A program made the position numbers and the translations under genes. 64,000 nucleotides of DNA, taken from assembly GCF_900106765.1 (NCBI RefSeq), contig NZ_FNNG01000002.1:62001-126000 (forward strand). Reading direction: 5' to 3'. The notes beneath the pieces are model-generated. The model had not been told where the DNA came from, ran no database searches, and saw nothing but the letters and a program-made list of their open reading frames with translations. Each line of letters opens with the position of its first letter. Within the stretch, counting starts at the first letter, position 1. Below, in pieces: positions 1 through 64,000 of this stretch. Source of the DNA: Tepidimicrobium xylanilyticum (GTDB lineage: Bacteria > Bacillota > Clostridia > Tissierellales > Tepidimicrobiaceae).

Positions 1-127
1 TAAACTTTTCCCTAGCCTTCATATCTCCATTTTTTATTTTTACGAATAACTCCTGCATCTCCTCATTTGTAAGCACTGGTAGTTTTGAAGTATTCACTCC
101 ACAAATCTCCACCTTGTTGTTATGCAC
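1..127 (-). CDS. sigG: Sporulation sigma factor SigG, N-terminal part (runs off the window)
   Basis: The first 42 residues of the late forespore RNA polymerase sigma factor are visible. The opening (HNNKVEICGVNTSKLPVL) is the conserved SigG leader found in Bacillus and Clostridia, and the sigma region 2 that follows lies outside the window. I chose the GTG at 127 because AGGA sits 9 nt upstream and the length then matches known SigG. An in-frame ATG at 136 is possible but has almost no spacing to that AGGA. The gene follows spoIIGA-sigE on the same strand, the usual order in spore formers. SigG drives late forespore genes such as spoVA. Confidence 0.9.
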   Translation of the reverse strand, partial: MHNNKVEICGVNTSKLPVLTNEEMQELFVKIKNGDMKAREKF

Positions 128-250
128 TTTCTTCATTCCTTTCTACATGTTTTGCCCCTTTTCATATAGAATTATTGCCTCCTATAATCTATTTTATTCA
201 ATTTTGATTTAACAATAATATCCATTCCTACCATTTATATTAAAAAACAA

Positions 251-273
251 GTGACAGAAATACATTCTGTCAC
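251..273 (-). terminator. Intrinsic terminator after sigE
   Basis: A perfect 9-bp stem (GTGACAGAA / TTCTGTCAC) with a 5-nt loop overlaps the sigE stop codon and is followed on the minus strand by TTGTTTTTT. It would separate spoIIGA-sigE transcripts from sigG, which is normally expressed later from its own promoter. Confidence 0.8.
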
Positions 274-983
274 ATTAGTTTTACTATTTCCTTTTTCAAT
301 CGTTTAATTATTCTCTTTTCTAGCCTAGATATATAGGATTGCGAAATACCTAATATATCTGCAACCTCCTTTTGTGTCCTCTCCTTACCATTTTTTAGAC
401 CAAAACGCAATTCTACTATTATCTTCTCCCTTCCAGAAAGTTTTTCTATGGCTTGATTTAGCAATTGCTTATCTACTTCGTCTTCAAGGAGCTTAAAAAT
501 CGTATCCCCTTCTGTTCCCAATATATCTGATAGGAGCAACTCATTCCCATCCCAATCTACATTCAAAGGTTCATCTAAAGATACCTCAGACCTAAGTTTA
601 TTATTTCTTCTCAGATACATAAGAATTTCATTCTCAATACATTTTGAAGCATAAGTAGCAAGTTTAATATTTTTATCTGGATTAAAAGTATTTACAGCCT
701 TTATCAACCCAATAGTCCCTATAGATATTAGATCTTCAATGCAGATACCTGTATTTTCAAATTTTCTTGCAATATAGACTACCAATCTTAAATTTCTCTC
801 TATTAAAACACCTTTGATACTGTCGTCATGCTTCATTCTGTTGAGAAAATAACTTTCTTCCTCTGGCTTTAATGGCGGTGGAAGAACTTCTCCACTACCT
901 ATATAATATACTGGATCTGGAAACCTTAACCTAACTAATAGTTTATAATAGAATAATTTCAATTTAATACTTAACCTCTTCAA
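270..983 (-). CDS. sigE: Sporulation sigma factor SigE (pro-SigE)
   Basis: This is the mother-cell sigma factor of early sporulation, made as an inactive membrane-associated precursor. The basic hydrophobic N-terminus (about residues 1-28, ending near the SGEVLPPPL segment) is the pro-sequence removed by SpoIIGA. Region 2 ([16 protein letters not shown], then [15 protein letters not shown]) and the C-terminal region 4 helix-turn-helix ([22 protein letters not shown]) are clear. The 237-residue length is normal. The start is a TTG with AAGGGGG upstream. The gene lies 12 nt after spoIIGA, its processing protease, so the two are co-transcribed. Confidence 0.97.
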
Positions 984-995
984 AGCTTTTCCCCC

Positions 996-1892
996 TTAAC
1001 CTAATAATTCTGGATGCAGTAATCCATTGTACCTCTCATCTACGGATAATTTATTATTATATATGGCCACGACTATATCGTCTGTCATTTCCCTCGCCCT
1101 ATCGTCCAGATATATATTTATGCTATCTGGTACAAACCCAATTAATATTCCATTATCATTCCCTAAAGATTTGAAGGGTATTAATCTCAATTTCACTTGA
1201 TCCCCTAACTTTTCCATAATATTAGCAACATAGTTTAAGTCTAATTCTTTATTTTCACTATAAATTTTTTTTACTAGATCTGGCAATATTTCTTTTAAAG
1301 CATTATATTCTGCTATTATTACAGGTTTCTGGGTTATTGGTTCCTTTAGTGAATTTCCAGTATCCACTAAAGCTGTCAAATGAACCTTTTTATTATTCAA
1401 ATTAATGGATATCTTAGTTAAGCAATTATCTTTGTTGATTTTAATAAAATGATTCTTTAGAATGCTTCTAATTAAAATTATTGCCAATCCAATGCCCAAT
1501 ATCAAAAATTTAAATAACTCGTTATGGTCTTTAAAGGTGAAATTGGATAAACTTACTTTGCTTTTTAATATGTAAAATATTCCAATTATTGTACCAGCAA
1601 AAGCAAAGGAAATAAGATAAAATGTTGATAGTTGTTTTAAAAACTCCCTAAACCTATCAGGATTATAAGCAACAATTATCATGAGTATTGAAACTGAAAA
1701 CTTAATTAGAAATCGTCCCATAAACTGTAGATTAGGAAAAAAAACAATTAGAGTATATATGGAACCTAATAAGGAAGCTATTAATAACCTTAATTTACTA
1801 GTTTTAGTTCTGGTAATCATATCCGTCACATATAATATAATGAAGTTTATAATTATATTTTCTATTATTAGGTATTCAACATATACATACAA
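996..1892 (-). CDS. spoIIGA: SpoIIGA, sigma-E processing aspartic protease
   Basis: This membrane-embedded peptidase cleaves pro-SigE after signalling from the forespore protein SpoIIR. The N-terminal half (about residues 5-150) has roughly five hydrophobic segments, and the C-terminal half is soluble. The motif ALVDTGNSL near residue 175 contains the catalytic aspartate of this pepsin-like half-protease family. The start is a TTG preceded by GGGGGAGG at 7 nt. It forms a two-gene operon with sigE. Length (298 aa) is typical. Function is assigned by family. Confidence 0.94.
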   Translation of the reverse strand: MYVYVEYLIIENIIINFIILYVTDMITRTKTSKLRLLIASLLGSIYTLIVFFPNLQFMGRFLIKFSVSILMIIVAYNPDRFREFLKQLSTFYLISFAFAGTIIGIFYILKSKVSLSNFTFKDHNELFKFLILGIGLAIILIRSILKNHFIKINKDNCLTKISINLNNKKVHLTALVDTGNSLKEPITQKPVIIAEYNALKEILPDLVKKIYSENKELDLNYVANIMEKLGDQVKLRLIPFKSLGNDNGILIGFVPDSINIYLDDRAREMTDDIVVAIYNNKLSVDERYNGLLHPELLG

Positions 1893-1959
1893 CGGAATAC
1901 CTCCCCCTTTAAGGATCCCCTATACTAAAGCTTATTCAAAGAATCCTTTATTTATGTCT

Positions 1960-1992
1960 ATTATATATTATTCTTAAGTAATAATTTGTCAT
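1960..1992 (-). promoter_or_regulatory. Candidate spoIIG promoter with long spacer
   Basis: On the minus strand an ATGACA hexamer (1987-1992) and a perfect TATAAT (1960-1965) are 21 nt apart, upstream of spoIIGA. The B. subtilis spoIIG promoter is known for an over-long spacer that makes it depend on Spo0A. TTTGTC on the opposite strand overlaps the -35 and partly resembles an 0A box. The hexamers and spacing are visible; Spo0A control is inference. Confidence 0.4.
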
Positions 1993-2006
1993 TATTTAAA
2001 ACACAA

Positions 2007-2040
2007 AAAAAACGTATCTCATTATTGAGAAACGTTTTTT
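2007..2040 (-). terminator. Terminator after ftsZ
   Basis: A 14-bp stem with one mismatch and an ATTATT-type loop lies between ftsZ and spoIIGA. On the minus strand it ends in a run of eight T, so it should stop dcw transcription before spoIIG. Confidence 0.8.
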
Positions 2041-2059
2041 GACATATAGAAATGAAAAA

Positions 2060-3133
2060 CTATTTATTTTTCCTCCTTAAAAAAGGCGGGATATCCAGAT
2101 CATCTAAATCGAATTCTTTAGTCATAGCGCTTTCAGAATCAATATCAAGCTCAAAAGACTTACTTGTCTTTCGCCTTTTTTCATCATCAAAACCTGTCGC
2201 AATTACTGTTATTTTTATTTCATCTTTTAATGATTCATCGATTCCAGCACCAAAAATTATAATAGCATCTTCATCAACAGACTGTCTAATTAAATCAGCT
2301 GCTTCATTGATTTCAAATAGTCCTAAATCATCTCCACCAGTTATATTCAATAAAACTGCTTTAGCCCCATCTATAGAAGTTTCCAACAATGGACTTTTAA
2401 TAGCTAATTTAGCAGCATCTATTGCCCTATTTTCACCAGAAGCAATACCAATACCCATATGAGCAATGCCTCTATTATACATTATAGTCTTAACATCAGC
2501 AAAATCTAAATTGATTAAGCTAGGAACGGCAATTAAATCTGATATGCCTTGTATTCCCTGTTTAAGTACTTCATCAGCCATTAAGAAAGCTTGTACCATT
2601 GTAGTCTTCTTTTCTGCTACTTGGAGCAATCTATCATTTGGTATGGTTACCAAAGTATCTACTTTTTCCTTTAACTCTTCTATGCCCTTTTCTGCATGCA
2701 TTTGCCTTCTTCTTCCCTCAAAGGTAAAGGGTTTAGTAACTACTCCTACAGTTAATATTCCTAACTCCTTTGCAGTTTCTGCAATAATTGGAGCTGCACC
2801 AGTACCTGTCCCTCCACCCATACCTGCAGTAATAAATACCATATCAGCACCCTTTAAAACTTCTGTAATTTCATTTCTGCTCTCTTCTGCTGCTTTCATT
2901 CCAATCTCAGGATTAGACCCCGCTCCTAACCCTTTAGTCAATTTTTCCCCAATCTGTAATTTTAATTCTGCTCTAGAAGAATTTAAAGCCTGTCTATCGG
3001 TATTAATTGCTATAAAATCAATACCTCTAACACCACATTCTATCATCCTATTTACAGCATTGTTCCCTCCACCACCAACACCAACTACTTTGATCTTTGC
3101 AAATTCTTCAGCTTCAACATCAAAATCAAACAT
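2060..3133 (-). CDS. ftsZ: Cell division GTPase FtsZ
   Basis: This is the tubulin homologue that forms the cytokinetic Z-ring. Visible hallmarks are the nucleotide-binding [14 protein letters not shown] near residue 17, the tubulin signature GGGTGTG at residues 106-112, and the T7 synergy loop (NLDFADV). A C-terminal linker ends in [11 protein letters not shown], the conserved peptide that binds FtsA, SepF or ZapA-like partners. I chose the ATG at 3133 (357 aa) because AAAGGGGG lies about 10 nt upstream; the longer ORF adds 23 non-conserved residues. It is the last gene of the dcw cluster and a terminator follows. Confidence 0.98.
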
Positions 3134-3233
3134 ACAACTAACCCCCTTTAAAATTTTCTTAACATCCATAATATCACAGACTAGTTCTTTAACTAAATCC
3201 AATTATAACTAACAGGAAGTATTAATTTAAAAC

Positions 3234-3581
3234 TCATTCACTTTTTCTAAACCTCTTATTAATTAAAATCCTTCTTATACTTGCAAAATTTTCAAATAGC
3301 CTACTGCCAAAGGTAAATATTGCTGCATAATATAGTGGTACTCCTAACCAATCTCCAATATATGCTAGAAAAGCTGCTAAAATGGCATTTCCAAAAAATC
3401 CAGACATAAAAATTCCTAAATCAAATTTATCCTCTAGGTTTGCTCTTATACCTCCAAATACTGAATCCAAACAAGCTAATATAGCAACAGAAATATATAA
3501 TGAATATTGCACATTGTAAGTATATGGCAATAAGAGTCCTATGGCTATACCAATTAATATACCAATTGAAGCAAAAAACAT
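3234..3581 (-). CDS. sbp: Small basic protein Sbp (DUF1290)
   Basis: A 115-residue membrane protein with three or four hydrophobic helices and a basic tail (RRILINKRFRK). It matches the small basic protein encoded between ylxW/ylxX-type genes and ftsA-ftsZ in Firmicutes, whose function is unknown. The ATG at 3581 has AGAAGGTG 6 nt upstream and overlaps the end of the DUF881 gene by a few bases, so translation is probably coupled. The conserved position suggests a role linked to division or envelope growth; that is inference. Confidence 0.85.
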   Translation of the reverse strand: MFFASIGILIGIAIGLLLPYTYNVQYSLYISVAILACLDSVFGGIRANLEDKFDLGIFMSGFFGNAILAAFLAYIGDWLGVPLYYAAIFTFGSRLFENFASIRRILINKRFRKSE

Positions 3582-3582
3582 A

Positions 3583-4311
3583 TTAATCACCTTCTCTTAT
3601 TGGTTTCGCATATCTAAAGCTAGCAATCCCCCTATATTCTGGGATTATGATATTGTCTTCAATACTAGTTTCAATATTTAACTGATCTATCGTTCTTAGG
3701 GCATATCCATAGGTATTAGGTGCATTTACTGCTGCATTTAACAACTTAGGATCCCCTATTGCCTTAATATAAAATGGGGTTGCTACGCTTCTTCCATTTA
3801 TCCTTATAATAGGTCCACCACATTTAATTTCTGATGTAGATAATACCCTTTGTTCATTAATACTTATGGCTTCTGCACCTGCAGCTCTCAAATCGTTTAT
3901 TATCCTTAAAACATCTGTATCGTGTATTATATCTAGATCGTGCTCCTGACCAAAAGCATCCTCTGACATATTATCTTCCATTCGTATTATTATGCCTGGT
4001 CCTTGAACCTTTTTGAATCCAGCAACCAATTTATTCTTTTCAAGTTCTGATTTTAAGATATCTATAATATTTTCATCACCACTAGCTATACTTTCCAACA
4101 TCTCAATTTGAGCTTGCTTATCCTCTAGCATCTTATTCAATTCTTCAATTTCCTTATTGATAGCATTAATTTCATTTTTCATAGTTTGTATGGAATCTAA
4201 AGTCACCGGAGCAAAATATTCTACATTTTGCTTGAGTTGTATTGCAATGAAGATCCCTATTAATATGGAGAAAGCAAAAACTATTAGATTGGCCTTATTC
4301 AATTTTTTCAT
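3583..4311 (-). CDS. DUF881 family envelope protein (YlxW/YlxX type), copy 2
   Basis: A single N-terminal membrane helix (about residues 8-25) is followed by a coiled coil (about 40-85, repeated E/N/K with heptads) and a C-terminal DUF881 domain containing GPGIIIRMED and AISINEQRVL. Members sit in the dcw region of spore-forming Firmicutes and have no established biochemical role. The ATG is preceded by GGAGG. It is paralogous to the adjacent gene at 4326-5054: both share GPGI, ISIN-QR and IKAIGDP motifs, so this is a tandem duplication common in these clusters. Confidence 0.85.
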   Translation of the reverse strand: MKKLNKANLIVFAFSILIGIFIAIQLKQNVEYFAPVTLDSIQTMKNEINAINKEIEELNKMLEDKQAQIEMLESIASGDENIIDILKSELEKNKLVAGFKKVQGPGIIIRMEDNMSEDAFGQEHDLDIIHDTDVLRIINDLRAAGAEAISINEQRVLSTSEIKCGGPIIRINGRSVATPFYIKAIGDPKLLNAAVNAPNTYGYALRTIDQLNIETSIEDNIIIPEYRGIASFRYAKPIREGD

Positions 4312-4325
4312 TTTGATCCTCCAAT

Positions 4326-5054
4326 CTAATTAACCTCATCTTCTACCGGTTTGGAATACACGAACTCGATTAATTTTCTATACTTAGGAATCCTTACATT
4401 TTTTTCTTTGGATAAATGAACATTATAATCATAATATTTAAGGGTCCATACTATACCTCTCTTAATAGACAGTGCAGACTCCAAAGTATCAGGATCACCA
4501 ATGGCCTTTATGACTATTGGAGAACTAATAGAAACTCCATTGACTTCAATATGGTTTCCTGCCCTCTCTACTTCAGTATAGGCAGTAAATCTTTGATCAT
4601 TTATGGAAATGGCCTCAGCTTGGGCTGCATTTAAAACGCTTATGGTTTGAAGAATTAAGTCCAAATCATCAACTATACTATACTCTATTCCAAATTGTAC
4701 ATCTGCAGGCGGTTCTTGGATCTCCAATACTATACCCGGTCCTTCTAAATCTACGTAACCTGCTAAAATTCTGTACTTTTCCAAATCCTTATAAAGATTT
4801 TCAACATACACATTATTGTCCGCTTCGCCTTTTTCATACTGCTTAATCTTGTTTTCAGCTTCATTTAACGCTTTAATAGCTGCATCTCTTTCCTCCTGAA
4901 CCTTTTTCAGGTCTAATGCTAACTGCTGAGCCCTTTGAACTGGCAAAACCCCTTCGCCAACGGTTTTATTAACGGTTTTAAATTGAATAGCTAATATAAT
5001 ACCTAATAATAAGGACACTATAGTAATTGCAAATTGTCCAGTTCTACTTTTCAT
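4326..5054 (-). CDS. DUF881 family envelope protein (YlxW/YlxX type), copy 1
   Basis: The layout matches its neighbour: membrane helix at residues 6-24, charged coiled coil at about 45-90, then a DUF881 domain with LEGPGIVLEI, EAISINDQRF and VIKAIGDPD. The domain probably lies outside the membrane. RBS TAGGGGGA precedes the ATG. It lies 10 nt after ftsQ in the same transcription unit. Function is unknown. The coiled coil and dcw location make a scaffold-like role in the division or spore envelope plausible, but nothing in the sequence proves it. Confidence 0.85.
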   Translation of the reverse strand: MKSRTGQFAITIVSLLLGIILAIQFKTVNKTVGEGVLPVQRAQQLALDLKKVQEERDAAIKALNEAENKIKQYEKGEADNNVYVENLYKDLEKYRILAGYVDLEGPGIVLEIQEPPADVQFGIEYSIVDDLDLILQTISVLNAAQAEAISINDQRFTAYTEVERAGNHIEVNGVSISSPIVIKAIGDPDTLESALSIKRGIVWTLKYYDYNVHLSKEKNVRIPKYRKLIEFVYSKPVEDEVN

Positions 5055-5064
5055 AAATCTCCCC

Positions 5065-5820
5065 CTACCTATCGTCTGTAACTACTATCGGATTATCACC
5101 TTTATTGAACAATATATGTCTAGCATTTATACCCTTTTCTTCTATATCATTAATTATTTTATTAAGGAACCTTAATTTATATTTTACATTATCAAGTAAA
5201 CCAAATGCAACTTTAACACCATTTTTTAATTCTATTACTACATTAGTTTTATCGGCAAAATCTACACGTTTCATTAACGATATAAGATTTAATGAGTTGC
5301 TATAGTTAAAAAAAACCACCATTTCTTCATCTGCTAATGTATGAAATAGATTATCTCCTTCGATTGGATTCTCTAATTTTATACCATCTATTCTAAGAAG
5401 ATCAACTTCATCATTTTGCTCTTCTATTTTCAACACATATCCTTCATCATCTATATAAATATAAGAACCTATATAAGGAATTATGGCAATCTCTTTTCTT
5501 TCAACGATCTCTATAACTATTTTGTCTGGTAATTTTCTTTTAATGTTTGCTTCTTTGATATAAGATAATCTTTTTAAACTAGCTTCCCCATTTTTCTTGC
5601 TAATATTGAATATATTCTCACCTATATTGCACAAGGACGCTTTTATTACCTGGTCTTTCTTTAAATTTTTATTGCCAATTACTTCAATTCTTTTTATATT
5701 AAAAATATCCGTTTTAAATATAAAAAGATAAATGATGATTCCAATTAGAATGAGCATGAATAGCTTCAATATTCTTTTTCTTCTTTTCTTCTTTAGTTTT
5801 GACCTTCTATCCCTTTTCAT
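5065..5820 (-). CDS. ftsQ: Cell division protein FtsQ/DivIB
   Basis: A bitopic division protein with a very basic cytoplasmic N-terminus (RDRRSKLKKKRRKR), one membrane helix at about residues 19-38, and then a POTRA domain (FNIKRIEVIGNKNLKKDQVIKAS) and beta domain. It acts with FtsL and DivIC to activate septal peptidoglycan synthesis. I chose the ATG at 5820 because AGGTG is 6 nt upstream; an in-frame GTG at 5829 overlaps that RBS. The position after murA is normal for Clostridia. Length is 251 aa. Confidence 0.9.
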   Translation of the reverse strand: MKRDRRSKLKKKRRKRILKLFMLILIGIIIYLFIFKTDIFNIKRIEVIGNKNLKKDQVIKASLCNIGENIFNISKKNGEASLKRLSYIKEANIKRKLPDKIVIEIVERKEIAIIPYIGSYIYIDDEGYVLKIEEQNDEVDLLRIDGIKLENPIEGDNLFHTLADEEMVVFFNYSNSLNLISLMKRVDFADKTNVVIELKNGVKVAFGLLDNVKYKLRFLNKIINDIEEKGINARHILFNKGDNPIVVTDDR

Positions 5821-5871
5821 TATAATCACCTATATGCTTGTCCAAAGCTATTATAGCAGCATAAGCTGCTG

Positions 5872-7125
5872 TTATTCAACCTTCTTAATATTGGCACCTA
5901 GCTTTTCCAATTCAATATGAAAATCTTCGTATCCTCTTTCAATATGGTACATATTTTCTACTTCAGTAACACCCTTAGCAGCTAAACCAGCCAGTATTAA
6001 ACATGCTCCTCCCCTTAAATCCTTCGCAGTAGTTTTCGCACCAGTTAATTCCTTTACACCCTTTATAATAGCTACTTTCCCAAAAATTTTAATATTTGCA
6101 CCCATTCTAATTAACTCCTCCGCATGTTTAAACCTATTTTCAAATACCGTTTCGGAAATAATACTCGTTCCATTTGCTATACTTAATAATGCCATCATTT
6201 GAGCTTGCATATCAGTGGGGAAACCAGGATAGGGCAATGTCTGAATCATCTCAATGGAGTTTATCCTTTTTGGACCTATTACCTTTAGAGAATTATTATC
6301 TGTGTATATCAAACAACCAGCTTCTCTTAATTTGGCTATTATAGCTTGCAAATGATCGATTATTATATTTTTAATCACTATTTCTCCTTCTGTTATAGCA
6401 GAAGCTATCATATAGGTTCCTGCTACTATTCTGTCCGGCATGGTATTATGAGTTACGTCTTTTAGTTCTTTCACTCCATCGATTATTATAACGCTAGTAC
6501 CTGCTCCGCTAATCTTTGCACCAGCTTTATTCAAATAATCTTGTAAATCTACAATTTCAGGTTCTCTTGCAGCATTTCTAATAATGGTAGTACCTTTCGC
6601 TTTTACTGCCGCCAACATAATATTTTCTGTAGCTCCCACACTCGGATAATCAAGTTGAATTTCACAGCCCTTTAATTCTTTGGTCTTGCAATATATAAAT
6701 CCATGGGATTCCACTATATCTGCTCCTAACTCCCTTAATGCTTTAAGATGCAAATCGATTGGCCTTGGTCCAATTTCACAGCCACCAGGATAACTGATAA
6801 TCACTTCCCCGGTTCTAGACAACATAGCCCCCATAAGTATTATGGATGATCTCATTTCCCTTACTAGTTCTTCTGGTATTTTAACACTATTTAATGATTT
6901 AGAATCAACCCACATCATTCTATCTAGCCTTTTTACTTTACACCCAAGGGAGATCAGTATTTTTTCCATTACTTCTACATCTCTTAGTTTTGGAACGTTA
7001 AATATAGTACTTTCATTCCCTCCAATAACAGTAGCAGCTAAAATGGGTAAAACCGCATTTTTAGCACCTGTTACGCTTACCTCCCCAGTTAACCTGTTGC
7101 CTCCAATAACAACTATTTTCCCCAT
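5872..7125 (-). CDS. murA: UDP-GlcNAc 1-carboxyvinyltransferase MurA
   Basis: This enzyme transfers enolpyruvate from PEP to UDP-GlcNAc, the first committed step of peptidoglycan synthesis. Visible are the substrate lysine in TGAKNA (K22) and the catalytic loop PGGCEIGPRP with Cys116, the residue modified by fosfomycin in MurA enzymes. The 417-residue length fits. The ATG at 7125 with GGAGGTG 6 nt before it is preferred; the longer ORF adds a non-homologous leader. Placement between murG and ftsQ is common in Clostridia. A second murA paralogue may exist elsewhere, as in many Firmicutes. Confidence 0.97.
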   Translation of the reverse strand: MGKIVVIGGNRLTGEVSVTGAKNAVLPILAATVIGGNESTIFNVPKLRDVEVMEKILISLGCKVKRLDRMMWVDSKSLNSVKIPEELVREMRSSIILMGAMLSRTGEVIISYPGGCEIGPRPIDLHLKALRELGADIVESHGFIYCKTKELKGCEIQLDYPSVGATENIMLAAVKAKGTTIIRNAAREPEIVDLQDYLNKAGAKISGAGTSVIIIDGVKELKDVTHNTMPDRIVAGTYMIASAITEGEIVIKNIIIDHLQAIIAKLREAGCLIYTDNNSLKVIGPKRINSIEMIQTLPYPGFPTDMQAQMMALLSIANGTSIISETVFENRFKHAEELIRMGANIKIFGKVAIIKGVKELTGAKTTAKDLRGGACLILAGLAAKGVTEVENMYHIERGYEDFHIELEKLGANIKKVE

Positions 7126-7200
7126 TATCGCACCTCCAAATATGACTATACAGACGTATATGACTATATTATGCATAATATTTGGAAGTGTGACATAATC

Positions 7201-8304
7201 TTATCCAATTAATCCCTCTATTATGTCAACTATTTTTTTAGTTGCATCAATTTTTCCTAAAGACCTGCTTCTATTGGCCATCTCCTTTAATCTTTTTTTG
7301 TCCTTTATAAGGTCCTCAATTGCCACATTAAGGTTCTCCCCCGTTAAATCTTTTTCAAGAATAACGTGGGAAGCCTTTTCTCTTTCAAAAGCCCTTGCAT
7401 TATATTCCTGATGATTTTCAGCAGTATATCCCTTGGGGATTAATATACTTGCTATACCTATAGCAGAAATTTCCGCTAGAGTAATAGCCCCAGCACTTGT
7501 AATTACTAAATCTGCAATATTAAGTCCTTTAGGCATTTCATAAAAATATGGCATAATCCTTATATTATTTCCAATATTTAAATTGTCTTTTTTAACTCTA
7601 TTTATAAAATCATGGTAAAATCTTTTTCCAGTAATATGGAGAATCTGTATATTATAATTAGATGTGTTTTTCTTTATCACATGGAACATGGCATCATTTA
7701 ACTTTTTCTGACCTCCACTACCTCCAAAGGAAAGTATAAAAGGGATATCAGGATTTATATTTAATTCTATATACGCCTTTTTTTTATCGACCTTTAATAT
7801 ATTGTCTCTTATAGGGTTTCCAGTCACTATTACCTTTTCTGGATATTTAAAATACTTTTTCGATTCCTCAAAGGTGACTAATATCTTATTAACATATTTG
7901 GCCAAAATTTTATTAGTTATGCCAGGAAAGACATTCTGTTCATGGATAAGGGTTGGGATCCTTTTTTTAGCTGCCATATATACCACTGGCCCGCAAACAT
8001 ACCCTCCTGTTCCAACTACTACATCAGGCATAAATTCTTTTATAATCTTATTTGCATCCATAAGGCCCAGAAACAATTCTTTAGTTGCTTTTAGCGAGTT
8101 TAAACCAATCTTTCGTGGAAATCCCATAACCCGAATAGTTTTAAATGTAAAGCCCTCTCTTGGTACCAACTCACTTTCAAGGCCTTTCTCAGTCCCAACA
8201 TATAGTATTTCTGCATTAGGGTCTCTATTCTTTATTTCCCAAGCAATTGCTAATGCTGGATATATATGTCCTCCAGTACCTCCTCCTGCTATTAGATATT
8301 TCAT
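7201..8304 (-). CDS. murG: Lipid II synthase MurG
   Basis: UDP-GlcNAc:lipid I N-acetylglucosaminyltransferase, a GT28 enzyme on the inner membrane face that makes lipid II. The N-terminal glycine-rich loop AGGGTGGHIYPALAIA and second-domain motifs (SFGGSGGQKKLN, ITSAGAITLAEI) are intact. The ATG at 8304 has GGGAG 9 nt upstream and starts just after the ftsW stop; an upstream in-frame ATG at 8319 lies before that RBS and overlaps ftsW. At 367 aa it is full length. It works directly after MraY. Confidence 0.97.
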   Translation of the reverse strand: MKYLIAGGGTGGHIYPALAIAWEIKNRDPNAEILYVGTEKGLESELVPREGFTFKTIRVMGFPRKIGLNSLKATKELFLGLMDANKIIKEFMPDVVVGTGGYVCGPVVYMAAKKRIPTLIHEQNVFPGITNKILAKYVNKILVTFEESKKYFKYPEKVIVTGNPIRDNILKVDKKKAYIELNINPDIPFILSFGGSGGQKKLNDAMFHVIKKNTSNYNIQILHITGKRFYHDFINRVKKDNLNIGNNIRIMPYFYEMPKGLNIADLVITSAGAITLAEISAIGIASILIPKGYTAENHQEYNARAFEREKASHVILEKDLTGENLNVAIEDLIKDKKRLKEMANRSRSLGKIDATKKIVDIIEGLIG

Positions 8305-8308
8305 AATT

Positions 8309-9424
8309 TCAACTCCCATCCACTTTTACATGTCTTGATATATTAAGAAGAATACCTATTGCAGACATATAAAGTACTAATGAAGTACCTCCATAACTGA
8401 TCAATGGTAAAGGAATACCAGTTGTTGGTATGGTTGAAGTGACTACTGCAATATGTATTAAAGTTTGAACGGTAATCAAAGAAACGATGCCTGTTGCAAG
8501 TAGACAGCCAAACAGGTCTTCAGTGTTTAGAGCTATTCTAATGCCCCTCCATATTATGATCATAAACAATAGTATAACAGTCAATGTACCCAAAAAACCT
8601 AATTCTTCTCCTATTATTGCAAATATAAAATCATTATAGGGCTCTGGTATATAGAAAAATTTCTGTCTGCTTTTTCCTAGCCCTAATCCAAATAATCCTC
8701 CAGAACCTAACGCATATAAGGACTGGACTGCCTGCCATCCTGAATCAGCTTTATCAGCAAAAGGATCTAAAAAGGCTACTATTCTCCTGATACGATATTC
8801 ATTATCTCCAGTAAAAATTGCCAGTACAAGGCCTACAATAGCTCCAATAGCCATGAGGATTAAATGGCTGATTTTCATACCTGCAACAAAAAAAATACTC
8901 ACTAAGGTTGCCCCTAAAGTTACAGTCGTTCCTAAATCCTTTTGGAGATATATGAGCCCACAAGATAATCCAATGATCATGATAGTAGGAATTGTAGTCT
9001 TTTTAAATTCCCTTATGGTATCCTTTCTTTTGGAAAGAAAAGCAGCTAGGAATATAATAGAACCTAATTTAATTATATCTGATGGCATGAAGGTAGCAAA
9101 ACCCAAATTAATCCATCTTCTAGCTCCTTTTTTTACCACTCCTAACGGGGTAAAAATTAAAAGACCGCTTATTATCGAAAAAAGGTAAATTAACTTTGAA
9201 AGCCTATAAATAAATCTATAGTCAAAATTCATAAAAAATAGCATTCCTACAAAACCTACCAAAGCAGAAATAATCTGCTTTCGTAAAAAATAGTAGCCAT
9301 CATTCATCCTTATGCCCTCAGGCCAAGATGAACTAAAAACCATGATTATTCCAATAAACACTAGAAGTAAGGTAGTCAACAATAAGATAAAGTCGCAGGC
9401 CTTCTTTTTTACCTTTTTTGCCAT
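8309..9424 (-). CDS. ftsW: SEDS-family peptidoglycan polymerase FtsW (or SpoVE)
   Basis: A polytopic membrane protein with about ten helices that polymerises lipid II with a partner class B PBP. SEDS motifs are visible: the W-x-N-LG-FATFMPSDIIKL segment, the DLGTT motif in LQKDLGTTVTLGA, and the C-terminal PTTGIPLPLISYGGTS. The likely partner PBP is encoded upstream at 13340-15511. In this position the protein may serve vegetative septation, asymmetric septation or the cortex, as SpoVE does, and sequence alone cannot separate these. Only 1 nt separates it from murD. Confidence 0.93.
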   Translation of the reverse strand: MAKKVKKKACDFILLLTTLLLVFIGIIMVFSSSWPEGIRMNDGYYFLRKQIISALVGFVGMLFFMNFDYRFIYRLSKLIYLFSIISGLLIFTPLGVVKKGARRWINLGFATFMPSDIIKLGSIIFLAAFLSKRKDTIREFKKTTIPTIMIIGLSCGLIYLQKDLGTTVTLGATLVSIFFVAGMKISHLILMAIGAIVGLVLAIFTGDNEYRIRRIVAFLDPFADKADSGWQAVQSLYALGSGGLFGLGLGKSRQKFFYIPEPYNDFIFAIIGEELGFLGTLTVILLFMIIIWRGIRIALNTEDLFGCLLATGIVSLITVQTLIHIAVVTSTIPTTGIPLPLISYGGTSLVLYMSAIGILLNISRHVKVDGS

Positions 9425-9425
9425 T

Positions 9426-10787
9426 TTATTCCTCCTTCAAACGGTAAACGGCTCTTTTAAAATCTTCTCCTCTCATTTCAAAGCTTGAATACATATCCCA
9501 TGAAGCACATGCAGGCGATAACAACACATTATCTCCACTCTCTGATACCTCAAAACTTTTATTTACCGCTTCCTCCATATTATTTACTATATATATATTA
9601 TTAAATCCTAATTTTAGAGCAGTATTCTTTATTTTTTCCTTGGTTTCTCCCAATAATATTAGAGTTTTAACCTTATCATTAAAAGCAAGTATGAAATCTT
9701 CAAAATCACTACCTTTGTCTTGACCGCCTGCAATTAATATGATGGGAGGTTTAATGGCTTCAATGGCTTTAGTGCTTGCATCGGGATTAGTTCCCTTTGA
9801 ATCATTATAAAAATTTACACCTTTAATGGTGGTTACATATTCAATTCTATGCTCTACTCCTGGAAATTCAGATAATACTTCCTTCATAATATCTACATCC
9901 AATCCCATAATCCAACCGATAGCCACAGCCCCAAGAGCATTTTCTAAATTGTGTTTTCCTAGGATTTTTACATCTTCACTTTTGATAACTTTATGAGTTT
10001 TAACGCCATCATTTATAACGATGTAGTCATCCTGTGTATAAACTCCCTTAGTAAGAATATTGTCTACGCTAAACCAAATTAAATTGGATTTAACCTCCCC
10101 TTCCATCTTTCTCAATAATTGATCATCATAATTTAAAATGGTAAATTCATTTTTTCCTTGATTAATAAATACTTTTTTCTTAGCCTTTATGTAATTTTCC
10201 AGTGTATTATGCCAGTTTAAGTGATCAGGAGTAATATTAAGTATAAGGCTTACCTTAGGCTTAAAATCCATAGTATTTTCTAGTTGGAAACTGCTAGCTT
10301 CAATAACAAATATGTCCTCTTCATTGGAATTTACTAAATTCCATAATAGCCCAACACCAATATTTCCGACCACATGAGTAGTATAACCAGCTTTTTTGAA
10401 AAATTCTCCTACCAAGGTAGTGGTAGTAGTCTTTCCATTAGTTCCAGTAATTACAATTAGATTAGCGTTGGGATTTATTTTATAAGCTAATTCCAAATCT
10501 GTAACAACCTGAATATTCTTTTTATAAGCCTTTTTTAAAATATCAATATTTAAAGGAATTCCAGGGCTCTTTACGATTAAATCTATATCGTCTAGTGGTA
10601 CATCATTAGTCCCAAGAAGTAAATCTATGTTCAAACCCTCTATTTGAGAAATATTTTCCTTTAACTCATCTTCTTTCCTTAAATCACTGACAGTTATTCT
10701 AGCTCCCAATTTATACAAAGCTTTAGCAGTTGAAATCCCACTTATTCCTAGACCTAATATTAGTATATTTTTGTCTTTAAATTCCAT
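9426..10787 (-). CDS. murD: UDP-MurNAc-L-Ala:D-Glu ligase MurD
   Basis: An ATP-dependent Mur ligase adding D-glutamate to UDP-MurNAc-L-alanine. Domain order is an N-terminal Rossmann-like domain (LGLGISGIS), a central ATPase with P-loop TGTNGKTTT (residues 114-122), and a C-terminal ligase domain with the FYNDSKGTNPDA segment. At 453 residues it is normal size. AAGGTG precedes the ATG. It lies between mraY and ftsW in the dcw cluster. Confidence 0.97.
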   Translation of the reverse strand: MEFKDKNILILGLGISGISTAKALYKLGARITVSDLRKEDELKENISQIEGLNIDLLLGTNDVPLDDIDLIVKSPGIPLNIDILKKAYKKNIQVVTDLELAYKINPNANLIVITGTNGKTTTTTLVGEFFKKAGYTTHVVGNIGVGLLWNLVNSNEEDIFVIEASSFQLENTMDFKPKVSLILNITPDHLNWHNTLENYIKAKKKVFINQGKNEFTILNYDDQLLRKMEGEVKSNLIWFSVDNILTKGVYTQDDYIVINDGVKTHKVIKSEDVKILGKHNLENALGAVAIGWIMGLDVDIMKEVLSEFPGVEHRIEYVTTIKGVNFYNDSKGTNPDASTKAIEAIKPPIILIAGGQDKGSDFEDFILAFNDKVKTLILLGETKEKIKNTALKLGFNNIYIVNNMEEAVNKSFEVSESGDNVLLSPACASWDMYSSFEMRGEDFKRAVYRLKEE

Positions 10788-10810
10788 ATATTTACACCTT
10801 ACCTTCCAAT

Positions 10811-11776
10811 TTAATGTAAACTTGCTACACCTATAAGACTCAATATAACTGTAGTAGTCCAGAACACAATTACAACTTTAGTCTCCTTCCACCCCTTTTG
10901 TTCAAAATGGTGATGTAAGGGACTCATTAAAAAGACTCTTTTACCAGTAAGCTTATAGGAAGTAACTTGAATGATTACCGATAATGCTTCAGCAAAGTAT
11001 ATTCCGCCAACAATGGGAATTAACAGGGGGAGATTTAACAATATGGCTACAGCAGATACAGCACCACCTAAAGCCATAGAACCAGTATCTCCCATAAATA
11101 CTTTTGCTGGATGAGAATTGAATATTAGAAAACCTAAACAAGCTCCAGCTAGGGAAGCTGAAAAAATCGATATACTATCCATCCCCCAATTAAGAGCTAT
11201 TAACCCAAAAAAGGATAGAACTATTAATGTAATCCCTGAAGCCAATCCATCTAATCCATCTGTTAAATTTACGCTATTTACAGTTCCCACTACTACAAAA
11301 GCTATAAAAGGCACATACAGTATTCCCAAATCTAAATATCTACTAGATAGAAAGGGGATAATTACCTTAGTCCCTAATACGGAAGTATTAGACTGGTAAA
11401 CAGCCAACATTACTGCCAAAATCACTTGCCCCATCAACTTTTGATAGGGCTTTAATCCTAAAGACCTTTTATTCACTATTTTCATATAGTCATCAATAAA
11501 CCCAATAAGTCCAAATCCAACTGTAGACATTAACAATACATACATATCATTATTTAATAGACCTGAACTCATTGTTGCTATTAACAAAGCAATTACAATC
11601 ATTATTCCTCCCATGGTAGGAGTTCCGGTTTTTTTTAGATGGGTTTTTGGTCCGTCCTCCCGTACATTTTGACCAATATTTAGCTTTTTTAATATGGGAA
11701 TTACAATGGGCCCTAATATAAGGGTTATTACAAAAGAAATAATTACTGCCCTGATAATATCTATATATTCAACCAT
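10811..11776 (-). CDS. mraY: Phospho-MurNAc-pentapeptide transferase MraY
   Basis: A ten-helix membrane enzyme joining UDP-MurNAc-pentapeptide to undecaprenyl phosphate to form lipid I. Catalytic and substrate motifs are intact: GFIDDYMKI (the DD pair), NLTDGLDGLA, VFMGDTGSMALG and the cytoplasmic loop SPLHHHFEQKGW. Length 321 aa is standard. GAGGAGA precedes the ATG. It directly follows murE; the murF usually found here is absent. Confidence 0.97.
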   Translation of the reverse strand: MVEYIDIIRAVIISFVITLILGPIVIPILKKLNIGQNVREDGPKTHLKKTGTPTMGGIMIVIALLIATMSSGLLNNDMYVLLMSTVGFGLIGFIDDYMKIVNKRSLGLKPYQKLMGQVILAVMLAVYQSNTSVLGTKVIIPFLSSRYLDLGILYVPFIAFVVVGTVNSVNLTDGLDGLASGITLIVLSFFGLIALNWGMDSISIFSASLAGACLGFLIFNSHPAKVFMGDTGSMALGGAVSAVAILLNLPLLIPIVGGIYFAEALSVIIQVTSYKLTGKRVFLMSPLHHHFEQKGWKETKVVIVFWTTTVILSLIGVASLH

Positions 11777-11807
11777 TCTTATTTTCTCCTCTCTGGTACA
11801 TGCTGCT

Positions 11808-13277
11808 TTATTTCTCTAAAGTATTTAATATATCATAAACTATCTCCTTTTCATCGAAAGGTATTACCTTATCTTTAATTATAGTATAGGTTTCATGTCC
11901 CTTTCCTGCCAATAAAATTATATCCTTAGGTTGTGCATTTCTTAATGCATATTCTATAGCTTCTCTCCTATCAGTAATAGCTACATAATTACCATTTACC
12001 CTTTTTACTCCGATTAAGATATCCTCTATAATCTTATCTGGGTCCTCAAATCGTGGATTATCTGAAGTAACAATGCATAAATCTGCGTGTTTTGCTACCG
12101 TCTCCCCCATAATTGGTCTTTTAGATCTATCCCTGTTACCGCCAGCTCCAAATACAACCACTTTCTTACCTTCTGCAAACTGGTCTATGGTGGTCAATAC
12201 TTTTTCCAATCCATCAGGAGTGTGGGCAAAGTCTATAATAACGTTAAAATCTTTATCAATTGGTACAGCCTCAAATCTTCCCTTAATTCCATATAGGGCC
12301 TCAATTCCTTTCTTAATGGTGGATAGGTCTAAACCATATTGAAAGGCACATGAAGCTGCTGCCAATGCATTATAGACGTTAAATTTCCCTAATAATTTCA
12401 TATTAACAGGTATAGAACCCTTCGGAGTATTTAATATAAAGTCGACTCCTTTACCGTGACAACGGATTTCATTTGCATAGATATCCCATTTTTCATCTAA
12501 ACCATATGTAATAATAGGTATGGAATTCTTTATGTCATCTAATAATCTTCTGCCATATTTATCGTCTCCATTTATTATATTAAATCTATTAGTCTTATAA
12601 AACAATTTAAGCTTGCTGTGATAATAATTCTCCATATTTTGATGGTAATCTAAATGATCTTCAGTAAGATTTGTAAATATTCCTACCTGAAAATCTATAC
12701 ATTCCACTCTATTTAAATCTAAAGAATGGGAAGAAACTTCCATCATACAGTATTCAGTTTTTGAATCCACCATTGCCTTTAAATGTTCCTGAATTGTCAA
12801 AGCATCTGGAGTTGTATTTGCAATTTTTATAAGCTTTCCATCTATTAAGGCTCCTAATGTTCCTATTATCCCCGCTTTATTGTTATTTACACTAAATATG
12901 CTATTTAACAAATAAGTAGTGGTAGTCTTACCATTAGTGCCTGTAACACCTATTATTTTTATTTTTTTTGATGGCTCTTCATAATACTTTGCTGCATATT
13001 GTGCTAAAGCATCAGTTGTACTAGGTACCTTAATTACAGTAATATTGCATTCAACAATGGGAACATCTTTCTCAACAACAATACAATTTGCTCCCTTTTC
13101 AATTGCTTCTCCAATATAATTATGTCCATCTACAGTAAATCCATTAATTGCAATAAACATATTTCCTTTAGTCACTTTTCGAGAATCATGTTCTATTCCT
13201 GAAATATCCATCCCTAAATTGCCCTTTAATACTTCATATTTACTGTTTTTGATAATATCTATTAATTTCAAATCCAT
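11808..13277 (-). CDS. murE: UDP-MurNAc-tripeptide ligase MurE (meso-DAP type)
   Basis: A Mur ligase adding the third stem-peptide residue. It has an N-terminal UDP-binding domain, a central P-loop TGTNGKTTTT (residues 112-121) and a C-terminal domain. The SDNPRFEDP segment carries the DNPR signature that recognises meso-diaminopimelate, so the organism is predicted to have DAP-type peptidoglycan. Length 489 aa. The gene follows the spoVD-like PBP. The ATG follows GGCGGG at short spacing, so translation may depend partly on local context. Confidence 0.96.
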   Translation of the reverse strand: MDLKLIDIIKNSKYEVLKGNLGMDISGIEHDSRKVTKGNMFIAINGFTVDGHNYIGEAIEKGANCIVVEKDVPIVECNITVIKVPSTTDALAQYAAKYYEEPSKKIKIIGVTGTNGKTTTTYLLNSIFSVNNNKAGIIGTLGALIDGKLIKIANTTPDALTIQEHLKAMVDSKTEYCMMEVSSHSLDLNRVECIDFQVGIFTNLTEDHLDYHQNMENYYHSKLKLFYKTNRFNIINGDDKYGRRLLDDIKNSIPIITYGLDEKWDIYANEIRCHGKGVDFILNTPKGSIPVNMKLLGKFNVYNALAAASCAFQYGLDLSTIKKGIEALYGIKGRFEAVPIDKDFNVIIDFAHTPDGLEKVLTTIDQFAEGKKVVVFGAGGNRDRSKRPIMGETVAKHADLCIVTSDNPRFEDPDKIIEDILIGVKRVNGNYVAITDRREAIEYALRNAQPKDIILLAGKGHETYTIIKDKVIPFDEKEIVYDILNTLEK

Positions 13278-13339
13278 CCCGCCTTCGTCTATTAATATAA
13301 TGAATTAAAAGGCAACCTAATAGTCGCCCTTTAATAATA

Positions 13340-15511
13340 TTACTCCTTAACACTCGAAAATTCAACTTTAATATTATAATTAATATCTATATCCGTACCA
13401 GGTGAAGGATCTTGCTTTATTGCTTTGCCATCCCCTTTAAGCTCGTATTTCAACCCTAATTGGTTCAAAATATTTATTATTTCTTCCCTTGATTTTCCAA
13501 TAAGATCTGGCATATTGATTCTATTGTCATTTTTCTCCTCTTCCATTAAGTATAGATCTATTATAGAGCCCTTTGTAACTTCTGTTCCTGGCTTAGGAAA
13601 TTGGTCAATTACCATAGAATTTTCAATAATATTAAAAGATTCAGTAGTATATTTAAACCCTAATTCTGACAATATCTTTGCTGCCTCCTCCAATTTCATA
13701 TTTATCACATCTGGAACCACTACAGTGTATTCAAACTGTTCTTTTTCTTCTTCAGTATACTCCGGTTTCACCTCTAGATATGATAATGTCTCCTCAATCA
13801 CTTTACCAGCTATCGGAGCAGCAACGCTTCCTCCGTAGTAGATACCTTCAGGCTCGTCTACAATAGCTAAAACTACTATCTTTGGATCTGTAACTGGTGC
13901 AACTGCTACAAAAGAACCTATGTATTTTCCTTGAGCATACCTACCATCAATAATCTTCTGTGCAGTACCAGTTTTTCCACCAACTTTATAACCTGGAACA
14001 TAAGCATTTGATCCAGTTCCTTCTGTCACTACACTTCCCATCATTGCCAGCATAGTTTCCGAGGTGGTTTTGGATATTACTCGTCTAATCACCTCAGGTT
14101 TATTTTCAATTACCACATTTCCATCATTATCGATCAATTGGGATACAAGTCTTGGTTTCATAAGGTTTCCACCATTTACGATGGCAGAAACCGCATTGAT
14201 TAATTGAATGGGAGTAACCGCTATTCCATGGCCATAAGACAACGTAGCTAGATTGATCTCCCTTATTACATCCGTACTAATAGGAATTATGCCACTTTGC
14301 TCTCCCGGTAAATCTATTCCAGTCTTTTCACCAAATCCAAAGGCTTTGATATATTTATAAAATTTATCTTTGCCTAATCTTCTAGCTAAATCGACAAAAA
14401 CTACGTTACAGGAGTTATTCATACCTTCTTTTAAGGTTTGAGCACCATGCGGATTATACCATCGAGCACATTTTAATATTCCACCTGGAATATCCCTTAT
14501 AAACCCGTTACAATAAAAATTGCTATTTATTTGGGCTACATTTTCTTCAATGGCAGCGGCTGCTGTAATTAGTTTAAAAGTAGAACCAGGCTCATAAGAA
14601 TCATTAATTGCAAAATTACGCCACATATCATACCATCTACTCATCAATTCATCTTGAGGTAAATCCTTCCATTGCTTCTTTAATTCTTCATCTAAGGGCT
14701 CTCTAGGATTATTAGGGTTATACTGTGGCAAAGTAGCCATTGCTAAAATATCCCCTGTATTAGGCTCCATGACAATAATGGAAACATTTTTGGCTTTAGT
14801 GGTCATTAAAGACTCTTGTGCTGCCTTTTCTGCAAAATGTTGAATAGTCTCATCAATGGTTAAAACCACATTTAGTCCATCCTCAGCATCATAAACCTTT
14901 TCTCCACCATAGGGCATTTGCCTTCCTCTAGCATCTTCTATTTTTACCCATCTGCCAGGAGTACCTGTAAGATATTTGTCATACATCCGTTCAATGCCAT
15001 ATAGGCCATAATTATCTATATCGGTAAATCCAAGAATATAGCTTGCAAAATCTTCATAAGGATAATACCTTTTATTATCATCTACAATCTCAATACCTTG
15101 CAATTTTAAATTTCTTAATTCCTTTGCCTCTTCATTACTTATCCATTGCTTTATCTTTTCTACACTCGTTTTCTTAGTGATTTTCTCATAAACTAATTCC
15201 TCATCCATATTTAATACTTCAGCAACTAATTTCACAGTAGTGTCGGGGTCTTTTATATCAGCAGGACTAGCCCAAACGGTATAAGAACTGACAGAAATAG
15301 CAAGTTTTTTCCCATTCCTATCGAATATAGTGCCTCTCTTGGATTTAATTTCTATTCCCTTTGTCCATTGTTCTAAAGCGCCTTTTTTCAATTCTTCTCC
15401 TCTTGCAATTTGTATGTATCCTAATCTAATGATTAAAGCAAAAGCAGCAATTGAAATCACTATTAGTACAAATATTAGTCTCTTTTTATTAGTGTTAGTA
15501 GGCACTGCCAA
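13340..15511 (-). CDS. spoVD: Class B penicillin-binding protein, SpoVD/FtsI type with two PASTA domains
   Basis: A DD-transpeptidase with one N-terminal membrane helix (about 11-31), a PBP dimerisation domain (about 50-220), a transpeptidase domain, and two C-terminal PASTA repeats (about 590-655 and 660-720). All active-site motifs are present: SxxK at S310-K313, SxN at S367-N369, KTGT at 513-516. PASTA domains in this gene position suit SpoVD, the cortex/septal PBP; it may instead be the sole vegetative FtsI. The start is a TTG with GGAGGG 6 nt upstream. It pairs functionally with the SEDS protein at 8309-9424. Confidence 0.9.
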   Translation of the reverse strand: MAVPTNTNKKRLIFVLIVISIAAFALIIRLGYIQIARGEELKKGALEQWTKGIEIKSKRGTIFDRNGKKLAISVSSYTVWASPADIKDPDTTVKLVAEVLNMDEELVYEKITKKTSVEKIKQWISNEEAKELRNLKLQGIEIVDDNKRYYPYEDFASYILGFTDIDNYGLYGIERMYDKYLTGTPGRWVKIEDARGRQMPYGGEKVYDAEDGLNVVLTIDETIQHFAEKAAQESLMTTKAKNVSIIVMEPNTGDILAMATLPQYNPNNPREPLDEELKKQWKDLPQDELMSRWYDMWRNFAINDSYEPGSTFKLITAAAAIEENVAQINSNFYCNGFIRDIPGGILKCARWYNPHGAQTLKEGMNNSCNVVFVDLARRLGKDKFYKYIKAFGFGEKTGIDLPGEQSGIIPISTDVIREINLATLSYGHGIAVTPIQLINAVSAIVNGGNLMKPRLVSQLIDNDGNVVIENKPEVIRRVISKTTSETMLAMMGSVVTEGTGSNAYVPGYKVGGKTGTAQKIIDGRYAQGKYIGSFVAVAPVTDPKIVVLAIVDEPEGIYYGGSVAAPIAGKVIEETLSYLEVKPEYTEEEKEQFEYTVVVPDVINMKLEEAAKILSELGFKYTTESFNIIENSMVIDQFPKPGTEVTKGSIIDLYLMEEEKNDNRINMPDLIGKSREEIINILNQLGLKYELKGDGKAIKQDPSPGTDIDINYNIKVEFSSVKE

Positions 15512-15522
15512 ATTGAACCCTC

Positions 15523-15993
15523 CTAGAATATATTTAACACCAAGTTTACTATGTTTTTAAATTCTCCTATTAAAGAAAGCTTACCTTTATCTTCTTTTTC
15601 ATCCATAAAATCCTCATTTTCAAAATCCACATAAACTATTTGGTCCTGAGTTGGATAATCCATACCTAACAAAAATATAGCATTTTCTTCAATTCTAGAA
15701 GAGCTTTTTATTCCTTCCAATTCTGCCATTAAAATTTCCTTTTCCTGTTCCAATTGTATTTTATATCTCTCCAACTCTGTAATTTCATTTCTTATCTTAG
15801 TAATATTAGCATATCTATAAAGTATAAATAAAGCCAGGATCAAATAAAACATTGCTATGCTAATAATTACCAACTTATTTCTAGCATGGTTTTTTTTGGT
15901 AACTTTAGCTTTCCTCTTCCTCTTACTATTAGGCTGTCTATAAAAATCAATTTCTTCTGGATAATAAGCATAATCTTTCTTAGCTACTAACAA
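15523..15993 (-). CDS. ftsL: FtsL-like septum formation protein
   Basis: A bitopic protein with a strongly basic N-terminus (RKRKAKVTKKNHARNK), a membrane helix at about residues 40-60, and a leucine-zipper-like coiled coil (residues 65-100) followed by an acidic tail. Sequence conservation in FtsL/DivIC is poor, so the call rests on this architecture, on the segment ENAIFLLGMDYP, which recalls the FtsL end motif, and on position between rsmH and the class B PBP. The start is a TTG with AAGGGGG 10 nt upstream. The C-terminal acidic extension is longer than usual. Confidence 0.75.
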   Translation of the reverse strand: MLVAKKDYAYYPEEIDFYRQPNSKRKRKAKVTKKNHARNKLVIISIAMFYLILALFILYRYANITKIRNEITELERYKIQLEQEKEILMAELEGIKSSSRIEENAIFLLGMDYPTQDQIVYVDFENEDFMDEKEDKGKLSLIGEFKNIVNLVLNIF

Positions 15994-16020
15994 TTTATTC
16001 TGACCCCCTTTACTTTAGAA

Positions 16021-16953
16021 CTAAACCCGTTCAGCTATTCGCAATTTTGAACTTCTAGATCTTGGATTTCTTTTTATTTCATCCAGTTTTGGAACGATTG
16101 GCTTCCTAGTTATTATCTTTATTTCCTTTTTCTTATTACAAGTACATATGGGCATTCCTGGCGGACAGATACAGTCTCTACTTAATTCTTTAAATTCCTC
16201 CTTTACAATTCTATCCTCTAAAGAATGGAAAGTTATAATACATAGTCTTCCGCCTTTGTTAAGCAATCTACACATATCAGTTACACTTTGTCTTAAAACA
16301 TCTAACTCCTGATTTACTTCTATTCTGATTGCTTGAAAAGTCTTTTTGGCAGGATGATGCCCTTTCATTCTTGCTTTTTTAGGTATAGCTTTTTTAATAA
16401 TATCTACTAGCTCTAAAGTGGTATCTATAGACTTTAACTTTCTTTCCATAACTATGAACTCTGCTATTCGTTTGGCCCAACGTTCTTCTCCGTAGTCCCA
16501 TATTATTCTTTCTAAATCATTCTGAGAATATTTGTTAACTACATCCCAAGCAGTGAAATCTTTACTAATATCCATTCTCATATCAAGAGGTGCATCTTTG
16601 TTATAAGAAAACCCCCTTTCCTCCCGGTCTAACTGATAAGAAGAAACACCTATATCTAATAAAATACCATCTACTCTTTCTATTCCTAAATCGAGAAGTA
16701 TACTTCTAATGTTCACATAGTTATCGTGAACTAAAATGGTTTTATCATCATAATCCTTTAACACTTCCCTTGCCTTGTTAATAGCATATATGTCCTGATC
16801 AATTCCTATAATTTTCCCTGTAGTCAATCTTTTGACTATTTCTAAAGAGTGCCCAGCCCCTCCTATTGTTCCATCTACATAAATCCCATCTTCCTTTATT
16901 TTCAAGCCTTCTATTACTTCTCCCAATAAAACAGGTACATGCTTAAATTCCAA
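16021..16953 (-). CDS. rsmH: 16S rRNA m4C1402 methyltransferase RsmH
   Basis: A SAM-dependent N4-methyltransferase acting on cytidine 1402 of 16S rRNA (MraW). SAM-binding GTIGGAGHS, the IGVSSYQLD segment and the C-terminal [12 protein letters not shown] are intact. I chose the TTG at 16953 because it gives the family N-terminus EFKHVPVLL and has AGGAG 8 nt upstream; the ORF-maximal GTG at 16962 abuts that RBS. At 310 aa it is full length. It follows mraZ closely and leads the dcw operon with it. Confidence 0.96.
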
Positions 16954-16971
16954 AACTTTCACTCCTCATTA

Positions 16972-17403
16972 TTAAATCCCTAAATCTGCCATTTTCTCAG
17001 CTATACTATCATAACTTAAACTATCATCTTCGTTATATAAAATCCATTCTTCTTTACTCCATATCTCGATTCTTGCAGCAACACCTATTATAATGGCTTC
17101 CTTATCCAGTCGTGCATGTTCTCTGAGATTACTGGGTATAAGTACTCTTCCTTGTTTATCCAGTATACATTCGGTAGCTCCTGCAAAGAAAAATCTAACG
17201 AAAGCTCTCGCATCTCTATTGGTAAGGGGTAAGGACCTTAATTTACTTTCAAGTATCTGCCATTCTTCCATTGGGTAGACAAAAAGACAATTATCAAGAC
17301 CCTTGGTCATAATGAAATTAGGACCAAGGCCTTCTCTAAACTTAGAAGGCATTATTAGTCTGCCTTTATTATCAATAGTATGTTGATATTCTCCAATGAA
17401 CAT
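16972..17403 (-). CDS. mraZ: Transcriptional regulator MraZ
   Basis: The first gene of the dcw operon. It has two tandem SpoVT/AbrB-like domains, each with the DxKGRxxxP-type signature ([14 protein letters not shown] and [14 protein letters not shown]). MraZ forms a ring-shaped oligomer that binds repeats in front of its own gene and represses or activates the operon depending on species. The ATG at 17403 has AAGGG 8 nt upstream and gives the family start MFIGEYQH; an in-frame GTG 9 nt earlier overlaps the RBS. Length 143 aa. Matching repeats lie about 40 nt upstream. Confidence 0.95.
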
Positions 17404-17441
17404 ACCATTCACCCTTTGCTACCCTTTTATATCCTTATACC

Positions 17442-17467
17442 CCACTTCACACCACTTTCCACCACTT
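17442..17467 (-). promoter_or_regulatory. Predicted MraZ box, three 10-bp-spaced repeats
   Basis: On the minus strand AAGTGG occurs three times (17462-17467, 17452-17457, 17442-17447) at exact 10-bp intervals, between a possible promoter and the mraZ start. Known MraZ boxes in Firmicutes and Mollicutes are phased GTGG repeats. The repeats are visible; autoregulation is inferred from the family. Confidence 0.75.
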
Positions 17468-17477
17468 ACTTATTAAT

Positions 17478-17507
17478 TCTATACCATTTTATTAATTCCT
17501 GCCACAA
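17478..17507 (-). promoter_or_regulatory. Candidate sigma-A promoter of the dcw operon
   Basis: TTGTGG and TATAGA are 18 nt apart on the minus strand just upstream of the MraZ repeats. Both hexamers are imperfect, and the surrounding AT-rich DNA gives other options. The rest of 17508-17612 holds no recognisable gene. Confidence 0.35.
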
Positions 17508-17612
17508 TTTTAATTTTTTTTTCAAATATTTATAGTTCTTAAGTACTATTTTTTAACCAAAAAAGACTAATTTCGTCATAATTCGATAGTCGTTCTGGGT
17601 AAATTAACATAA

Positions 17613-17638
17613 AAAAATAGAGGTTTCCCTCTATTTTT
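17613..17638 (-). terminator. Terminator after lgt
   Basis: An 11-bp stem (AAAAATAGAGG / CCTCTATTTTT) with a GAAA tetraloop on the minus strand, followed by more T, overlaps the lgt stop codon. It isolates lgt from the dcw promoter region. Confidence 0.85.
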
Positions 17639-18377
17639 GCAAGTTATTGCTTTGTCTTCTCTTTTTGAAATAATAAATGGAAACAATTATTGCTAATATA
17701 CTAATCAATTGTGCCACTCTAATAGATCCTAGCATTAAACTGTCAATTCTTAAACCTTCCACAAAAAATCTGATAACAGAATATAAGGCTAAATATAATA
17801 AGAAAACCTCTCCTGAAACTTTAGGTTTGTCCCGTCTATACCATAATAGAAATAAAAATATAATAAAATTACATAAGGATTCATATAAAAAAGTAGGATG
17901 AACTTTAACTCCGTCTATAACTATTCCCCAGGGTAAGTCGGTAGGCCTTCCATAAGCTTCTTGATTGATGTAGTTCCCCCAACGCCCAATGGCCTGACCT
18001 AAGATCAGACTTGGAGCACAAGCATCTGCAACTTTCCAAAAATCTATCTTTTTCTTTCTAGTAAAAATAATAGCAACTATAATAGCAGCTATCAATGCAC
18101 CATGTATAGCTAAACCTCCGCCTCGAAAATTAAATATTTCTAACAAATCGTCTTTATAATAGTTCCAATTAAATATAACATAATGCAGTCTCGCCCCAAT
18201 TAGAGCTATTGGAATTGCATAGAGCAAGAGATCTATCATAGTATCTTCATCAATTCCCTGCCTTTTAGCTTCTTTGATGGCTAAGATAGCGCCTATAACT
18301 ACTCCTATAGATATTAGTACACCATACCACATTACTTCTATACCAAATATCTTAAATGCAACAGGATTCATCATCAA
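17631..18377 (-). CDS. lgt: Prolipoprotein diacylglyceryl transferase Lgt
   Basis: An integral membrane enzyme that moves diacylglycerol from phosphatidylglycerol to the lipobox cysteine of prolipoproteins. About seven helices are seen. The family signature GRWGNYINQEAYGRPT and the upstream ARLHYVIFNW segment with its conserved arginine and histidine are intact. Length 248 aa is normal. It would modify lipoproteins such as those at 18572 and 58415. It is a monocistronic minus-strand gene with its own terminator. Confidence 0.96.
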   Translation of the reverse strand: MMMNPVAFKIFGIEVMWYGVLISIGVVIGAILAIKEAKRQGIDEDTMIDLLLYAIPIALIGARLHYVIFNWNYYKDDLLEIFNFRGGGLAIHGALIAAIIVAIIFTRKKKIDFWKVADACAPSLILGQAIGRWGNYINQEAYGRPTDLPWGIVIDGVKVHPTFLYESLCNFIIFLFLLWYRRDKPKVSGEVFLLYLALYSVIRFFVEGLRIDSLMLGSIRVAQLISILAIIVSIYYFKKRRQSNNLQK

Positions 18378-18542
18378 CCACCTTCCTTATATTACTCAAT
18401 ATAGTTAGTATAGCATAAAACTTGCATTATACCTAGAATCTCATAATTTGAATAACTATTTATATTAAAGTTTTTATCAATAAATATATTGTATCTAAAT
18501 ACTGGTCCTTCGTCACATTATTTTTAATTCAAAATGTAAAAA

Positions 18543-18559
18543 CCCAGCTTTAAGCTGGG
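18543..18559 (-). terminator. Terminator after the YhcN-type lipoprotein gene
   Basis: CCCAGCTT/AAGCTGGG forms a compact GC-rich hairpin followed on the minus strand by TTTTT. The rest of the 18378-18571 gap shows only AT-rich sequence, presumably including the lgt promoter. Confidence 0.75.
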
Positions 18560-18571
18560 ACCTATCCACAC

Positions 18572-19048
18572 CTACTTTATTTTTTCTATAATCTTATTTA
18601 TCTCCTTTACATGTTTATCATAAGAATCTCCATTCATAAGAGATAATATGATGTCTTCTATTTTGTCAAATATCTTTTTGCTAGCAGTTATTAAAACCTG
18701 TCTAATTTGTGGATCCTTTTCCAAAACCGTATCGGTGATCATTTTTTCTATCTCATCCGTTAATGTATTGCCTTCAGCCATCTCTAACCCAATAGCGACT
18801 ACATCGTTAAATATAATAGAGGTTGCATTATCTATTCCGTATAAATTAACTACCATATCGGAAATGTTCTCAGAACGAATTAAAATTTCATTGTCCTTCC
18901 CACTCACATTTAAACTTTTTTCATCAACATTTAACTCTTCCTCTGCAATTTTATTTTCATTCTTTACTTCACTACATCCAACTGTAAAAGTGATTATAAT
19001 AAGAAACATAGTCAATATTTTAAAAAAGAACAAATCCTTCTCCTTCAT
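18572..19048 (-). CDS. YhcN/YlaJ-like sporulation lipoprotein
   Basis: A 158-residue lipoprotein: hydrophobic signal with lipobox FTVGC near residue 25, an acidic low-complexity linker, then a domain resembling the YhcN/YlaJ family of spore inner-membrane lipoproteins (DMVVNLYGIDNATSIIFNDVVAIGLEM, then DPQIRQVLITASKKIFDKI). Such proteins are made in the forespore and affect germination or outgrowth in Bacillus. The ATG at 19048 is preceded by AGGAGG; the longer ORF is an upstream extension. Family assignment is by pattern, so moderate. Confidence 0.7.
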   Translation of the reverse strand: MKEKDLFFFKILTMFLIIITFTVGCSEVKNENKIAEEELNVDEKSLNVSGKDNEILIRSENISDMVVNLYGIDNATSIIFNDVVAIGLEMAEGNTLTDEIEKMITDTVLEKDPQIRQVLITASKKIFDKIEDIILSLMNGDSYDKHVKEINKIIEKIK

Positions 19049-19163
19049 AGAAAACCTCCTATAAATATTAATTTGTAATCCATTATTCTTTTTTAATTTT
19101 TGTATTATAATTATTATTAGCATTCACAAAAATTTTATTTAATATCATTCAAATTTCTACTTA

Positions 19164-19192
19164 TTGAATCTTATAGTTTTATAATATATAAT
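19164..19192 (+). promoter_or_regulatory. Sigma-A promoter for ychF
   Basis: TTGAAT (19164-19169) and a perfect TATAAT (19187-19192) are separated by 17 nt, about 43 nt upstream of the ychF ATG. This is the cleanest vegetative promoter seen in the window. Confidence 0.7.
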
Positions 19193-19235
19193 ATTTTTTG
19201 TGTAAATTTAAGGTGTTTTGAAAGGAAGATCGATA

Positions 19236-20327
19236 ATGAAATTAGGAATAGTCGGACTACCCAATGTTGGAAAGAGCACTCTATTTAACGCATTAACTGC
19301 TGCAAAAGCAGAGGCAGAGAATTATCCATTTTGTACTATAGAGCCAAATGTAGGAATAGTGCCTGTTCCAGATGAAAGATTGGATTTGTTAGCAAGACTT
19401 ATTAACCCAGAAAAAATAACTCCTGCTACCATTGAATTCTATGACATAGCCGGTCTGGTAAGGGGGGCAAGTAAAGGAGAAGGATTAGGAAACAAATTCT
19501 TATCCCATATCAGGGAAGTAGAATCCCTAATTCATGTAGTTAGGTGTTTTGAAGATGATAATATTACTCACGTAGAAGGGAAAATAGACCCTATTCATGA
19601 TATTGAAATTATCAATTTAGAGCTAATGTTATCGGATTTAGAAATTATAGACAATAGGCTGCAGAAGGTAGAAAAATTGGCAAAAGGAAATAAAGCATAT
19701 AGTAAGGAATTTGAATTATTAAACAGATTAAAGAAAGCCATTGAAGAAGGCAAGCCTTTAAGAAGTTTAAATTTGGAATATGATGAAATAAATATAATTA
19801 AAAACTATGGGTTACTATCTTTAAAACCTGTACTATATGCTTGTAATATTGGAGAAGAAGATCTATTAGATGTAGGAAAAAACAAGTATGTTGATCTAGT
19901 AGAAGAATATGCAAAGAAGGAAGAATCCCAGGTAGTCGTTTTCTCAGCAAAAATAGAAGCCGAAATATCCCAATTGAGTAAAGAAGAAAAAGAAATTTTC
20001 TTATCTGAATTAGGTTTAAAGGAATCTGGATTAGATAGATTAGTAAAAGCCAGCTACGATCTTCTAGGGCTTATGAGCTTCCTAACAGCTGGACCTAAAG
20101 AAGTAAGAGCCTGGACAATTAAAAAAGGCACTAAAGCACCACAAGCAGCTGGAAAAATACACAGCGATATGGAAAAAGGTTTTATTAGAGCAGAAGTCAT
20201 AAATTACAAAGACCTTCTTGAATGTGGTGGAATGGCCAAAGCTAAAGAGAAGGGACTTGTTAGACTAGAAGGAAAAGATTATATTATACAAGATGGCGAT
20301 GTAGTCTTATTTAGGTTTAATGTATAA
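19236..20327 (+). CDS. ychF: Obg-family ATPase YchF
   Basis: A universally conserved P-loop protein of the Obg/OLA1 group that hydrolyses ATP and associates with ribosomes; it is implicated in stress adaptation. G1 (GLPNVGKST, residues 6-14), G3 (DIAGLVRGAS) and the C-terminal TGS-like domain (FLTAGPKEVRAWTIKKGTKAPQA) are present. The ATG at 19236 has GAAAGGA upstream; the longer ORF begins at a TTG before the RBS. Length 363 aa. It is a single gene, divergent from the lipoprotein gene. Confidence 0.96.
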   Translation: MKLGIVGLPNVGKSTLFNALTAAKAEAENYPFCTIEPNVGIVPVPDERLDLLARLINPEKITPATIEFYDIAGLVRGASKGEGLGNKFLSHIREVESLIHVVRCFEDDNITHVEGKIDPIHDIEIINLELMLSDLEIIDNRLQKVEKLAKGNKAYSKEFELLNRLKKAIEEGKPLRSLNLEYDEINIIKNYGLLSLKPVLYACNIGEEDLLDVGKNKYVDLVEEYAKKEESQVVVFSAKIEAEISQLSKEEKEIFLSELGLKESGLDRLVKASYDLLGLMSFLTAGPKEVRAWTIKKGTKAPQAAGKIHSDMEKGFIRAEVINYKDLLECGGMAKAKEKGLVRLEGKDYIIQDGDVVLFRFNV

Positions 20328-20359
20328 AATTCTATTCTACCATTCTTAAATTAAAACAA

Positions 20360-20398
20360 TGGGGACATAAACTTCTGTTAAATAAGCTTGCGTCCCCA
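20360..20398 (+). terminator. Possible terminator after ychF
   Basis: TGGGGAC and GTCCCCA form a 7-bp GC-rich stem around a 25-nt loop, then CTTTTATTT follows on the plus strand. The loop is long for an intrinsic terminator, so this is tentative. It lies between convergent genes. Confidence 0.5.
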
Positions 20399-20440
20399 CT
20401 TTTATTTACTAAAACCCTTTATATTTATAATCTTCAATGG

Positions 20441-21358
20441 TTATCTATTAACTGATCTTGCCATTCTTCGATAGGTATGCCTCTTTCCTCTAACTGCAAT
20501 AGAGTATATCATTATATTTTCAGGTGTAGCCATTCCCGGTGACATTCCCGCATCCCCTAAATGATGAATATCTGTACCTGCCATTTTGTTGTATATGGCA
20601 ATATTCCTAATGGTCCACTCATCAGCCCCTTCTTGGGAAGTACCTATGGAAGTTATAGTTAATTTATTATGGGAATGACAAAAATCAATTAAGTCCCTTG
20701 CATATTCTAAAGTAATTCCAGGTACGGTACCTGGTGCTGGAATCAATATTATATCGCTGCCTGCATCGATAAATCTCTTTACTAGGTCCTTAGTTATTAT
20801 GTTAGCACCTGCTTCTTGCATGCTTCCTGCTCCATGCATTTTCCCTGCTGCTATTATCAATTCATCTCCAACTGCTCTTTTAATCTCACTAATAGATTGA
20901 ATTATCTTTTCATTGCTAACCCCAGTCTTTGGATTTCCAGTTAAAAGTACCATATCTATCCCTTGTTCCACTAGTTTAATTGCATTTTCAACTGTAGCCA
21001 GCCTTCCCTTTGGCAAAGTACTCCTGTCGTGAACCAATAGAGCTTGGTCTACAGGCTCCAAATTTGCCCCTATTATCCTTCCAGTATATTCTCTGATCTT
21101 TTCTACCACAGAAGGACCCTTGACAGGAATACCTTCTACCTTTGGATTATCTACATCATAAAAGTTTAATAGTAGAATATCTGCACCAAAAGCAGCAGCT
21201 AACTCCATATTGCTTATGTCTCCTAAAATAGGTGGAAAAGTACAAACTATTTCTGACATGATAGTTCTACCTTCGCCATTTTTGATACTCAAAAGCTTCT
21301 CACTTTTGCTCATCTTTTTAATATCAGAAAAATCTAAATCTAGTATCCTTTTAACCAT
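20441..21358 (-). CDS. Uncharacterised conserved protein, TIM-barrel-like, linked to a PTS permease
   Basis: This 305-residue soluble protein has the alternating beta/alpha pattern of a TIM barrel: GADILLLNFYDVD, DMVLLTGNPKTG, ELIIAAGKMHGAG, DIILIPAPGTVPG, LTITSIGTSQEGADEWTI. The phosphate-gripping style of its late loops recalls BtpA or PEP-mutase-like folds, but I do not recognise a characterised family. It follows the PTS gene at 21422 on the same strand, so it may act on the imported sugar phosphate. AGGAGG precedes the ATG. A perfect 18-bp hairpin sits just upstream of its RBS. Confidence 0.6.
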   Translation of the reverse strand: MVKRILDLDFSDIKKMSKSEKLLSIKNGEGRTIMSEIVCTFPPILGDISNMELAAAFGADILLLNFYDVDNPKVEGIPVKGPSVVEKIREYTGRIIGANLEPVDQALLVHDRSTLPKGRLATVENAIKLVEQGIDMVLLTGNPKTGVSNEKIIQSISEIKRAVGDELIIAAGKMHGAGSMQEAGANIITKDLVKRFIDAGSDIILIPAPGTVPGITLEYARDLIDFCHSHNKLTITSIGTSQEGADEWTIRNIAIYNKMAGTDIHHLGDAGMSPGMATPENIMIYSIAVRGKRHTYRRMARSVNR

Positions 21359-21376
21359 GATCTACCTCCTACATGT

Positions 21377-21418
21377 CATAAAGAATATGGTGACTAAAAA
21401 GTCACCATATTCTTTATG
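21377..21418 (-). repeat. Perfect 18-bp intergenic hairpin between PTS gene and downstream gene
   Basis: Arms at 21377-21394 and 21401-21418 are exactly complementary with a 6-nt loop. There is no T-run after the stem, so it is not a standard terminator. It lies 3 nt after the PTS stop and about 8 nt before the next RBS. A transcript-stabilising or processing element is possible. Confidence 0.8.
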
Positions 21419-21421
21419 GAT

Positions 21422-22816
21422 TTAGTTTTGCTGTTTAAGCTTCCTAATATTTTTATTGATTTCATCTGCAATTATTTCTGCTTTAGTACCTATTATAACC
21501 TGTACATTCTTAGTAGAGGCTTTCAGCAAGCTAGTTGCACCAATCTTTTTCAATTCTCCTTCATCAATCAATGAACTGTCATTAACGGTAAGTCTAAGTC
21601 TCGTAATGCAAGATCCTACTTCTACTAAATTATCTACACCACCTAAAGCATCTATATAAGCCATTGCTACGTCGCTTATTCCTCTATCAGCAATTAATTC
21701 AGCTAACCCACCGCTTTCTTCATCTACCCTACCAGGAGTAGGTAAATCCAATTTTTTAATAGCATAACTAAATATAAAATAATAGATTATTCCAAATACA
21801 AGCCCTACTGGTATCAATAACCAGCCATTAGTAGCCAATCTCATATATAGAAAATAATCTATTGCTCCAGCTGAAAAGCTAAAACCATGTTTAATATTTA
21901 ATAAATAAGATACAGCTAGAGCTAAGCCTGTAAGTAATGCATGAATGAAATAAAGAGAAGGAGCTAAAAACATGAATAAGAACTCGATGGGCTCAGTTAT
22001 TCCTGTCAAAAAAGAGGTAAAACTTACAGAAAATAAAGCACCGCTAACATTCTTTCTGTTTTCAGGTTTTGCTGTTTTATACATTGCTAAAGCAGCGCCA
22101 ATTAATCCAAACATCATTATTGGATAAAAACCCGCCATAAAGATCCCAGCAGTTGGATCTCCAGCTAAAAATCTACCATAATCCCCAGTTCTTCCTCCAT
22201 ATTCACCAAAAATAAACCAAACTATATTATTAATAACATGGTGTAATCCAAAAGGTATTAATAGCCTATTTAAGAATCCAAAAGCAAATACCCCAATTGC
22301 TCCAGCACCTATCATCCAATTAGCTGCTGCATCTATTCCATTTTGAATAGGTGGCCATATAAATCCAAATAATACCGCCAATATAATAGATGCAAAACCA
22401 GTAACAATAGGAACAAATCTTCTTCCTCCAAAAAAGCCAAGCCAATCTGGAAGCTTAACATCGTGGTATTTATTATATAAGTTTCCAGCGACAATACCTG
22501 CGATAATTCCTCCAAGTACACCCATATTAATGCTATCATTGATAACAGTAGTACCCGTACTGAGGATAAAATATCCTACAGCACCAGCTAGACCTGCTGC
22601 TCCAGCATTATCAAAAGCAAGTCCAACAGCTACACCAATAGCAAATATCAAAGGAAGATTACCAAAAATTGAATCCCCTGCTGCAGAAATAAATGGAATA
22701 TTTAAAACATCGTCTTGCCCGAGCCTTAATAGTATACCAGCTATAGGCAATACAGCTACGGGTAACATTAAAGCTTTACCTAATTTCTGTAATTTCCCAA
22801 AAAATCTTTTCACCAA
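21422..22816 (-). CDS. PTS permease EIICB, glucose/N-acetylglucosamine family
   Basis: A sugar-transporting phosphotransferase subunit with an N-terminal EIIC membrane domain (about 1-350, around ten helices) and a C-terminal EIIB domain. The substrate-site motif GITEPIEF (E277) and the EIIB phosphocysteine loop VGSCITRLRLTV (C403) are intact. There is no EIIA domain, so phosphate must come from an EIIA encoded elsewhere. NagE-like and glucose-type members are close, so the exact sugar is open. The start is the TTG at 22816 or the GTG at 22813, both behind GGGGG. It is transcribed with the uncharacterised gene at 20441. Confidence 0.88.
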   Translation of the reverse strand: MVKRFFGKLQKLGKALMLPVAVLPIAGILLRLGQDDVLNIPFISAAGDSIFGNLPLIFAIGVAVGLAFDNAGAAGLAGAVGYFILSTGTTVINDSINMGVLGGIIAGIVAGNLYNKYHDVKLPDWLGFFGGRRFVPIVTGFASIILAVLFGFIWPPIQNGIDAAANWMIGAGAIGVFAFGFLNRLLIPFGLHHVINNIVWFIFGEYGGRTGDYGRFLAGDPTAGIFMAGFYPIMMFGLIGAALAMYKTAKPENRKNVSGALFSVSFTSFLTGITEPIEFLFMFLAPSLYFIHALLTGLALAVSYLLNIKHGFSFSAGAIDYFLYMRLATNGWLLIPVGLVFGIIYYFIFSYAIKKLDLPTPGRVDEESGGLAELIADRGISDVAMAYIDALGGVDNLVEVGSCITRLRLTVNDSSLIDEGELKKIGATSLLKASTKNVQVIIGTKAEIIADEINKNIRKLKQQN

Positions 22817-22912
22817 TAATACCCCCTTCTGAATTCAATAATATTAAATATTAAAAAATAGAACGTATTAGATTATGAAACAACCTCTCCCCCCTTTCTA
22901 TCTATTATAAAA

Positions 22913-22955
22913 GGCATAAACCACAATAATAATGACATTATTACAGGTTCATGCC
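22913..22955 (-). terminator. Terminator of the encapsulin operon
   Basis: Nested inverted repeats: outer GGCATAAACC/GGTTCATGCC (one wobble) and inner TAATAATG/CATTATTA. On the minus strand TTTTAT follows. It lies 17 nt after the encapsulin stop. Confidence 0.75.
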
Positions 22956-22971
22956 TTAATTCTTGCATTTA

Positions 22972-23757
22972 TTATAATTTGTAATTCACGATTAAGCTTG
23001 GATCCAATATTCTAAATGTGAAGGATTCGGTAATGAAAAATCTCACTTTCTTAGTATCATGTCCCTGATAACCAATAGATAGGTCTTGCCCAATAGTTAA
23101 CTCTAAATCTTCATGATTGAATGGTACCAATATTGCTCCATCGATAACATGGCTATATACTATCTTATGCCCAATTAATTCCTCTATTCGTTTATCAAAA
23201 GGATAGCTGGTTTCACTAGATAAAATCCTCTTATAGGCTTCTTCACCTACAACTAAGGAGAAAGGTCCTTCTTGATATGCCTCTTTTAGCATTATTAAAC
23301 CTTTTGAAATGGACTCCATTATATCTTTTGAGTTTTTGCCAAAATCTAACGCTTTCCAAGTTGAAGATTCAACTACTCCCTTAATATGGGCATTTTCTAA
23401 TCCATTATAAATCGCATTTTCTTCAAATAAAGCTATCCTCCTTCCAGCTTCTTCTAAAGACCCATAATCTACATCTTTTGCTCCTCTAACAATATTATCT
23501 AATTCCCACCTATCCATTTCAAATTCAACTCTTACCTCTGTTAATGGAAGTACTTGATAGTTAGCATAGCACAAATCTCCATCTTCTTTGATTTCTCCTA
23601 GCCTTCCTTCAGTTATTACATTATAATTCCATCCTTTAGGTCCTTCTACTCTAAACACCTTTCTAGCGGAAAGATAAGTTTTAAATACTTCCATCAGTCT
23701 CTCTTCTATTTCCTTCCATGAATCATTAGTTATTGGCGCTTTATCTCTATGTAGCAT
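22972..23757 (-). CDS. Encapsulin shell protein (family 1)
   Basis: An HK97-fold protein that self-assembles into a hollow nanocompartment. Residues near the start (RDKAPITNDSWKEIEERL, then FKTYLSARKVFRVEGPKGWNY) and the end (LTIGQDLSIGYQGHD, VRFFITESFTFRILDPS) match the family 1 encapsulins such as that of Thermotoga maritima. Length 261 aa matches a T=1-type shell subunit. The gene lies 14 nt after the encapsulated ferritin-like cargo gene, so cargo and shell share one mRNA. Start ATG has AGAGGGG upstream. Role: sequestering and mineralising iron. Confidence 0.95.
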   Translation of the reverse strand: MLHRDKAPITNDSWKEIEERLMEVFKTYLSARKVFRVEGPKGWNYNVITEGRLGEIKEDGDLCYANYQVLPLTEVRVEFEMDRWELDNIVRGAKDVDYGSLEEAGRRIALFEENAIYNGLENAHIKGVVESSTWKALDFGKNSKDIMESISKGLIMLKEAYQEGPFSLVVGEEAYKRILSSETSYPFDKRIEELIGHKIVYSHVIDGAILVPFNHEDLELTIGQDLSIGYQGHDTKKVRFFITESFTFRILDPSLIVNYKL

Positions 23758-23771
23758 TTTAATTCACCCCT

Positions 23772-24128
23772 CTATTTTAAATCTCCTACATTTAATCCAG
23801 CATCTTTACCCGCTTCTTCTTGTAAATCCTCACCCATTATCTTTTCTTCAATTTCAGTAATAGGCCCTTCAGTGAATAAATAGGTTCTCAGTTCCCTATC
23901 CCATACAGGCATATTACGCCTTAGCCATTCTAAAGTCATGCAAACGTGTTCAATTTCCTCATCCCTATTATGGGCCATTATGGCTTTTAATTCTTCATCC
24001 TTAGAGGCCACCACCCTCTGGTTATACCAATCTACAGCTTCAACTTCTTCCTTTAAACTATTTAAAGCCCTTACAATATCCTTGGCTTTCTCATCTAATA
24101 ATTCCACAGGTTCATGATATTGACTCAT
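23772..24128 (-). CDS. Encapsulated ferritin-like protein (EncFtn)
   Basis: A 118-residue ferroxidase cargo of encapsulin. Two helices carry the di-iron residues of the Rhodospirillum EncFtn family: E28, W34 and Y35 in the EEVEAVDWYNQR helix, and E58 and H61 in AHNRDEEIEH; WLRR and RTYLFTEGPIT follow. The C-terminus ends in GLNVGDLK, a typical encapsulin-targeting peptide after a flexible linker. The ATG at 24128 has AAGGAGGG upstream; 8 extra codons in the longer ORF are dropped. The order cargo then shell is the usual one. Confidence 0.95.
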   Translation of the reverse strand: MSQYHEPVELLDEKAKDIVRALNSLKEEVEAVDWYNQRVVASKDEELKAIMAHNRDEEIEHVCMTLEWLRRNMPVWDRELRTYLFTEGPITEIEEKIMGEDLQEEAGKDAGLNVGDLK

Positions 24129-24244
24129 AAAATATTCCCTCCTTATGCTCATGCTAAGTTAATGTTACCCAAAACTGTTAATTTTAATCATAGTATTAAT
24201 AAAAAATTAACATTTACCAATGTTGATGGATTAAATTTAACAAA

Positions 24245-24281
24245 CCCTTAAGGTAAATTTTTGAATCTATTACCTTAAGGG
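24245..24281 (-). terminator. Terminator after deoC
   Basis: A perfect 12-bp stem (CCCTTAAGGTAA / TTACCTTAAGGG) with a 13-nt loop follows the deoC stop; on the minus strand TTTGTTAAATTT comes next. The U-tract is broken but position and stem support a terminator. The remaining gap up to 24128 should hold the encapsulin promoter. Confidence 0.65.
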
Positions 24282-24299
24282 AATGCAATACAACAATTG

Positions 24300-24953
24300 C
24301 TATTTTATCCCCTTAACTATATCAACAGAAGCACTGGCACCAATTCTTGTAGCACCTGCTTCTACCATAGCTAAGGCTGTTTCATAATCCCTTATTCCTC
24401 CTGAAGCTTTAATTCCTAATTTTCCCCCAACTATCAACTTCATAAGCTTTATGTCTTCTACAGTTGCACCACCACTGCTAAATCCTGTTGAAGTTTTAAC
24501 AAAATCTGCTCCAGCCTCCATAGAGAGTTGGCAAGCCTTAACCTTCTCCTCTTGGCTTAATAAACAAGTCTCAATTATTACCTTCACAATTGCCTTCCCT
24601 CTTGCTGCATCTACTACTGCCTTTATATCATTTTCCACTAAAAAATAATCGCCATTTTTTAAAGCACCAATATTTATAACCATATCTATCTCATCTGCAC
24701 CATCCTCAATAGCCTTTTCTGTTTCGCAAGCTTTTACTTCCTTCACGTTAGCCCCTAATGGAAATCCAACAACAGTTGCAATTTTAACCTTTGATCCCCT
24801 TAGTACTTCCTTTGCTAAAGCTACATAATATGGATTCACACAAACTGAGTAAAAGCCATATTCCTTAGCTTCGTTACAAAGTTTGATAACCATTTCCTCT
24901 GTAGCATCAGGCTTTAATAGAGTATGGTCGATCATAGAAGCTATGTCTTTCAT
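24300..24953 (-). CDS. deoC: Deoxyribose-phosphate aldolase DeoC
   Basis: A class I aldolase splitting 2-deoxyribose-5-phosphate into glyceraldehyde-3-phosphate and acetaldehyde in deoxynucleoside catabolism. The Schiff-base lysine K153 lies in [14 protein letters not shown], and [13 protein letters not shown] and [11 protein letters not shown] are family motifs. Length 217 aa. RBS GAGGTGA. It follows pduL, and acetaldehyde from DeoC could feed acetyl-CoA and then acetyl phosphate through PduL; this link is inference. Confidence 0.97.
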
Positions 24954-24963
24954 AGAATCACCT

Positions 24964-25539
24964 CTATTCTTTTATCAATTCCACTAAATCCCCATTTTTA
25001 ACTCCAGCTGCATTACCTTCTTCAATATCAACATGCATCTCTAATGCATAATCACCCTTTACTCTCACTAATACATTTTCAAAAATTACAGATCTAATTC
25101 CTTTTGTTTTAACTTTAACAATATCTCCATCTTTTACATTAAACCTTTCTCCATCAGATGTATGCATATGAATATGTCTTGCTGCTACTATTACTCCCTT
25201 GTCTAAATCCACCTCATCTTTTGGACCTATAACCTTAACCCCAGGAGTTCCTTCTATATCCCCAGAATTTCTAATTACTGGATCTACTCCAAGTTTAAAA
25301 GCGTCAGAAATAGAAACTTCTATTTGAGTATCCCCTCTTACAGGCCCTAAAACTCTAACTCCTTTAATAACTCCTTTAGGCCCCTGAATATCTACTTTCT
25401 CCTCGCAAGCAAACTGTCCTGGTTGTGATAAATCTTTAGTTTTGGTCAACTCATATCCTTCTCCGAATAGAGTATCTAGATCCTTTTTACTTAAGTGAAT
25501 ATGTCTATTAGACAATGCAATTGGTAATTTTAAGTCCAT
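24964..25539 (-). CDS. pduL: Phosphate acyltransferase PduL
   Basis: A zinc enzyme interconverting acyl-CoA and acyl phosphate, unrelated to Pta. The two metal-binding histidine clusters SNRHIHLS (about residues 10-17) and AARHIHMH (about 120-127) are intact, and [12 protein letters not shown] and the C-terminal [14 protein letters not shown] fit the family. The N-terminus starts right at the catalytic domain with no microcompartment-targeting helix, so it is probably cytosolic and serves acetate formation. It is in an operon with deoC; RBS AAGGAGG. Confidence 0.93.
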
Positions 25540-25615
25540 TATAAATCCTCCTTTAATTATCTTGTCTTCTCCACTAATTATATTAGTTTAAAAATAAAAA
25601 ATCAAACAAATAGTA

Positions 25616-26893
25616 TCATAGATTAAATAAGGTATTATAAAAATCTGGATAAGAAATATTTACACATTCATAATTATTGATTTTAGATTCCCCCTGGGCT
25701 AAGAGGGCTGCAATAGATAAAGCCATAGCAATTCTATGGTCATTGTAGGAGTCTAAACTAGCACCTTTTAATTCCTTTACACCGTCTATTATCAGCCCGT
25801 CAGAAAGCAGTTGAATTTTAGCTCCCATCTTTTTTAATTCTCTAGATATGGTCATTAATCTATTGCTCTCTTTATATTTTAATTCCTCCGCCCCTTTGAT
25901 TACAGTTCGTCCCTCAGCAAAGCATGCTGCTACTGTAATGATTGGTATTTCATCAATTAAGGTTCCTATAACATCTTCATCTATTAATATGCCTCTTAGT
26001 TTCGACTCGGTTATTTGGATATCTCCAAAGGGTTCATTATTCACAATATCTTCATTTAAGATCCTTATATTGGCTCCCATTTTCTTCAAAACATTAATTA
26101 TACCAACTCTAGTTGGATTAAGACCTACACCCCTAATGATAATATTAGAATTCTTGATTAGGGTAGCAGCAACTATGAAATAGGCAGCTGAGGATATATC
26201 TCCAGGAATTGTTATATCTTTCCCCGTCAAAATATTATTTGAATCCATATAAATTAATCCATTATTATTAACTATCTTACAGCCAAAATAGTTTAACATT
26301 CTTTCCGTATGATCTCTAGAAATTTTGTCTTCTCTAATCCTAGTAGACCCTTTAACATATAAAGTAGCCAATAGTATTGCAGATTTCACTTGAGCACTAG
26401 CCATTGGCAGCCGGTAATCTATTCCTTTTAATCTATTCATGCTTGGTTCAATCATTAAAGGAGGAAATTTATCCTTTCTTCCTTTTATATTCCCATTCAT
26501 CTGTTTTAAAGGATTTATAATCCTATACATAGGCCTTTTGGATAAGGATTCATCACCAGTTAAAGTTGAACTGAAATCTTGTCCCACCAATATTCCAGCT
26601 AAAAGTCTCATGGTAGTACCTGAATTGCCACAATAGATTTCTGAAATTGGTTTTTTGAGACCTTTAAGTCCAACTCCTTCAACATATATTTTTTCATCAT
26701 CTTTTCTAATATTGACCCCCATTGACTTAAAGGCTTCAATAGTCCTTATAACATCTTCAGACATTAAAATCCCTTCAATTGTTGAATGGCCATTGGCTAT
26801 AGAACCAATCATTATGCTCCTATGTGAAATGGATTTGTCGCCAGGAACCCTAATCTCTCCTACAAACTTCTTTGAATTACCTTTTATTATCAA
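25616..26893 (-). CDS. aroA: EPSP synthase AroA
   Basis: 3-Phosphoshikimate 1-carboxyvinyltransferase of the shikimate pathway. Visible are PGDKSISHRS (PEP and shikimate binding), YCGNSGTTMRL and the C-terminal NDHRIAMAL. The LAGI after GTTMRL fits a class II-like sequence, but glyphosate response cannot be judged. I chose the TTG at 26893: it overlaps the aroB stop as TTGA and has GGGTG 7 nt upstream, whereas the longer ORF uses a GTG with only 3 nt spacing. Length 425 aa. Confidence 0.94.
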   Translation of the reverse strand: MIIKGNSKKFVGEIRVPGDKSISHRSIMIGSIANGHSTIEGILMSEDVIRTIEAFKSMGVNIRKDDEKIYVEGVGLKGLKKPISEIYCGNSGTTMRLLAGILVGQDFSSTLTGDESLSKRPMYRIINPLKQMNGNIKGRKDKFPPLMIEPSMNRLKGIDYRLPMASAQVKSAILLATLYVKGSTRIREDKISRDHTERMLNYFGCKIVNNNGLIYMDSNNILTGKDITIPGDISSAAYFIVAATLIKNSNIIIRGVGLNPTRVGIINVLKKMGANIRILNEDIVNNEPFGDIQITESKLRGILIDEDVIGTLIDEIPIITVAACFAEGRTVIKGAEELKYKESNRLMTISRELKKMGAKIQLLSDGLIIDGVKELKGASLDSYNDHRIAMALSIAALLAQGESKINNYECVNISYPDFYNTLFNL

Positions 26894-27930
26894 AACCACT
26901 CACCCTTTAGGCTATTTATTATCAAATCCACATCCACATCATTGAATATACCTACTTTTCCTTTTCCAATAGGTAAAATAAGTATAGTTTGATCATTTAA
27001 TTTTTTCTTATCATTCTCCATTATTTCTAATAAATATTTGATTTCCAAATCATTAAATTTTAATGGTGTAATTAGCTTTGTGAGGGAATTATAAATCTCC
27101 CAAAAATAATCATCATCTATTAGCCCCACTTCCTTACCAATATATGATTCATATATCATACCTAAAATCACTGCTTCTCCGTGATTATATTGGCTGAAAT
27201 CAAAATAGCTTTCGATGCTATGACCAACAGTATGCCCAAAATTTAATATCCTTCTTTCCCCTTTATCAAACTTGTCCCTGCTTACTATATCTTGCTTTAT
27301 ACTAATAGATTTATTTACTAAATCTAGTAGAAAGTGTTCGTCTTTATTATATGCTTTTGAAAGGTTTGAAGAGATATAATTGAATAAATCATAGTCTGCA
27401 ATTAAGCCATATTTTAATATTTCTGCTAAACCAGAGGTTATATCCCTATTGGATAGGGTCTTCAATAATTGTATATCGATTAAAATTAGTTTCGGAAAAT
27501 GGAAGGAACCAATTATGTTTTTGAGCCCCTTATAATCTATACCCACTTTGCCTCCGATACTACTATCCACTTGTGCTAACAAGGTAGTTGGAATTTGAAT
27601 ATAATCTATACCTCTTTTAAATGTGGCTGCAACAAATCCTGTTATATCGCCAACTACTCCACCTCCAAAAGCAATAATCAAACTCTCTCTATCGATTTGA
27701 TTCTCTATCAAATCATCATATATGGATAAGACCACATCTATGGATTTGCTTTTCTCTCCTGGTGGGATGGAATAGAACTTATAATTATAGCCCTTTAACA
27801 GGCTGGATAAGTATTTGCCATGATAATACTTTACATTATGGTCGGTTATAATATATAAGTTGTCATATCCATTATCTTTAAAATAAGAGTCTAAACCTGC
27901 TAAAATATTATTGCCTGTTAGTATCTCCAT
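26890..27930 (-). CDS. aroB: 3-Dehydroquinate synthase AroB
   Basis: An NAD- and metal-dependent enzyme converting DAHP to 3-dehydroquinate. NAD-binding FGGGVVGDITGFVAATFKRG and the metal-binding histidines in GHTVGHSIE and YNHGEAV are present. Length 346 aa. It is expressed between aroC and aroA, with a 4-nt gap to aroC and a 4-nt TTGA overlap with aroA, so the three are one operon. aroD, aroE and aroK are not nearby. Confidence 0.96.
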   Translation of the reverse strand: MEILTGNNILAGLDSYFKDNGYDNLYIITDHNVKYYHGKYLSSLLKGYNYKFYSIPPGEKSKSIDVVLSIYDDLIENQIDRESLIIAFGGGVVGDITGFVAATFKRGIDYIQIPTTLLAQVDSSIGGKVGIDYKGLKNIIGSFHFPKLILIDIQLLKTLSNRDITSGLAEILKYGLIADYDLFNYISSNLSKAYNKDEHFLLDLVNKSISIKQDIVSRDKFDKGERRILNFGHTVGHSIESYFDFSQYNHGEAVILGMIYESYIGKEVGLIDDDYFWEIYNSLTKLITPLKFNDLEIKYLLEIMENDKKKLNDQTILILPIGKGKVGIFNDVDVDLIINSLKGEWF

Positions 27931-27934
27931 AATA

Positions 27935-29059
27935 TCACCTGTTTTCTATAAGCTTATTATAATTATTAAAATTATCTTTCATCTCTTCTATGCTGTCTCC
28001 ACCAAATTTCAAAGTCATTTCATTAGCTAATATATAGGCCAAGATATTTTCAGCAACTATGCTAGCCGAAGGTACTGCACAAACATCAGAACGCTCAAAC
28101 TGGGCTACTGTTTCTTCTTTAGTCTCAATATCTACAGTTCTTAAAGGTTTTTTCAGAGTAGGAATGGGCTTCATAACTGCTCTAATTACAATGTCTTCCC
28201 CATTAGTAACCCCTGCCTCTATACCTCCAGCATTATTGGTCTTTCTATAATACCTTTGGCCATCATAAAAAATTTCATCATGCATTTGGGAACCTAGTTT
28301 ACCACAGGCATCAAAGCCTAACCCAAATTCGACTCCCTTTACTCCAGGAATGCTCATTATGCCATAGGCAATTTTACCATCGATTTTCCTGTCCCAATGG
28401 GTGTAACTCCCCAAGCCTATGGGTACATTTTTAGCTATTACCTCTATAATACCTCCTAAAGTATCTCCTTTTTCCTTTGTTTTATCAATCATTTCAATTA
28501 TTTCTTTTTCCTTATCCTTGTCCAAAACCCTTATAGGCGATTCGTCTACTTTAAGCAAATCCATTTCCTTTATATTGGAATACACTTCCTCTGAAATCTT
28601 TACATCCCCAATTTGTATTATATGGCTATAGATCTGTATATTAAACTCCTTTAATAATAATTTACAAGTGGCTCCCAAAGCAACTCTCATTGCAGTTTCC
28701 CGAGCACTAGCTCTTTCTAACACATTCCTACCGCCTTTAAGATTATACTTTAATGTGCCTGTCAAATCTCCATGGCCTGGTCTAGGTCTTGTTATTTCAA
28801 TTAATTCTATATTCTTCCCCCGGTTTTCAATCATAAAAGATATTGGGTTTCCAGTTGTATAACCTCTATCTATTCCAGATAAAACCTTTACTAGATCCTT
28901 TTCAAGAGCCATCCTATTACTTCTTCCATAACCCCTCTGCCTTCTTTTAAGTTCTCCATTTATGAATTCTGCATCTAAGAAAAGATTAGATGGAATGCCT
29001 TCTATTATGCCAACCAACCCATCACCATGGGATTCACCAGCAGTTAAGTATCTAATCAT
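27935..29059 (-). CDS. aroC: Chorismate synthase AroC
   Basis: An FMN-dependent enzyme making chorismate from EPSP, the last common step to aromatic amino acids. The signatures are TAGESHGDGLVG at the start, RPGHGDLTG and RASARETAMRVALG, and SVPSASIVAENILA-like C-terminal sequence. Length 374 aa. GGAAGGTG precedes the ATG. It is first in the aroC-aroB-aroA operon. No leader or riboswitch was recognised in the short upstream gap. Confidence 0.97.
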   Translation of the reverse strand: MIRYLTAGESHGDGLVGIIEGIPSNLFLDAEFINGELKRRQRGYGRSNRMALEKDLVKVLSGIDRGYTTGNPISFMIENRGKNIELIEITRPRPGHGDLTGTLKYNLKGGRNVLERASARETAMRVALGATCKLLLKEFNIQIYSHIIQIGDVKISEEVYSNIKEMDLLKVDESPIRVLDKDKEKEIIEMIDKTKEKGDTLGGIIEVIAKNVPIGLGSYTHWDRKIDGKIAYGIMSIPGVKGVEFGLGFDACGKLGSQMHDEIFYDGQRYYRKTNNAGGIEAGVTNGEDIVIRAVMKPIPTLKKPLRTVDIETKEETVAQFERSDVCAVPSASIVAENILAYILANEMTLKFGGDSIEEMKDNFNNYNKLIENR

Positions 29060-29091
29060 AGGAAATCACCTTCCATAGAAATAATATTAGA

Positions 29092-30012
29092 TTATACATC
29101 ATTTTTACCCTTCTCCATATATGTAGATAGGTTATAAATACCTATTATAATCCCAAAGCAAATACAAATAAAAGACATAATCCTATAATAGGTAGTATAG
29201 GAAACAAAGGGGGAAATTACATATAGAATTAACCCTAATAGAATAAATTTGTATATCCTATCCCTTTCATAAAATGTAAACTTTTCTTTAATACTGCCCC
29301 TTTTATTCTTATATCCGTCTATTATCATTTTTTCTACTTCCACTTTCGTTGGATATCTATCAACGGCTTTCAACATCTTAATTATCCCATCAAAATCTAT
29401 TAACAGATAATCTAACTCATCTCTAACCTCTTCAGAAAAATAGGAATTAGTAATGACAATACCTTCTTCCAGCTTCTGCCTCTCCATTTCCTCCTTAAAA
29501 TATCTTAATTCCTTTAAACTAACCCTATCTTCCATTGAATTCTTTATACACTTAACACCATAAACCTCTCCATTGATAAGGGCTGTGAAACCAATATGGC
29601 CACTGTTTTCAATTAGTTTAGTGTTATAATATATTTCCAACAACTCCTTAATGTAGGCAAGGAAATCCCGATTATTATATTTAGTAACCTCTTTAATAAT
29701 ATGCTTTCTAGCAACATCTTCATTTATTTCTTCTATCCTCTTATATCTGATTCTCCCTTTCCAAACCACTAGAAATACCAAGAATACTCCCATTACTATA
29801 AAAGTCAAAAAAATGGATAAAATTGGTCTCCTCGTAGAATTAAAAATGGTTATTAAGAAAAATAAAGTTAATCCTACAATTAAAAAAACCCAATCAATTA
29901 AGGAAGCATGTATACTCTTCCCATCCTTAATCCGATTTGAATAGTAGCTATTTAAAATCAATTGCCTTCTCAATCTTTTAAAATAATCTTTAAAATTTAA
30001 CAATTCTTTCAT
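29092..30012 (-). CDS. Membrane protein with an Mrr-like (restriction-endonuclease-fold) domain
   Basis: Two N-terminal membrane helices (about 42-62 and 67-90), a soluble middle domain, and two C-terminal helices (about 255-295). The middle part, with GHIGFTALINGEVYGVKCIKN followed by LRYFKEEM and EGIVITNSYFSEEV, resembles the Mrr catalytic core. The aspartate expected after the glycine-rich turn is absent (GFT instead of a G-x-D), so nuclease activity is doubtful. The start is uncertain: ATG 30012 (GGG at 11 nt) or ATG 30021 (spacing too short). It overlaps the preceding gene by 23 nt, so the two are coupled. Function unknown. Confidence 0.55.
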   Translation of the reverse strand: MKELLNFKDYFKRLRRQLILNSYYSNRIKDGKSIHASLIDWVFLIVGLTLFFLITIFNSTRRPILSIFLTFIVMGVFLVFLVVWKGRIRYKRIEEINEDVARKHIIKEVTKYNNRDFLAYIKELLEIYYNTKLIENSGHIGFTALINGEVYGVKCIKNSMEDRVSLKELRYFKEEMERQKLEEGIVITNSYFSEEVRDELDYLLIDFDGIIKMLKAVDRYPTKVEVEKMIIDGYKNKRGSIKEKFTFYERDRIYKFILLGLILYVISPFVSYTTYYRIMSFICICFGIIIGIYNLSTYMEKGKNDV

Positions 30013-30655
30013 TGTGATCATTTCCCTTCTTCATAAATCTAAATCCAATTATTTGTATTATTGACAATAGAAATAGAAATAATAATACAATTCGGATAAA
30101 AATATTTATGAAGAAGTTTTCAGGCAACATCTGTATCAAGAGGTCTGTTTTCGGATTCAAAAGCCATAGATCATTGCTAAAAAAAATCAGGTGAAAATAG
30201 GTAAAGTATTTATTAAAATCTAATAAGGATAAAAGAAATAACAGTAGAAAAGAACCATGCCAAATAAAAGGTCCATAGAATAATGCAATACCAAGACTTT
30301 TTTTGCCTTCTTTTATCAAAAGAAGTCCTATGATAATCATAGATATTATAAAGGTTATTTGCTTTAGTATATATCCATATTCAAAAAGATATTGCACGTC
30401 TTCCATATGCCTTATTTCCCTTTCATTGAAGTATGGTGAAAGAACTTGTCCATCTAGGCCATCTTTTAAATAGTTTAAAAGCACTTCAGTAATTTCTTCT
30501 AACTCCTCCATGGTTTTTCCCGTTATGCTGCTAGTATTATTTTTTTCATAAGAATTTAAATATGGCTTCATATTAAATGTATTTGCTTCCAAGCTTTTCA
30601 AAAAAACATAAAAAGGCAATGTGATTGCTAATAAAATTATTAAAAACCTTCTCAA
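29990..30655 (-). CDS. TIGR01906/DUF1461-type integral membrane protein
   Basis: A 221-residue protein with an N-terminal signal-like helix (3-20), an external loop with a TMEELEEITEVLLNYLKDG segment and NEREIRHMEDVQ, and three further helices. The loop pattern (YFNEREIRHMEDVQYLF, later FSNDLWLLNPKTDLLIQMLPENFF) is characteristic of this Firmicute family, related to Lit-type lipoprotein acyl-migration proteins. Biochemical role here is unproven. It is translationally coupled to the Mrr-like membrane protein downstream. Confidence 0.75.
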   Translation of the reverse strand: MRRFLIILLAITLPFYVFLKSLEANTFNMKPYLNSYEKNNTSSITGKTMEELEEITEVLLNYLKDGLDGQVLSPYFNEREIRHMEDVQYLFEYGYILKQITFIISMIIIGLLLIKEGKKSLGIALFYGPFIWHGSFLLLFLLSLLDFNKYFTYFHLIFFSNDLWLLNPKTDLLIQMLPENFFINIFIRIVLLFLFLLSIIQIIGFRFMKKGNDHNERIVKF

Positions 30656-30707
30656 TTAAATCCCCCTTCCTATATTATGCAATTTATATATATGAAAGTC
30701 TACAAAA

Positions 30708-30736
30708 AAAGATTGAAAGACGAACTTTCAATCTTT
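30708..30736 (-). terminator. Terminator after the 57-aa protein gene
   Basis: A perfect 12-bp stem (AAAGATTGAAAG / CTTTCAATCTTT) with a 5-nt loop and seven T on the minus strand overlaps the stop codon of the small gene. Confidence 0.85.
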
Positions 30737-30908
30737 ATCCCATTGCCCTTTCCAATTTGTCTAAATACTTAATTGGAAACATCCTCAATAGCTCCTTGTA
30801 TTGTTCTACAGTAAGGCCTTGTACAGTAGTATATATTTCTATCTTTTCATCTACATCTGCCTTTCTAAATTTTTCCTTAATTGCCTCAAAAGTTTGGTTT
30901 ACTGCCAT
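30735..30908 (-). CDS. Conserved small protein, 57 aa, unknown function
   Basis: A short acidic/basic helical protein (MAVNQTFEAIKEKFRKADVD ... LDKLERAMG) with no membrane segment, cysteine or known motif. AAGGAGTGG lies at good distance from the ATG at 30908, and a strong terminator follows, so it is a real expressed gene. The two predicted helices with a PxK turn could form a small helical bundle. It stands alone between yebC and the membrane-protein pair; nothing in context fixes its role. Confidence 0.65.
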   Translation of the reverse strand: MAVNQTFEAIKEKFRKADVDEKIEIYTTVQGLTVEQYKELLRMFPIKYLDKLERAMG

Positions 30909-30991
30909 TAGTTCCACTCCTTGCATTCTTATTATATTTCCTCATATTATTATGTTTAAAGGAGTGTTTTTTATACAGAAAGAATTTAGTT

Positions 30992-31735
30992 TTATAACTC
31001 TAAATCGTCGGGAATTTCCCAATTATGGTAGACATTTTGCACGTCATCGTTATCTTCCAGCGTCTCAATTAATTTTATCATATTCTTTATATCTTCTTCA
31101 TCCTTTAGCTCAGTTGTATTCTGTGGTAAGAACGCTAACTCAGCTACCGAAAACTCATAACCACTATTACTTAAAGCATCTCTTATATCATTAAAATCTT
31201 CAGGGCTTGTGATAATTTCATAAACTCCATCCTCGCTGCTGAAATCCTCAGCACCCAGTTCTATAGCCTGAAGCATAAGCTCTTCTTCATCGATATTTTC
31301 ATTGGCTTCTACTACCAACAGGCCTTTTCTATCGAACATAAAAGAAACACAGCCAGTTTGTCCTAAGTTACCACCAAATTTATCAAAGGCATGTCTTATA
31401 TCAGAAGCAGTTCTATTCCTGTTATCAGTGAGACAGGATACGAAGACCGCTATTCCGCCTGGTCCATAGCCTTCATAGACTATGCTTTCAAAATTTTGTC
31501 CATCAATTTCTCCACTGCCTTTTTTAATTGCTCTTTCAATATTTTCATTTGGCATATTAGCAGCTCTTGCCTTTTCTATGGCTGCTTTTAAAGCTGGATT
31601 ATATTCTGGATCTGCTCCACCCTCCCTTGCTGCGACCATAATATATCTGCCTAATTTAGTAAATTCCTTAGCCCTTCTAGCGTCTTCTTTTCCTTTTTTA
31701 TGTTTAATATTATTCCATTTTGAGTGACCTGCCAT
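30992..31735 (-). CDS. yebC: YebC/PmpR family regulatory protein (TACO1 family)
   Basis: A 247-residue member of the conserved YebC family, starting [18 protein letters not shown] and containing [24 protein letters not shown] and [11 protein letters not shown]. The family has been described as transcriptional regulators and, more recently, as factors that help ribosomes through difficult sequences; the sequence cannot decide between these. RBS GGATGGTG. It lies downstream of nadE on the same strand. Confidence 0.95.
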
Positions 31736-31805
31736 TTTATTTCACCATCCTTAATATTCCATTTGTTTATTATTTACAATTTATTAATTAATCATCAACT
31801 TATTC

Positions 31806-32534
31806 TTAATCAAATTTAGGTATGAAAATGGGTGGATATTTCCTCTTATGTTGACTATTTTGACTCATCCTTTCAATTTTCCTTACAATCTCTGTAGGAC
31901 CAGTCTTGTTTAATATATAATTGTCCAATACATCATACCCAAATCCCATTTCATCTTCATCTTTCTGATTTTCCCATAAACCCGCTGAAGGAGGTTTTTC
32001 TATTATTTCCCTTGGTATATTTAAAAACTCTGCCATTTGATAGATTTCGCCTTTCACAAAGGAAGCTAATGGCAATAAATCTACACCACTATCTCCATGC
32101 TTAGTAAAATAACCTATTGCAAATTCGCTTCTATTGCTGGAACCAACTACAAGGTAGTTGTAATTTTGGGCAAAGTAATATAGAGTTGTCATTCTCAATC
32201 TAGGTTTTATATTGGCTAGAGCTAACTTGCTTGGGTTTGTCAGATTTACTGCCTCAACTAGTTCATCGAATGTTTTGGAAAGATCAACCCTTTCGATTTC
32301 TAAGTTTAATACCTTTGCAACTAACAAGCCATGTTCTTCATCTTCTGGATTACTATGACAAGGCATTATAATACCTAAGGAACTTTCTGGGAAAGCCCTT
32401 TTAGATAAACCAGCTACCACTGCAGAATCTATGCCTCCGCTTAATCCAAATACCAAACCTTTTCCTCCTGCATTATTTACCATCACTCGTAGCCATTCAA
32501 CTATATCCTGGCATATTTTTTCTATCTTTTCCAT
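31806..32534 (-). CDS. nadE: NH3-dependent NAD synthetase NadE
   Basis: Amidates deamido-NAD to NAD. The ATP-pyrophosphatase loop GLSGGIDSAVVAG (about residues 29-41), the NRSEFAIGYFTKHGD segment and PSAGLW fit NadE. At 242 aa there is no glutaminase domain, so free ammonia is the nitrogen donor. GGAGG precedes the ATG. It is divergent from the TSUP genes, sharing the 116-nt region that contains a long inverted repeat. Confidence 0.96.
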   Translation of the reverse strand: MEKIEKICQDIVEWLRVMVNNAGGKGLVFGLSGGIDSAVVAGLSKRAFPESSLGIIMPCHSNPEDEEHGLLVAKVLNLEIERVDLSKTFDELVEAVNLTNPSKLALANIKPRLRMTTLYYFAQNYNYLVVGSSNRSEFAIGYFTKHGDSGVDLLPLASFVKGEIYQMAEFLNIPREIIEKPPSAGLWENQKDEDEMGFGYDVLDNYILNKTGPTEIVRKIERMSQNSQHKRKYPPIFIPKFD

Positions 32535-32580
32535 CCCACTACCTCCAAGGTATAAACAATTTTGGGTATAAGTTATTCAT

Positions 32581-32639
32581 TTATGGTAAGGCTAATAATT
32601 AGTTAGAACAGGTTTATAACCTAATTAATTATACCATAA
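32581..32639. repeat. Long imperfect inverted repeat in the nadE/TSUP divergent region
   Basis: Outer arms TTATGGTA (32581-32588) and TACCATAA (32632-32639) are perfect; the inner AT-rich segments around AGGTTTATAACCT are also partly complementary. It ends right before the AAAGGAG of the TSUP gene. It could be an operator or an mRNA hairpin that covers the RBS. Confidence 0.6.
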
Positions 32640-32650
32640 AGGAGTCCATT

Positions 32651-33010
32651 ATGCATTCAAAACCTTTAAAATTAGTAATAATAGGATTAATAACTGGATT
32701 AGTCAACGGATTATTCGGTTCGGGAGGAGGAACTTTAGTAGTACCTGCATTAGTATTCCTGTTAGACCTTAAAGATTATAAAGCCCACGCAACTGCCATT
32801 TCAATTATATTGCCTCTGTCAGTAATTAGCTCCTACATATATTTGAAAAATAATATTATCCCACTTAACATTTCCTTAATTATAGCTTTAGGTGGCATAA
32901 TTGGCAGTTTCATAGGAGCAAAACTTCTAAAAAAGGTGCCCGTTCCAATATTAAGAAAAATATTTGGAAGCCTTATTATCTATACCGCTTTGAGGATGAT
33001 CATCAAATGA
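32651..33010 (+). CDS. TSUP family half-transporter A (TauE/SafE)
   Basis: A 119-residue membrane protein with about four helices. The motif GLVNGLFGSGGGTLVVPALVFLL is the first-repeat signature of TauE/SafE (TSUP) permeases for sulfite, sulfonates or other anions. Normal TSUP proteins are about 250 residues with two such repeats; here each repeat is its own gene. AAAGGAG precedes the ATG. Its stop overlaps the next start as ATGA, so the halves should be made together and probably form a heterodimer. Substrate unknown. Confidence 0.8.
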   Translation: MHSKPLKLVIIGLITGLVNGLFGSGGGTLVVPALVFLLDLKDYKAHATAISIILPLSVISSYIYLKNNIIPLNISLIIALGGIIGSFIGAKLLKKVPVPILRKIFGSLIIYTALRMIIK

Positions 33011-33354
33011 AACTATTTATAATTGGAGTTATATCCGGGATAATTAGTGGTATGGGCATTGGAGGAGGTGCAATTTTAATCCCTTCTTTGGTCTTTTTTA
33101 GTTCTTTAAACCAACAGCAAGCTCAAGGTATCAACTTAATAGTCTTTATTCCAGTAGCCATTACGGCCTTAATAGTTCATATTAAAGAGAAAAATATAGA
33201 ATTAAAATACTCTAAGTGGGTTATATTAGGAGGAGTGGCTGGCTGCATAATAGGTTCAATTTTGGCTATAAGTTTAGATTCAGATTCCTTAAGAAAATAT
33301 TTTGGAGTTCTTCTACTCTTTATTGGAATATATGAATTTTTAAAAAGGAAATAG
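33007..33354 (+). CDS. TSUP family half-transporter B (TauE/SafE)
   Basis: A 115-residue partner of the preceding gene with the same layout: GVISGIISGMGIGGGAILIPSLVF as glycine-rich signature, about four helices and a charged C-terminus (FLKRK). The ATG overlaps the upstream stop by 4 nt, which favours coupled translation. Both halves are free of stops and keep their signatures, so this looks like a natural two-gene permease and not a frameshift; fusing the frames would also need loss of a stop. Substrate cannot be inferred. Confidence 0.8.
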   Translation: MKLFIIGVISGIISGMGIGGGAILIPSLVFFSSLNQQQAQGINLIVFIPVAITALIVHIKEKNIELKYSKWVILGGVAGCIIGSILAISLDSDSLRKYFGVLLLFIGIYEFLKRK

Positions 33355-33370
33355 ATTGACCTATTTCCTT
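33345..33370. terminator. Shared terminator between convergent genes
   Basis: AAGGAAATAG / CTATTTCCTT, a 10-bp stem with 6-nt loop, contains both the TSUP-B stop and the stop of the CoA-binding protein. On the minus strand TTTTTA follows, so it works best for the minus gene. Confidence 0.7.
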
Positions 33371-33753
33371 TCACCTTTAAGAAGTGTAGCTAGTACACAG
33401 TCATCGTATATGATTTTAAAGCCTAATTTTTCCGCTTTATCAATTACCTCTTGATCAAAAGTACCAGGCTGAAACCACAAATACTCAATACCTAATTCCT
33501 TAGCTTCATCAATAACGTTTAAACTAACCTTTGGAGAAACTACTAAATCTACTACTTCTATATTTGTTGGTACATCTTTTAAAGTTGGATAAATCTTCTT
33601 ATTATGGATATAATCATAATTAGGATTTACCCCATAAGTTTCGTAGCCATTATCTAGTAATATTTTCCATATTTTGTACCCAAATTTCTCTTCATTTGGG
33701 GTAACTCCAACTACAGCCCAAACTTCTTTGCTCATCATTTCGTCTTTTACCAT
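33361..33753 (-). CDS. CoA-binding domain protein (YccU type)
   Basis: A 130-residue Rossmann-fold protein resembling the CoA-binding domain of succinyl-CoA synthetase alpha: VWAVVGVTPNEEKFGYKI, GVNPNY, VVDLVVSPKVSLNVIDEAKELG, LWFQPGTFDQE. Stand-alone YccU-like proteins bind CoA or acyl-CoA but have no assigned reaction. A glycine-rich loop (GVTPNEEKFG) replaces the usual GASxxxxK. GGAGGTGA precedes the ATG at 33753. It is transcribed after yigZ. Confidence 0.85.
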   Translation of the reverse strand: MVKDEMMSKEVWAVVGVTPNEEKFGYKIWKILLDNGYETYGVNPNYDYIHNKKIYPTLKDVPTNIEVVDLVVSPKVSLNVIDEAKELGIEYLWFQPGTFDQEVIDKAEKLGFKIIYDDCVLATLLKGERK

Positions 33754-33792
33754 AATATCACCTCCATAATATTTACCCCCATATTGGTATCG

Positions 33793-34440
33793 TTAATCTG
33801 CCATTCTTTTACCATCTTTCATTGCTAAGTACTCTTCTCCTTCATATTCAATTACTGCCCTACCGCTAGTTAAATCCGTGATAACCTTCTTAAAAAATCC
33901 TACTTGAGAATTGTCTATGTAAACATAAATGTTTACTCCATCATCATATACTATTTCATCAACAATATAACCATTAGTCATAAGATAATTTTCAACTGTA
34001 CCATAAATATTATAATCTATCCTTAATTTTAATTTGGTATGGAAGACCATGTCTACTATTATGCCTGCCTCTAACCCGATCTTTGCTCCCTTAGTATAAG
34101 CTCTTATAAGTCCGCCAGCTCCTAACTTTATTCCACCAAAATATCTGGTAACTACTACAACCACATTTCTAAGATCTTCCTTTTTAATTACCTCTAAAGC
34201 AGGTATACCTGCAGTTCCAGAAGGTTCCCCATCATCACTAAACCGTTGAATATTGTTATCTTTGCCTACTACATAAGCGTACACATTGTGGGTAGCATCT
34301 CTATGTTTAACCCTAATTTTATCTATAAAATCTAAAGCATCTTGTTCTGTTTCAATAGGCAATGCATAACCAATAAACCTGGATTTGTTTATAATGATCT
34401 CATCTTCTCCATATCTGTATATAGTTCTATAATTCCCCAT
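33793..34440 (-). CDS. yigZ: IMPACT/YigZ family protein
   Basis: A 215-residue protein with the N-terminal UPF0029 domain (KSRFIGYALPIETEQDALDFI, RDATHNVYAYVVG, DDGEPSGTAGIPALEVI, VTRYFGGIKLGAGGLIRAY) and a C-terminal DUF1949 domain. The eukaryotic relative IMPACT acts in the GCN2 pathway; the bacterial role is uncertain, possibly RNA or nucleotide binding. Length is standard. GAAAGGGG precedes the ATG. Confidence 0.93.
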   Translation of the reverse strand: MGNYRTIYRYGEDEIIINKSRFIGYALPIETEQDALDFIDKIRVKHRDATHNVYAYVVGKDNNIQRFSDDGEPSGTAGIPALEVIKKEDLRNVVVVVTRYFGGIKLGAGGLIRAYTKGAKIGLEAGIIVDMVFHTKLKLRIDYNIYGTVENYLMTNGYIVDEIVYDDGVNIYVYIDNSQVGFFKKVITDLTSGRAVIEYEGEEYLAMKDGKRMAD

Positions 34441-34521
34441 AGGACTTCCCCTTTCAATTTATTTGGATAAATGGTATGTATTCTATTGTATAGAAACTAC
34501 ATATATTATAGCATAAAAAAG

Positions 34522-34541
34522 ACAGACATTTCTCAGTCTGC
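34522..34541 (-). terminator. Terminator after the Nudix-like gene
   Basis: GCAGAC / GTCTGT forms a 6-bp stem with one wobble and an 8-nt loop, followed on the minus strand by CTTTTTT. It lies 15 nt after the stop codon and separates it from yigZ. Confidence 0.7.
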
Positions 34542-34556
34542 CTTCATTTAATGTTA

Positions 34557-34997
34557 CTATGCATAAATCTTTTTAATTTCATAGTCTTTATAATCTAAAT
34601 ATTTCTTGTAAGATAAACTCACTAAAGATTTATCTTGACTATAGGTAATCATCTCTATAGCCTTTTCAACAGGATAGAAGTCTCCTCCCTGAAAACCTTC
34701 TTCTTTATTTATATCTACACGGCCCCCTATTGCTTCCATAACATACCATATAATTATATTGCACACTGCCTGTTTTCTAGACAATGAAAAAAATTCGTAA
34801 CTAGTCTCTCCAGCAGTAGATACAATGGCTGCTTCAATACCCGTTTCATATTTTACACGATTTATAGCAGTCTCAGTTGGAAGAGAGCCGTTACGAATTT
34901 TCCCTTTAGGTAAAACCCATTCATTTTTTTCATTTTTTAGAATTAAAACCTTATCTCCATCGAAAACTACACCACCAGCACAATTTCTTACAATCAT
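34557..34997 (-). CDS. Nudix-fold protein with degenerate Nudix box
   Basis: A 146-residue Nudix-domain protein: CAGGVVFDGDKVLILKN, WVLPKGKIRNGS and the helix that follows place the box at about residues 35-57. The canonical G-x5-E-x7-R-E-x2-E-E-x-G is here G-x5-S-x7-N-R-x2-Y-E-x-G, so nearly all metal-binding glutamates are missing. Hydrolysis is therefore unlikely, and a ligand-binding or regulatory role is more plausible. The ATG at 34997 has AAGGAGG 9 nt upstream; the longer ORF is a leader. It follows hflX in the same unit. Confidence 0.75.
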   Translation of the reverse strand: MIVRNCAGGVVFDGDKVLILKNEKNEWVLPKGKIRNGSLPTETAINRVKYETGIEAAIVSTAGETSYEFFSLSRKQAVCNIIIWYVMEAIGGRVDINKEEGFQGGDFYPVEKAIEMITYSQDKSLVSLSYKKYLDYKDYEIKKIYA

Positions 34998-35065
34998 GGC
35001 AACCATCCTCCTTTTTAATATTAATATTATCATACCCAAAAATACAAAAATATTCAATTAATTTT

Positions 35066-36361
35066 TTATATTATTTCATCTTTAATCACATACCTTGAAT
35101 ATCTATTATAATCTGTTAAACTGATGTTTAATCTTATTTTGGTTCCATTTGCAGAATATTCAACTGAAGAAACTTTATAATTTTCTAGAAAATAATTTAC
35201 TAAATTTTGTGCATCATAGGGTATAAGTAAAGTTACATCCTTGTATTCTATAGGTAAATTATCCTGTATCATCTTCAATAACTTATCTAAATTAGTGCCT
35301 TCCTTGCTAGATATGAATATTTTTTTATCTACATATTTGCCATCGTATACTAGATTGCTAATATCCGTTTTATCTATCTTGTTAAAAACGGTTATTATGG
35401 GTTTATCTATTACATCTAATTCTTTTAAAATATCCATTGTCGTCTGAATCTGTAGGTCTAAATTAGAGTTGGTAACATCTACAACATGGAGGATTAAATC
35501 TGCATACTTTATTTCTTCTAAGGTACCCTTAAAGGCTTCAATTAAATGGGTCGGAAGTTTGTTTACAAATCCTACGGTATCCGTTATTAGAAAAGATTGA
35601 CCATTAGGCAATCTCCCCCTTCTTAAGGATGTGTCAAGAGTTGCAAAAAACATATCATATTCGAATACTTTTTTGGATTCGTCATATTCCACATCCATTT
35701 CAATAATTCTGTTTAACAAAGTAGATTTTCCAGCATTAGTATAACCAACTAGAGCTACTATAGGTAAGCTAGATTTTTGCCTTCTTTTTCTCTTTATATC
35801 TCTATTTTTTTTAGCTTCTTTTAGAGCATTCTCTATATTTTTAATCTCTCTTACTATATGACGGCGGTCAGTTTCAAGTTTTTGCTCTCCAGGTCCTCTG
35901 GTACCAATACCTCCACCTTCTCTAGAAAGATAATCCCTTAATCCTACCAATCTAGGTAAACGATATTTTAGTTGGGCTAATTTCACCTGAAGCTTACCTT
36001 CCTTTGAAGTGGCTCTCGTAGCAAAAATATCCAAAATAAGGTTAGTTCTATCTATGATCTTTTTATCAATAATGTCTTCTAAGTTTCGGAGCTGTGCACC
36101 AGACAATTCGTCATTAAAAACTACAGTGTTAATATTTAATTCTTCACAATAGTTTTTAATTTCAATAGCTTTACCTCTACCTATAAAATAGGCGGGGTCT
36201 ATGCTCTTTTTCTTTTGAATAATCCTACCTAATACTTTGCCTCCTGCTGCATAGACTAGTTCCTCTAGTTCATCCATTGAATCCTTAATATCGATGAAAT
36301 CTGTTTCTAATTCAACTCCAACTATTAAAACCCTTTCCTCATTTATTGGTTCTAATACCAA
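35066..36361 (-). CDS. hflX: Ribosome-associated GTPase HflX
   Basis: A GTPase that binds the large ribosomal subunit and can split stalled or hibernating ribosomes. It has an N-terminal HflX domain (about 1-195: DPAYFIGRGKAIEI, VVFNDELSGAQLRNLE, GIGTRGPGEQKLETDRR), a G domain with GYTNAGKSTLLN, DTVGFV and NKID, and a C-terminal tail. The start is a TTG with AAAGGGTGA upstream. Length 431 aa. The degenerate Nudix gene lies just downstream. Confidence 0.95.
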   Translation of the reverse strand: MVLEPINEERVLIVGVELETDFIDIKDSMDELEELVYAAGGKVLGRIIQKKKSIDPAYFIGRGKAIEIKNYCEELNINTVVFNDELSGAQLRNLEDIIDKKIIDRTNLILDIFATRATSKEGKLQVKLAQLKYRLPRLVGLRDYLSREGGGIGTRGPGEQKLETDRRHIVREIKNIENALKEAKKNRDIKRKRRQKSSLPIVALVGYTNAGKSTLLNRIIEMDVEYDESKKVFEYDMFFATLDTSLRRGRLPNGQSFLITDTVGFVNKLPTHLIEAFKGTLEEIKYADLILHVVDVTNSNLDLQIQTTMDILKELDVIDKPIITVFNKIDKTDISNLVYDGKYVDKKIFISSKEGTNLDKLLKMIQDNLPIEYKDVTLLIPYDAQNLVNYFLENYKVSSVEYSANGTKIRLNISLTDYNRYSRYVIKDEII

Positions 36362-36411
36362 TTTATCACCCTTTCAGAACATTTTAATGATTCTCTATAA
36401 TTATTATATCA

Positions 36412-37065
36412 TTAATCTACTATATTTAACAGTTCATCTTCCGGTATATTCACGTATTGATTAGGTACATCTCCAACTATAATGGTTTCTGCTATGGGTA
36501 TATTGGTAGTAATCCTTAAATTTTCTGATTCAAGAGGGACTATCATTCTAATATCTGTAACTACTATTATATAAATTCTATGCCTCGTCTGATTAATGCC
36601 TGTAGATTCAAATTCAGTTGCAAAATCTACCGAAACTGAACCTTGGGGAATTATCCTTATTTTAACGCTAGGCAGATTGATCAGTTGAGTGTCAAAGGCA
36701 TTACTTAGAGGCACTTTAATGGTGGATTCAGAAATGTTTTTTAGCTGTTTTTGTACTTCTAATGCCACTTCAGATGCAATGCTATTCATCAAAATTGTAT
36801 TAGCCTGCATTAAAGTTACTTTCCCCTCATTATCGTATTTAACAAATATTAAATCGCTATATTCTATATCCCTTCTAATTTTATTTTTAATAGTATCATT
36901 TATAGTCTCCGTGGTTACAGACCTAGCTTTTATCTCCGCTACAGCTTTTACAGTTGGAACGATTTTTTTATCGATAAATTTGTAGATGTATAGTATTATC
37001 AATAAAATGGTTATAATCCATAATATCAATCTTTTTCTTCTTATTTTGCTTATATAATATTTCAC
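36412..37065 (-). CDS. yunB: Sporulation protein YunB
   Basis: A 217-residue bitopic protein: basic N-terminus, membrane helix (about 13-30), then an extracytoplasmic domain with AEIKARSVTTETINDTI, VTLMQANTILMN, VPLSNAFDTQLI and the C-terminal IPIAETIIVGDVPNQYVNI. These are YunB family features. In B. subtilis yunB is sigma-E controlled and its loss impairs sporulation; the mechanism is not settled. The start is GTG behind AGGAGGG. It is divergent from the PBP1A gene. Confidence 0.92.
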   Translation of the reverse strand: MKYYISKIRRKRLILWIITILLIILYIYKFIDKKIVPTVKAVAEIKARSVTTETINDTIKNKIRRDIEYSDLIFVKYDNEGKVTLMQANTILMNSIASEVALEVQKQLKNISESTIKVPLSNAFDTQLINLPSVKIRIIPQGSVSVDFATEFESTGINQTRHRIYIIVVTDIRMIVPLESENLRITTNIPIAETIIVGDVPNQYVNIPEDELLNIVD

Positions 37066-37224
37066 AAAAATCCCTCCTAGTATATAATATATGTATGAAT
37101 AAAAACTTATAGATAAGAATTAAGAACTAAAGGAATTTATTATAATCCATTTTATTAACAATCCAAAATATGTATGGTATAATTGATTTGTTTACTACCT
37201 TGTTAAAAATAAGGAGGTCTTTAA

Positions 37225-40173
37225 ATGTCAGAAGATAACAAGAAAAAATCAAAGCCTAAATGGAAAAAAGTGCTGAAAATATTTTTTTTAGCTTTCTTCA
37301 TACTAGCAGTTATTGCATCAGGGGTAGTTGGAGGAATTGTTATTGGTATCATTAAGGATGCACCTGAAATAGACCCAACGAATATTAATTCTCTATTGAA
37401 CCAAACTTCATTTATTCTTGACCAAAATGGAAATGTATTGGAAAAGATTCAAATGGATACTGGAGAATATAGAACTATAGTAAGCATTAATCAAATGCCA
37501 AAACATTTGAAGGATGCTTTTATTTCCATTGAAGACGAACGTTTTGAAAAACATATTGGAGTAGACATAATTGGAATAGCAAAATCCGCCATAGACAATA
37601 TAAAAGCTGGTGAAATAGTAAGAGGTGGAAGTACCATAACTCAACAATTAGCTAGAAACCTATACCTTTCCCTTGAGCAAAAATGGAGTAGAAAAATACA
37701 AGAAGCTTATCTAGCTTTGCAGATGGAAAAGGTATTAACTAAAGACCAGATATTAGAAGGTTATTTAAATAGAATTTTTTTAGGACAAGGAGCCTACGGA
37801 GTTCAAGCAGCTGCACAAACTTATTTTTCTAAAGATGTAGAAGATTTAACTATCGCTGAATCAGCAGCTTTAGCTGGTATTGTAAAAAGCCCTACCCGAT
37901 ATGCACTATATAAAGCTATTAAACCAGAAGATTTTGACAGTGAAAAACATATTGAAGTAGGGGAACTAGATATACTAGGAGAAAAATATATTGCAGTTTT
38001 TAATGCAGAGGCAGTGAGAAGACAAAAAATAGTCCTTGCTAAAATGCTTGAACTTGGAAAAATTACACAAGAGGAATATGATGAAGCCTTAGCACAGGAT
38101 ATTAAAACCAGCCTAAAACCTGGAGAAAGAAAAGTACAAGGAATATCATCTTATTTTAACGATTTCATTAAGGTTCAGGTAATAGACGCTTTAATGGAAG
38201 AATTAGGATATACAAGAGAACAGGCAGAAAAAGAGCTGTATACTGGAGGATTAAAAATCTACTCGACAATGGATTTGGAATTGCAAAAGACTTTAGAGGA
38301 GATATATGATAATTTCACAGAGGTATTATTAGGTAAGCCGGATAAAATTAAAGCCCCTGCTCTTATCAGCTGGAGATTAAACAAAGCCCAAAATATAATA
38401 GACGAAAGAAACAGCATACTATATTATAAAAAAGAAAATCTATTAGATGATAATTATAATCTACTAATAGAAAAAGACAGTTATCAATTATCTAACCAAA
38501 ACTTAATCATTAAAAGTCCAAAATTAACCATATATTCTAATAATATCGATATTGCTGATTATTATACTATAGATGATAGGAAAAATTTAGTTACCCATAG
38601 GGTTGGAAACTTATCTCTACCTAGTGAAGAATTTTCCATAGGTGAAGATAAATCTATAATAATCTCAGCTAATTTTTTGAATAAAAATTCAGATTTCTAT
38701 TCTATCGATAAAGAAGGAAGGCTATTAATTAATCAGAAATATTTTTATGTGCAAAAAGAAGGAATAGTACAACCTCAATCAGCAACGGTAATAATGGACT
38801 ACAAAACGGGACAAATAAAGGCTTTAGTAGGTGGAAGGGACATAGAAGGTAATAGAATTTTAAACAGGGCTACTTCCTCAGCAAGGCAACCAGGTTCAAC
38901 TATTAAGCCTATTGCAGTATACTTACCTGCTTTAGATAATGGTTATACTGCTGCCACACCAATTGATGATATACCATTTTATGATGGAAATGGCAACCTA
39001 TGGCCTAACAATTGGTACTCAGGATATAGAGGAATTCATACTTTAAGAAAATCTGTTGAGCAATCTGTAAATGTTAACTCGGTAAAAACCCTCCAATCTA
39101 TTGGAATTGAAACTTCTATAGAATATTTGAGCAGAATGGGTATCATAAATAGAGATGATCCAACTAAGGATAATTTCATAACAAGAGCAGAAAACAATAT
39201 AAGCAATGATGAAAACCTGTCTGCATTGGGATTGGGAGGAATGACAAGAGGATTAAGCCCATTAGAAATGACTGCTGCCTATGGTTCTATTGCAAATGCA
39301 GGTACCTATATTAAGCCCACTTCATTTACTAAGATCTTAGATAAATATGATAACGTATTGCTCGACTATAGTCCAAAGGAAAATGTAGTCGTTTCTCCGC
39401 AGATAGCCTATATTATGACGGATATATTAAGAACCACCGTCTCCAATGGCATTGCAGGAAGGGCGCAGATACCTAATATTCCAACAGCAGGAAAAACAGG
39501 AACTACCCAAGATAAAGCCGATGCATGGTTTGTAGGATATACTCCCCATTATGTAATGGGTCTTTGGATTGGAAATGATTCTCCTCAGATAAAATTAAAC
39601 CAGGGTAGCGCTATGGCTGCTCAATTATGGAAAATTATTATGACCAAAATCCACGAAGGATTGGAATCTAAAAAATTTGAACAGCCTCCAAATATAGTTT
39701 CTGTAAATATCTGTACTCAATCAGGGAAATTGGCAACCGATTTATGTAGTAGAGATCCAAGAGGCAGCACCGTTAAAAGCGAAATATTTGTTCAAGGCAC
39801 TCAACCAACGGAATTTTGTGATGTCCACGTAGAGCTAGAAATAGACATTACTACCAACAAGATTGCTAACGAGTATTGTCCTGATGGTAGTGTGGAAAGA
39901 AGAGTATTCATAAAAAGAAATCCTCCATATAATCCTCAAAAACACAATGGAATAGTTCCTTCCGATTATCAGTATACTGCCCCAACTGAAGTTTGTGATA
40001 AACATAATCAGGACAGCTGGATACCCGATTGGTTGGAAAATTGGTTCAATAATGGCAATGATGAAGATTATGAGGATGGAGAATTTGAATATAATGACAA
40101 CCAAGATGAACCGGATGGTAGTAATAACAATAATAATGGGTTAAATATTGATAGTAACGAAGATGAAGAGTAG
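37225..40173 (+). CDS. pbpA: Class A penicillin-binding protein (PBP1A)
   Basis: A bifunctional peptidoglycan synthase. It has a basic cytoplasmic tail, membrane helix (about 15-40), GT51 transglycosylase domain with catalytic E103 in SIEDERFEKH and GGSTITQQLARN, then a transpeptidase domain with SxxK at S558-K561 and KTGT at 757-760. The region between (about 330-540) is an extended linker/OB-like insert. A cysteine-containing segment and a very acidic Asn/Asp-rich tail (about 935-982) end the protein. At 982 aa it is long for the family because of this tail. RBS AAGGAGG. Confidence 0.95.
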   Translation: MSEDNKKKSKPKWKKVLKIFFLAFFILAVIASGVVGGIVIGIIKDAPEIDPTNINSLLNQTSFILDQNGNVLEKIQMDTGEYRTIVSINQMPKHLKDAFISIEDERFEKHIGVDIIGIAKSAIDNIKAGEIVRGGSTITQQLARNLYLSLEQKWSRKIQEAYLALQMEKVLTKDQILEGYLNRIFLGQGAYGVQAAAQTYFSKDVEDLTIAESAALAGIVKSPTRYALYKAIKPEDFDSEKHIEVGELDILGEKYIAVFNAEAVRRQKIVLAKMLELGKITQEEYDEALAQDIKTSLKPGERKVQGISSYFNDFIKVQVIDALMEELGYTREQAEKELYTGGLKIYSTMDLELQKTLEEIYDNFTEVLLGKPDKIKAPALISWRLNKAQNIIDERNSILYYKKENLLDDNYNLLIEKDSYQLSNQNLIIKSPKLTIYSNNIDIADYYTIDDRKNLVTHRVGNLSLPSEEFSIGEDKSIIISANFLNKNSDFYSIDKEGRLLINQKYFYVQKEGIVQPQSATVIMDYKTGQIKALVGGRDIEGNRILNRATSSARQPGSTIKPIAVYLPALDNGYTAATPIDDIPFYDGNGNLWPNNWYSGYRGIHTLRKSVEQSVNVNSVKTLQSIGIETSIEYLSRMGIINRDDPTKDNFITRAENNISNDENLSALGLGGMTRGLSPLEMTAAYGSIANAGTYIKPTSFTKILDKYDNVLLDYSPKENVVVSPQIAYIMTDILRTTVSNGIAGRAQIPNIPTAGKTGTTQDKADAWFVGYTPHYVMGLWIGNDSPQIKLNQGSAMAAQLWKIIMTKIHEGLESKKFEQPPNIVSVNICTQSGKLATDLCSRDPRGSTVKSEIFVQGTQPTEFCDVHVELEIDITTNKIANEYCPDGSVERRVFIKRNPPYNPQKHNGIVPSDYQYTAPTEVCDKHNQDSWIPDWLENWFNNGNDEDYEDGEFEYNDNQDEPDGSNNNNNGLNIDSNEDEE

Positions 40174-40197
40174 AAGGGGTCAATTATGACTCCTTCT
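40172..40197 (+). terminator. Terminator after the PBP1A gene
   Basis: An 11-bp stem with one G-T wobble (AGAAGGGGTCA / TGACTCCTTCT) and ATTA loop, then AATTTTTAGTTTT on the plus strand. It begins at the stop codon and lies between convergent genes. Confidence 0.8.
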
Positions 40198-40552
40198 AAT
40201 TTTTAGTTTTAGGGTTAAATACTATAGCCATAATATATCCAAATATTATAGATGCTGCTATTCCCCCCGCAGTAGCTTCTAATCCTCCTGTAAAAGCACC
40301 AATGATTCCTTTAGATTTTACTCCCTCAATTGCTCCCTTGCTTAAAGAATATCCAAATCCTGATATGGGAACAGTAGCACCTGCTTCTCCAAATTTCACC
40401 AGTGGTTCATATAACCCTATAGCACCTAAGACAACTCCTGCAACCAAAAATGTAACCAAAATGTGAGCAGGCGTTAATTTAGTAGTATTAATTAGTATTT
40501 GGCCTATAACGCATATTAATCCTCCTACTACAAATGCCTTCAAATATTCCAT
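40196..40552 (-). CDS. spoVAE: SpoVAE, dipicolinate channel component
   Basis: A 118-residue membrane protein with four helices (FVVGGLICVIGQILI, ILVTFLVAGVVLGAIGLYEPL, GAFTGGLEATAGGIAASIIFGYI), matching SpoVAE (SpoVAEb). It is part of the SpoVA complex that moves Ca-dipicolinate into the forespore and out during germination. The ATG at 40552 has GAGGGTG upstream; the longer ORF starts at a GTG within that RBS. It is last in the spoVA operon and paralogous to SpoVAC. Confidence 0.92.
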   Translation of the reverse strand: MEYLKAFVVGGLICVIGQILINTTKLTPAHILVTFLVAGVVLGAIGLYEPLVKFGEAGATVPISGFGYSLSKGAIEGVKSKGIIGAFTGGLEATAGGIAASIIFGYIMAIVFNPKTKN

Positions 40553-40566
40553 CTCTTTCACCCTCT

Positions 40567-41586
40567 CTATTTCAATAGATTATCTATCGTCACTGCATGG
40601 GCAATACCAGGAATAGATTCGCCTTGTAAAGTTGATATTGGTGAATGTAAAGCTCCAGTAGCAACTAATAACACCCTGTTTAAATTTCCCTTTATAATCT
40701 CTTTATATATATAACCATTAAAAACTACTGCTGCACAAGCACAACCACTTCCACCAGCATGAGTATCCTGTTCTACTCCATCAAATATTTTTATCCCACA
40801 ATCAGAATAGTTTTTTGAAAGGTCGTACCCTTCTTTCTTCATCAAATCCAACAATATTTCTTTTCCAACGGAAGCCAAATCTCCAGTAATAATTAAATCG
40901 TAATCGTCAGGGTTATAACCCGTATCTTTAAAATGTTGAGTAATGGTATCAACAGCTGCTGGTGCCATGGCACTTCCCATATTATTTGCATCTGCTATAC
41001 CATAATCTTTAATCTTTCCCGTGGTAATATAGGTGATATAGGGACCATTACCATTAGCAGACAACACCGTAGCCCCTGCACCTGTCACCGTCCACTGTGA
41101 AGTTAAAGGCCTTTGTGACCCATACTCCAATGGAAACCTATATTGTCGCTCTGCTGAGCTAAAATGGCTGGAAGTAGCACAAACCACATTATTAGCAAAT
41201 CCTCCATCTACGATCATTGCTCCTAAACTCAAAGATTCTGTCATTGTAGAACAAGCACCATATAAACCAAAATAAGGGATTGCCAACTGTCTAGCAGCAT
41301 AGGAAGAAGATATTATCTGATTTAACAAATCTCCTGCAAAAAGGTATTCAATATCTTCAGGGGAGAGATTTGCATTAGCAATGGCCAACTTTATAGCCTC
41401 CTCTTGAATCCTAGCTTCAGCCTTTTCAAAAGATTCCTGCCCCCACATATCGTCCTCTAAAATAATATCGAAGTATTCTTTCAAAGGTCCTTCCCCTTCC
41501 TTAGGACCAACTATAGCTGCAGTACCAATTATAGATGGAGGATTGGCAAGCTTTACCGTTTGTTTACCAATTCTTTTAATTCCCAT
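40567..41586 (-). CDS. spoVAD: SpoVAD, dipicolinate-binding SpoVA protein
   Basis: A 339-residue thiolase-fold soluble protein of the SpoVA complex; SpoVAD binds dipicolinic acid directly in B. subtilis. Conserved segments include FAGDLLNQIISSSYAARQL, YGACSTMTESLSLGA, ATSSHFSSAERQYRFPLEYG, and the C-terminal GVEQDTHAGGSGCACAA. The active-site cysteine of thiolases is retained in the ACSTM motif, though no acyl transfer is known. The ATG at 41586 has GGAAGGTG upstream. It starts 4 nt after the spoVAC stop. Confidence 0.95.
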   Translation of the reverse strand: MGIKRIGKQTVKLANPPSIIGTAAIVGPKEGEGPLKEYFDIILEDDMWGQESFEKAEARIQEEAIKLAIANANLSPEDIEYLFAGDLLNQIISSSYAARQLAIPYFGLYGACSTMTESLSLGAMIVDGGFANNVVCATSSHFSSAERQYRFPLEYGSQRPLTSQWTVTGAGATVLSANGNGPYITYITTGKIKDYGIADANNMGSAMAPAAVDTITQHFKDTGYNPDDYDLIITGDLASVGKEILLDLMKKEGYDLSKNYSDCGIKIFDGVEQDTHAGGSGCACAAVVFNGYIYKEIIKGNLNRVLLVATGALHSPISTLQGESIPGIAHAVTIDNLLK

Positions 41587-41590
41587 AATA

Positions 41591-42040
41591 TCACCTTCCA
41601 TTAAAAAGTAGTAAGTAGAGAATTCCTACTATAATTGAACTGCTTATACCATATACCAAAACTGGACCTGCTATGCTAAACATTCTAGCTGCAACGCCAA
41701 AAATGAAACCTTCCCTTTTAAACTCCATAGCTGGAGAAACGATGGAATTAGCAAAGCCTGTTATTGGTATAGCAGCTCCTGCTCCTCCTACTTTTCCTAT
41801 CTTATCGTATATTCCTAATCCAGTTAGCAAGGAACCTAAAAAGATCAATAATATTGATGTGGCAGTGGCTACAACCTTTTCATCTAACCCATATCCCAAT
41901 AGAAAATTTCTAATTATTTGGCCTAACGTACATATAAGCCCTCCCACTACAAAAGCAAATATCATATTTTTAAAATAAGTAGGTTTAGGTTGTTTTCGTT
42001 CCACATATTTCTGATATTCCTTATTAGTCATCTTATCCAT
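41591..42040 (-). CDS. spoVAC: SpoVAC, mechanosensitive SpoVA channel protein
   Basis: A 149-residue membrane protein with about four helices after a charged N-terminus (NKEYQKYVERKQPKP). FAFVVGGLICTLGQIIRNF, GAGAAIPITGFANSIVSPAMEFKREGFIFGVAARMF match SpoVAC, which behaves as a mechanosensitive channel in B. subtilis. The ATG at 42040 with AGGAG 8 nt upstream is preferred to a GTG three codons earlier that overlaps the RBS. It is in the order spoVAA-AB-AC-AD-AE; no spoVAF is present. Confidence 0.95.
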   Translation of the reverse strand: MDKMTNKEYQKYVERKQPKPTYFKNMIFAFVVGGLICTLGQIIRNFLLGYGLDEKVVATATSILLIFLGSLLTGLGIYDKIGKVGGAGAAIPITGFANSIVSPAMEFKREGFIFGVAARMFSIAGPVLVYGISSSIIVGILYLLLFNGR

Positions 42041-42051
42041 ATTACTCACTC

Positions 42052-42453
42052 CTAATTCTTAATAAAAATCAGCCAGTAAAACAAAGATCCAAAAACCTTC
42101 CCTAAAATTAATGCCCATATTATAAATTTTAATTGATGTTTAACTTTAAACTTTTTTGCAAATACTGGTGTTACATTTAATACTTCAGCCAAAGCAGATG
42201 CAAATAAACCATAGAAAAAACCAATTAGTATCCCAACAAGTACAGTCAAATATTTGCTGATGCTTAATTTAAAATAATAGAAATATATTAAACTGGCCAA
42301 TGCACCTCCTAGTGCAGCAACGAATTCATATTTTTTAATCTTTTCTTTTGTTCCAGTTATCTGAATCAACCTTGGTATAATCTGTAATAGGGTAAAAAAA
42401 GCAGCAGCTGCACTGCCGATTGTAACTCCCGTAGAAAAACTGATAAATGAAAT
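42052..42453 (-). CDS. spoVAB: SpoVAB, with probable non-canonical start codon
   Basis: A membrane protein of the SpoVA complex. The frame continues upstream of the first TTG (42369) and encodes SFISFSTGVTIGSAAAAFFT followed by LLQIIPRL, which aligns with the SpoVAB N-terminus, so the gene must start further up. The next in-frame stop lies just before it, and no ATG, GTG or TTG occurs in between. GGGAAAGGA ends 6 nt before an ATT at 42453, so I place the start there (133 aa); ATA at 42456 or 42459 is an alternative. C-terminal ALAEVLNVTPVFAKKF and ALILGKVFGSLFYWL are conserved. A sequencing error is possible. Confidence 0.75.
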   Translation of the reverse strand: MSFISFSTGVTIGSAAAAFFTLLQIIPRLIQITGTKEKIKKYEFVAALGGALASLIYFYYFKLSISKYLTVLVGILIGFFYGLFASALAEVLNVTPVFAKKFKVKHQLKFIIWALILGKVFGSLFYWLIFIKN

Positions 42454-42487
42454 TATTATTCCTTTCCCATCTGATACACCACCTAAA

Positions 42488-43114
42488 CTAATGGTTTTTC
42501 TTTAAATCATCAAGTATATAATCTTCCAAATCCTTATCATAAAGATATAATTCCAATTCCAATGGACCTGGTTCCTGCTTTCTTCTTTTACTTAAACTTG
42601 AAACTCTACTGAAAAAAGCAAACATACCTAACCCAATACCAAAAGATAGAGGAATTGTCATAATCAATGGGTTTTCCTTTTTCACTCCAGTAATGAAATA
42701 ATATATTTTTTCAACTGAGCTCTTCATATTTACATCTTCATAAAAATTTATTAAAGCAGCGCCAGCTCCAAAGAAAAGAACCAACATTATAAAAGCAGTT
42801 TTTAAAAAAACATAAATTCCATTACTATCCTCTTTGTCCTTAATTTCTAGAAGTACGTCTGGACCTCCTAATATGGTAACATCTATATTATCTATTGACT
42901 CTAATATCTTGGTTATTATTTTATTGCTTGAAATATAATCATACATTTCTTCATCCTTGCCATCATAAACTCTGATCTTTTCAACCCTTTTTTTAATCCT
43001 TTCATCATTGCAGTATACCTTACCAATATCTTCGACATATACATGGGTATTTAAGTCTGTAGTATACTTTCTATCGAGATTGATATATACCTGTTCATTA
43101 CTGATAACTATCAC
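42488..43114 (-). CDS. spoVAA: SpoVAA, SpoVA complex protein
   Basis: A protein of up to 208 residues with an N-terminal soluble domain (about 1-95, VTILGGPDVLLEI near its end), two membrane helices (about 100-122 and 150-170) and a cytoplasmic tail with KQEPGPLELELYLYD, which matches SpoVAA. The start is unclear: GTG at 43114 lies inside AGAGGTG, which looks like the RBS itself, and no ATG/GTG/TTG follows at proper spacing, so a rare codon (ATC at about 43105) is possible. It overlaps the 58-aa membrane protein gene by a few codons. Confidence 0.88.
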   Translation of the reverse strand: MIVISNEQVYINLDRKYTTDLNTHVYVEDIGKVYCNDERIKKRVEKIRVYDGKDEEMYDYISSNKIITKILESIDNIDVTILGGPDVLLEIKDKEDSNGIYVFLKTAFIMLVLFFGAGAALINFYEDVNMKSSVEKIYYFITGVKKENPLIMTIPLSFGIGLGMFAFFSRVSSLSKRRKQEPGPLELELYLYDKDLEDYILDDLKKNH

Positions 43115-43274
43115 CTCTCATTAAAAGATTAATTACCAACTTAGCCCTTTTAGGGACTTCTCTATTAGTTCTCAACTCTCCATACCATATTAGATACACA
43201 GTGGTAAATAGTACTATTAAAAAAACTATTAATAATTTTTTCTTATTTTTATGTACTTTTACTTTATTTTCCAT
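43098..43274 (-). CDS. Small basic single-helix membrane protein, 58 aa, leads the spoVA operon
   Basis: A very basic N-terminus (MENKVKVHKNKKKL), one membrane helix (about residues 15-33, ending YLIWYGE) and a positively charged tail (RTNREVPKRAKLVINLLMRG). GAGGTG lies 6 nt before the ATG at 43274. The gene overlaps the start of spoVAA and follows the sigF terminator, so it should be expressed with spoVA in the forespore. I do not recognise the family. A role in the SpoVA complex or spore membrane is inference from position only. Confidence 0.65.
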   Translation of the reverse strand: MENKVKVHKNKKKLLIVFLIVLFTTVYLIWYGELRTNREVPKRAKLVINLLMRGDSYQ

Positions 43275-43333
43275 ATTCATCACCTCATCCTATGATTATT
43301 ATTCTCTTATATCCATTTTTAATTCAAAAAAAT

Positions 43334-43356
43334 AAGGCATAATTATTTCATGCCTT
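43334..43356 (-). terminator. Terminator after sigF
   Basis: AAGGCAT / ATGCCTT stem with a 9-nt loop, overlapping the sigF stop; seven T follow on the minus strand. It separates spoIIA from the spoVA genes, which are normally transcribed later by sigma-G. Confidence 0.75.
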
Positions 43357-44106
43357 AATTAACATTTTTTTTAATTCATCAATTATTCTCTTTTCTATCC
43401 TAGACACTTGTACCTGTGAAATTCCCAATATTTTTGCAACTTGAACTTGGGTCTTATCTTTGAAATACCTGAGAATGATCACTTGTCTATCCCTTTCTTT
43501 CAACTGAGATAGCATTTCCTTTAAAATTATTTTTTCTATAATTTCCTTTTCTCTAGTTTCATCTACATCGATTTTATCTATCAAATAAAGAGGATTTCCT
43601 TCATTTTGGTGAATTACATCATATAAATAATCTGGATTATAGGAAGATTCTAATGCCATTACGATTTCTTCCTTGTCTATATCCAATTCATCAGATATCT
43701 CCTGTATTGTAGCTTCTCTTCCTAGTTTTTTTAGTAGCCTTTCTTGAGCATATTTTACCTTATTTGCAGTTTGTTTTAAGGATCTGCTAACCTTAATAAT
43801 TCCATCATCCCTTAAAAATCTCTTTATCTCCCCCGCTATCATAGGAACAGCATAGGTTGAAAATTTAACGTCGTAAGATATATCAAATTTATCAATGGCT
43901 TTTAGTAAACCTATGCTTCCAATTTGAAATAGATCTTCCATATCGTAACCTCTATTGCTAAACCCTCTCAGAACACTTTTTATAAGCCCCATATTATGCT
44001 TTACTAATTTTTCTTTTGCCTCCATATCGCCTTCTTGGGCTCTTTTAATCAGCTCAAGAGTCTCTTCATGGCTTAGCAGTATATTATCTCTATTCCCTTT
44101 ATCCAT
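43348..44106 (-). CDS. sigF: Forespore sigma factor SigF
   Basis: The first compartment-specific sigma factor, active in the forespore. Region 2 (HNMGLIKSVLRGFSNRGYDMEDLFQIGSIGLLKAIDKFD, KFSTYAVPMIAGEIKRFLRDDG), region 3 and the region 4 helix-turn-helix (TQVQVAKILGISQVQVSRIEKR) are complete. It is held by the anti-sigma factor SpoIIAB encoded immediately upstream. Length 252 aa. It is the third gene of the spoIIAA-spoIIAB-sigF operon, 5 nt from spoIIAB. Confidence 0.97.
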   Translation of the reverse strand: MDKGNRDNILLSHEETLELIKRAQEGDMEAKEKLVKHNMGLIKSVLRGFSNRGYDMEDLFQIGSIGLLKAIDKFDISYDVKFSTYAVPMIAGEIKRFLRDDGIIKVSRSLKQTANKVKYAQERLLKKLGREATIQEISDELDIDKEEIVMALESSYNPDYLYDVIHQNEGNPLYLIDKIDVDETREKEIIEKIILKEMLSQLKERDRQVIILRYFKDKTQVQVAKILGISQVQVSRIEKRIIDELKKMLIKA

Positions 44107-44111
44107 AATAT

Positions 44112-44552
44112 CTACTCCCTATCTGAGAGACTTTTAAATATCTTGGTCATTATTACTTTAGTACCTTCTCCAACTTTACTTTCCACTGCTAATTTATCCA
44201 TAAAGGTCTCCATTACCGTAAATCCCATGCCAGACCTTTCTAAATCTGGTTTAGAGGTATAGAAGGGTTCCATAGCCTTGTCCACATCTTCAATTCCTTT
44301 CCCCTTATCCTCAATTATTATTTCAATCTGATTATTTTCTAATGTAGCTTCAACTGTTACCATTCCTTCGCCATATTCATAGCCATGGATAATTGCATTA
44401 GTTACTGCTTCTGAAACAGCAGTCTTTATATCTGACAGTTCCTCAATAGTTGGATCAAGTTGAGAGGCAAAAGCAGCCACAACTACCCGAGCAAAAGACT
44501 CATTGCTAGATTTGCTTATAAACTCCAATTTCATATAGTTTCTTTCTAACAT
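44112..44552 (-). CDS. spoIIAB: Anti-sigma-F factor and kinase SpoIIAB
   Basis: A GHKL-type serine kinase that holds SigF and phosphorylates SpoIIAA. N box [22 protein letters not shown], and ATP-lid motifs [11 protein letters not shown] and [15 protein letters not shown] are present. The ATG at 44552 has AGGAGG upstream and gives a short leader before [21 protein letters not shown]; an internal ATG at 44534 is less well placed. Length 146 aa. It lies 11 nt after spoIIAA. Confidence 0.96.
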
Positions 44553-44563
44553 TTTTCATCCTC

Positions 44564-44896
44564 CTAATCTCTTATAGCTTCATCCCTAGATGAATAGATT
44601 TTTATTATCTTAGGTAATCCAGACATGTTCAACATTCTATTTATATAGGGATTAGTACTTATAATGGAAATACTACCATTTCTTTCCTTGCAATTCTTAT
44701 ACCTCCCCATAATAAGTCCAATGCCTGAGCTGTCCATAAATTTTAAATCACTTAAGTCTAAAACTATATTTCTTAAATTCTTATTCAAATATTTTTGATC
44801 AACTTTTTTTCTTATTTCTTCCGATGTATGATGGTCCAATTCCCCTTTTAAAGTAACGATTAAATGTTCATTTAATATTTCCAATGAAAGATTCAA
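44564..44896 (-). CDS. spoIIAA: Anti-anti-sigma factor SpoIIAA
   Basis: A 110-residue STAS-domain protein. Unphosphorylated it displaces SigF from SpoIIAB; SpoIIAB phosphorylates it on the first serine of FMDSSGIGLIMGRYK (S56 here) and SpoIIE reverses this. GELDHHTSEEIRKKV is the usual first signature. The start is a TTG behind GGAGGAGG. It is the first gene of the operon and has a sigma-H-like promoter upstream. Confidence 0.96.
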   Translation of the reverse strand: MNLSLEILNEHLIVTLKGELDHHTSEEIRKKVDQKYLNKNLRNIVLDLSDLKFMDSSGIGLIMGRYKNCKERNGSISIISTNPYINRMLNMSGLPKIIKIYSSRDEAIRD

Positions 44897-44930
44897 TTCT
44901 TCTCCTCCTCCTATTAATTACTCAGTATAC

Positions 44931-44959
44931 CCTATTCTATCAAGAGGCATATTTCTCCT
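44931..44959 (-). promoter_or_regulatory. Predicted sigma-H promoter of spoIIA
   Basis: On the minus strand CAGGAGAAAT (-35, around 44953-44960) and ATAGAATAG (-10, around 44931-44940) match the sigma-H pattern RnAGGAwWW-N11-12-RnnGAAT. The spoIIA operon is sigma-H dependent in Bacillus. Not tested here. Confidence 0.55.
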
Positions 44960-44987
44960 GCATAAAAAAAGCACTAATTTTGTTGAA

Positions 44988-45019
44988 AAAAGGGCCTTAA
45001 AATAATTTAAGGCCCTTTT
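44988..45019 (-). terminator. Terminator after folD
   Basis: A perfect 14-bp stem (AAAAGGGCCTTAAA / TTTAAGGCCCTTTT) with ATAA loop and further T on the minus strand, 8 nt after folD. Confidence 0.9.
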
Positions 45020-45027
45020 CAAAAGTA

Positions 45028-45873
45028 TTATATATTTTTACATGCTAGAACAACTTGACTTAACAAAATGGAAGTGGTAACACTCCCTACTCCACCGGGA
45101 ACAGGAGTTATCTTACTTACTATTGGAGATACTATACCATAATCTGCATCTCCACTTAATTTACCATTTTCATCCAGACTAACTCCCACGTCTATTACAA
45201 TAGAATTTTCGTTAAAGTACTTTTCATCAAAGAACTTTGCCTTTCCTAATGCCACAACAACAACATCTGCTCTATTGGTTATCTGCTCTAAATTTTGAGT
45301 TCTTGAATGACAAATTGTAACCGTTGCATTTTCCTTTAATAACATCATGGCCAATGGCTTTCCAACTACCATACTCCTATTAACAACTACCACATTCTTC
45401 CCTTCTAAAGGTATATCATAATATTTCAATATCTCCATAGCAGCTTTTGGAGTGCAGGGTGCAAATCCATCCATATCTCCTTCAAATATCCTCTCTAAAT
45501 TCAAAGGATGCATACAGTCCACATCTTTTTCTGGACTAATAACATTTCTAATAATCTCTTCGTCGATATGTTTTGGTAATGGTCTAAAGACTAAGATCCC
45601 CGATATATTATTATCCTTATTTAATTCTTCAATTAATTCAATTAACTCTTCAGTTTTAATGTTTACGTCCCTTTCATAAACTACCGATTTGATTCCTACA
45701 TCATCACAGTTCTTAATAATACTCTTTTCATAAGAAATATCCCCGGGATTATCTCCTAACCTAACTATTGCCAATGTGGGTATTCTATCATGTTTCTTTA
45801 ACTCTTCAATATCCCGTTTCATCTTTTCCTTAATTTGCTTAGCCACCACATTACCTTTTAAAATTTCAGCCAT
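45028..45873 (-). CDS. folD: Methylenetetrahydrofolate dehydrogenase/cyclohydrolase FolD (variant active site)
   Basis: A 281-residue enzyme of one-carbon folate metabolism. PEKDVDCMHPLN, VVVNRSMVVGKPLAMMLL (NADP-binding domain) and ITPVPGGVGSVTTSILL are conserved. In canonical FolD the catalytic lysine lies four residues after the active-site tyrosine (Y-x3-K). Here the segment is SYEKSIIKNC, with Ile52 at that place and lysines at +2 and +6. This resembles a clostridial FolD subgroup and may reduce cyclohydrolase activity. It is monocistronic. Confidence 0.9.
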   Translation of the reverse strand: MAEILKGNVVAKQIKEKMKRDIEELKKHDRIPTLAIVRLGDNPGDISYEKSIIKNCDDVGIKSVVYERDVNIKTEELIELIEELNKDNNISGILVFRPLPKHIDEEIIRNVISPEKDVDCMHPLNLERIFEGDMDGFAPCTPKAAMEILKYYDIPLEGKNVVVVNRSMVVGKPLAMMLLKENATVTICHSRTQNLEQITNRADVVVVALGKAKFFDEKYFNENSIVIDVGVSLDENGKLSGDADYGIVSPIVSKITPVPGGVGSVTTSILLSQVVLACKNI

Positions 45874-45994
45874 AGTTAACCTCCTTGATTTAATAATTAT
45901 TATTTCCCTATTTTAGATCAAATAAAATTTAAATTGTTAATGATTTAATGATGTTTAGACGATTTTATTATATCATAATAGGTTAAATTAACAA

Positions 45995-46022
45995 GAAGCT
46001 GTTAGAAAAATCTAACAGCTTC
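45995..46022 (-). terminator. Terminator after the NhaC gene
   Basis: A perfect 12-bp stem (GAAGCTGTTAGA / TCTAACAGCTTC) with 4-nt loop, followed on the minus strand by TTGTTAATTTAA. It lies 5 nt after the stop. Confidence 0.75.
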
Positions 46023-46027
46023 CCATT

Positions 46028-47704
46028 TTAAACAGCACCTTTTTTCAAATCCTCTTCTTTGACCGATTTTCCTAATATGGCAATGATTCCATATAGAATT
46101 GCAATGCCAATTAAAAGAATGATAATTGGATTAATGGAAAGAAGCCCGGCTAATATATAAGAAATTCCAGCTACAGTTGCTACAGTTATGGCATAAGGTA
46201 TTTGAGTCCTTACATGGTCTAAGTGGTCAGCTTCAGATGCCATAGATGACATAATTGTGGTATCTGAAATTGGTGAACAGTGGTCTCCAAATATGGCTCC
46301 AGAAAGTACTGTACCTAATGTTACAGTCATAAGATGTGGGTCTCCTCCCCTTTCTACAAAAGCATATATCATAGGAACAGCCAAAGGTATAACAATTGCC
46401 ATGGTCCCCCAAGAGGTTCCTGTCGCAAAAGAAATTATACCTGAAATTATGAATACTATTAAAGGCAATATAGCATATGGGAAATTTTCAGGTATTATCC
46501 CTACCAAGAATTCAGCAGTTCCCACATCTCCTGTTACACTTCCTAAAGACCAAGCTAGTACCAAAATCATAGAAGCAATTACCATGGATTTAGCCCCATC
46601 CACCCAAGCGTCAAAAGCTTCTTCAACTGTAAATATTTTTTGGGATACTCCCATTATTATAGCTACAATGCCTGATATCATTGAAGCCCAAAGAAGAACT
46701 ATACTGGAATCGGCTTCTCCAAAACAAGTCCTTATCCCCTCTATGGTAAAGGGATTAACTTTCTCTTCCAATAGAGTATAACCATTATACCATAATCCAA
46801 TAAAGGAAATTATAATTAATGTGATTATGGGGATTATAGCATTTGATGGTTTCAGCTCAATATCCTCTCTTACTTCCATCCTGGCAATCTCGTCACCAGC
46901 CATAGGTTTGGCTCCATCGGCTATTAACTTTCCTGTAGTCCTTGCTCGTTTTTCTGCTTCATACATAGGACCAAAATCTTTTTCCAAAAGGATTAGAATT
47001 AGAAGAAATATTAAGGCATATATACAATAATAGCTATAAGGTATAGTCTTTATAAAAACCCCATAATAATTGGCATCAATACCTAAACTTTGGTATACAT
47101 TCCTAATAACTCCTATCATATAACCAACCCAAGTTGAAATTAATGCAAGACCAACCACTGGTGCAGCTGCTGAATCTATTATATATGAAAACTTTTCCTT
47201 AGAAATCCTATTCTTATCGGTAATAGGCCTCATGGTAGGTCCAACTATTAAAGTGTTAGCATAATCATCAAAGAATACAAAAACTCCTAATATATAAGTA
47301 TAAATCTGTGCAGATTTAGGGCTATTGATCTTCTTACCCAAGGCTTCTGCTACTGCTCTGGTTCCTCCCATTTTGTTGATTACACCAATCATACCACCAA
47401 TAGCCAATAAAAATATTATAATAGCAGCATTCCAAGAATCGGCCAAAGAGCCTACTAAATAATTGTCTAGGGTCCTTAAAAAGCCATGAAAAGGATTCCA
47501 TCCATTTAGCATTGTAGCTCCTACAAATGTTCCTAAAAATAGTGAGATTAATACCTGTTTAGTTACAAAAGCTAGAATAATGGCTAAAGCAGGTGGTAAA
47601 ATAGATATCCAACCGAAATGTTCAGAGTTTTCTTCTGCAAAGACTGGCAGGGTAAATATTAAAATAAGCAATAATGCTGTCAATATGACTTTAAACTTAG
47701 ACAT
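46028..47704 (-). CDS. nhaC: NhaC-family Na+/H+ antiporter
   Basis: A 558-residue polytopic transporter with 12 or more helices, of the NhaC/YheL-like ion transporter superfamily. Conserved segments include IGGMIGVINKMGGTRAVAEAL, FFDDYANTLIVGPTMRPITD, SFATGTSWGTMAIVIPLAVPM and GDHCSPISDTTIMSSMASEADHLDHV. It probably exchanges sodium for protons, but related members exchange amino acids or organic acids (for example malate/lactate or arginine/agmatine types), so the substrate is not certain. A long 5' region with overlapping inverted repeats precedes it. Confidence 0.85.
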   Translation of the reverse strand: MSKFKVILTALLLILIFTLPVFAEENSEHFGWISILPPALAIILAFVTKQVLISLFLGTFVGATMLNGWNPFHGFLRTLDNYLVGSLADSWNAAIIIFLLAIGGMIGVINKMGGTRAVAEALGKKINSPKSAQIYTYILGVFVFFDDYANTLIVGPTMRPITDKNRISKEKFSYIIDSAAAPVVGLALISTWVGYMIGVIRNVYQSLGIDANYYGVFIKTIPYSYYCIYALIFLLILILLEKDFGPMYEAEKRARTTGKLIADGAKPMAGDEIARMEVREDIELKPSNAIIPIITLIIISFIGLWYNGYTLLEEKVNPFTIEGIRTCFGEADSSIVLLWASMISGIVAIIMGVSQKIFTVEEAFDAWVDGAKSMVIASMILVLAWSLGSVTGDVGTAEFLVGIIPENFPYAILPLIVFIISGIISFATGTSWGTMAIVIPLAVPMIYAFVERGGDPHLMTVTLGTVLSGAIFGDHCSPISDTTIMSSMASEADHLDHVRTQIPYAITVATVAGISYILAGLLSINPIIILLIGIAILYGIIAILGKSVKEEDLKKGAV

Positions 47705-47771
47705 ATTATACCTCCCCCTAATTCATTATAATAATTATAAGCTACACCTCCTTTTCAAAAGATATTATTTT

Positions 47772-47888
47772 AAACTGTAGCTAAGATATTATCATTACTA
47801 CAGTTTTTAACAAGTAAATAATGGACATTACATATTCAGATACGAGAAGTCTAATTCTTTAAAAGCATGTTATATTACTTGTTAAAAA
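47772..47888. repeat. Two overlapping inverted repeats in the nhaC/dsbA intergenic region
   Basis: Within the 378-nt gap 47705-48082, arms 47804-47817 and 47875-47888 are a perfect 14-bp inverted repeat (TTTTTAACAAGTAA) 57 nt apart. A second perfect pair, AAACTGTAG 47772-47780 and CTACAGTTT 47798-47806, overlaps its left arm by 3 nt, so the two cannot form fully together. They lie in the nhaC leader on the minus strand. Operator or switch-like leader is possible. The rest of the gap is AT-rich with no gene seen. Confidence 0.6.
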
Positions 47889-48082
47889 TTATAATATATC
47901 ATCAACCTTATATCAATATTCTTTTCAAAATATAGCAATTTTTTCAAATTTTACGATTACTTGATGCTTATTCCTAGTTTAAAGCTATTAAGCTTTTTTC
48001 GTCATATTTTAAGCCATATTACAATATTATATTGCTAAAAAGGGTATATATTTATCAAACTATTATGGTTGGGGGGTAGCAT

Positions 48083-48679
48083 ATGAAAATAAAAGTATTT
48101 TCAGATTATTCCTGTCCCTTCTGTTATATTGCCATGTGCTTCTTTGAAAATCTAAGAAAAGATGGGATAAAATTTGATATTGAATGGATCCCCTATGAAA
48201 TACATCCAGATATACCTGAAGAAGGTAAAACGATTGAAAGTAAATATCCAAAAGGCTATGCTGAAAAGATGCATGAAGTGTTGACTAAATTTGGTAAAGA
48301 ATATGGGATTGAATATAAAGACTATAATACCCATAAAGCCCTCTTGGCTGGAGAATTTGCTAAAACCGTTGGAATATATGATGAATTTTCCAAAAAGATA
48401 TTTAAAGCCTATTTTACAGAACAATTGAATATAGGAGATGAAAAAATATTAAATACTATTGCAAAAGAAATTGGATTGGACGTGAAAGAGATGAATAAAC
48501 TAATCGATAGTGGTGTATTTGATGAAAAAATAGAAAAGGCAAAGAAATTAATAGATCAATTCAAAATAGAGGGTACCCCTACTTTCATTATCAATGATAA
48601 ACATAAGATTGTAGGTATCAGGCATTACGAGCAAATGAAAAGGGCCATCTTAGCTTATTCTGAATCAAAATTAATGTAA
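48083..48679 (+). CDS. DsbA-family oxidoreductase (FrnE-like)
   Basis: A 198-residue thioredoxin-fold protein with the insert helical domain of the DsbA/FrnE group. The active site is C11-P-F-C14 in DYSCPFCYIA, and the cis-proline loop is EGTPTFIIN. There is no signal peptide, so it acts in the cytoplasm, as FrnE-type disulfide isomerases or 2-hydroxychromene-2-carboxylate-isomerase-like proteins do. RBS GGGGGG upstream of the ATG. It is monocistronic. Confidence 0.88.
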   Translation: MKIKVFSDYSCPFCYIAMCFFENLRKDGIKFDIEWIPYEIHPDIPEEGKTIESKYPKGYAEKMHEVLTKFGKEYGIEYKDYNTHKALLAGEFAKTVGIYDEFSKKIFKAYFTEQLNIGDEKILNTIAKEIGLDVKEMNKLIDSGVFDEKIEKAKKLIDQFKIEGTPTFIINDKHKIVGIRHYEQMKRAILAYSESKLM

Positions 48680-48687
48680 TAACCATT

Positions 48688-48723
48688 TAAAATAGCCATT
48701 ACCTAAAGGTAATGGCTATTTTA
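48688..48723. terminator. Bidirectional terminator between dsbA-like and folT
   Basis: A perfect 16-bp stem (TAAAATAGCCATTACC and its complement) with TAAA loop and T/A-rich flanks on both sides, overlapping the end of folT. Confidence 0.88.
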
Positions 48724-49254
48724 CTTAGTATCTAATGCTAAAGGAAGTCTACTCAATATCACTTTCATCATATAAGAGTATATAGGTATATTCACCAATT
48801 GGCTTATTATTCTTCCAGGCAGAATAGTTGCCAAGGGTATACTAAATAAAGTTCTCATGAAATATGCCCACAATACTATGGAAGTAATAACTTGTCCCAC
48901 TGCAATTGCTACGAAAAGATTGATAAAAGAGGTTTTGCAATCTTTATCCTTACACCGCATCATGATAAGACCAGGTATTACTCCTGTTAAAGCAGCATTT
49001 AAAGTAAAATGTGGCATATATGGACCTATTGGACTGATTATCATACCTATTATATCCCCAATTGCTCCAACAATTGCTCCGGCTACAGGGCCAAAAACTA
49101 TTCCTGCAAATATAATCGGAAAACCCCCAAAGCCGATTCTAATGATTTCAAGCCCTCCACCACCTATTCTAATACTGCCAACTCTAGTTAATACAACATT
49201 TAAGCCAATTAAAAGTGCGTAATAAGCAATATTTCTAGTGTTTAATCTCCTCAT
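48721..49254 (-). CDS. folT: Folate ECF transporter S component FolT
   Basis: A 177-residue six-helix substrate-binding membrane subunit of an energy-coupling-factor vitamin importer. RNIAYYALLIGLNVVLTRVGSI, GFGGFPIIFAGIVFGPVAGAIVGAIGDIIGMII and HFTLNAALTGVIPGLIM fit the ECF S-component family. Folate is the predicted substrate because a tetrahydrofolate riboswitch lies directly upstream. The ATG at 49254 has AGGAGG upstream; the longer ORF extends back across the riboswitch and is spurious. It needs the shared EcfA/A'/T module from elsewhere. Confidence 0.9.
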   Translation of the reverse strand: MRRLNTRNIAYYALLIGLNVVLTRVGSIRIGGGGLEIIRIGFGGFPIIFAGIVFGPVAGAIVGAIGDIIGMIISPIGPYMPHFTLNAALTGVIPGLIMMRCKDKDCKTSFINLFVAIAVGQVITSIVLWAYFMRTLFSIPLATILPGRIISQLVNIPIYSYMMKVILSRLPLALDTK

Positions 49255-49277
49255 TAAAAAAGCCTCCTTCCTATTAA

Positions 49278-49300
49278 GATATGGCAGTACTGCCACATCT
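49278..49300 (-). promoter_or_regulatory. Palindrome in the folT riboswitch expression platform
   Basis: GATATGGCAGTACTGCCACATC (49278-49299) is self-complementary apart from wobble positions. Its CTGCCA can also pair with the 5' strand of riboswitch P1 (TGGCAG), and CACATCT (49294-49300) can pair with AGATGTG (49316-49322). These exclusive pairings lie just before the folT RBS. Confidence 0.6.
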
Positions 49301-49320
49301 AGAAAGAGACTTATAAGATG

Positions 49321-49420
49321 TGACAGCGAACGCGATAGTTCAACGCAAGCTAAAAGAAGCTCTTCGTTTAGAGGCAACGTTCCATCCTCTAACACTTAAC
49401 GCGAACTACCTACTCTGCCA
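49321..49420 (-). ncRNA. Tetrahydrofolate (THF) riboswitch
   Basis: On the minus strand the leader reads GGCAGAGTAGGTAGTTCGCGTTAAGTG, then an 7-bp hairpin TTAGAGG/CCTCTAA, then GCG...TCGCGTTCGCTGTC. The GAGTAG and TTCGCGTTAAGTG blocks are the hallmarks of THF-I riboswitches, and P1 forms between 49415-49420 and 49321-49326. It controls folT, a classic target of this class. Confidence 0.88.
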
Positions 49421-49539
49421 TCGTATTCGATTTTATTAGACAATATAATCTAATTTTAGTATACCCAGTAATAAGTATACCCAAACATAATAATAAATTC
49501 AAGTCATATCGTTTTCATTTTTTTTAATTCCCCAAAAAG

Positions 49540-49572
49540 TACGAAAATCTTGTAAAATGCAAGGTTTTCGTA
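49540..49572 (-). terminator. Intrinsic terminator, probably the original rnpB terminator
   Basis: A 13-bp stem with one wobble (TACGAAAATCTTG / CAAGGTTTTCGTA), followed by TTTTT on the minus strand. It lies just downstream, in that orientation, of the RNase P RNA 3' remnant, as a native rnpB terminator would. Confidence 0.75.
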
Positions 49573-49582
49573 AAAAAGTTTA

Positions 49583-49622
49583 TGAGTAAATCTATAAGCC
49601 GAATTCTGTCATCGTTTGGAAC
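49583..49622 (-). ncRNA. rnpB: RNase P RNA 3'-end remnant (possible attachment site)
   Basis: The minus strand reads GATGACAGAATTCGGCTTATAG within 49583-49622, the 3' end of A-type bacterial RNase P RNA: the P4 strand ACAGAA-CGGCUUA and the closing P1 strand. The rest of the roughly 350-nt RNA is missing upstream (49623 onward is unrelated phage DNA). The GAGGAAAGTCC 5' block was not seen elsewhere in the window. The pattern fits integration into the rnpB 3' end with the full gene at the far junction. Confidence 0.7.
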
Positions 49623-49668
49623 AATATCTTTCTATATTTTTATAAATCTTTTTTAATGGTGGCAAATA

Positions 49669-49692
49669 GGTAGCAAAATATATTTTGCCACC
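49669..49692 (-). terminator. Hairpin after the 76-aa phage gene
   Basis: GGTAGCAAAATATATTTTGCCACC is a near-perfect palindrome (one wobble) 7 nt after the stop of the 76-aa gene. The T-run after it is poor, so it is a weak terminator candidate. Confidence 0.4.
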
Positions 49693-49699
49693 TTTAAAC

Positions 49700-49930
49700 T
49701 CAATCTTGGTCTCTTTCAGCAATCATCTCCTCTAATTTCTTATTACCATATACTTCTTCAACCAAGCTTAAATATTTCTCTTTATCAATAGCAAAGAATA
49801 AAGTTGGTAAATATCTTTCAAAAAATTGTGCTTGGTTCATTTGCAAATGCTCTAACATTTTACCTGTAATATTTTTCAATTCTGGAGTTATTTGTGCTTG
49901 TAAACGTGGATTTTTGAATTTAGCCACCAA
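49700..49930 (-). CDS. Hypothetical phage-region protein, 76 aa
   Basis: An intact 76-residue protein with no membrane segment: KNPRLQAQITPELKNITGKML followed by amphipathic helices and an acidic end (EEMIAERDQD). The first part resembles the strand-helix entry of ribbon-helix-helix DNA-binding proteins, but this is weak. GTG start with GGGAGG upstream. It is the last gene of the phage remnant and one of the few without lesions. Function unknown. Confidence 0.6.
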   Translation of the reverse strand: MVAKFKNPRLQAQITPELKNITGKMLEHLQMNQAQFFERYLPTLFFAIDKEKYLSLVEEVYGNKKLEEMIAERDQD

Positions 49931-49933
49931 AAA

Positions 49934-50020
49934 CTACCTCCCATTTTTCACTTCACTATAGGCTTTTAAAGCTATTATTAGGGCTGCTATACTAATAATT
50001 AAGGAAATGTATTTTACCAT
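49934..50020 (-). CDS. 28-residue single-helix membrane peptide
   Basis: MVKYISLIISIAALIIALKA followed by YSEVKNGR: one hydrophobic helix with a short polar tail. AAAGGAGG lies at good distance before the ATG, and the stop abuts the RBS of the next gene, so it looks translated. It may be a holin accessory or toxin-like peptide of the phage lysis module; that is a guess from position. Confidence 0.55.
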   Translation of the reverse strand: MVKYISLIISIAALIIALKAYSEVKNGR

Positions 50021-50049
50021 AGCCTGTCCTCCTTTATCATTTTTTAAAT

Positions 50050-50240
50050 TTAGGTTATAATATATATGGATAGGTCTTTATAGAGGATGTGCTGCTCCCT
50101 TATAACCTTACTTTTTTTATTAGAACTAAATGAGTTCTTTTTATTTTGCCTAGCAATTTGTAGTGTAGTTATTGCTGTAAGTACCTGTACTATTGATATT
50201 GCTAGGCTTATTACCTCATCTAGCTCTATTTTTCTTTCAT
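50050..50240 (-). pseudogene. Small phage gene with an A-run frameshift
   Basis: ATG at 50240 has GGAGG upstream but reads only 4 codons before TAG. If the run of five A (ATGAAAGAAAAATAG) had six, the frame would give about 63 residues (IELDEVISLAISIVQVLTAI then TTLQIARQNKK) ending at 50050. The protein would have one membrane helix, as lysis-module proteins do. Either a one-base deletion or slippage on the A-run explains this. Family not recognised. Confidence 0.55.
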
Positions 50241-50303
50241 CCTCTAACCTCCTTTCTTAATCATATATAAATTTTCTCCAGAAAATGAAAAAAGACTAGG
50301 AAC

Positions 50304-50614
50304 TTAATTATGGTCTACTTCATATTGTATAATATTCAATCCTTTTACTGCTGACTCTATGAGTATATCCAATTCTCGAATAGTTATATTAATTCCTTTA
50401 TTAACTAGAAAATCTACAACATATTCCTTTTTCAACTTACCTTGTCCTTTTTCTTTATAAATCTGTTCAGCTACTACTACTGCTACTTTTGCCCAGAAAT
50501 AAATATTTTCTCTCTGCTCCTTAGTGGTTTTCTGCCTAATAAAAGGAACTATCAAATATGTTACAATAGCCCCTAGAATTGGTATGATACCTTTACGATT
50601 ATATCAATGTTCAT
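50304..50614 (-). pseudogene. Phage holin, LLH family (frameshifted)
   Basis: The C-terminal part (IRQKTTKEQRENIYFWAKVA, EYVVDFLVNKGINITIRELD) matches LLH-type phage holins. The true start is ATG 50614 behind AGGAGG: MNIDIIVK, then one base is missing at the GGT, and the frame resumes IIPILGAIVTYLIVPFIR, which is the membrane helix. The 311-nt length is one short of a multiple of three. Holins permeabilise the host membrane for lysis; this copy is disrupted unless the sequence has an error. Confidence 0.8.
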
Positions 50615-50814
50615 CTTTATTTTCCTCCTTTACTCTTTTAATTTTTGATTAACTCCATAATTCTATAGTTGTAAAGCTAAACCAGCTAGCAATTAGCGTT
50701 GTGGGTTCATTACCTCCTGTTTTCAGAAATAAATAAAATACTCCCAATGTAAATGCAATATTTAATAGTCTTACTAAAACTACTATAAACTTTGAAAATT
50801 TACCTTTAGTTACT
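50604..50814 (-). pseudogene. Phage small membrane protein with nonsense codon
   Basis: Frame KGKFSKFIVVLVRLLNIAFT followed by LGVFYLFLKTGGNEPTTLIA and WFSFTTIELWS runs into TAA at 50649-50651, then continues SKIKRVKEENKDEH to a stop overlapping the holin start. A TTA-to-TAA change explains the break. Two hydrophobic segments; a known type of clostridial phage protein of unknown role located before the holin. The 5' end lacks a clear start codon. Confidence 0.6.
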
Positions 50815-51099
50815 GAATATCAATGCCCTAGTCTTCTCGTTCCAACATATTTTATTTATTTCTAAATATTTAGGCTTAGGTGGTTCAGAAATAAATTCTT
50901 CTCCTTCTTCATCTGTTAAAAACTATGTTCTTTTAGTGTTCCCTCATAATCTATAAATTGCTTACATTTTTCATAGGATTTCTGTAATAACTCTTCCCTA
51001 GTTTTATCATAAGCTAATTGAAGTGTATACTGCAAAATTGTCTACTTTAAAAGCTACTATCAATATATTTCCTTCAACCTTATATTCTACTACTTGCAT
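50806..51099 (-). pseudogene. Phage tail-end protein, two frameshifts
   Basis: A good RBS (AAGGAGGTG) and ATG at 51099 start MQVVEYKVEGNILIVAFKVD, then the frame shifts near LQLAYDKTREELLQKSYEKC and again before LTDEEGEEFISEPPKPKYLE. Joined, the pieces give about 97 residues. The C-terminal EPPKP-containing segment and position after the tail fibre suit a small clostridial phage gene, function unknown. Confidence 0.6.
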
Positions 51100-51100
51100 A

Positions 51101-51183
51101 TTAGTACACCTCCTTCAGTTCTCCATTTACTTTGACCCAACCTTTGTCAATAGTTTTTATTCTCCATTTATTTTTACTTTAAG
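51101..51183 (-). pseudogene. Fragment of a short repeat-type phage protein
   Basis: The frame WRIKTIDKGWVKVNGELKEV ends at TAA 51101-51103; KVKINGE precedes it in a shifted frame. The repeated VKxNGE-W pattern occurs in small tail-associated phage proteins. Only about 27 codons remain. Confidence 0.4.
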
Positions 51184-51732
51184 TTATGGAAAATGTATTA
51201 TAGTAATAGTAGAAAAAGTTCTATAGCTGCTATATCCATCTGAATTGTATGCTCTAACTCTATATGCTACAGTATTCCAGCCTTCCAAAACTGTATCAGT
51301 ATAGCTTCTAGCAGTTCCACTATATATTTGTATCCAACTTTCTCCATTAACTTGTCTTTCTAAATAATACCTTGTGGCACCATAACTGCTACTCCACGAA
51401 ATTGTTATTGCATCTCTAACTCTTATTTCTGTTGGTATTGTAATACTTGAAGGCGTTGAAGGTGGTTCAAGAACAGTTTCATACAAAATTAATTTATACG
51501 TTATATATGAACCAGATTCACTTTCCAATACAAGTTCTGCCCTATAAGTCGCATTAGCTTTCTGCGTTACCCAATCTGTTTGCCAACTCCATGTATATCC
51601 TTCATCTTTATCGAAAATATATACATAAGCATAAACATAGTTTCCACTATATCCAACTTTTGGACTGTCAGCTAGTTCACGTCTTGTATACACTTTATAT
51701 GTGTCACTAGCTACTATACTTGTTTTAGCCAT
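51184..51732 (-). CDS. Phage tail-associated protein with fibronectin type III-like domain
   Basis: 182 residues without internal lesions. The first half is an aromatic-rich beta region (TYKVYTRRELADSPKVGYSG, GYTWSWQTDWVTQ); the second (about 92-180: PPSTPSSITIPTEIRVRDAI, SWSSSYGATRYYLERQVNG, YRVRAYNSDGYSSYR) is a typical FN3 domain. Such proteins sit at phage tail tips or fibres and bind carbohydrate surfaces. It follows the tail-collar fibre pseudogene. The cell would have no use for it without a phage particle unless it is a tailocin remnant. Confidence 0.7.
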   Translation of the reverse strand: MAKTSIVASDTYKVYTRRELADSPKVGYSGNYVYAYVYIFDKDEGYTWSWQTDWVTQKANATYRAELVLESESGSYITYKLILYETVLEPPSTPSSITIPTEIRVRDAITISWSSSYGATRYYLERQVNGESWIQIYSGTARSYTDTVLEGWNTVAYRVRAYNSDGYSSYRTFSTITIIHFP

Positions 51733-51751
51733 TTTATATCACTATTTATGC

Positions 51752-52536
51752 CTAAACCAAATTTCTCCAATTTACATTTGTATCATTAGGAGATATAATA
51801 GCATTTCTTAACTGTGCTATATTATGTAATGTATTAGGATAAGCCTTTGAAAGTACAGTAAAAACACCCCCACTTATAGGAATTTGCTTTATATTCTCTA
51901 CATTTTCGAGTTTCCTTGCACCTTCTTCTATTCCATCTGATTTAGTTTTATCCTCTTTTGTCATATAACCATCTTGTTCTTGTGTCGCCTTTTTTGCCAA
52001 GTGTGTCTTAACAGTATCATCTAACTCTTTAACTGTTTTGGTATTTCCTTCTCCTGCAAATGCTTTTACAGCATCGTTTATAGCCTCGCGAGTAGCAAAT
52101 ATCAAAGACTGATCAATTGTAGCTGACACATTTGGTGCATCTCCCACAATTGTTATAACATTAACTTGTCTTTCCAGTATTTCAGAAAAACTTGGTCAAG
52201 GAATATATTCTGCTAATGCTCCAGCATTACCGCAACAATATAAAATTTCGCCAAGGTCTGAATCATCAGTAAATACTCCTAATTCCTCCAGTAAAATCCG
52301 TTTGTAAGTTTTTGATTCGATAGCACTTCCCCGATTTTAGTTTTTCCTCCAGGAAGTATCTTTAATATACTTAAAGTTATAGATTGTACTTAATTTATTA
52401 AGCTATTAAGTTCTGCAATGGTCTGCCCACTTAATTATCCAACTCCAATTCTTGTAAGATTAAGCTGCACTCCTGTCAAAGCTTTCGCTTGAAAAGCATG
52501 TCCTTTATTAGTAATTTGTATTACTCCAAAACTCAT
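51752..52536 (-). pseudogene. Phage tail-collar fibre protein, multiple stops
   Basis: The start at ATG 52536 reads MSFGVIQITNKGHAFQAKAL then TGVQLNLTRIGVG, the tail-fibre N-terminal domain, followed by TAA, TAA, frameshifts, a TGA after EYIP, then an open 131-codon frame (52147-51752) with NVSATIDQSLIFATREAIND and KKATQEQDGYMTKEDKTKSD. The whole is a tail-collar fibre of about 260 residues. At least four lesions. Confidence 0.8.
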
Positions 52537-52539
52537 AAT

Positions 52540-53103
52540 CTACACCACCTGTTCTACTGTATATATGTCTCCAACATGCAGTACAGTTCCAAAATATATT
52601 GGCAATTCTGCAGACATTGCAACAATAACCTGCTCTAGTCTAGAACAAACATTTTTTACCTTTTCAATTGCCATTGCAAATTAATCAGCTAATTCTCCAA
52701 TTACTGCAGTATTACTTGTTATCACGCGGAAATAATATGGGTCTCCGCCATATTCAAACCATTCTTCAACTTCTCCATCATCAAAATAATCTTCTATAAC
52801 TTGCTCTATTGCATATGGTGTTCCTCTGTATCGGTATACCTTTATTGCATTTTTGATCAACTGCCTTTTTACTTCAATATCAGCATGTGCATCATACCAA
52901 TCTACATGTAATTGCCATGCCAACTCATCCAATGCTGAATTGTCAAGTTCATTCACCTGCAATAGCATCATACAAACTTTCACTTCGTCAGCCAGTTGAT
53001 AAAAATGTGGATTAAGTGCAGCACATAAGGCCTGTGTAGTAGGATCCTGTTTCATATATGATGTTTACAAACTAAGAAGGTCAACATCTTTAAGTGTTAT
53101 CAT
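52540..53103 (-). pseudogene. Phage tail protein I, two in-frame stops
   Basis: One continuous frame from ATG 53103 (MITLKDVDLLSL) through TAA, MKQDPTTQALCAALNPHFYQ, LDELAWQLHVDWYDAHADIE, YRGTPYAIEQVIEDYF and VITSNTAVIGELAD, a second TAA (52681-52683), and IEKVKNVCSRLEQVIVAMSA to the end at 52540. It matches P2 gpI-like baseplate proteins of about 187 residues. Two point nonsense mutations inactivate it; RBS GGAGG is intact. Confidence 0.82.
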
Positions 53104-53785
53104 CTATATCAATCCTCCATATGCTATATTCACAGTCACCATTTTGGCTACTTGATTGAATTCTACAGTAGTAAACGCTAGCTTAGTAATATCAATTCGA
53201 TAAGCCCCTGCATTAAGTATTAGTTGCCTTAGATAATCTGGGTTAATATCTCGGCCGAGTTTTTCTGATTGCCATGCATTATAGCTTCTATAGTACTCTT
53301 AAGTATCAGTTCCTCAGCTTGTCTATCAACACTAATATAATAATTCAAATTAATATTGTAACTTACTTCCGCTGGAGCTGACACCTGAACATTGTCTGTT
53401 AAGGGCCTGCGATTCTTTGCGCTCACAATAGCTTCCACTTTATCAAGTATATCCTGCGTAGGTATTTTTCTACCTTTCATCAATACTACTATATCAACTA
53501 CTCATGGAGCAGATGATGTAACTGATATATCGGGTTATATTTACATATGCAGTCTGAGCCCAATAAATATATGCTCCTTCTGGTCCAGCCACAGAAAAAC
53601 TCTCTGGAGCTAGGCGAATTCGTTCACGGTAACTTTCGTCACCTCAATATCAGAACCTCCTGAACTTGTATCTATATTTTCAACATTAGCCACATATGCG
53701 ACTGGAACAACAATAGTTTTTACCTGCCCAGCTGTAAAATCGTTATATTTTTCTCCTCCCTCAGTCACTTCTGCAATTATATCAC
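53104..53785 (-). pseudogene. Phage baseplate J-like protein, 5' part lost and frames broken
   Basis: Pieces in different frames give, in order, EKYNDFTAGQVKTIVVPVAY, DESYRERIRLAPESFSVAGP, EGAYIYWAQTAYVNI, VVDIVVLMKGRKIPTQDILD, PAEVSYNINLNYYISVDRQA, AWQSEKLGRDINPDYLRQLI and a C-terminal NQVAKMVTVNIAYGG, which is baseplate J from its middle to its end. There are at least four lesions. The N-terminal part is missing: upstream the frame runs into an ABC transporter sequence. Confidence 0.82.
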
Positions 53786-54613
53786 AAAATCTATAGGATG
53801 AAAGCCTATGAGATATATAAAGGACAATTTTATTGCCTACAATTTCATTGAATTTTGAGTATACTTCAAATTCAGAAATAGGATCCAAAGCTTCTGTTGG
53901 TTCATCTAATATTATTCTAGGTGCATCACGGTATAAGGCTCTAGCAAAAGCTATCTTTTGAGCCTCCCCCTGAAATTTCCACTCCATCTTCATCAAAGTC
54001 CTTATACAAAGGTGTATGCAAACCTTTAGACATCTTATCTATTCTTTATCTTAATCCAACTTTTTCTATAGTAACCATCACATAACTTTCATAGAAGTCT
54101 ACTGAAGTAGCAACATTCTTCCCAAAGAGAAGGAAAATAGTTTGAAGTCCTGAAATACTACTGAAAATAGCCCCTTATATTCTTCATAATTATATTTTTT
54201 AATATCTATTCCATTTAGAAGTATTTCACCTTCATTTGGGTCATATAGCCTGCATAATAGCTTTATAAATGTAGTCTTACCTGAACCATTCATACCTACT
54301 ATTGCTAAACATTTACCTATTTTCAATTTCATAGAAACATTCTTGAGCATACTTATCTGTACCAGGATATTAATAGGTATCCTATGTTTTTTAATAGCTG
54401 AAGGAAATTTACATTACTTGGCATGGAATCTAGCAATATCTTCGGTAAGTATATCTCTAGTAATGGAATAACTACTGTTACCACAATCTGTACTCCACAT
54501 ATTAAGAACAGTATCTTATCCCATGTCCAAAGATTTTTTATTAAATAAACAGTATTGTTCCATGTAAAATGTTTGGGTTTTGTTTTCTTCCTTTTCTCCT
54601 TCATATCTATCAC
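53782..54613 (-). pseudogene. ABC exporter (permease-ATPase) remnant
   Basis: ATG 54613 starts a permease N-terminus (KPKHFTWNNTVYLIKNLWTW, one membrane helix, LEIYLPKILLDSM), then most of the membrane domain is deleted and the ATPase follows: Walker A GMNGSGKTT, Q-loop FSVVFQDFKLFS, a frame change, the signature region GVEISGG-AQKIAFARALYR, Walker B IILDEPTEALDP and the H-loop YISHRLSSYRF. The family is the peptide/bacteriocin exporter type. The end is fused to baseplate J sequence near 53785. Confidence 0.82.
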
Positions 54614-54789
54614 CTTAAGTATATGATAACAATAGTCATATGTTTATGTATAAAAAAAGCACCAACGGTCGTAAATATAACACCAATGGTACTTTATATT
54701 GGCAACATTATTACCGTGGCAAATACTCCTTCCTCTGACTGTCTCTTTACAAAGCCATTATATTTCCCAACAATACTATCCACCCTTTT

Positions 54790-55392
54790 TACCTATTTTA
54801 TTTATGTGCTTCAATCCAACAATATAGGATCTATGACATCTAATAAACCTGCTTTCATCCAATTCTTTCTCTACGTCACCTATATTCTTTTGAATCATGT
54901 ATTCATCAGCAATATGTATATTTATGAAATGAGAGCTTACCTCTATAAATGTTATATCATCATGAATAATCCTGATAATATGACCATCTACATCTATGAG
55001 AATTGATTTATCCTCTTTCTCTATCTTACTAGCTGCTTTATCTAAACACTACCATAGTTTCTTCTCTTCTATTGGCTTAATAAGGTAGTTTATTGCTTCT
55101 ACATCATATCCTTTCTGTATATAATCAACAATGGCAGTTATAAATATAATACTTATCAATTGGTCTTTTATTTCTTATTCTTTTAACTAATTCAACCTCA
55201 TTTAGTCCTGGCATTTGAATATCCAGTAAAACTATATTAAAGCTTTTGTCCATGCTCTAGGTAAAATCAAAGCTTTCAACACTATAGAAAGCTTTTGTTG
55301 CAGCCTTTACTCCTCTTTTGTTTGCCCAACTTTTCACATACCTTTCTATAAGCTCAGCAGTAACCTTCTCATCATATAGCTATATGAATCAT
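54790..55392 (-). pseudogene. LytTR response regulator (AgrA-like) remnant
   Basis: The frame pieces YDEKVTAELIERYVKSWANK, SFNIVLLDIQMPGLNEVELV (receiver with phospho-acceptor D) and, after several stops and shifts, SILIDVDGHIIRIIHDDITF, EVSSHFINIHIADEYMIQKN and DVEKELDESRFIRCHRSYIV form a receiver plus LytTR DNA-binding domain. The start is broken after MIHIAI. Such regulators respond to peptide pheromones through a histidine kinase, which fits the neighbouring exporter. The stretch 54614-54789 holds a hydrophobic frame (SIVGKYNGFVKRQSEEGVFA) that I could not identify. Confidence 0.75.
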
Positions 55393-55449
55393 TTTGACAT
55401 CCAATATTTAATTAAAAGTATTCTAACTTATCTATACTATAATGCTATA

Positions 55450-56283
55450 TTACTCAATTTTCATATACTTTTTCTCTTCCTTTTCCTCCATACTATAAAA
55501 CTTCTCTGCTGATTTTAGCATAGCCTCTATGATACCACTCCTAAAACCTTTTTCTTCCAGCTTAATAATACCTTCAATACTTGTTCCTCCTGGTGAACAA
55601 ACTGCATCCTTAAGTTCTCCCGGATGTTTCCCAGTTTCTAGCACCATTTTTGCAGCTCCTTCAACAGCCTTTGCAGCAAATCTATAGGCATCTTTTCTTG
55701 GTATTCCTAAAAGAACTGCTCCATCTGACATGGCTTCAATTAGCATATATATAAAGGCTGGAGATGAACCACTTACAGAACCTACTGCCTTCATTAAGTC
55801 TTCTTTAACTTCTATAACTTCGCCAAAACTTGTAAAAAACTTCAGGATTTCCTTTCTTTCTTCTATAGTCATATTATCTGAAAAGCATATTCCTGTAATG
55901 CCACATCCAATCATAGCAGGAGTATTTGGCATTGCCCTTGCTACCTTTACATCTTTATCAAACATAGACTTGATCACATTTATGGAAAAATTTGGTGCAA
56001 TAGCAATAACTATAGAGTCTTTAGAAATTTTATCTTTAATTTCTTCTATAACTTCACTATAAATATCAGGTTTAACTGCAAGAACATTTATTCTAGCATT
56101 TTCAGCTACATCTTTGCTATCCTTAGCCATAACAACATTATATTTTTTGTTCAATCTTTCAAGATTTTCAATGCTCTTTGTATATACAATAACATCTTCC
56201 TTTTTTACGAATCCATAATTTAAAGCACCTGAAAGCATAGCTTCCCCCATATTGCCACATCCTATAAATCCTATTTTTTTCAT
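55450..56283 (-). CDS. proC: Pyrroline-5-carboxylate reductase ProC
   Basis: An intact 277-residue enzyme making proline from pyrroline-5-carboxylate with NAD(P)H. N-terminal Rossmann motif GFIGCGNMGEAMLSG, the VLAVKPD segment, VARAMPNTPAMIGCG, and the C-terminal signature VCSPGGTSIEGI are present. The ATG at 56283 has AAAGGGG upstream. It sits alone inside a decayed region yet shows no lesions, so it is under selection or recently acquired. A short acidic-basic tail (EEKEEKKYMKIE) is unusual. Confidence 0.95.
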   Translation of the reverse strand: MKKIGFIGCGNMGEAMLSGALNYGFVKKEDVIVYTKSIENLERLNKKYNVVMAKDSKDVAENARINVLAVKPDIYSEVIEEIKDKISKDSIVIAIAPNFSINVIKSMFDKDVKVARAMPNTPAMIGCGITGICFSDNMTIEERKEILKFFTSFGEVIEVKEDLMKAVGSVSGSSPAFIYMLIEAMSDGAVLLGIPRKDAYRFAAKAVEGAAKMVLETGKHPGELKDAVCSPGGTSIEGIIKLEEKGFRSGIIEAMLKSAEKFYSMEEKEEKKYMKIE

Positions 56284-56630
56284 ATAAGACACCCCTTTCA
56301 TAATATATTTCTATATATTTAAACTTTATCTGGTAAATTAAGTCTTACTCAAAGTAATAGCAATATATACATACTTTTCATACCCAATTATATTTTACAC
56401 TCTATTAGTTATATTTCAAGGAAAAACACATATTTTATAGATAATACATCACTGCGTAACAAAATAAACTGTGCCTAGGACAATTATTTTTTTATTAAAC
56501 ATTAGTATTTCACCATAGAATTTTCAGGTACATAGTCTTTTAATTTATAATCCAATACCCTTTCCAAATCTATAACAAATATAGTACTTAATCAATAAGT
56601 TTGTCCAGTAAAATAAAAGGAAGAGTGAAT
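56284..56630. other. Intergenic region between proC and the oxidase pseudogene
   Basis: A 347-nt AT-rich stretch between divergent genes. It should hold the proC promoter. I see no ORF, strong repeat or terminator. AAGGAAGAG at its right end is the RBS of the pseudogene. Confidence 0.4.
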
Positions 56631-58440
56631 ATGAAAAAGTTAAAAAATTATCTAGGTCCTCGTACTGTTAGAACTTTCGATATAGAAGCCATATCCATTC
56701 CAATTGTATATAACAAATATGGATATCATGATCCAAATGGCCTTATATTTGTATTGAGAAAAGACTCAAGTAGAATTCAAAAATGGCTAAAAGTACCTTG
56801 AAATGTCACCACCTCAGCACTATAAAGAGGTTCAACCTCTGGTTATAAGAGGAAATGTAAGTGATGAGATATGTATAAATCTATACAATAAACTTAATAG
56901 GAGAGTATCCCTTCACGTGTAAGGGTTAAAATACGATGTTCAGACTTCTGATGGAACAAATGTTGGATACAATAGAGATATTACTACAGACAATGTGCAC
57001 ACTACACTTATTATTCCGAAAAGGAGGGAATTTACTTTTTCAGCGACATGCAGATACAAGAAGCAATGAATTAGGTACAAATGTCCATGGTCTATTTGCT
57101 GCTATTATTGTTGAAGAAGCAGAATCAACATGGTTTGACCCAGTCACTGGAGAGCCTCTAGAAAGCGGATTGTTTGCAGATATCTACCACCCCACTAAAC
57201 CAACCTTCATGGAATATATAGTCTTCTTCCATGATAAGATGGAAATAAAAGATAAAAATGGCGAAACACCTATAAATCCCAATACTAATTTACCATCATC
57301 GGCTATAGGAGTAAGCTATCGCTCAGAACCTATGTGAAATCGAAAGTCACTTGACTATCCTACGGATGGGGATGAGCATATAGTATCTGGTGAAGATATT
57401 TTCATGAGTTCGTGGCTATATGGAGACTCTGCAATCGAGCTATTAAGGCCTTATGCAGGAGATTCTGCAAAGATAAGACTCATAAACGCTGGCATAAAGG
57501 AAACTCACGTTTTCCATCTTTACAACCATCAGTGGAGATTAGAGCCTGATGACCCGAAGTCTACTATTATAGACTTTATTTCCATAAGTCCACAGGAATG
57601 CTATACCATAGACATTTTTCATGGTGCGGGTAGCTATAATCACATGATTGGAGATGCAATATGGTACTGCCACCTATACCCCCATTTTCATGAAGGTATG
57701 TGGGCTTATGGAGGATATATGACAAATTAGAAGATGGAAGTGGGAAAATGCCTGATGGTACTCCAATTGAAAGACTAATGCCATTAAAGGACAAATTGCC
57801 ACCACCAGAAAAGGATGAAATGCACTCAGGATATACATATTTCATCAATGGTAAATTTGGAGAAAGACCATTGCAACCTCCTTTAGGTATTCTCACTCGA
57901 GATAGAAAAAACAAAATAGAACCAACACCTTTAGAAAAGGCAAACTTTGTTACTAGAGCACCTGGGGATTTATATAGCCAAACCTGCCCCTATGATTCCC
58001 GAAAAAACTTAAAAATATTTGAAATAACCCTAGTACAGGCAAAACTGGTATATAATGATTATGGTTGGCATGGCCCACAGGGGCGCTTCTTCGTATTAAA
58101 GGAAGAAATTAAAGAGCATGAAAGCTTCAAAAGATATACTAAAAAAGTTGAACGTGGAGAAATTAAGGTAGAACCCCTTGTTATTACGTGCAAATGTCGG
58201 AGATTGTATATAGGTAGGTTAGACAAGTCTATTGCCAAAATATATAGAAAAAACCTACTTCCAGCTAAAAACATTAACTGATATTGTAGGATATCATATT
58301 CAACTTGTTAAATTTGACACCATGGTTTCAGACCGAAGTGCAAATGGATGGAACAATATAGCAGGTTCAGGCCAATATAAAACATTAATAGAAAGGTTCT
58401 ACGCAGACGAAGAGTTAAATATGGTATTTTTCCATAACAA
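56631..58440 (+). pseudogene. Multicopper oxidase (large, MnxG-like) remnant
   Basis: ATG 56631 starts NYLGPRTVRTFDIEAISIPI, then fragments in changing frames cover GTNVHGLFAAIIVEEAESTW, ETHVFHLYNHQWRLEPDD and IWYCHLYPHFHEGMW (copper-site region), and VGYHIQLVKFDTMVSDRSAN to ELNMVFFHN. There are at least seven stops or frameshifts. The copper motif normally reads HCHLYPH; here the first His is Tyr. The 3' end is cut near 58440, where the antisense substrate-binding-protein gene begins. The only plus-strand gene in the decayed block. Confidence 0.8.
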
Positions 58441-59434
58441 ACTCATCGTATGGATATTCATCTCCGTAAAGAATACTTGCTAGCCACATTTTACCTAATA
58501 TGCTTGTGGGAACTAATGAACCCCAAGCCTCAAACTCATTCGGCATAGAAAACACATTGCCTTTTTCTATTGCTGTAATTCCCTTTAGATTGCTATCATT
58601 TAGCACATCTTCCTTGGTGTACTTCGCTTCAGGTGCTATTATAATGTATTCTGGATTGTATTCTACAAGCTGTTCATATGAAATGTCAACCCAATAGCTA
58701 TCCTCAATATTACCAGCTACGTTTATTCCACCAGCAATTTCTATTAAATCGTTTTGATACATATTCTTTGTTGCAGTTGATAGGAAACCGCCATTTCCAG
58801 CCAGATAAACTGTTGGCTTGTTCTCAATATCTGCATGGATAGATTTAAGTAGGTTGTCCTTTTCCTTATAGTAATCTAAAAGCTTTTCATAGTCCTCAAC
58901 ACCTGTAAGCTTACCAATCATTGCAATCATCTCAGATAAAAGCTCCTGATTTTCAGGATTTACTCCTATTACTGTAATTCCCATGCTTTCTAAGGTCTCT
59001 ATCTGGTCTTTTAATCTAATAGGTAAAATTACAAGGTCTGGTTCTAATGAAATACATCCTTCAAGATCAAATTCTTTAGCAGTTCCTACATTTGGCAAAT
59101 CTAACAGCTCTGGTGCTGCTAGAGAGTATATGGGTCTTTCATCAGCCTTAGCTTCAATGCCTACTACCCTGTCCTGTAAACCTAATGCAATTAATGCTGA
59201 TGTAGGTATGTAATAACCACTTACAATTCTCTCAGCTTCTTTTTCAATGGTTACAGTTCTTCCCAAATGATCAACAACTGAAATTATCTCTTCATCTCTA
59301 TTTTCATCAGGACTTTCTTCTAATAGGTTTTCATCAACTTTTTCTACTTCATTTCCAACATTGGCTATTGTACAAGCAACTGCTGTAAATGCCATAATAA
59401 ATACAAGTAATGTTACTAGTAATCTCTTTTTCAT
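58415..59434 (-). CDS. ABC transporter substrate-binding lipoprotein (Peripla_BP_2), C-terminus probably replaced
   Basis: A lipoprotein with lipobox FTAVAC (residue 21), an acidic linker, and a helical-backbone binding domain: VVDHLGRTVTIEKEAERIVS, DLEGCISLEPDLVILP, YNPEYIIIAPEAKY, GSLVPTSILGKMWLASILY. This fold carries iron-siderophore, cobalamin or related ligands. The expected end after YPYDEFV is missing: the last residues (MEKYHI) are read from antisense oxidase DNA, so the C-terminal helix is lost. The permease and ATPase genes are not adjacent. RBS AAGGAGGG. Confidence 0.85.
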   Translation of the reverse strand: MKKRLLVTLLVFIMAFTAVACTIANVGNEVEKVDENLLEESPDENRDEEIISVVDHLGRTVTIEKEAERIVSGYYIPTSALIALGLQDRVVGIEAKADERPIYSLAAPELLDLPNVGTAKEFDLEGCISLEPDLVILPIRLKDQIETLESMGITVIGVNPENQELLSEMIAMIGKLTGVEDYEKLLDYYKEKDNLLKSIHADIENKPTVYLAGNGGFLSTATKNMYQNDLIEIAGGINVAGNIEDSYWVDISYEQLVEYNPEYIIIAPEAKYTKEDVLNDSNLKGITAIEKGNVFSMPNEFEAWGSLVPTSILGKMWLASILYGDEYPYDEFVMEKYHI

Positions 59435-59483
59435 AATAACCCTCCTTACTTTCGTTATATTTCTTAAAATATAACGTAGATTA

Positions 59484-59515
59484 AAGTATCAAAGGGTACA
59501 AACCCTTTGATACTT
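59484..59515 (-). terminator. Hairpin terminator after the MocA-like gene
   Basis: A perfect 13-bp stem (AAGTATCAAAGGG / CCCTTTGATACTT) with 6-nt loop, 17 nt after the stop; TTTAATC follows on the minus strand. U-tract short. Confidence 0.65.
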
Positions 59516-59531
59516 GAGCTTATTCAGCTTA

Positions 59532-60122
59532 TCATAAATTTATACCAAGTTTCTTAGCCTTTTCATAATCATCTATAGTATCTATATCCAAATTCTCATA
59601 CTCTGTTTGAATATCTACCCCAATTACAAGATCTTGATTATTGTGTATGACAATTTTACCCCCTTGGTCCTCTTTTAGATTTAAAAGATCCTCTTTTAAA
59701 TGAAAAGGAAATATTACAGGATTTCCCCTTGTGCCGTTGTAATAGGGTAGTACGATCTTAGATGGATTATACTCAAATTCACTACATAATTTTTGAATAG
59801 TAGTCAGCTTGATAAAAGGCTGATCAGCGACAAAAAACATAAAACCATCTGCTTCCTTTGAACTTCTCAATGCTGCCTTTATAGATTCGCTTTGACCTAA
59901 ATAGTATCTAGGATTCTTTATTCCTTTATATCCTAGCCTTTCAGCCTTTCTTAAAATATCTTCATTCTTTGCAACTACTATGGTTTCGTAAAAATCGCAT
60001 TCTTTAATGGTTTCCAAAATATATTCATATATATATTTATCATTAATCTTTAAGTGAAGCTTATCTGACATCATTCGCTTACTCATGCCAGAAGCCATCA
60101 CAATAGCACTTATCCTAAGCAT
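59532..60122 (-). CDS. MocA-like molybdenum cofactor cytidylyltransferase
   Basis: A 196-residue nucleotidyltransferase of the MobA/MocA group. The N-terminal SAIVMASGMSKRM is the nucleotide-binding loop (usually LAAGxSxRMG; the consensus GG region is slightly altered), with IVVAKN, FFVADQPFI (metal-binding DQP) and GTRGNPVIFP. Members add CMP to molybdopterin or guard cofactor of xanthine-dehydrogenase-type enzymes. The gene directly follows the xanthine dehydrogenase gene, which supports cofactor maturation for it. Confidence 0.88.
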   Translation of the reverse strand: MLRISAIVMASGMSKRMMSDKLHLKINDKYIYEYILETIKECDFYETIVVAKNEDILRKAERLGYKGIKNPRYYLGQSESIKAALRSSKEADGFMFFVADQPFIKLTTIQKLCSEFEYNPSKIVLPYYNGTRGNPVIFPFHLKEDLLNLKEDQGGKIVIHNNQDLVIGVDIQTEYENLDIDTIDDYEKAKKLGINL

Positions 60123-60153
60123 TTCCTTATCATTCCCTTTAAATTCTCATTTT

Positions 60154-62775
60154 CTATTTTTTAATCTTTGGCTTGCGATAATAGGTGTTTTCTAGTGGCA
60201 ATTTATACCTGAATTCGCCATCCTTCTTATAGTAAGCATTTTGTACAGCTGGTGCTCCTGGAATAGCTACAATTTCACCAATACCTTTAGCTCCATATGC
60301 CACACCATTAGGATCATTCTTTTCAATCAGATGAATTTCAACAGGTGGCATTTGTGGTGCTTTGAAAAGACCTAATGTGCCAAGTTTTACTTGAGGTACC
60401 CCATCTTTTAAAGGGAAGTCTTCTGTTAAAGCATATCCAAGCCCCATAGCAACTCCACCTTCTATCTGACCTTCTATTGAAAGTGGATTGATTACCCTTC
60501 CAACATCGTGTGCAGACACTACTTTTACAAGCTTTCCTTCCTTGTCTATGACAACAAGCTGTACCGCATATCCATATGCAATGTGGCTTACTGGATTTGG
60601 CTTATCGGAACCTATTGGGTCCGTTGGGAAATCAAATTCTCCAACATATACCTTGCCTTCTAAATCCTCCAGTGTTTTTCCGCTATCTAAATCTGCTTTT
60701 AACTCAGCTGCAGCTTGACGAGCTGCTTCGCCTGTAAATACAGTTTGACGGGAAGCTGTTGTAGTGCCAGCATTTGGAGTATATTTAGTATCAGGATGTT
60801 CTATTACAATCTTATCTGGTGATAATCTTGTAGTCTCACAAATCATTTGTAATATTACAGTTTGTACACCTTGTCCAATTGCTCCAGCGGAAGATCTAGC
60901 ATGGACTTTTCCATCTATTATAACTAAGTTGCAACGTCCTGTATCAGGAATCCCTACCCCAACTCCGGCATTTTTCATAGCAGAGGCAATTCCTACATAA
61001 TAATTAGGATCATTCTCATATTTCTCAAATTTCTCTTTTACTGCTTCCAATGTTTCAGCAAAAGCAGTTCCTTCATCTGCTATCTGCCCATTTGGAAGAA
61101 CTTGACCAGGTCTTATGGCATTTCTGTATCTAAATTCCCATCCTGAAAGTCCAACTTTTTCTGCAAGCTGATTTATAAGACATTCTATGGCAAAGGCTGA
61201 TTGTGTTACACCAAATCCGCGAAATGCTCCTGCAGGTGGATTGTTTGTATAGTAAGCTTTTCCTTCAATATCTACATTCTGATAGTTATATGGACCTGCA
61301 GCATGGGTACATGCTCTTTGAAGCACTGGACCACCTAAGGAAGCATATGCTCCTGTATCAGATATTAGTCTAGCCTTCATTCCTTGCAATATACCATTTT
61401 CATCACAGCCAATTTTCGCATAAATCTTCATAGCATGGCGTTTTGGATGGTAGTTGATACTTTCCTGTCTGCTAAAGTATACTTTTACAGGCCTTTTCAA
61501 TAGATATGCACAAAGAGCAGCCTGATGCTGTACGCTCATATCTTCCTTACCACCAAATCCGCCTCCAACAACTGCACTCTTGATTCTTACTTTCTCATGT
61601 GGAATACCTAAATATTCACTAATCTCATTATATTCATCGTATATACCCTGTCCTCCTGTAATAACCATTACTCCATCCCCGTCTGGTAATGCCACTGCCG
61701 TTTCAGGTTCCATAAAGGCGTGCTCTGTTGGTGGAACATAGAAAGTGCCTTCTACTACGTATTTAGAATTTTCAAGAGCAGTTTCTGCATCTCCTCTTTT
61801 TAGCTTTTCATGAGCAAATAGGTTGTTTTCAGGAACCCTAAATTTGCCAAAATGCATAAATCCTTCTCCGTGGATCTGAGGAGCACCTGGTTTAGCAGCC
61901 TCTTCTGGACTTGTTACTGGTTCTAATACTTCATATTCCACTTCTACAGCCTTAACAGCTGCTTCTGCCTGGTCTCTAGTTTCTGCTACAACTAAAGCCA
62001 ATGTATCCCCAATGCATTTTGTCTCTTCACCTACATCTATCATTCCTGGCCAATCCTTAGCCAAATGACCTATATATCTATTTCCAGGAATATCTTTTGC
62101 TGTAAATACAGCTACAACTCCAGGCATTTCAAGAGCTTTACTTGTATCTATAGATAGAACCTTTGCACGGGCATACTTGCTGAATACATTTTTACCATAA
62201 AGCATGCCTTCAAATTTATAGTCATCTGCATATTTAGCTTGTCCTAAAGCTTTTGGAACTGCATCTACACGGCAGACTCTTTCTCCAACCTTACCTGTTT
62301 GTTTAAGCTCTGGTACCTCTAGGTTTTCTCTCAACATCTTTGCTGCCAATAAGATAGCCTCTTCGATCTTTGCATATCCAGTACAGCGACAAATATTTGT
62401 ACGAATAGCATTTTTCACATCTTGTCTAGTTGGATCTGGATGTTGGTTTATTAAAGCCTTTCCAGCTATAACCATACCTGGAATACAGAATCCACATTGT
62501 ACAGCTCCAGCTGCAGCAAAGGCATAAGAATATACTTCTTTTTCCCTCTCTGTAAATCCTTCTATGGTTTGTATCTCTTTGCCCTCCAACCTTGATAGCT
62601 TTTGTATACAAGCACGGGTTGCTTTGCCATCTATTAGAACAGTACAGGTACCACAGGCACCTTCCTTACATCCGTTCTTTACTGATGTTATTCCCAGTTC
62701 ATCGCGAAGGAAGTCCATTAGCTTCATGTCTTGTTCACATTGATATTCTTTTCCATTTACCTTTATTGTAAACAT
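60154..62775 (-). CDS. xdh: Selenium-dependent xanthine dehydrogenase type molybdenum hydroxylase
   Basis: An 873-residue fusion. Residues 1-150 are two [2Fe-2S] domains: plant-type C36, C41, C44, C56 and a second cluster C94, C97, C129, C131. The molybdenum-binding domain follows (KALGQAKYADD, VVGGGFGGKEDMSVQHQAAL, PPAGAFRGFGVTQSAFAIE, catalytic Glu in GAKGIGEIVAIPGAP). No FAD domain is fused. The arrangement and length match the selenium-dependent family, whose selenium is a labile ligand and is not encoded. Likely role: purine hydroxylation. The gene is flanked by a MocA-like gene and a hydantoinase. Confidence 0.88.
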   Translation of the reverse strand: MFTIKVNGKEYQCEQDMKLMDFLRDELGITSVKNGCKEGACGTCTVLIDGKATRACIQKLSRLEGKEIQTIEGFTEREKEVYSYAFAAAGAVQCGFCIPGMVIAGKALINQHPDPTRQDVKNAIRTNICRCTGYAKIEEAILLAAKMLRENLEVPELKQTGKVGERVCRVDAVPKALGQAKYADDYKFEGMLYGKNVFSKYARAKVLSIDTSKALEMPGVVAVFTAKDIPGNRYIGHLAKDWPGMIDVGEETKCIGDTLALVVAETRDQAEAAVKAVEVEYEVLEPVTSPEEAAKPGAPQIHGEGFMHFGKFRVPENNLFAHEKLKRGDAETALENSKYVVEGTFYVPPTEHAFMEPETAVALPDGDGVMVITGGQGIYDEYNEISEYLGIPHEKVRIKSAVVGGGFGGKEDMSVQHQAALCAYLLKRPVKVYFSRQESINYHPKRHAMKIYAKIGCDENGILQGMKARLISDTGAYASLGGPVLQRACTHAAGPYNYQNVDIEGKAYYTNNPPAGAFRGFGVTQSAFAIECLINQLAEKVGLSGWEFRYRNAIRPGQVLPNGQIADEGTAFAETLEAVKEKFEKYENDPNYYVGIASAMKNAGVGVGIPDTGRCNLVIIDGKVHARSSAGAIGQGVQTVILQMICETTRLSPDKIVIEHPDTKYTPNAGTTTASRQTVFTGEAARQAAAELKADLDSGKTLEDLEGKVYVGEFDFPTDPIGSDKPNPVSHIAYGYAVQLVVIDKEGKLVKVVSAHDVGRVINPLSIEGQIEGGVAMGLGYALTEDFPLKDGVPQVKLGTLGLFKAPQMPPVEIHLIEKNDPNGVAYGAKGIGEIVAIPGAPAVQNAYYKKDGEFRYKLPLENTYYRKPKIKK

Positions 62776-62820
62776 AGAAGCCCCTCTTTTCTTATAGTTT
62801 TTAAATTTATTGAACCATTT

Positions 62821-64000
62821 CTATAAATCACATAAATTACTTCTCTTTAAAAACATTCCATCACCTTTGTTGGCAATGAACTTGTTATTATCTACTAATA
62901 CTTTTCCTCTCTGAATTACCTTTTCCACCACATAGTCTACTTTAAATCCCTCATAGGGTGTATAATCCGCTGAACTGTGCCTATTTTCAATAGTTATAAT
63001 CTTGTCTTTCTTTGCAATAATAATTATATCTGCATCAGAATCTACCTGCACAGCTCCTTTTCTTGGATACAGGCCATAAATCTGTGCTGACCTAGTCATT
63101 AGCTTATCAACTAAGGTTCTTATGGAAATTCCCCTTTTGAGGCCTTCACTAAGGACTATTTCCACCCTTTCCTCTACTCCAGGAGCTCCACCTGGAGCAG
63201 TTCTAAAGTCACTTTTTCCATCCATCTTTTCCTCAAGAAAAAATGGACAATGATCAGTAGCAATTACATCAACCTGACTACTTTTAATTCCTTCCCATAA
63301 AGCTTCTATATCCTCCTGCTTTCTTAAGGGAGGTGCCATAATGTATTTAAGGCCATCAACATCGTCTTCATACCTTTCTTCAGTCAATGTTAAATACTGT
63401 GTACATGTTTCGCAGTATATGTTCTTAACTCCTCTTCTTCTAGCTGAAATAATCTCATCTAATCCCTTTTTAGTGGATACGTGGACAAAGTAGAGATGTG
63501 GGCATCCAGCTATTTCACTTAAGTAAATCATCCTGTTTATGGCTTCTGCTTCTGTAGAATCAGGTCTAGATAATGCATGATATATGGGTTTTGATTTTCC
63601 CAAAGAACCATAATATTCTCTTAAATGCTGAATTGCTCCATGATTTTCAGCATGTACTGCAATTACCGCTCCTAATTCTTTAGCCTTAATAAGTATTTTT
63701 AATATGTCCTCGTCATTTAACCTATTGTCATAGGTCATATATATTTTAAAGCTTGATATACCTTCCTCAACTAGCTTTTCCATTTCTTTCAGCACTTCTT
63801 CATTTACATGCTGGAATACTCCATGGAAACTGTAATCTATAACAGCTTTGCCTTCTGCCAGCTCATAATATTTATCAATCATGTAATTTAAGCTGCAGCC
63901 TTCAGGGCCAAAGGCAATATGGTCTACAATAGTTGTAGTTCCTCCAAAGGCAGCTGCTACTGTTCCAGTGTAGAAGTCATCAATTGCTCTGTATTTTCCT
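62821..64000 (-). CDS. Hydantoinase/dihydropyrimidinase-type amidohydrolase, N-terminus beyond window
   Basis: The open frame continues to the window edge without a break, so the gene is partial (393 residues visible). It is a cyclic-amidohydrolase: GGTTTIVDHIAFGPEGCSLN, SSFKIYMTYDNRL (metal-bridging carboxylated lysine), IAVHAENHGAI, LYFVHVSTKKGLDEI, ATDHCPFFLEEK and GAPGVEERVEIV. The first DxHxH metal motif lies outside the window. Members open hydantoin, dihydropyrimidine or similar rings. Next to the xanthine dehydrogenase it probably serves purine ring degradation. Confidence 0.88.
   Translation of the reverse strand, partial: GKYRAIDDFYTGTVAAAFGGTTTIVDHIAFGPEGCSLNYMIDKYYELAEGKAVIDYSFHGVFQHVNEEVLKEMEKLVEEGISSFKIYMTYDNRLNDEDILKILIKAKELGAVIAVHAENHGAIQHLREYYGSLGKSKPIYHALSRPDSTEAEAINRMIYLSEIAGCPHLYFVHVSTKKGLDEIISARRRGVKNIYCETCTQYLTLTEERYEDDVDGLKYIMAPPLRKQEDIEALWEGIKSSQVDVIATDHCPFFLEEKMDGKSDFRTAPGGAPGVEERVEIVLSEGLKRGISIRTLVDKLMTRSAQIYGLYPRKGAVQVDSDADIIIIAKKDKIITIENRHSSADYTPYEGFKVDYVVEKVIQRGKVLVDNNKFIANKGDGMFLKRSNLCDL

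Follow-up and report, generated by a model that had tools for sequence, protein, structure and literature searches.

A displaced 3' end of the RNase P RNA gene very probably left by the integration of a temperate phage

Introduction

In tyrosine-integrase elements that reside in RNA genes, the target gene is made whole by DNA of the element, a displaced fragment of it marks the far end of the insertion, and the integrase gene adjoins the restored copy. Islander is limited to tRNA/tmRNA genes, and the sites covered by TIGER are tRNA/tmRNA, protein-coding or intergenic; the paper on the TIGER/Islander resource makes no mention of rnpB, the RNase P RNA gene, as a site (PMC12424338). A full-text literature search, whose partial coverage leaves the absence unproven, returned no paper in which rnpB is named as a site of attachment. 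The locus described here resembles the known elements in having a tyrosine integrase, a target completed by element DNA, a displaced fragment at the far end and an integrase next to the restored gene; unlike them, it has the RNase P RNA gene as its target. The mechanism is the standard one for this kind of element, and the rnpB target is apparently undescribed.

Results and Discussion

The copy of the rnpB 3' end in the window

The window, i.e., the whole stretch of DNA that was analysed, is 64 kb long (G000:C2:62001-126000, where G000 is the genome of the window), and the feature under study is located at C2:111583-111622. An earlier note on this DNA had described it as a 40-nt minus-strand copy of the rnpB 3' end. 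The existence of the copy is confirmed: its core (C2:111584-111609, window 49584-49609, minus strand) agrees at 24/26 positions with that of the complete rnpB in G000, the longest exact block between the two being 20 nt. Written in the direction of rnpB, the end of the full gene is ...ACAGAACACGGCTTATAGATTTACTCATTGC, as against ...ACAGAATTCGGCTTATAGATTTACTCATAAA in the window copy. The proposed length, on the other hand, does not stand: since the 30 nt on each side of the copy are at background identity with the full gene (10/30 upstream, 8/30 downstream), the rnpB-derived part comprises about 27 nt and not 40, and the window sequence at about 49611-49622 is not rnpB.

The rnpB-end pattern has exactly two sites in G000 when up to two mismatches are allowed, and likewise with up to three. 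A chance match is excluded, because a control pattern read backwards found no site in all 249 genomes of the order. Under the Rfam RNase P model the scar region reaches 13.5 bits (E 0.011, over 141 bases, with a cut-off of 100 bits), the piece being too short for the model; it lacks the full RF00010 match of a functional RNase P RNA gene. No rnpB at the Rfam cut-off was reported within the window, where the Rfam scan returned the THF riboswitch alone, and ARAGORN found no tRNA or tmRNA gene in it. The earlier note had been right in reporting no further rnpB in the window, a terminator downstream of the copy, which corresponds to the hairpin at 49541-49571, and adjoining phage DNA on the upstream side, which contains pieces of holin, fibre-like, Tail_P2_I and Baseplate_J genes. 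The coordinates of all these features are collected in Table 1.

Each of the two rnpB-end copies of G000 is followed by a hairpin of its own, and we read the one in the window as the original rnpB terminator, displaced along with the scar. The true start of the ECF transporter subunit on the chromosomal flank is probably nearer 49260.

Table 1. Features of the window around and beyond the displaced rnpB end (window positions)
Feature	Position	Strand	Evidence
ECF transporter substrate-binding subunit under the THF riboswitch	48721..49395	-	PF07155, 6.3e-18
THF riboswitch, chromosomal flank	49322..49419	-	RF01831, 77.9 bits
Hairpin terminator	49541..49571	-	RNA fold; hairpin also after rnpB in G019 and G007
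Scar: displaced 3' end of rnpB, distal attachment site, core ACAGAATTCGGCTTATAGATTTACTC	49584..49610	-	24/26 core positions in common with full rnpB
Inverted TTTGCCACC-type repeats beside the scar	49658..49692	.	Candidate integrase arm sites, by position only
Phage holin (Holin_LLH)	50304..50555	-	PF09682, 1.5e-13; phrog_6918, 2.3e-18
Phage fibre/decoration-like protein	51184..51732	-	phrog_10993, 2.7e-26; no Pfam match
Phage protein of unknown function	51752..52147	-	phrog_18608, 5.8e-8; no Pfam match
Phage tail protein I	52681..53055	-	PF09684, 7.9e-24
Baseplate_J, C-terminal part	53229..53483	-	PF04865, 1.4e-10
Chimeric ORF, ABC-transporter C-terminal part and Baseplate_J piece	53610..53996	-	PHROGs matches
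Cargo or later insertion: proC, ABC substrate-binding protein, MocA-like protein, selenium-dependent xanthine dehydrogenase, hydantoinase	55450..64000	.	NCBIfam, Pfam

The full rnpB and the empty site

A whole-genome search with the RNase P model, as proposed in the earlier note, disclosed one complete A-type rnpB in G000 (C2:143317-143669, minus strand, 293 bits), whose match to RF00010 spans positions 1-367. This second copy lies on the same contig and strand as the scar, 31.7 kb away and 17.3 kb beyond the last position of the window, so that direct repeats of the rnpB 3' end are found at both ends of the insertion, with the gene at full length at one of them. Beside it there is a C-terminal fragment of a tyrosine integrase (93 aa; PF00589, 1.2e-16), the only part of the integrase present in G000, whose stop and the 3' terminus of rnpB are about 45 nt apart and which is adjoined by a broken Mutator-type transposase. 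The insertion terminates at C2:143316.

In G019, the only other member of the genus searched, rnpB and the THF riboswitch are separated by 330 bp on one contig, and a single uninterrupted stretch aligns to both flanks of the G000 insertion with 76-78% identity, thus representing the empty site; neither of the two pieces of the G000 insertion matched this stretch at E 1e-5. When the two G000 flanks are joined, they read rnpB, hairpin, riboswitch, in the same order as in G019. The corresponding gap is 211 bp in G007, a member of the same family, and ranges from 1.6 to 58 kb in the other genomes of the family with rnpB and riboswitch on one contig; ordinary genes therefore also sit there in some of them, and among these wider gaps a tail-only repeat occurs in G018 only.

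The earlier note had read the locus as a tyrosine-recombinase element that entered rnpB, with the intact gene past the far junction, and this agrees with the full rnpB 31.7 kb away, the integrase fragment at its end and the empty site in G019. Its alternative, a gene moved by rearrangement, is made unnecessary as far as the flanks are concerned by the uninterrupted G019 site. The 27-nt segment is very probably a displaced rnpB 3' end left by the site-specific integration of a temperate phage, a reading carried by the two copies, the empty site of the relative, the phage pieces at one end, the integrase piece at the other and the recurrence with complete integrases reported below. According to this reading, a phage tyrosine integrase would have acted on two rnpB ends, one carried by the phage and one in the chromosome, the crossover having most likely occurred inside the block CGGCTTATAG. 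The rnpB beside the integrase would have been made whole with a last portion of about 20 nt and a terminator both supplied by the phage, and the old rnpB end, with the old terminator, would have been pushed 31.7 kb away, beside the THF riboswitch. Later decay may then have removed most of the phage, in a space that is now a purine-catabolism cluster with an IS remnant.

The content of the insertion

The phage remnant beside the scar comprises about 4 kb of broken tail and lysis genes. Its tail protein I is 41.5% identical to the counterpart in Paenibacillus phage phiERICV (about 41% for the phages phiERICV and Lily). The remnant seems to break off at ORF 53610-53996, which matches phrog_2392 (ABC transporter) at residues 9-80 (2.1e-18) and phrog_6 (baseplate) at residues 72-118 (3e-5), both of its Pfam matches being under the curated cut-offs. 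Past the window, on to L004:9820, there are YgeW/YgeY/carbamate kinase genes, the Mutator transposase remnant and the integrase fragment beside rnpB. About 27 kb of non-phage genes separate the two end remnants, so that the present content goes beyond that of a simple prophage; the cargo would not have belonged to the original phage. Lysis pieces, tail pieces and an integrase fragment are all that was recognised of the complete gene set of a functional prophage. With no more than 93 aa of the integrase and some 4 kb of disrupted phage genes, the G000 element cannot be active here by itself. The phage pieces gave no match to 32 loci of other genomes and a viral contig, except for an ABC-transporter match with an identity of about 30% in G017 and G011, which was rejected as a sign of common origin.

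The mostly metabolic, non-phage character of the interval, together with the fusion of a host-type gene to a phage gene in ORF 53610-53996, might also be expected if the neighbourhood of rnpB had been moved by a chromosomal inversion or translocation, one end of which lay in a prophage, the 31.7 kb being ordinary chromosome. However, the YgeW of the interval is missing in G019 and present in just 2/20 genomes of the family (G000 and G011), and the interval represents a net insertion, because both of its outer flanks are contiguous in G019; such a rearrangement is thus highly improbable. The same 27 kb or so of other genes between phage pieces and integrase piece would fit two successive entries into rnpB, that of a phage and then that of a metabolic island with its own integrase, in which case the scar and the integrase would derive from different events. 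At tRNA sites, elements commonly accumulate in tandem at a single att site. Nevertheless, a tandem insertion should leave a third rnpB end unless this was lost, and G000 harbors only two (up to three mismatches), which makes two entries unlikely, even if less so than the rearrangement.

The putative exchange site

If the 27-nt segment was displaced by the integration of a temperate phage, the comparison of the paired copies may delimit the region of exchange. The exact blocks of 10/12 in-register pairs have ten positions in common, CGGCTTAYAG, corresponding to CGGCTTATAG (CGGCTTACAG in G208); the two pairs without a common 10-nt block are degraded copies of G363. Directly to the left of the block the two G000 copies differ, the full gene reading AACACGG and the scar AATTCGG, and the full rnpB of all 13 other genomes of the family compared reads ACAGAACACGG, including AACACGG as in G000. 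These letters agree with a crossover located in the block, the left half of the scar then probably being phage-derived; the two differences between scar and full gene could equally come from drift after displacement.

Repeats of the TTTGCCACC type are located beside the sites in G000, G037, G041, G208 and G023, with TTTGTCGCC in G525, and only ATGGCAAA was found near the site of G038; in G216 and G018 no such repeats were found. Their position makes them candidate arm sites.

Recurrence of rnpB-end copies in other genomes

The rnpB-end pattern was searched, with up to two mismatches, in 249 genomes of the order, using the reversed pattern as a control. It matched in 209/249 genomes and twice in nine, the control matching in none. 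Seven of the 249 (G000, G018, G037, G038, G041, G208 and G216) have a short tail as their second copy, and none of these seven contains a second rnpB at the Rfam cut-off. A related pattern, searched with up to three mismatches in 393 genomes of the class (23 of which from the same order), matched in 291, with one match of the reversed control (G527). Outside the order, 4/370 genomes matched more than once, and in three of them (G363, G525 and G547) the extra copies are tails, the G363 stretch L278 having been judged a tail by its sequence only. These recurrence counts are lower bounds, because in the 40 and 102 genomes that gave no match the rnpB end may have diverged or the contigs may be broken. 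Where both copies of a pair are on the same contig, 2.8 to 63 kb separate them; in G208 the two copies are on separate contigs, and the tail copy precedes a THF riboswitch by 3.9 kb.

A 27-nt copy might also have arisen independently of any integration, if a small segment of rnpB was duplicated or recombined, and duplication of this gene does occur, as witnessed by the two complete genes 23.6 kb apart in G511 and by an 81-nt fragment 1.1 Mb off in G238. Yet in 12/12 pairs (10 genomes) the second copy is the 3' end of rnpB, and identity just upstream falls to 6-13/30; moreover, integrases of one clade sit at rnpB in several genomes, and the scar occupies the ancestral rnpB position beside the riboswitch. 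Against this evidence a duplication appears very improbable, and the displacement of the rnpB end by phage integration remains the preferred reading.

Some genomes with other arrangements were left out of the scar count. G023 was omitted for its two full rnpB genes, the second of which lies on a short contig together with rRNA and tRNA genes (L091, G023:C175) and might represent contamination. In G511, likewise omitted, the two complete genes (L276:3408-3762 and L277:11055-11427) are about 91% identical and on one strand, without common flanks. The second site of G238, not counted as it is a 3' fragment without an island (L089:4921-5000, 81 nt, 91% identical to the full gene, on the other strand), is located about 2 kb before a tRNA gene and an SRP RNA gene and could be a displaced or moved scar. 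The copy of G014, excluded as degraded and inverted, has five mismatches and lies about 75 bp downstream of rnpB, near a contig end (L060, G014:C37:6382). G363 harbors three tail-only copies on three contigs (L278, L280 and L281); the sequences after two of these copies resemble each other, which suggests that insertions were repeated or moved.

Elements located at rnpB in the relatives

Between the full rnpB and the tail copy of G038 there is a tailed prophage, in our reading siphovirus-like, with genes for terminase, portal, head, tail and tape-measure proteins, a DnaB-like helicase and the integrase. The layout of the G525 element is that of the G000 remnant: genes for Baseplate_J, fibre and amidase occupy the scar end, and the integrase lies next to rnpB at the other. 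In two genomes belonging to different families, the repeats enclose other genes: the G216 island (L086:4873-L087:5651) contains BrxA, BrxC, an Eco57I-type methylase, PglZ and BrxL, and that of G018 (L052:130-16236) another BREX-like set. Both thus resemble BREX defence islands in their genes, from which they differ in being framed by rnpB-end repeats. Neither a motif scan of the G216 island nor its list of ORFs of at least 80 aa disclosed a tyrosine integrase; in G018 two tyrosine recombinases with Phage_int_SAM_1 domains are located one near each end. The 2.8-kb interval between the copies of G037 yielded no integrase.

The integrase clade

Complete integrases are present near rnpB in four genomes; the distance from the end of the integrase to the rnpB end is 70 nt in G038, 36 nt in G208, 22 nt in G525 and about 1.9 kb in G041. 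Among the 249 genomes, only G038, G208 and G041 encode proteins more than 50% identical to the G038 integrase at E 1e-60 or better, the next being at most 39% identical. The identity to the G038 protein is 52-72% for G208, G041 and the G000 fragment, and 56% for G525. The integrases of G038 and G208 possess the domains Arm-DNA-bind_4, Phage_int_SAM_3 and Phage_integrase, the last two of which are above the cut-off in G041; the rnpB-linked members thus share the domains of this type of phage integrase, and differ from the type at large in forming a separate clade.

A phylogenetic tree of the four rnpB-linked proteins (G038, G208, G041 and G525) and the best-scoring 45 others joined these four and the protein of the IMG/VR viral contig L102 in one clade, with a support of 100/100. 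As L102 has no flanking DNA, a strict count of labels on the tree gives two changes and not one. Apart from the rnpB-linked group and L102, the relatives share 24-38% identity with the G038 integrase, and the available flanks of the sister group (G178-G180, G235 and G236) contain no RNA gene. In 173 related loci with an ORF, some representing the same gene twice and 42 having less than 100 nt of DNA for inspection, an rnpB end was located within 450 nt in five rows (G038 twice, G208 twice, and G525), and a tRNA gene in 41.

The L102 integrase is 66% identical and stops 15 bp before the end of the record, on which no rnpB end was found (15-letter pattern, up to one mismatch). An exact 20-mer of the rnpB end gave no matches in viral contigs, the search for a free phage carrying the rnpB end gave none, with a single 79.5% match (E 0.1) in the phage records, and the integrase protein had no match in these records at E 1e-40.

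Conclusions

It is likely that the rnpB 3' end is a recurrent and overlooked attachment site in this class, used by a dedicated clade of phage integrases and, independently, by other recombinases that would bring in defence (BREX) and metabolic islands, each integration giving the ribozyme a 3' end and a terminator encoded by the element. Since cells cannot do without RNase P RNA and its sequence is highly conserved, its gene is a natural, widespread landing site. Tools restricted to tRNA/tmRNA genes would overlook insertions into rnpB, which represents a third RNA-gene target for comparison with tRNA and tmRNA and offers integrases that form a tractable set, their candidate region of exchange being 10 nt long. 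The finding also raises the question of whether swapping the 3' end and the terminator of the ribozyme changes the processing or the level of RNase P RNA, and makes rnpB a place in which to seek prophages, defence islands and metabolic islands.
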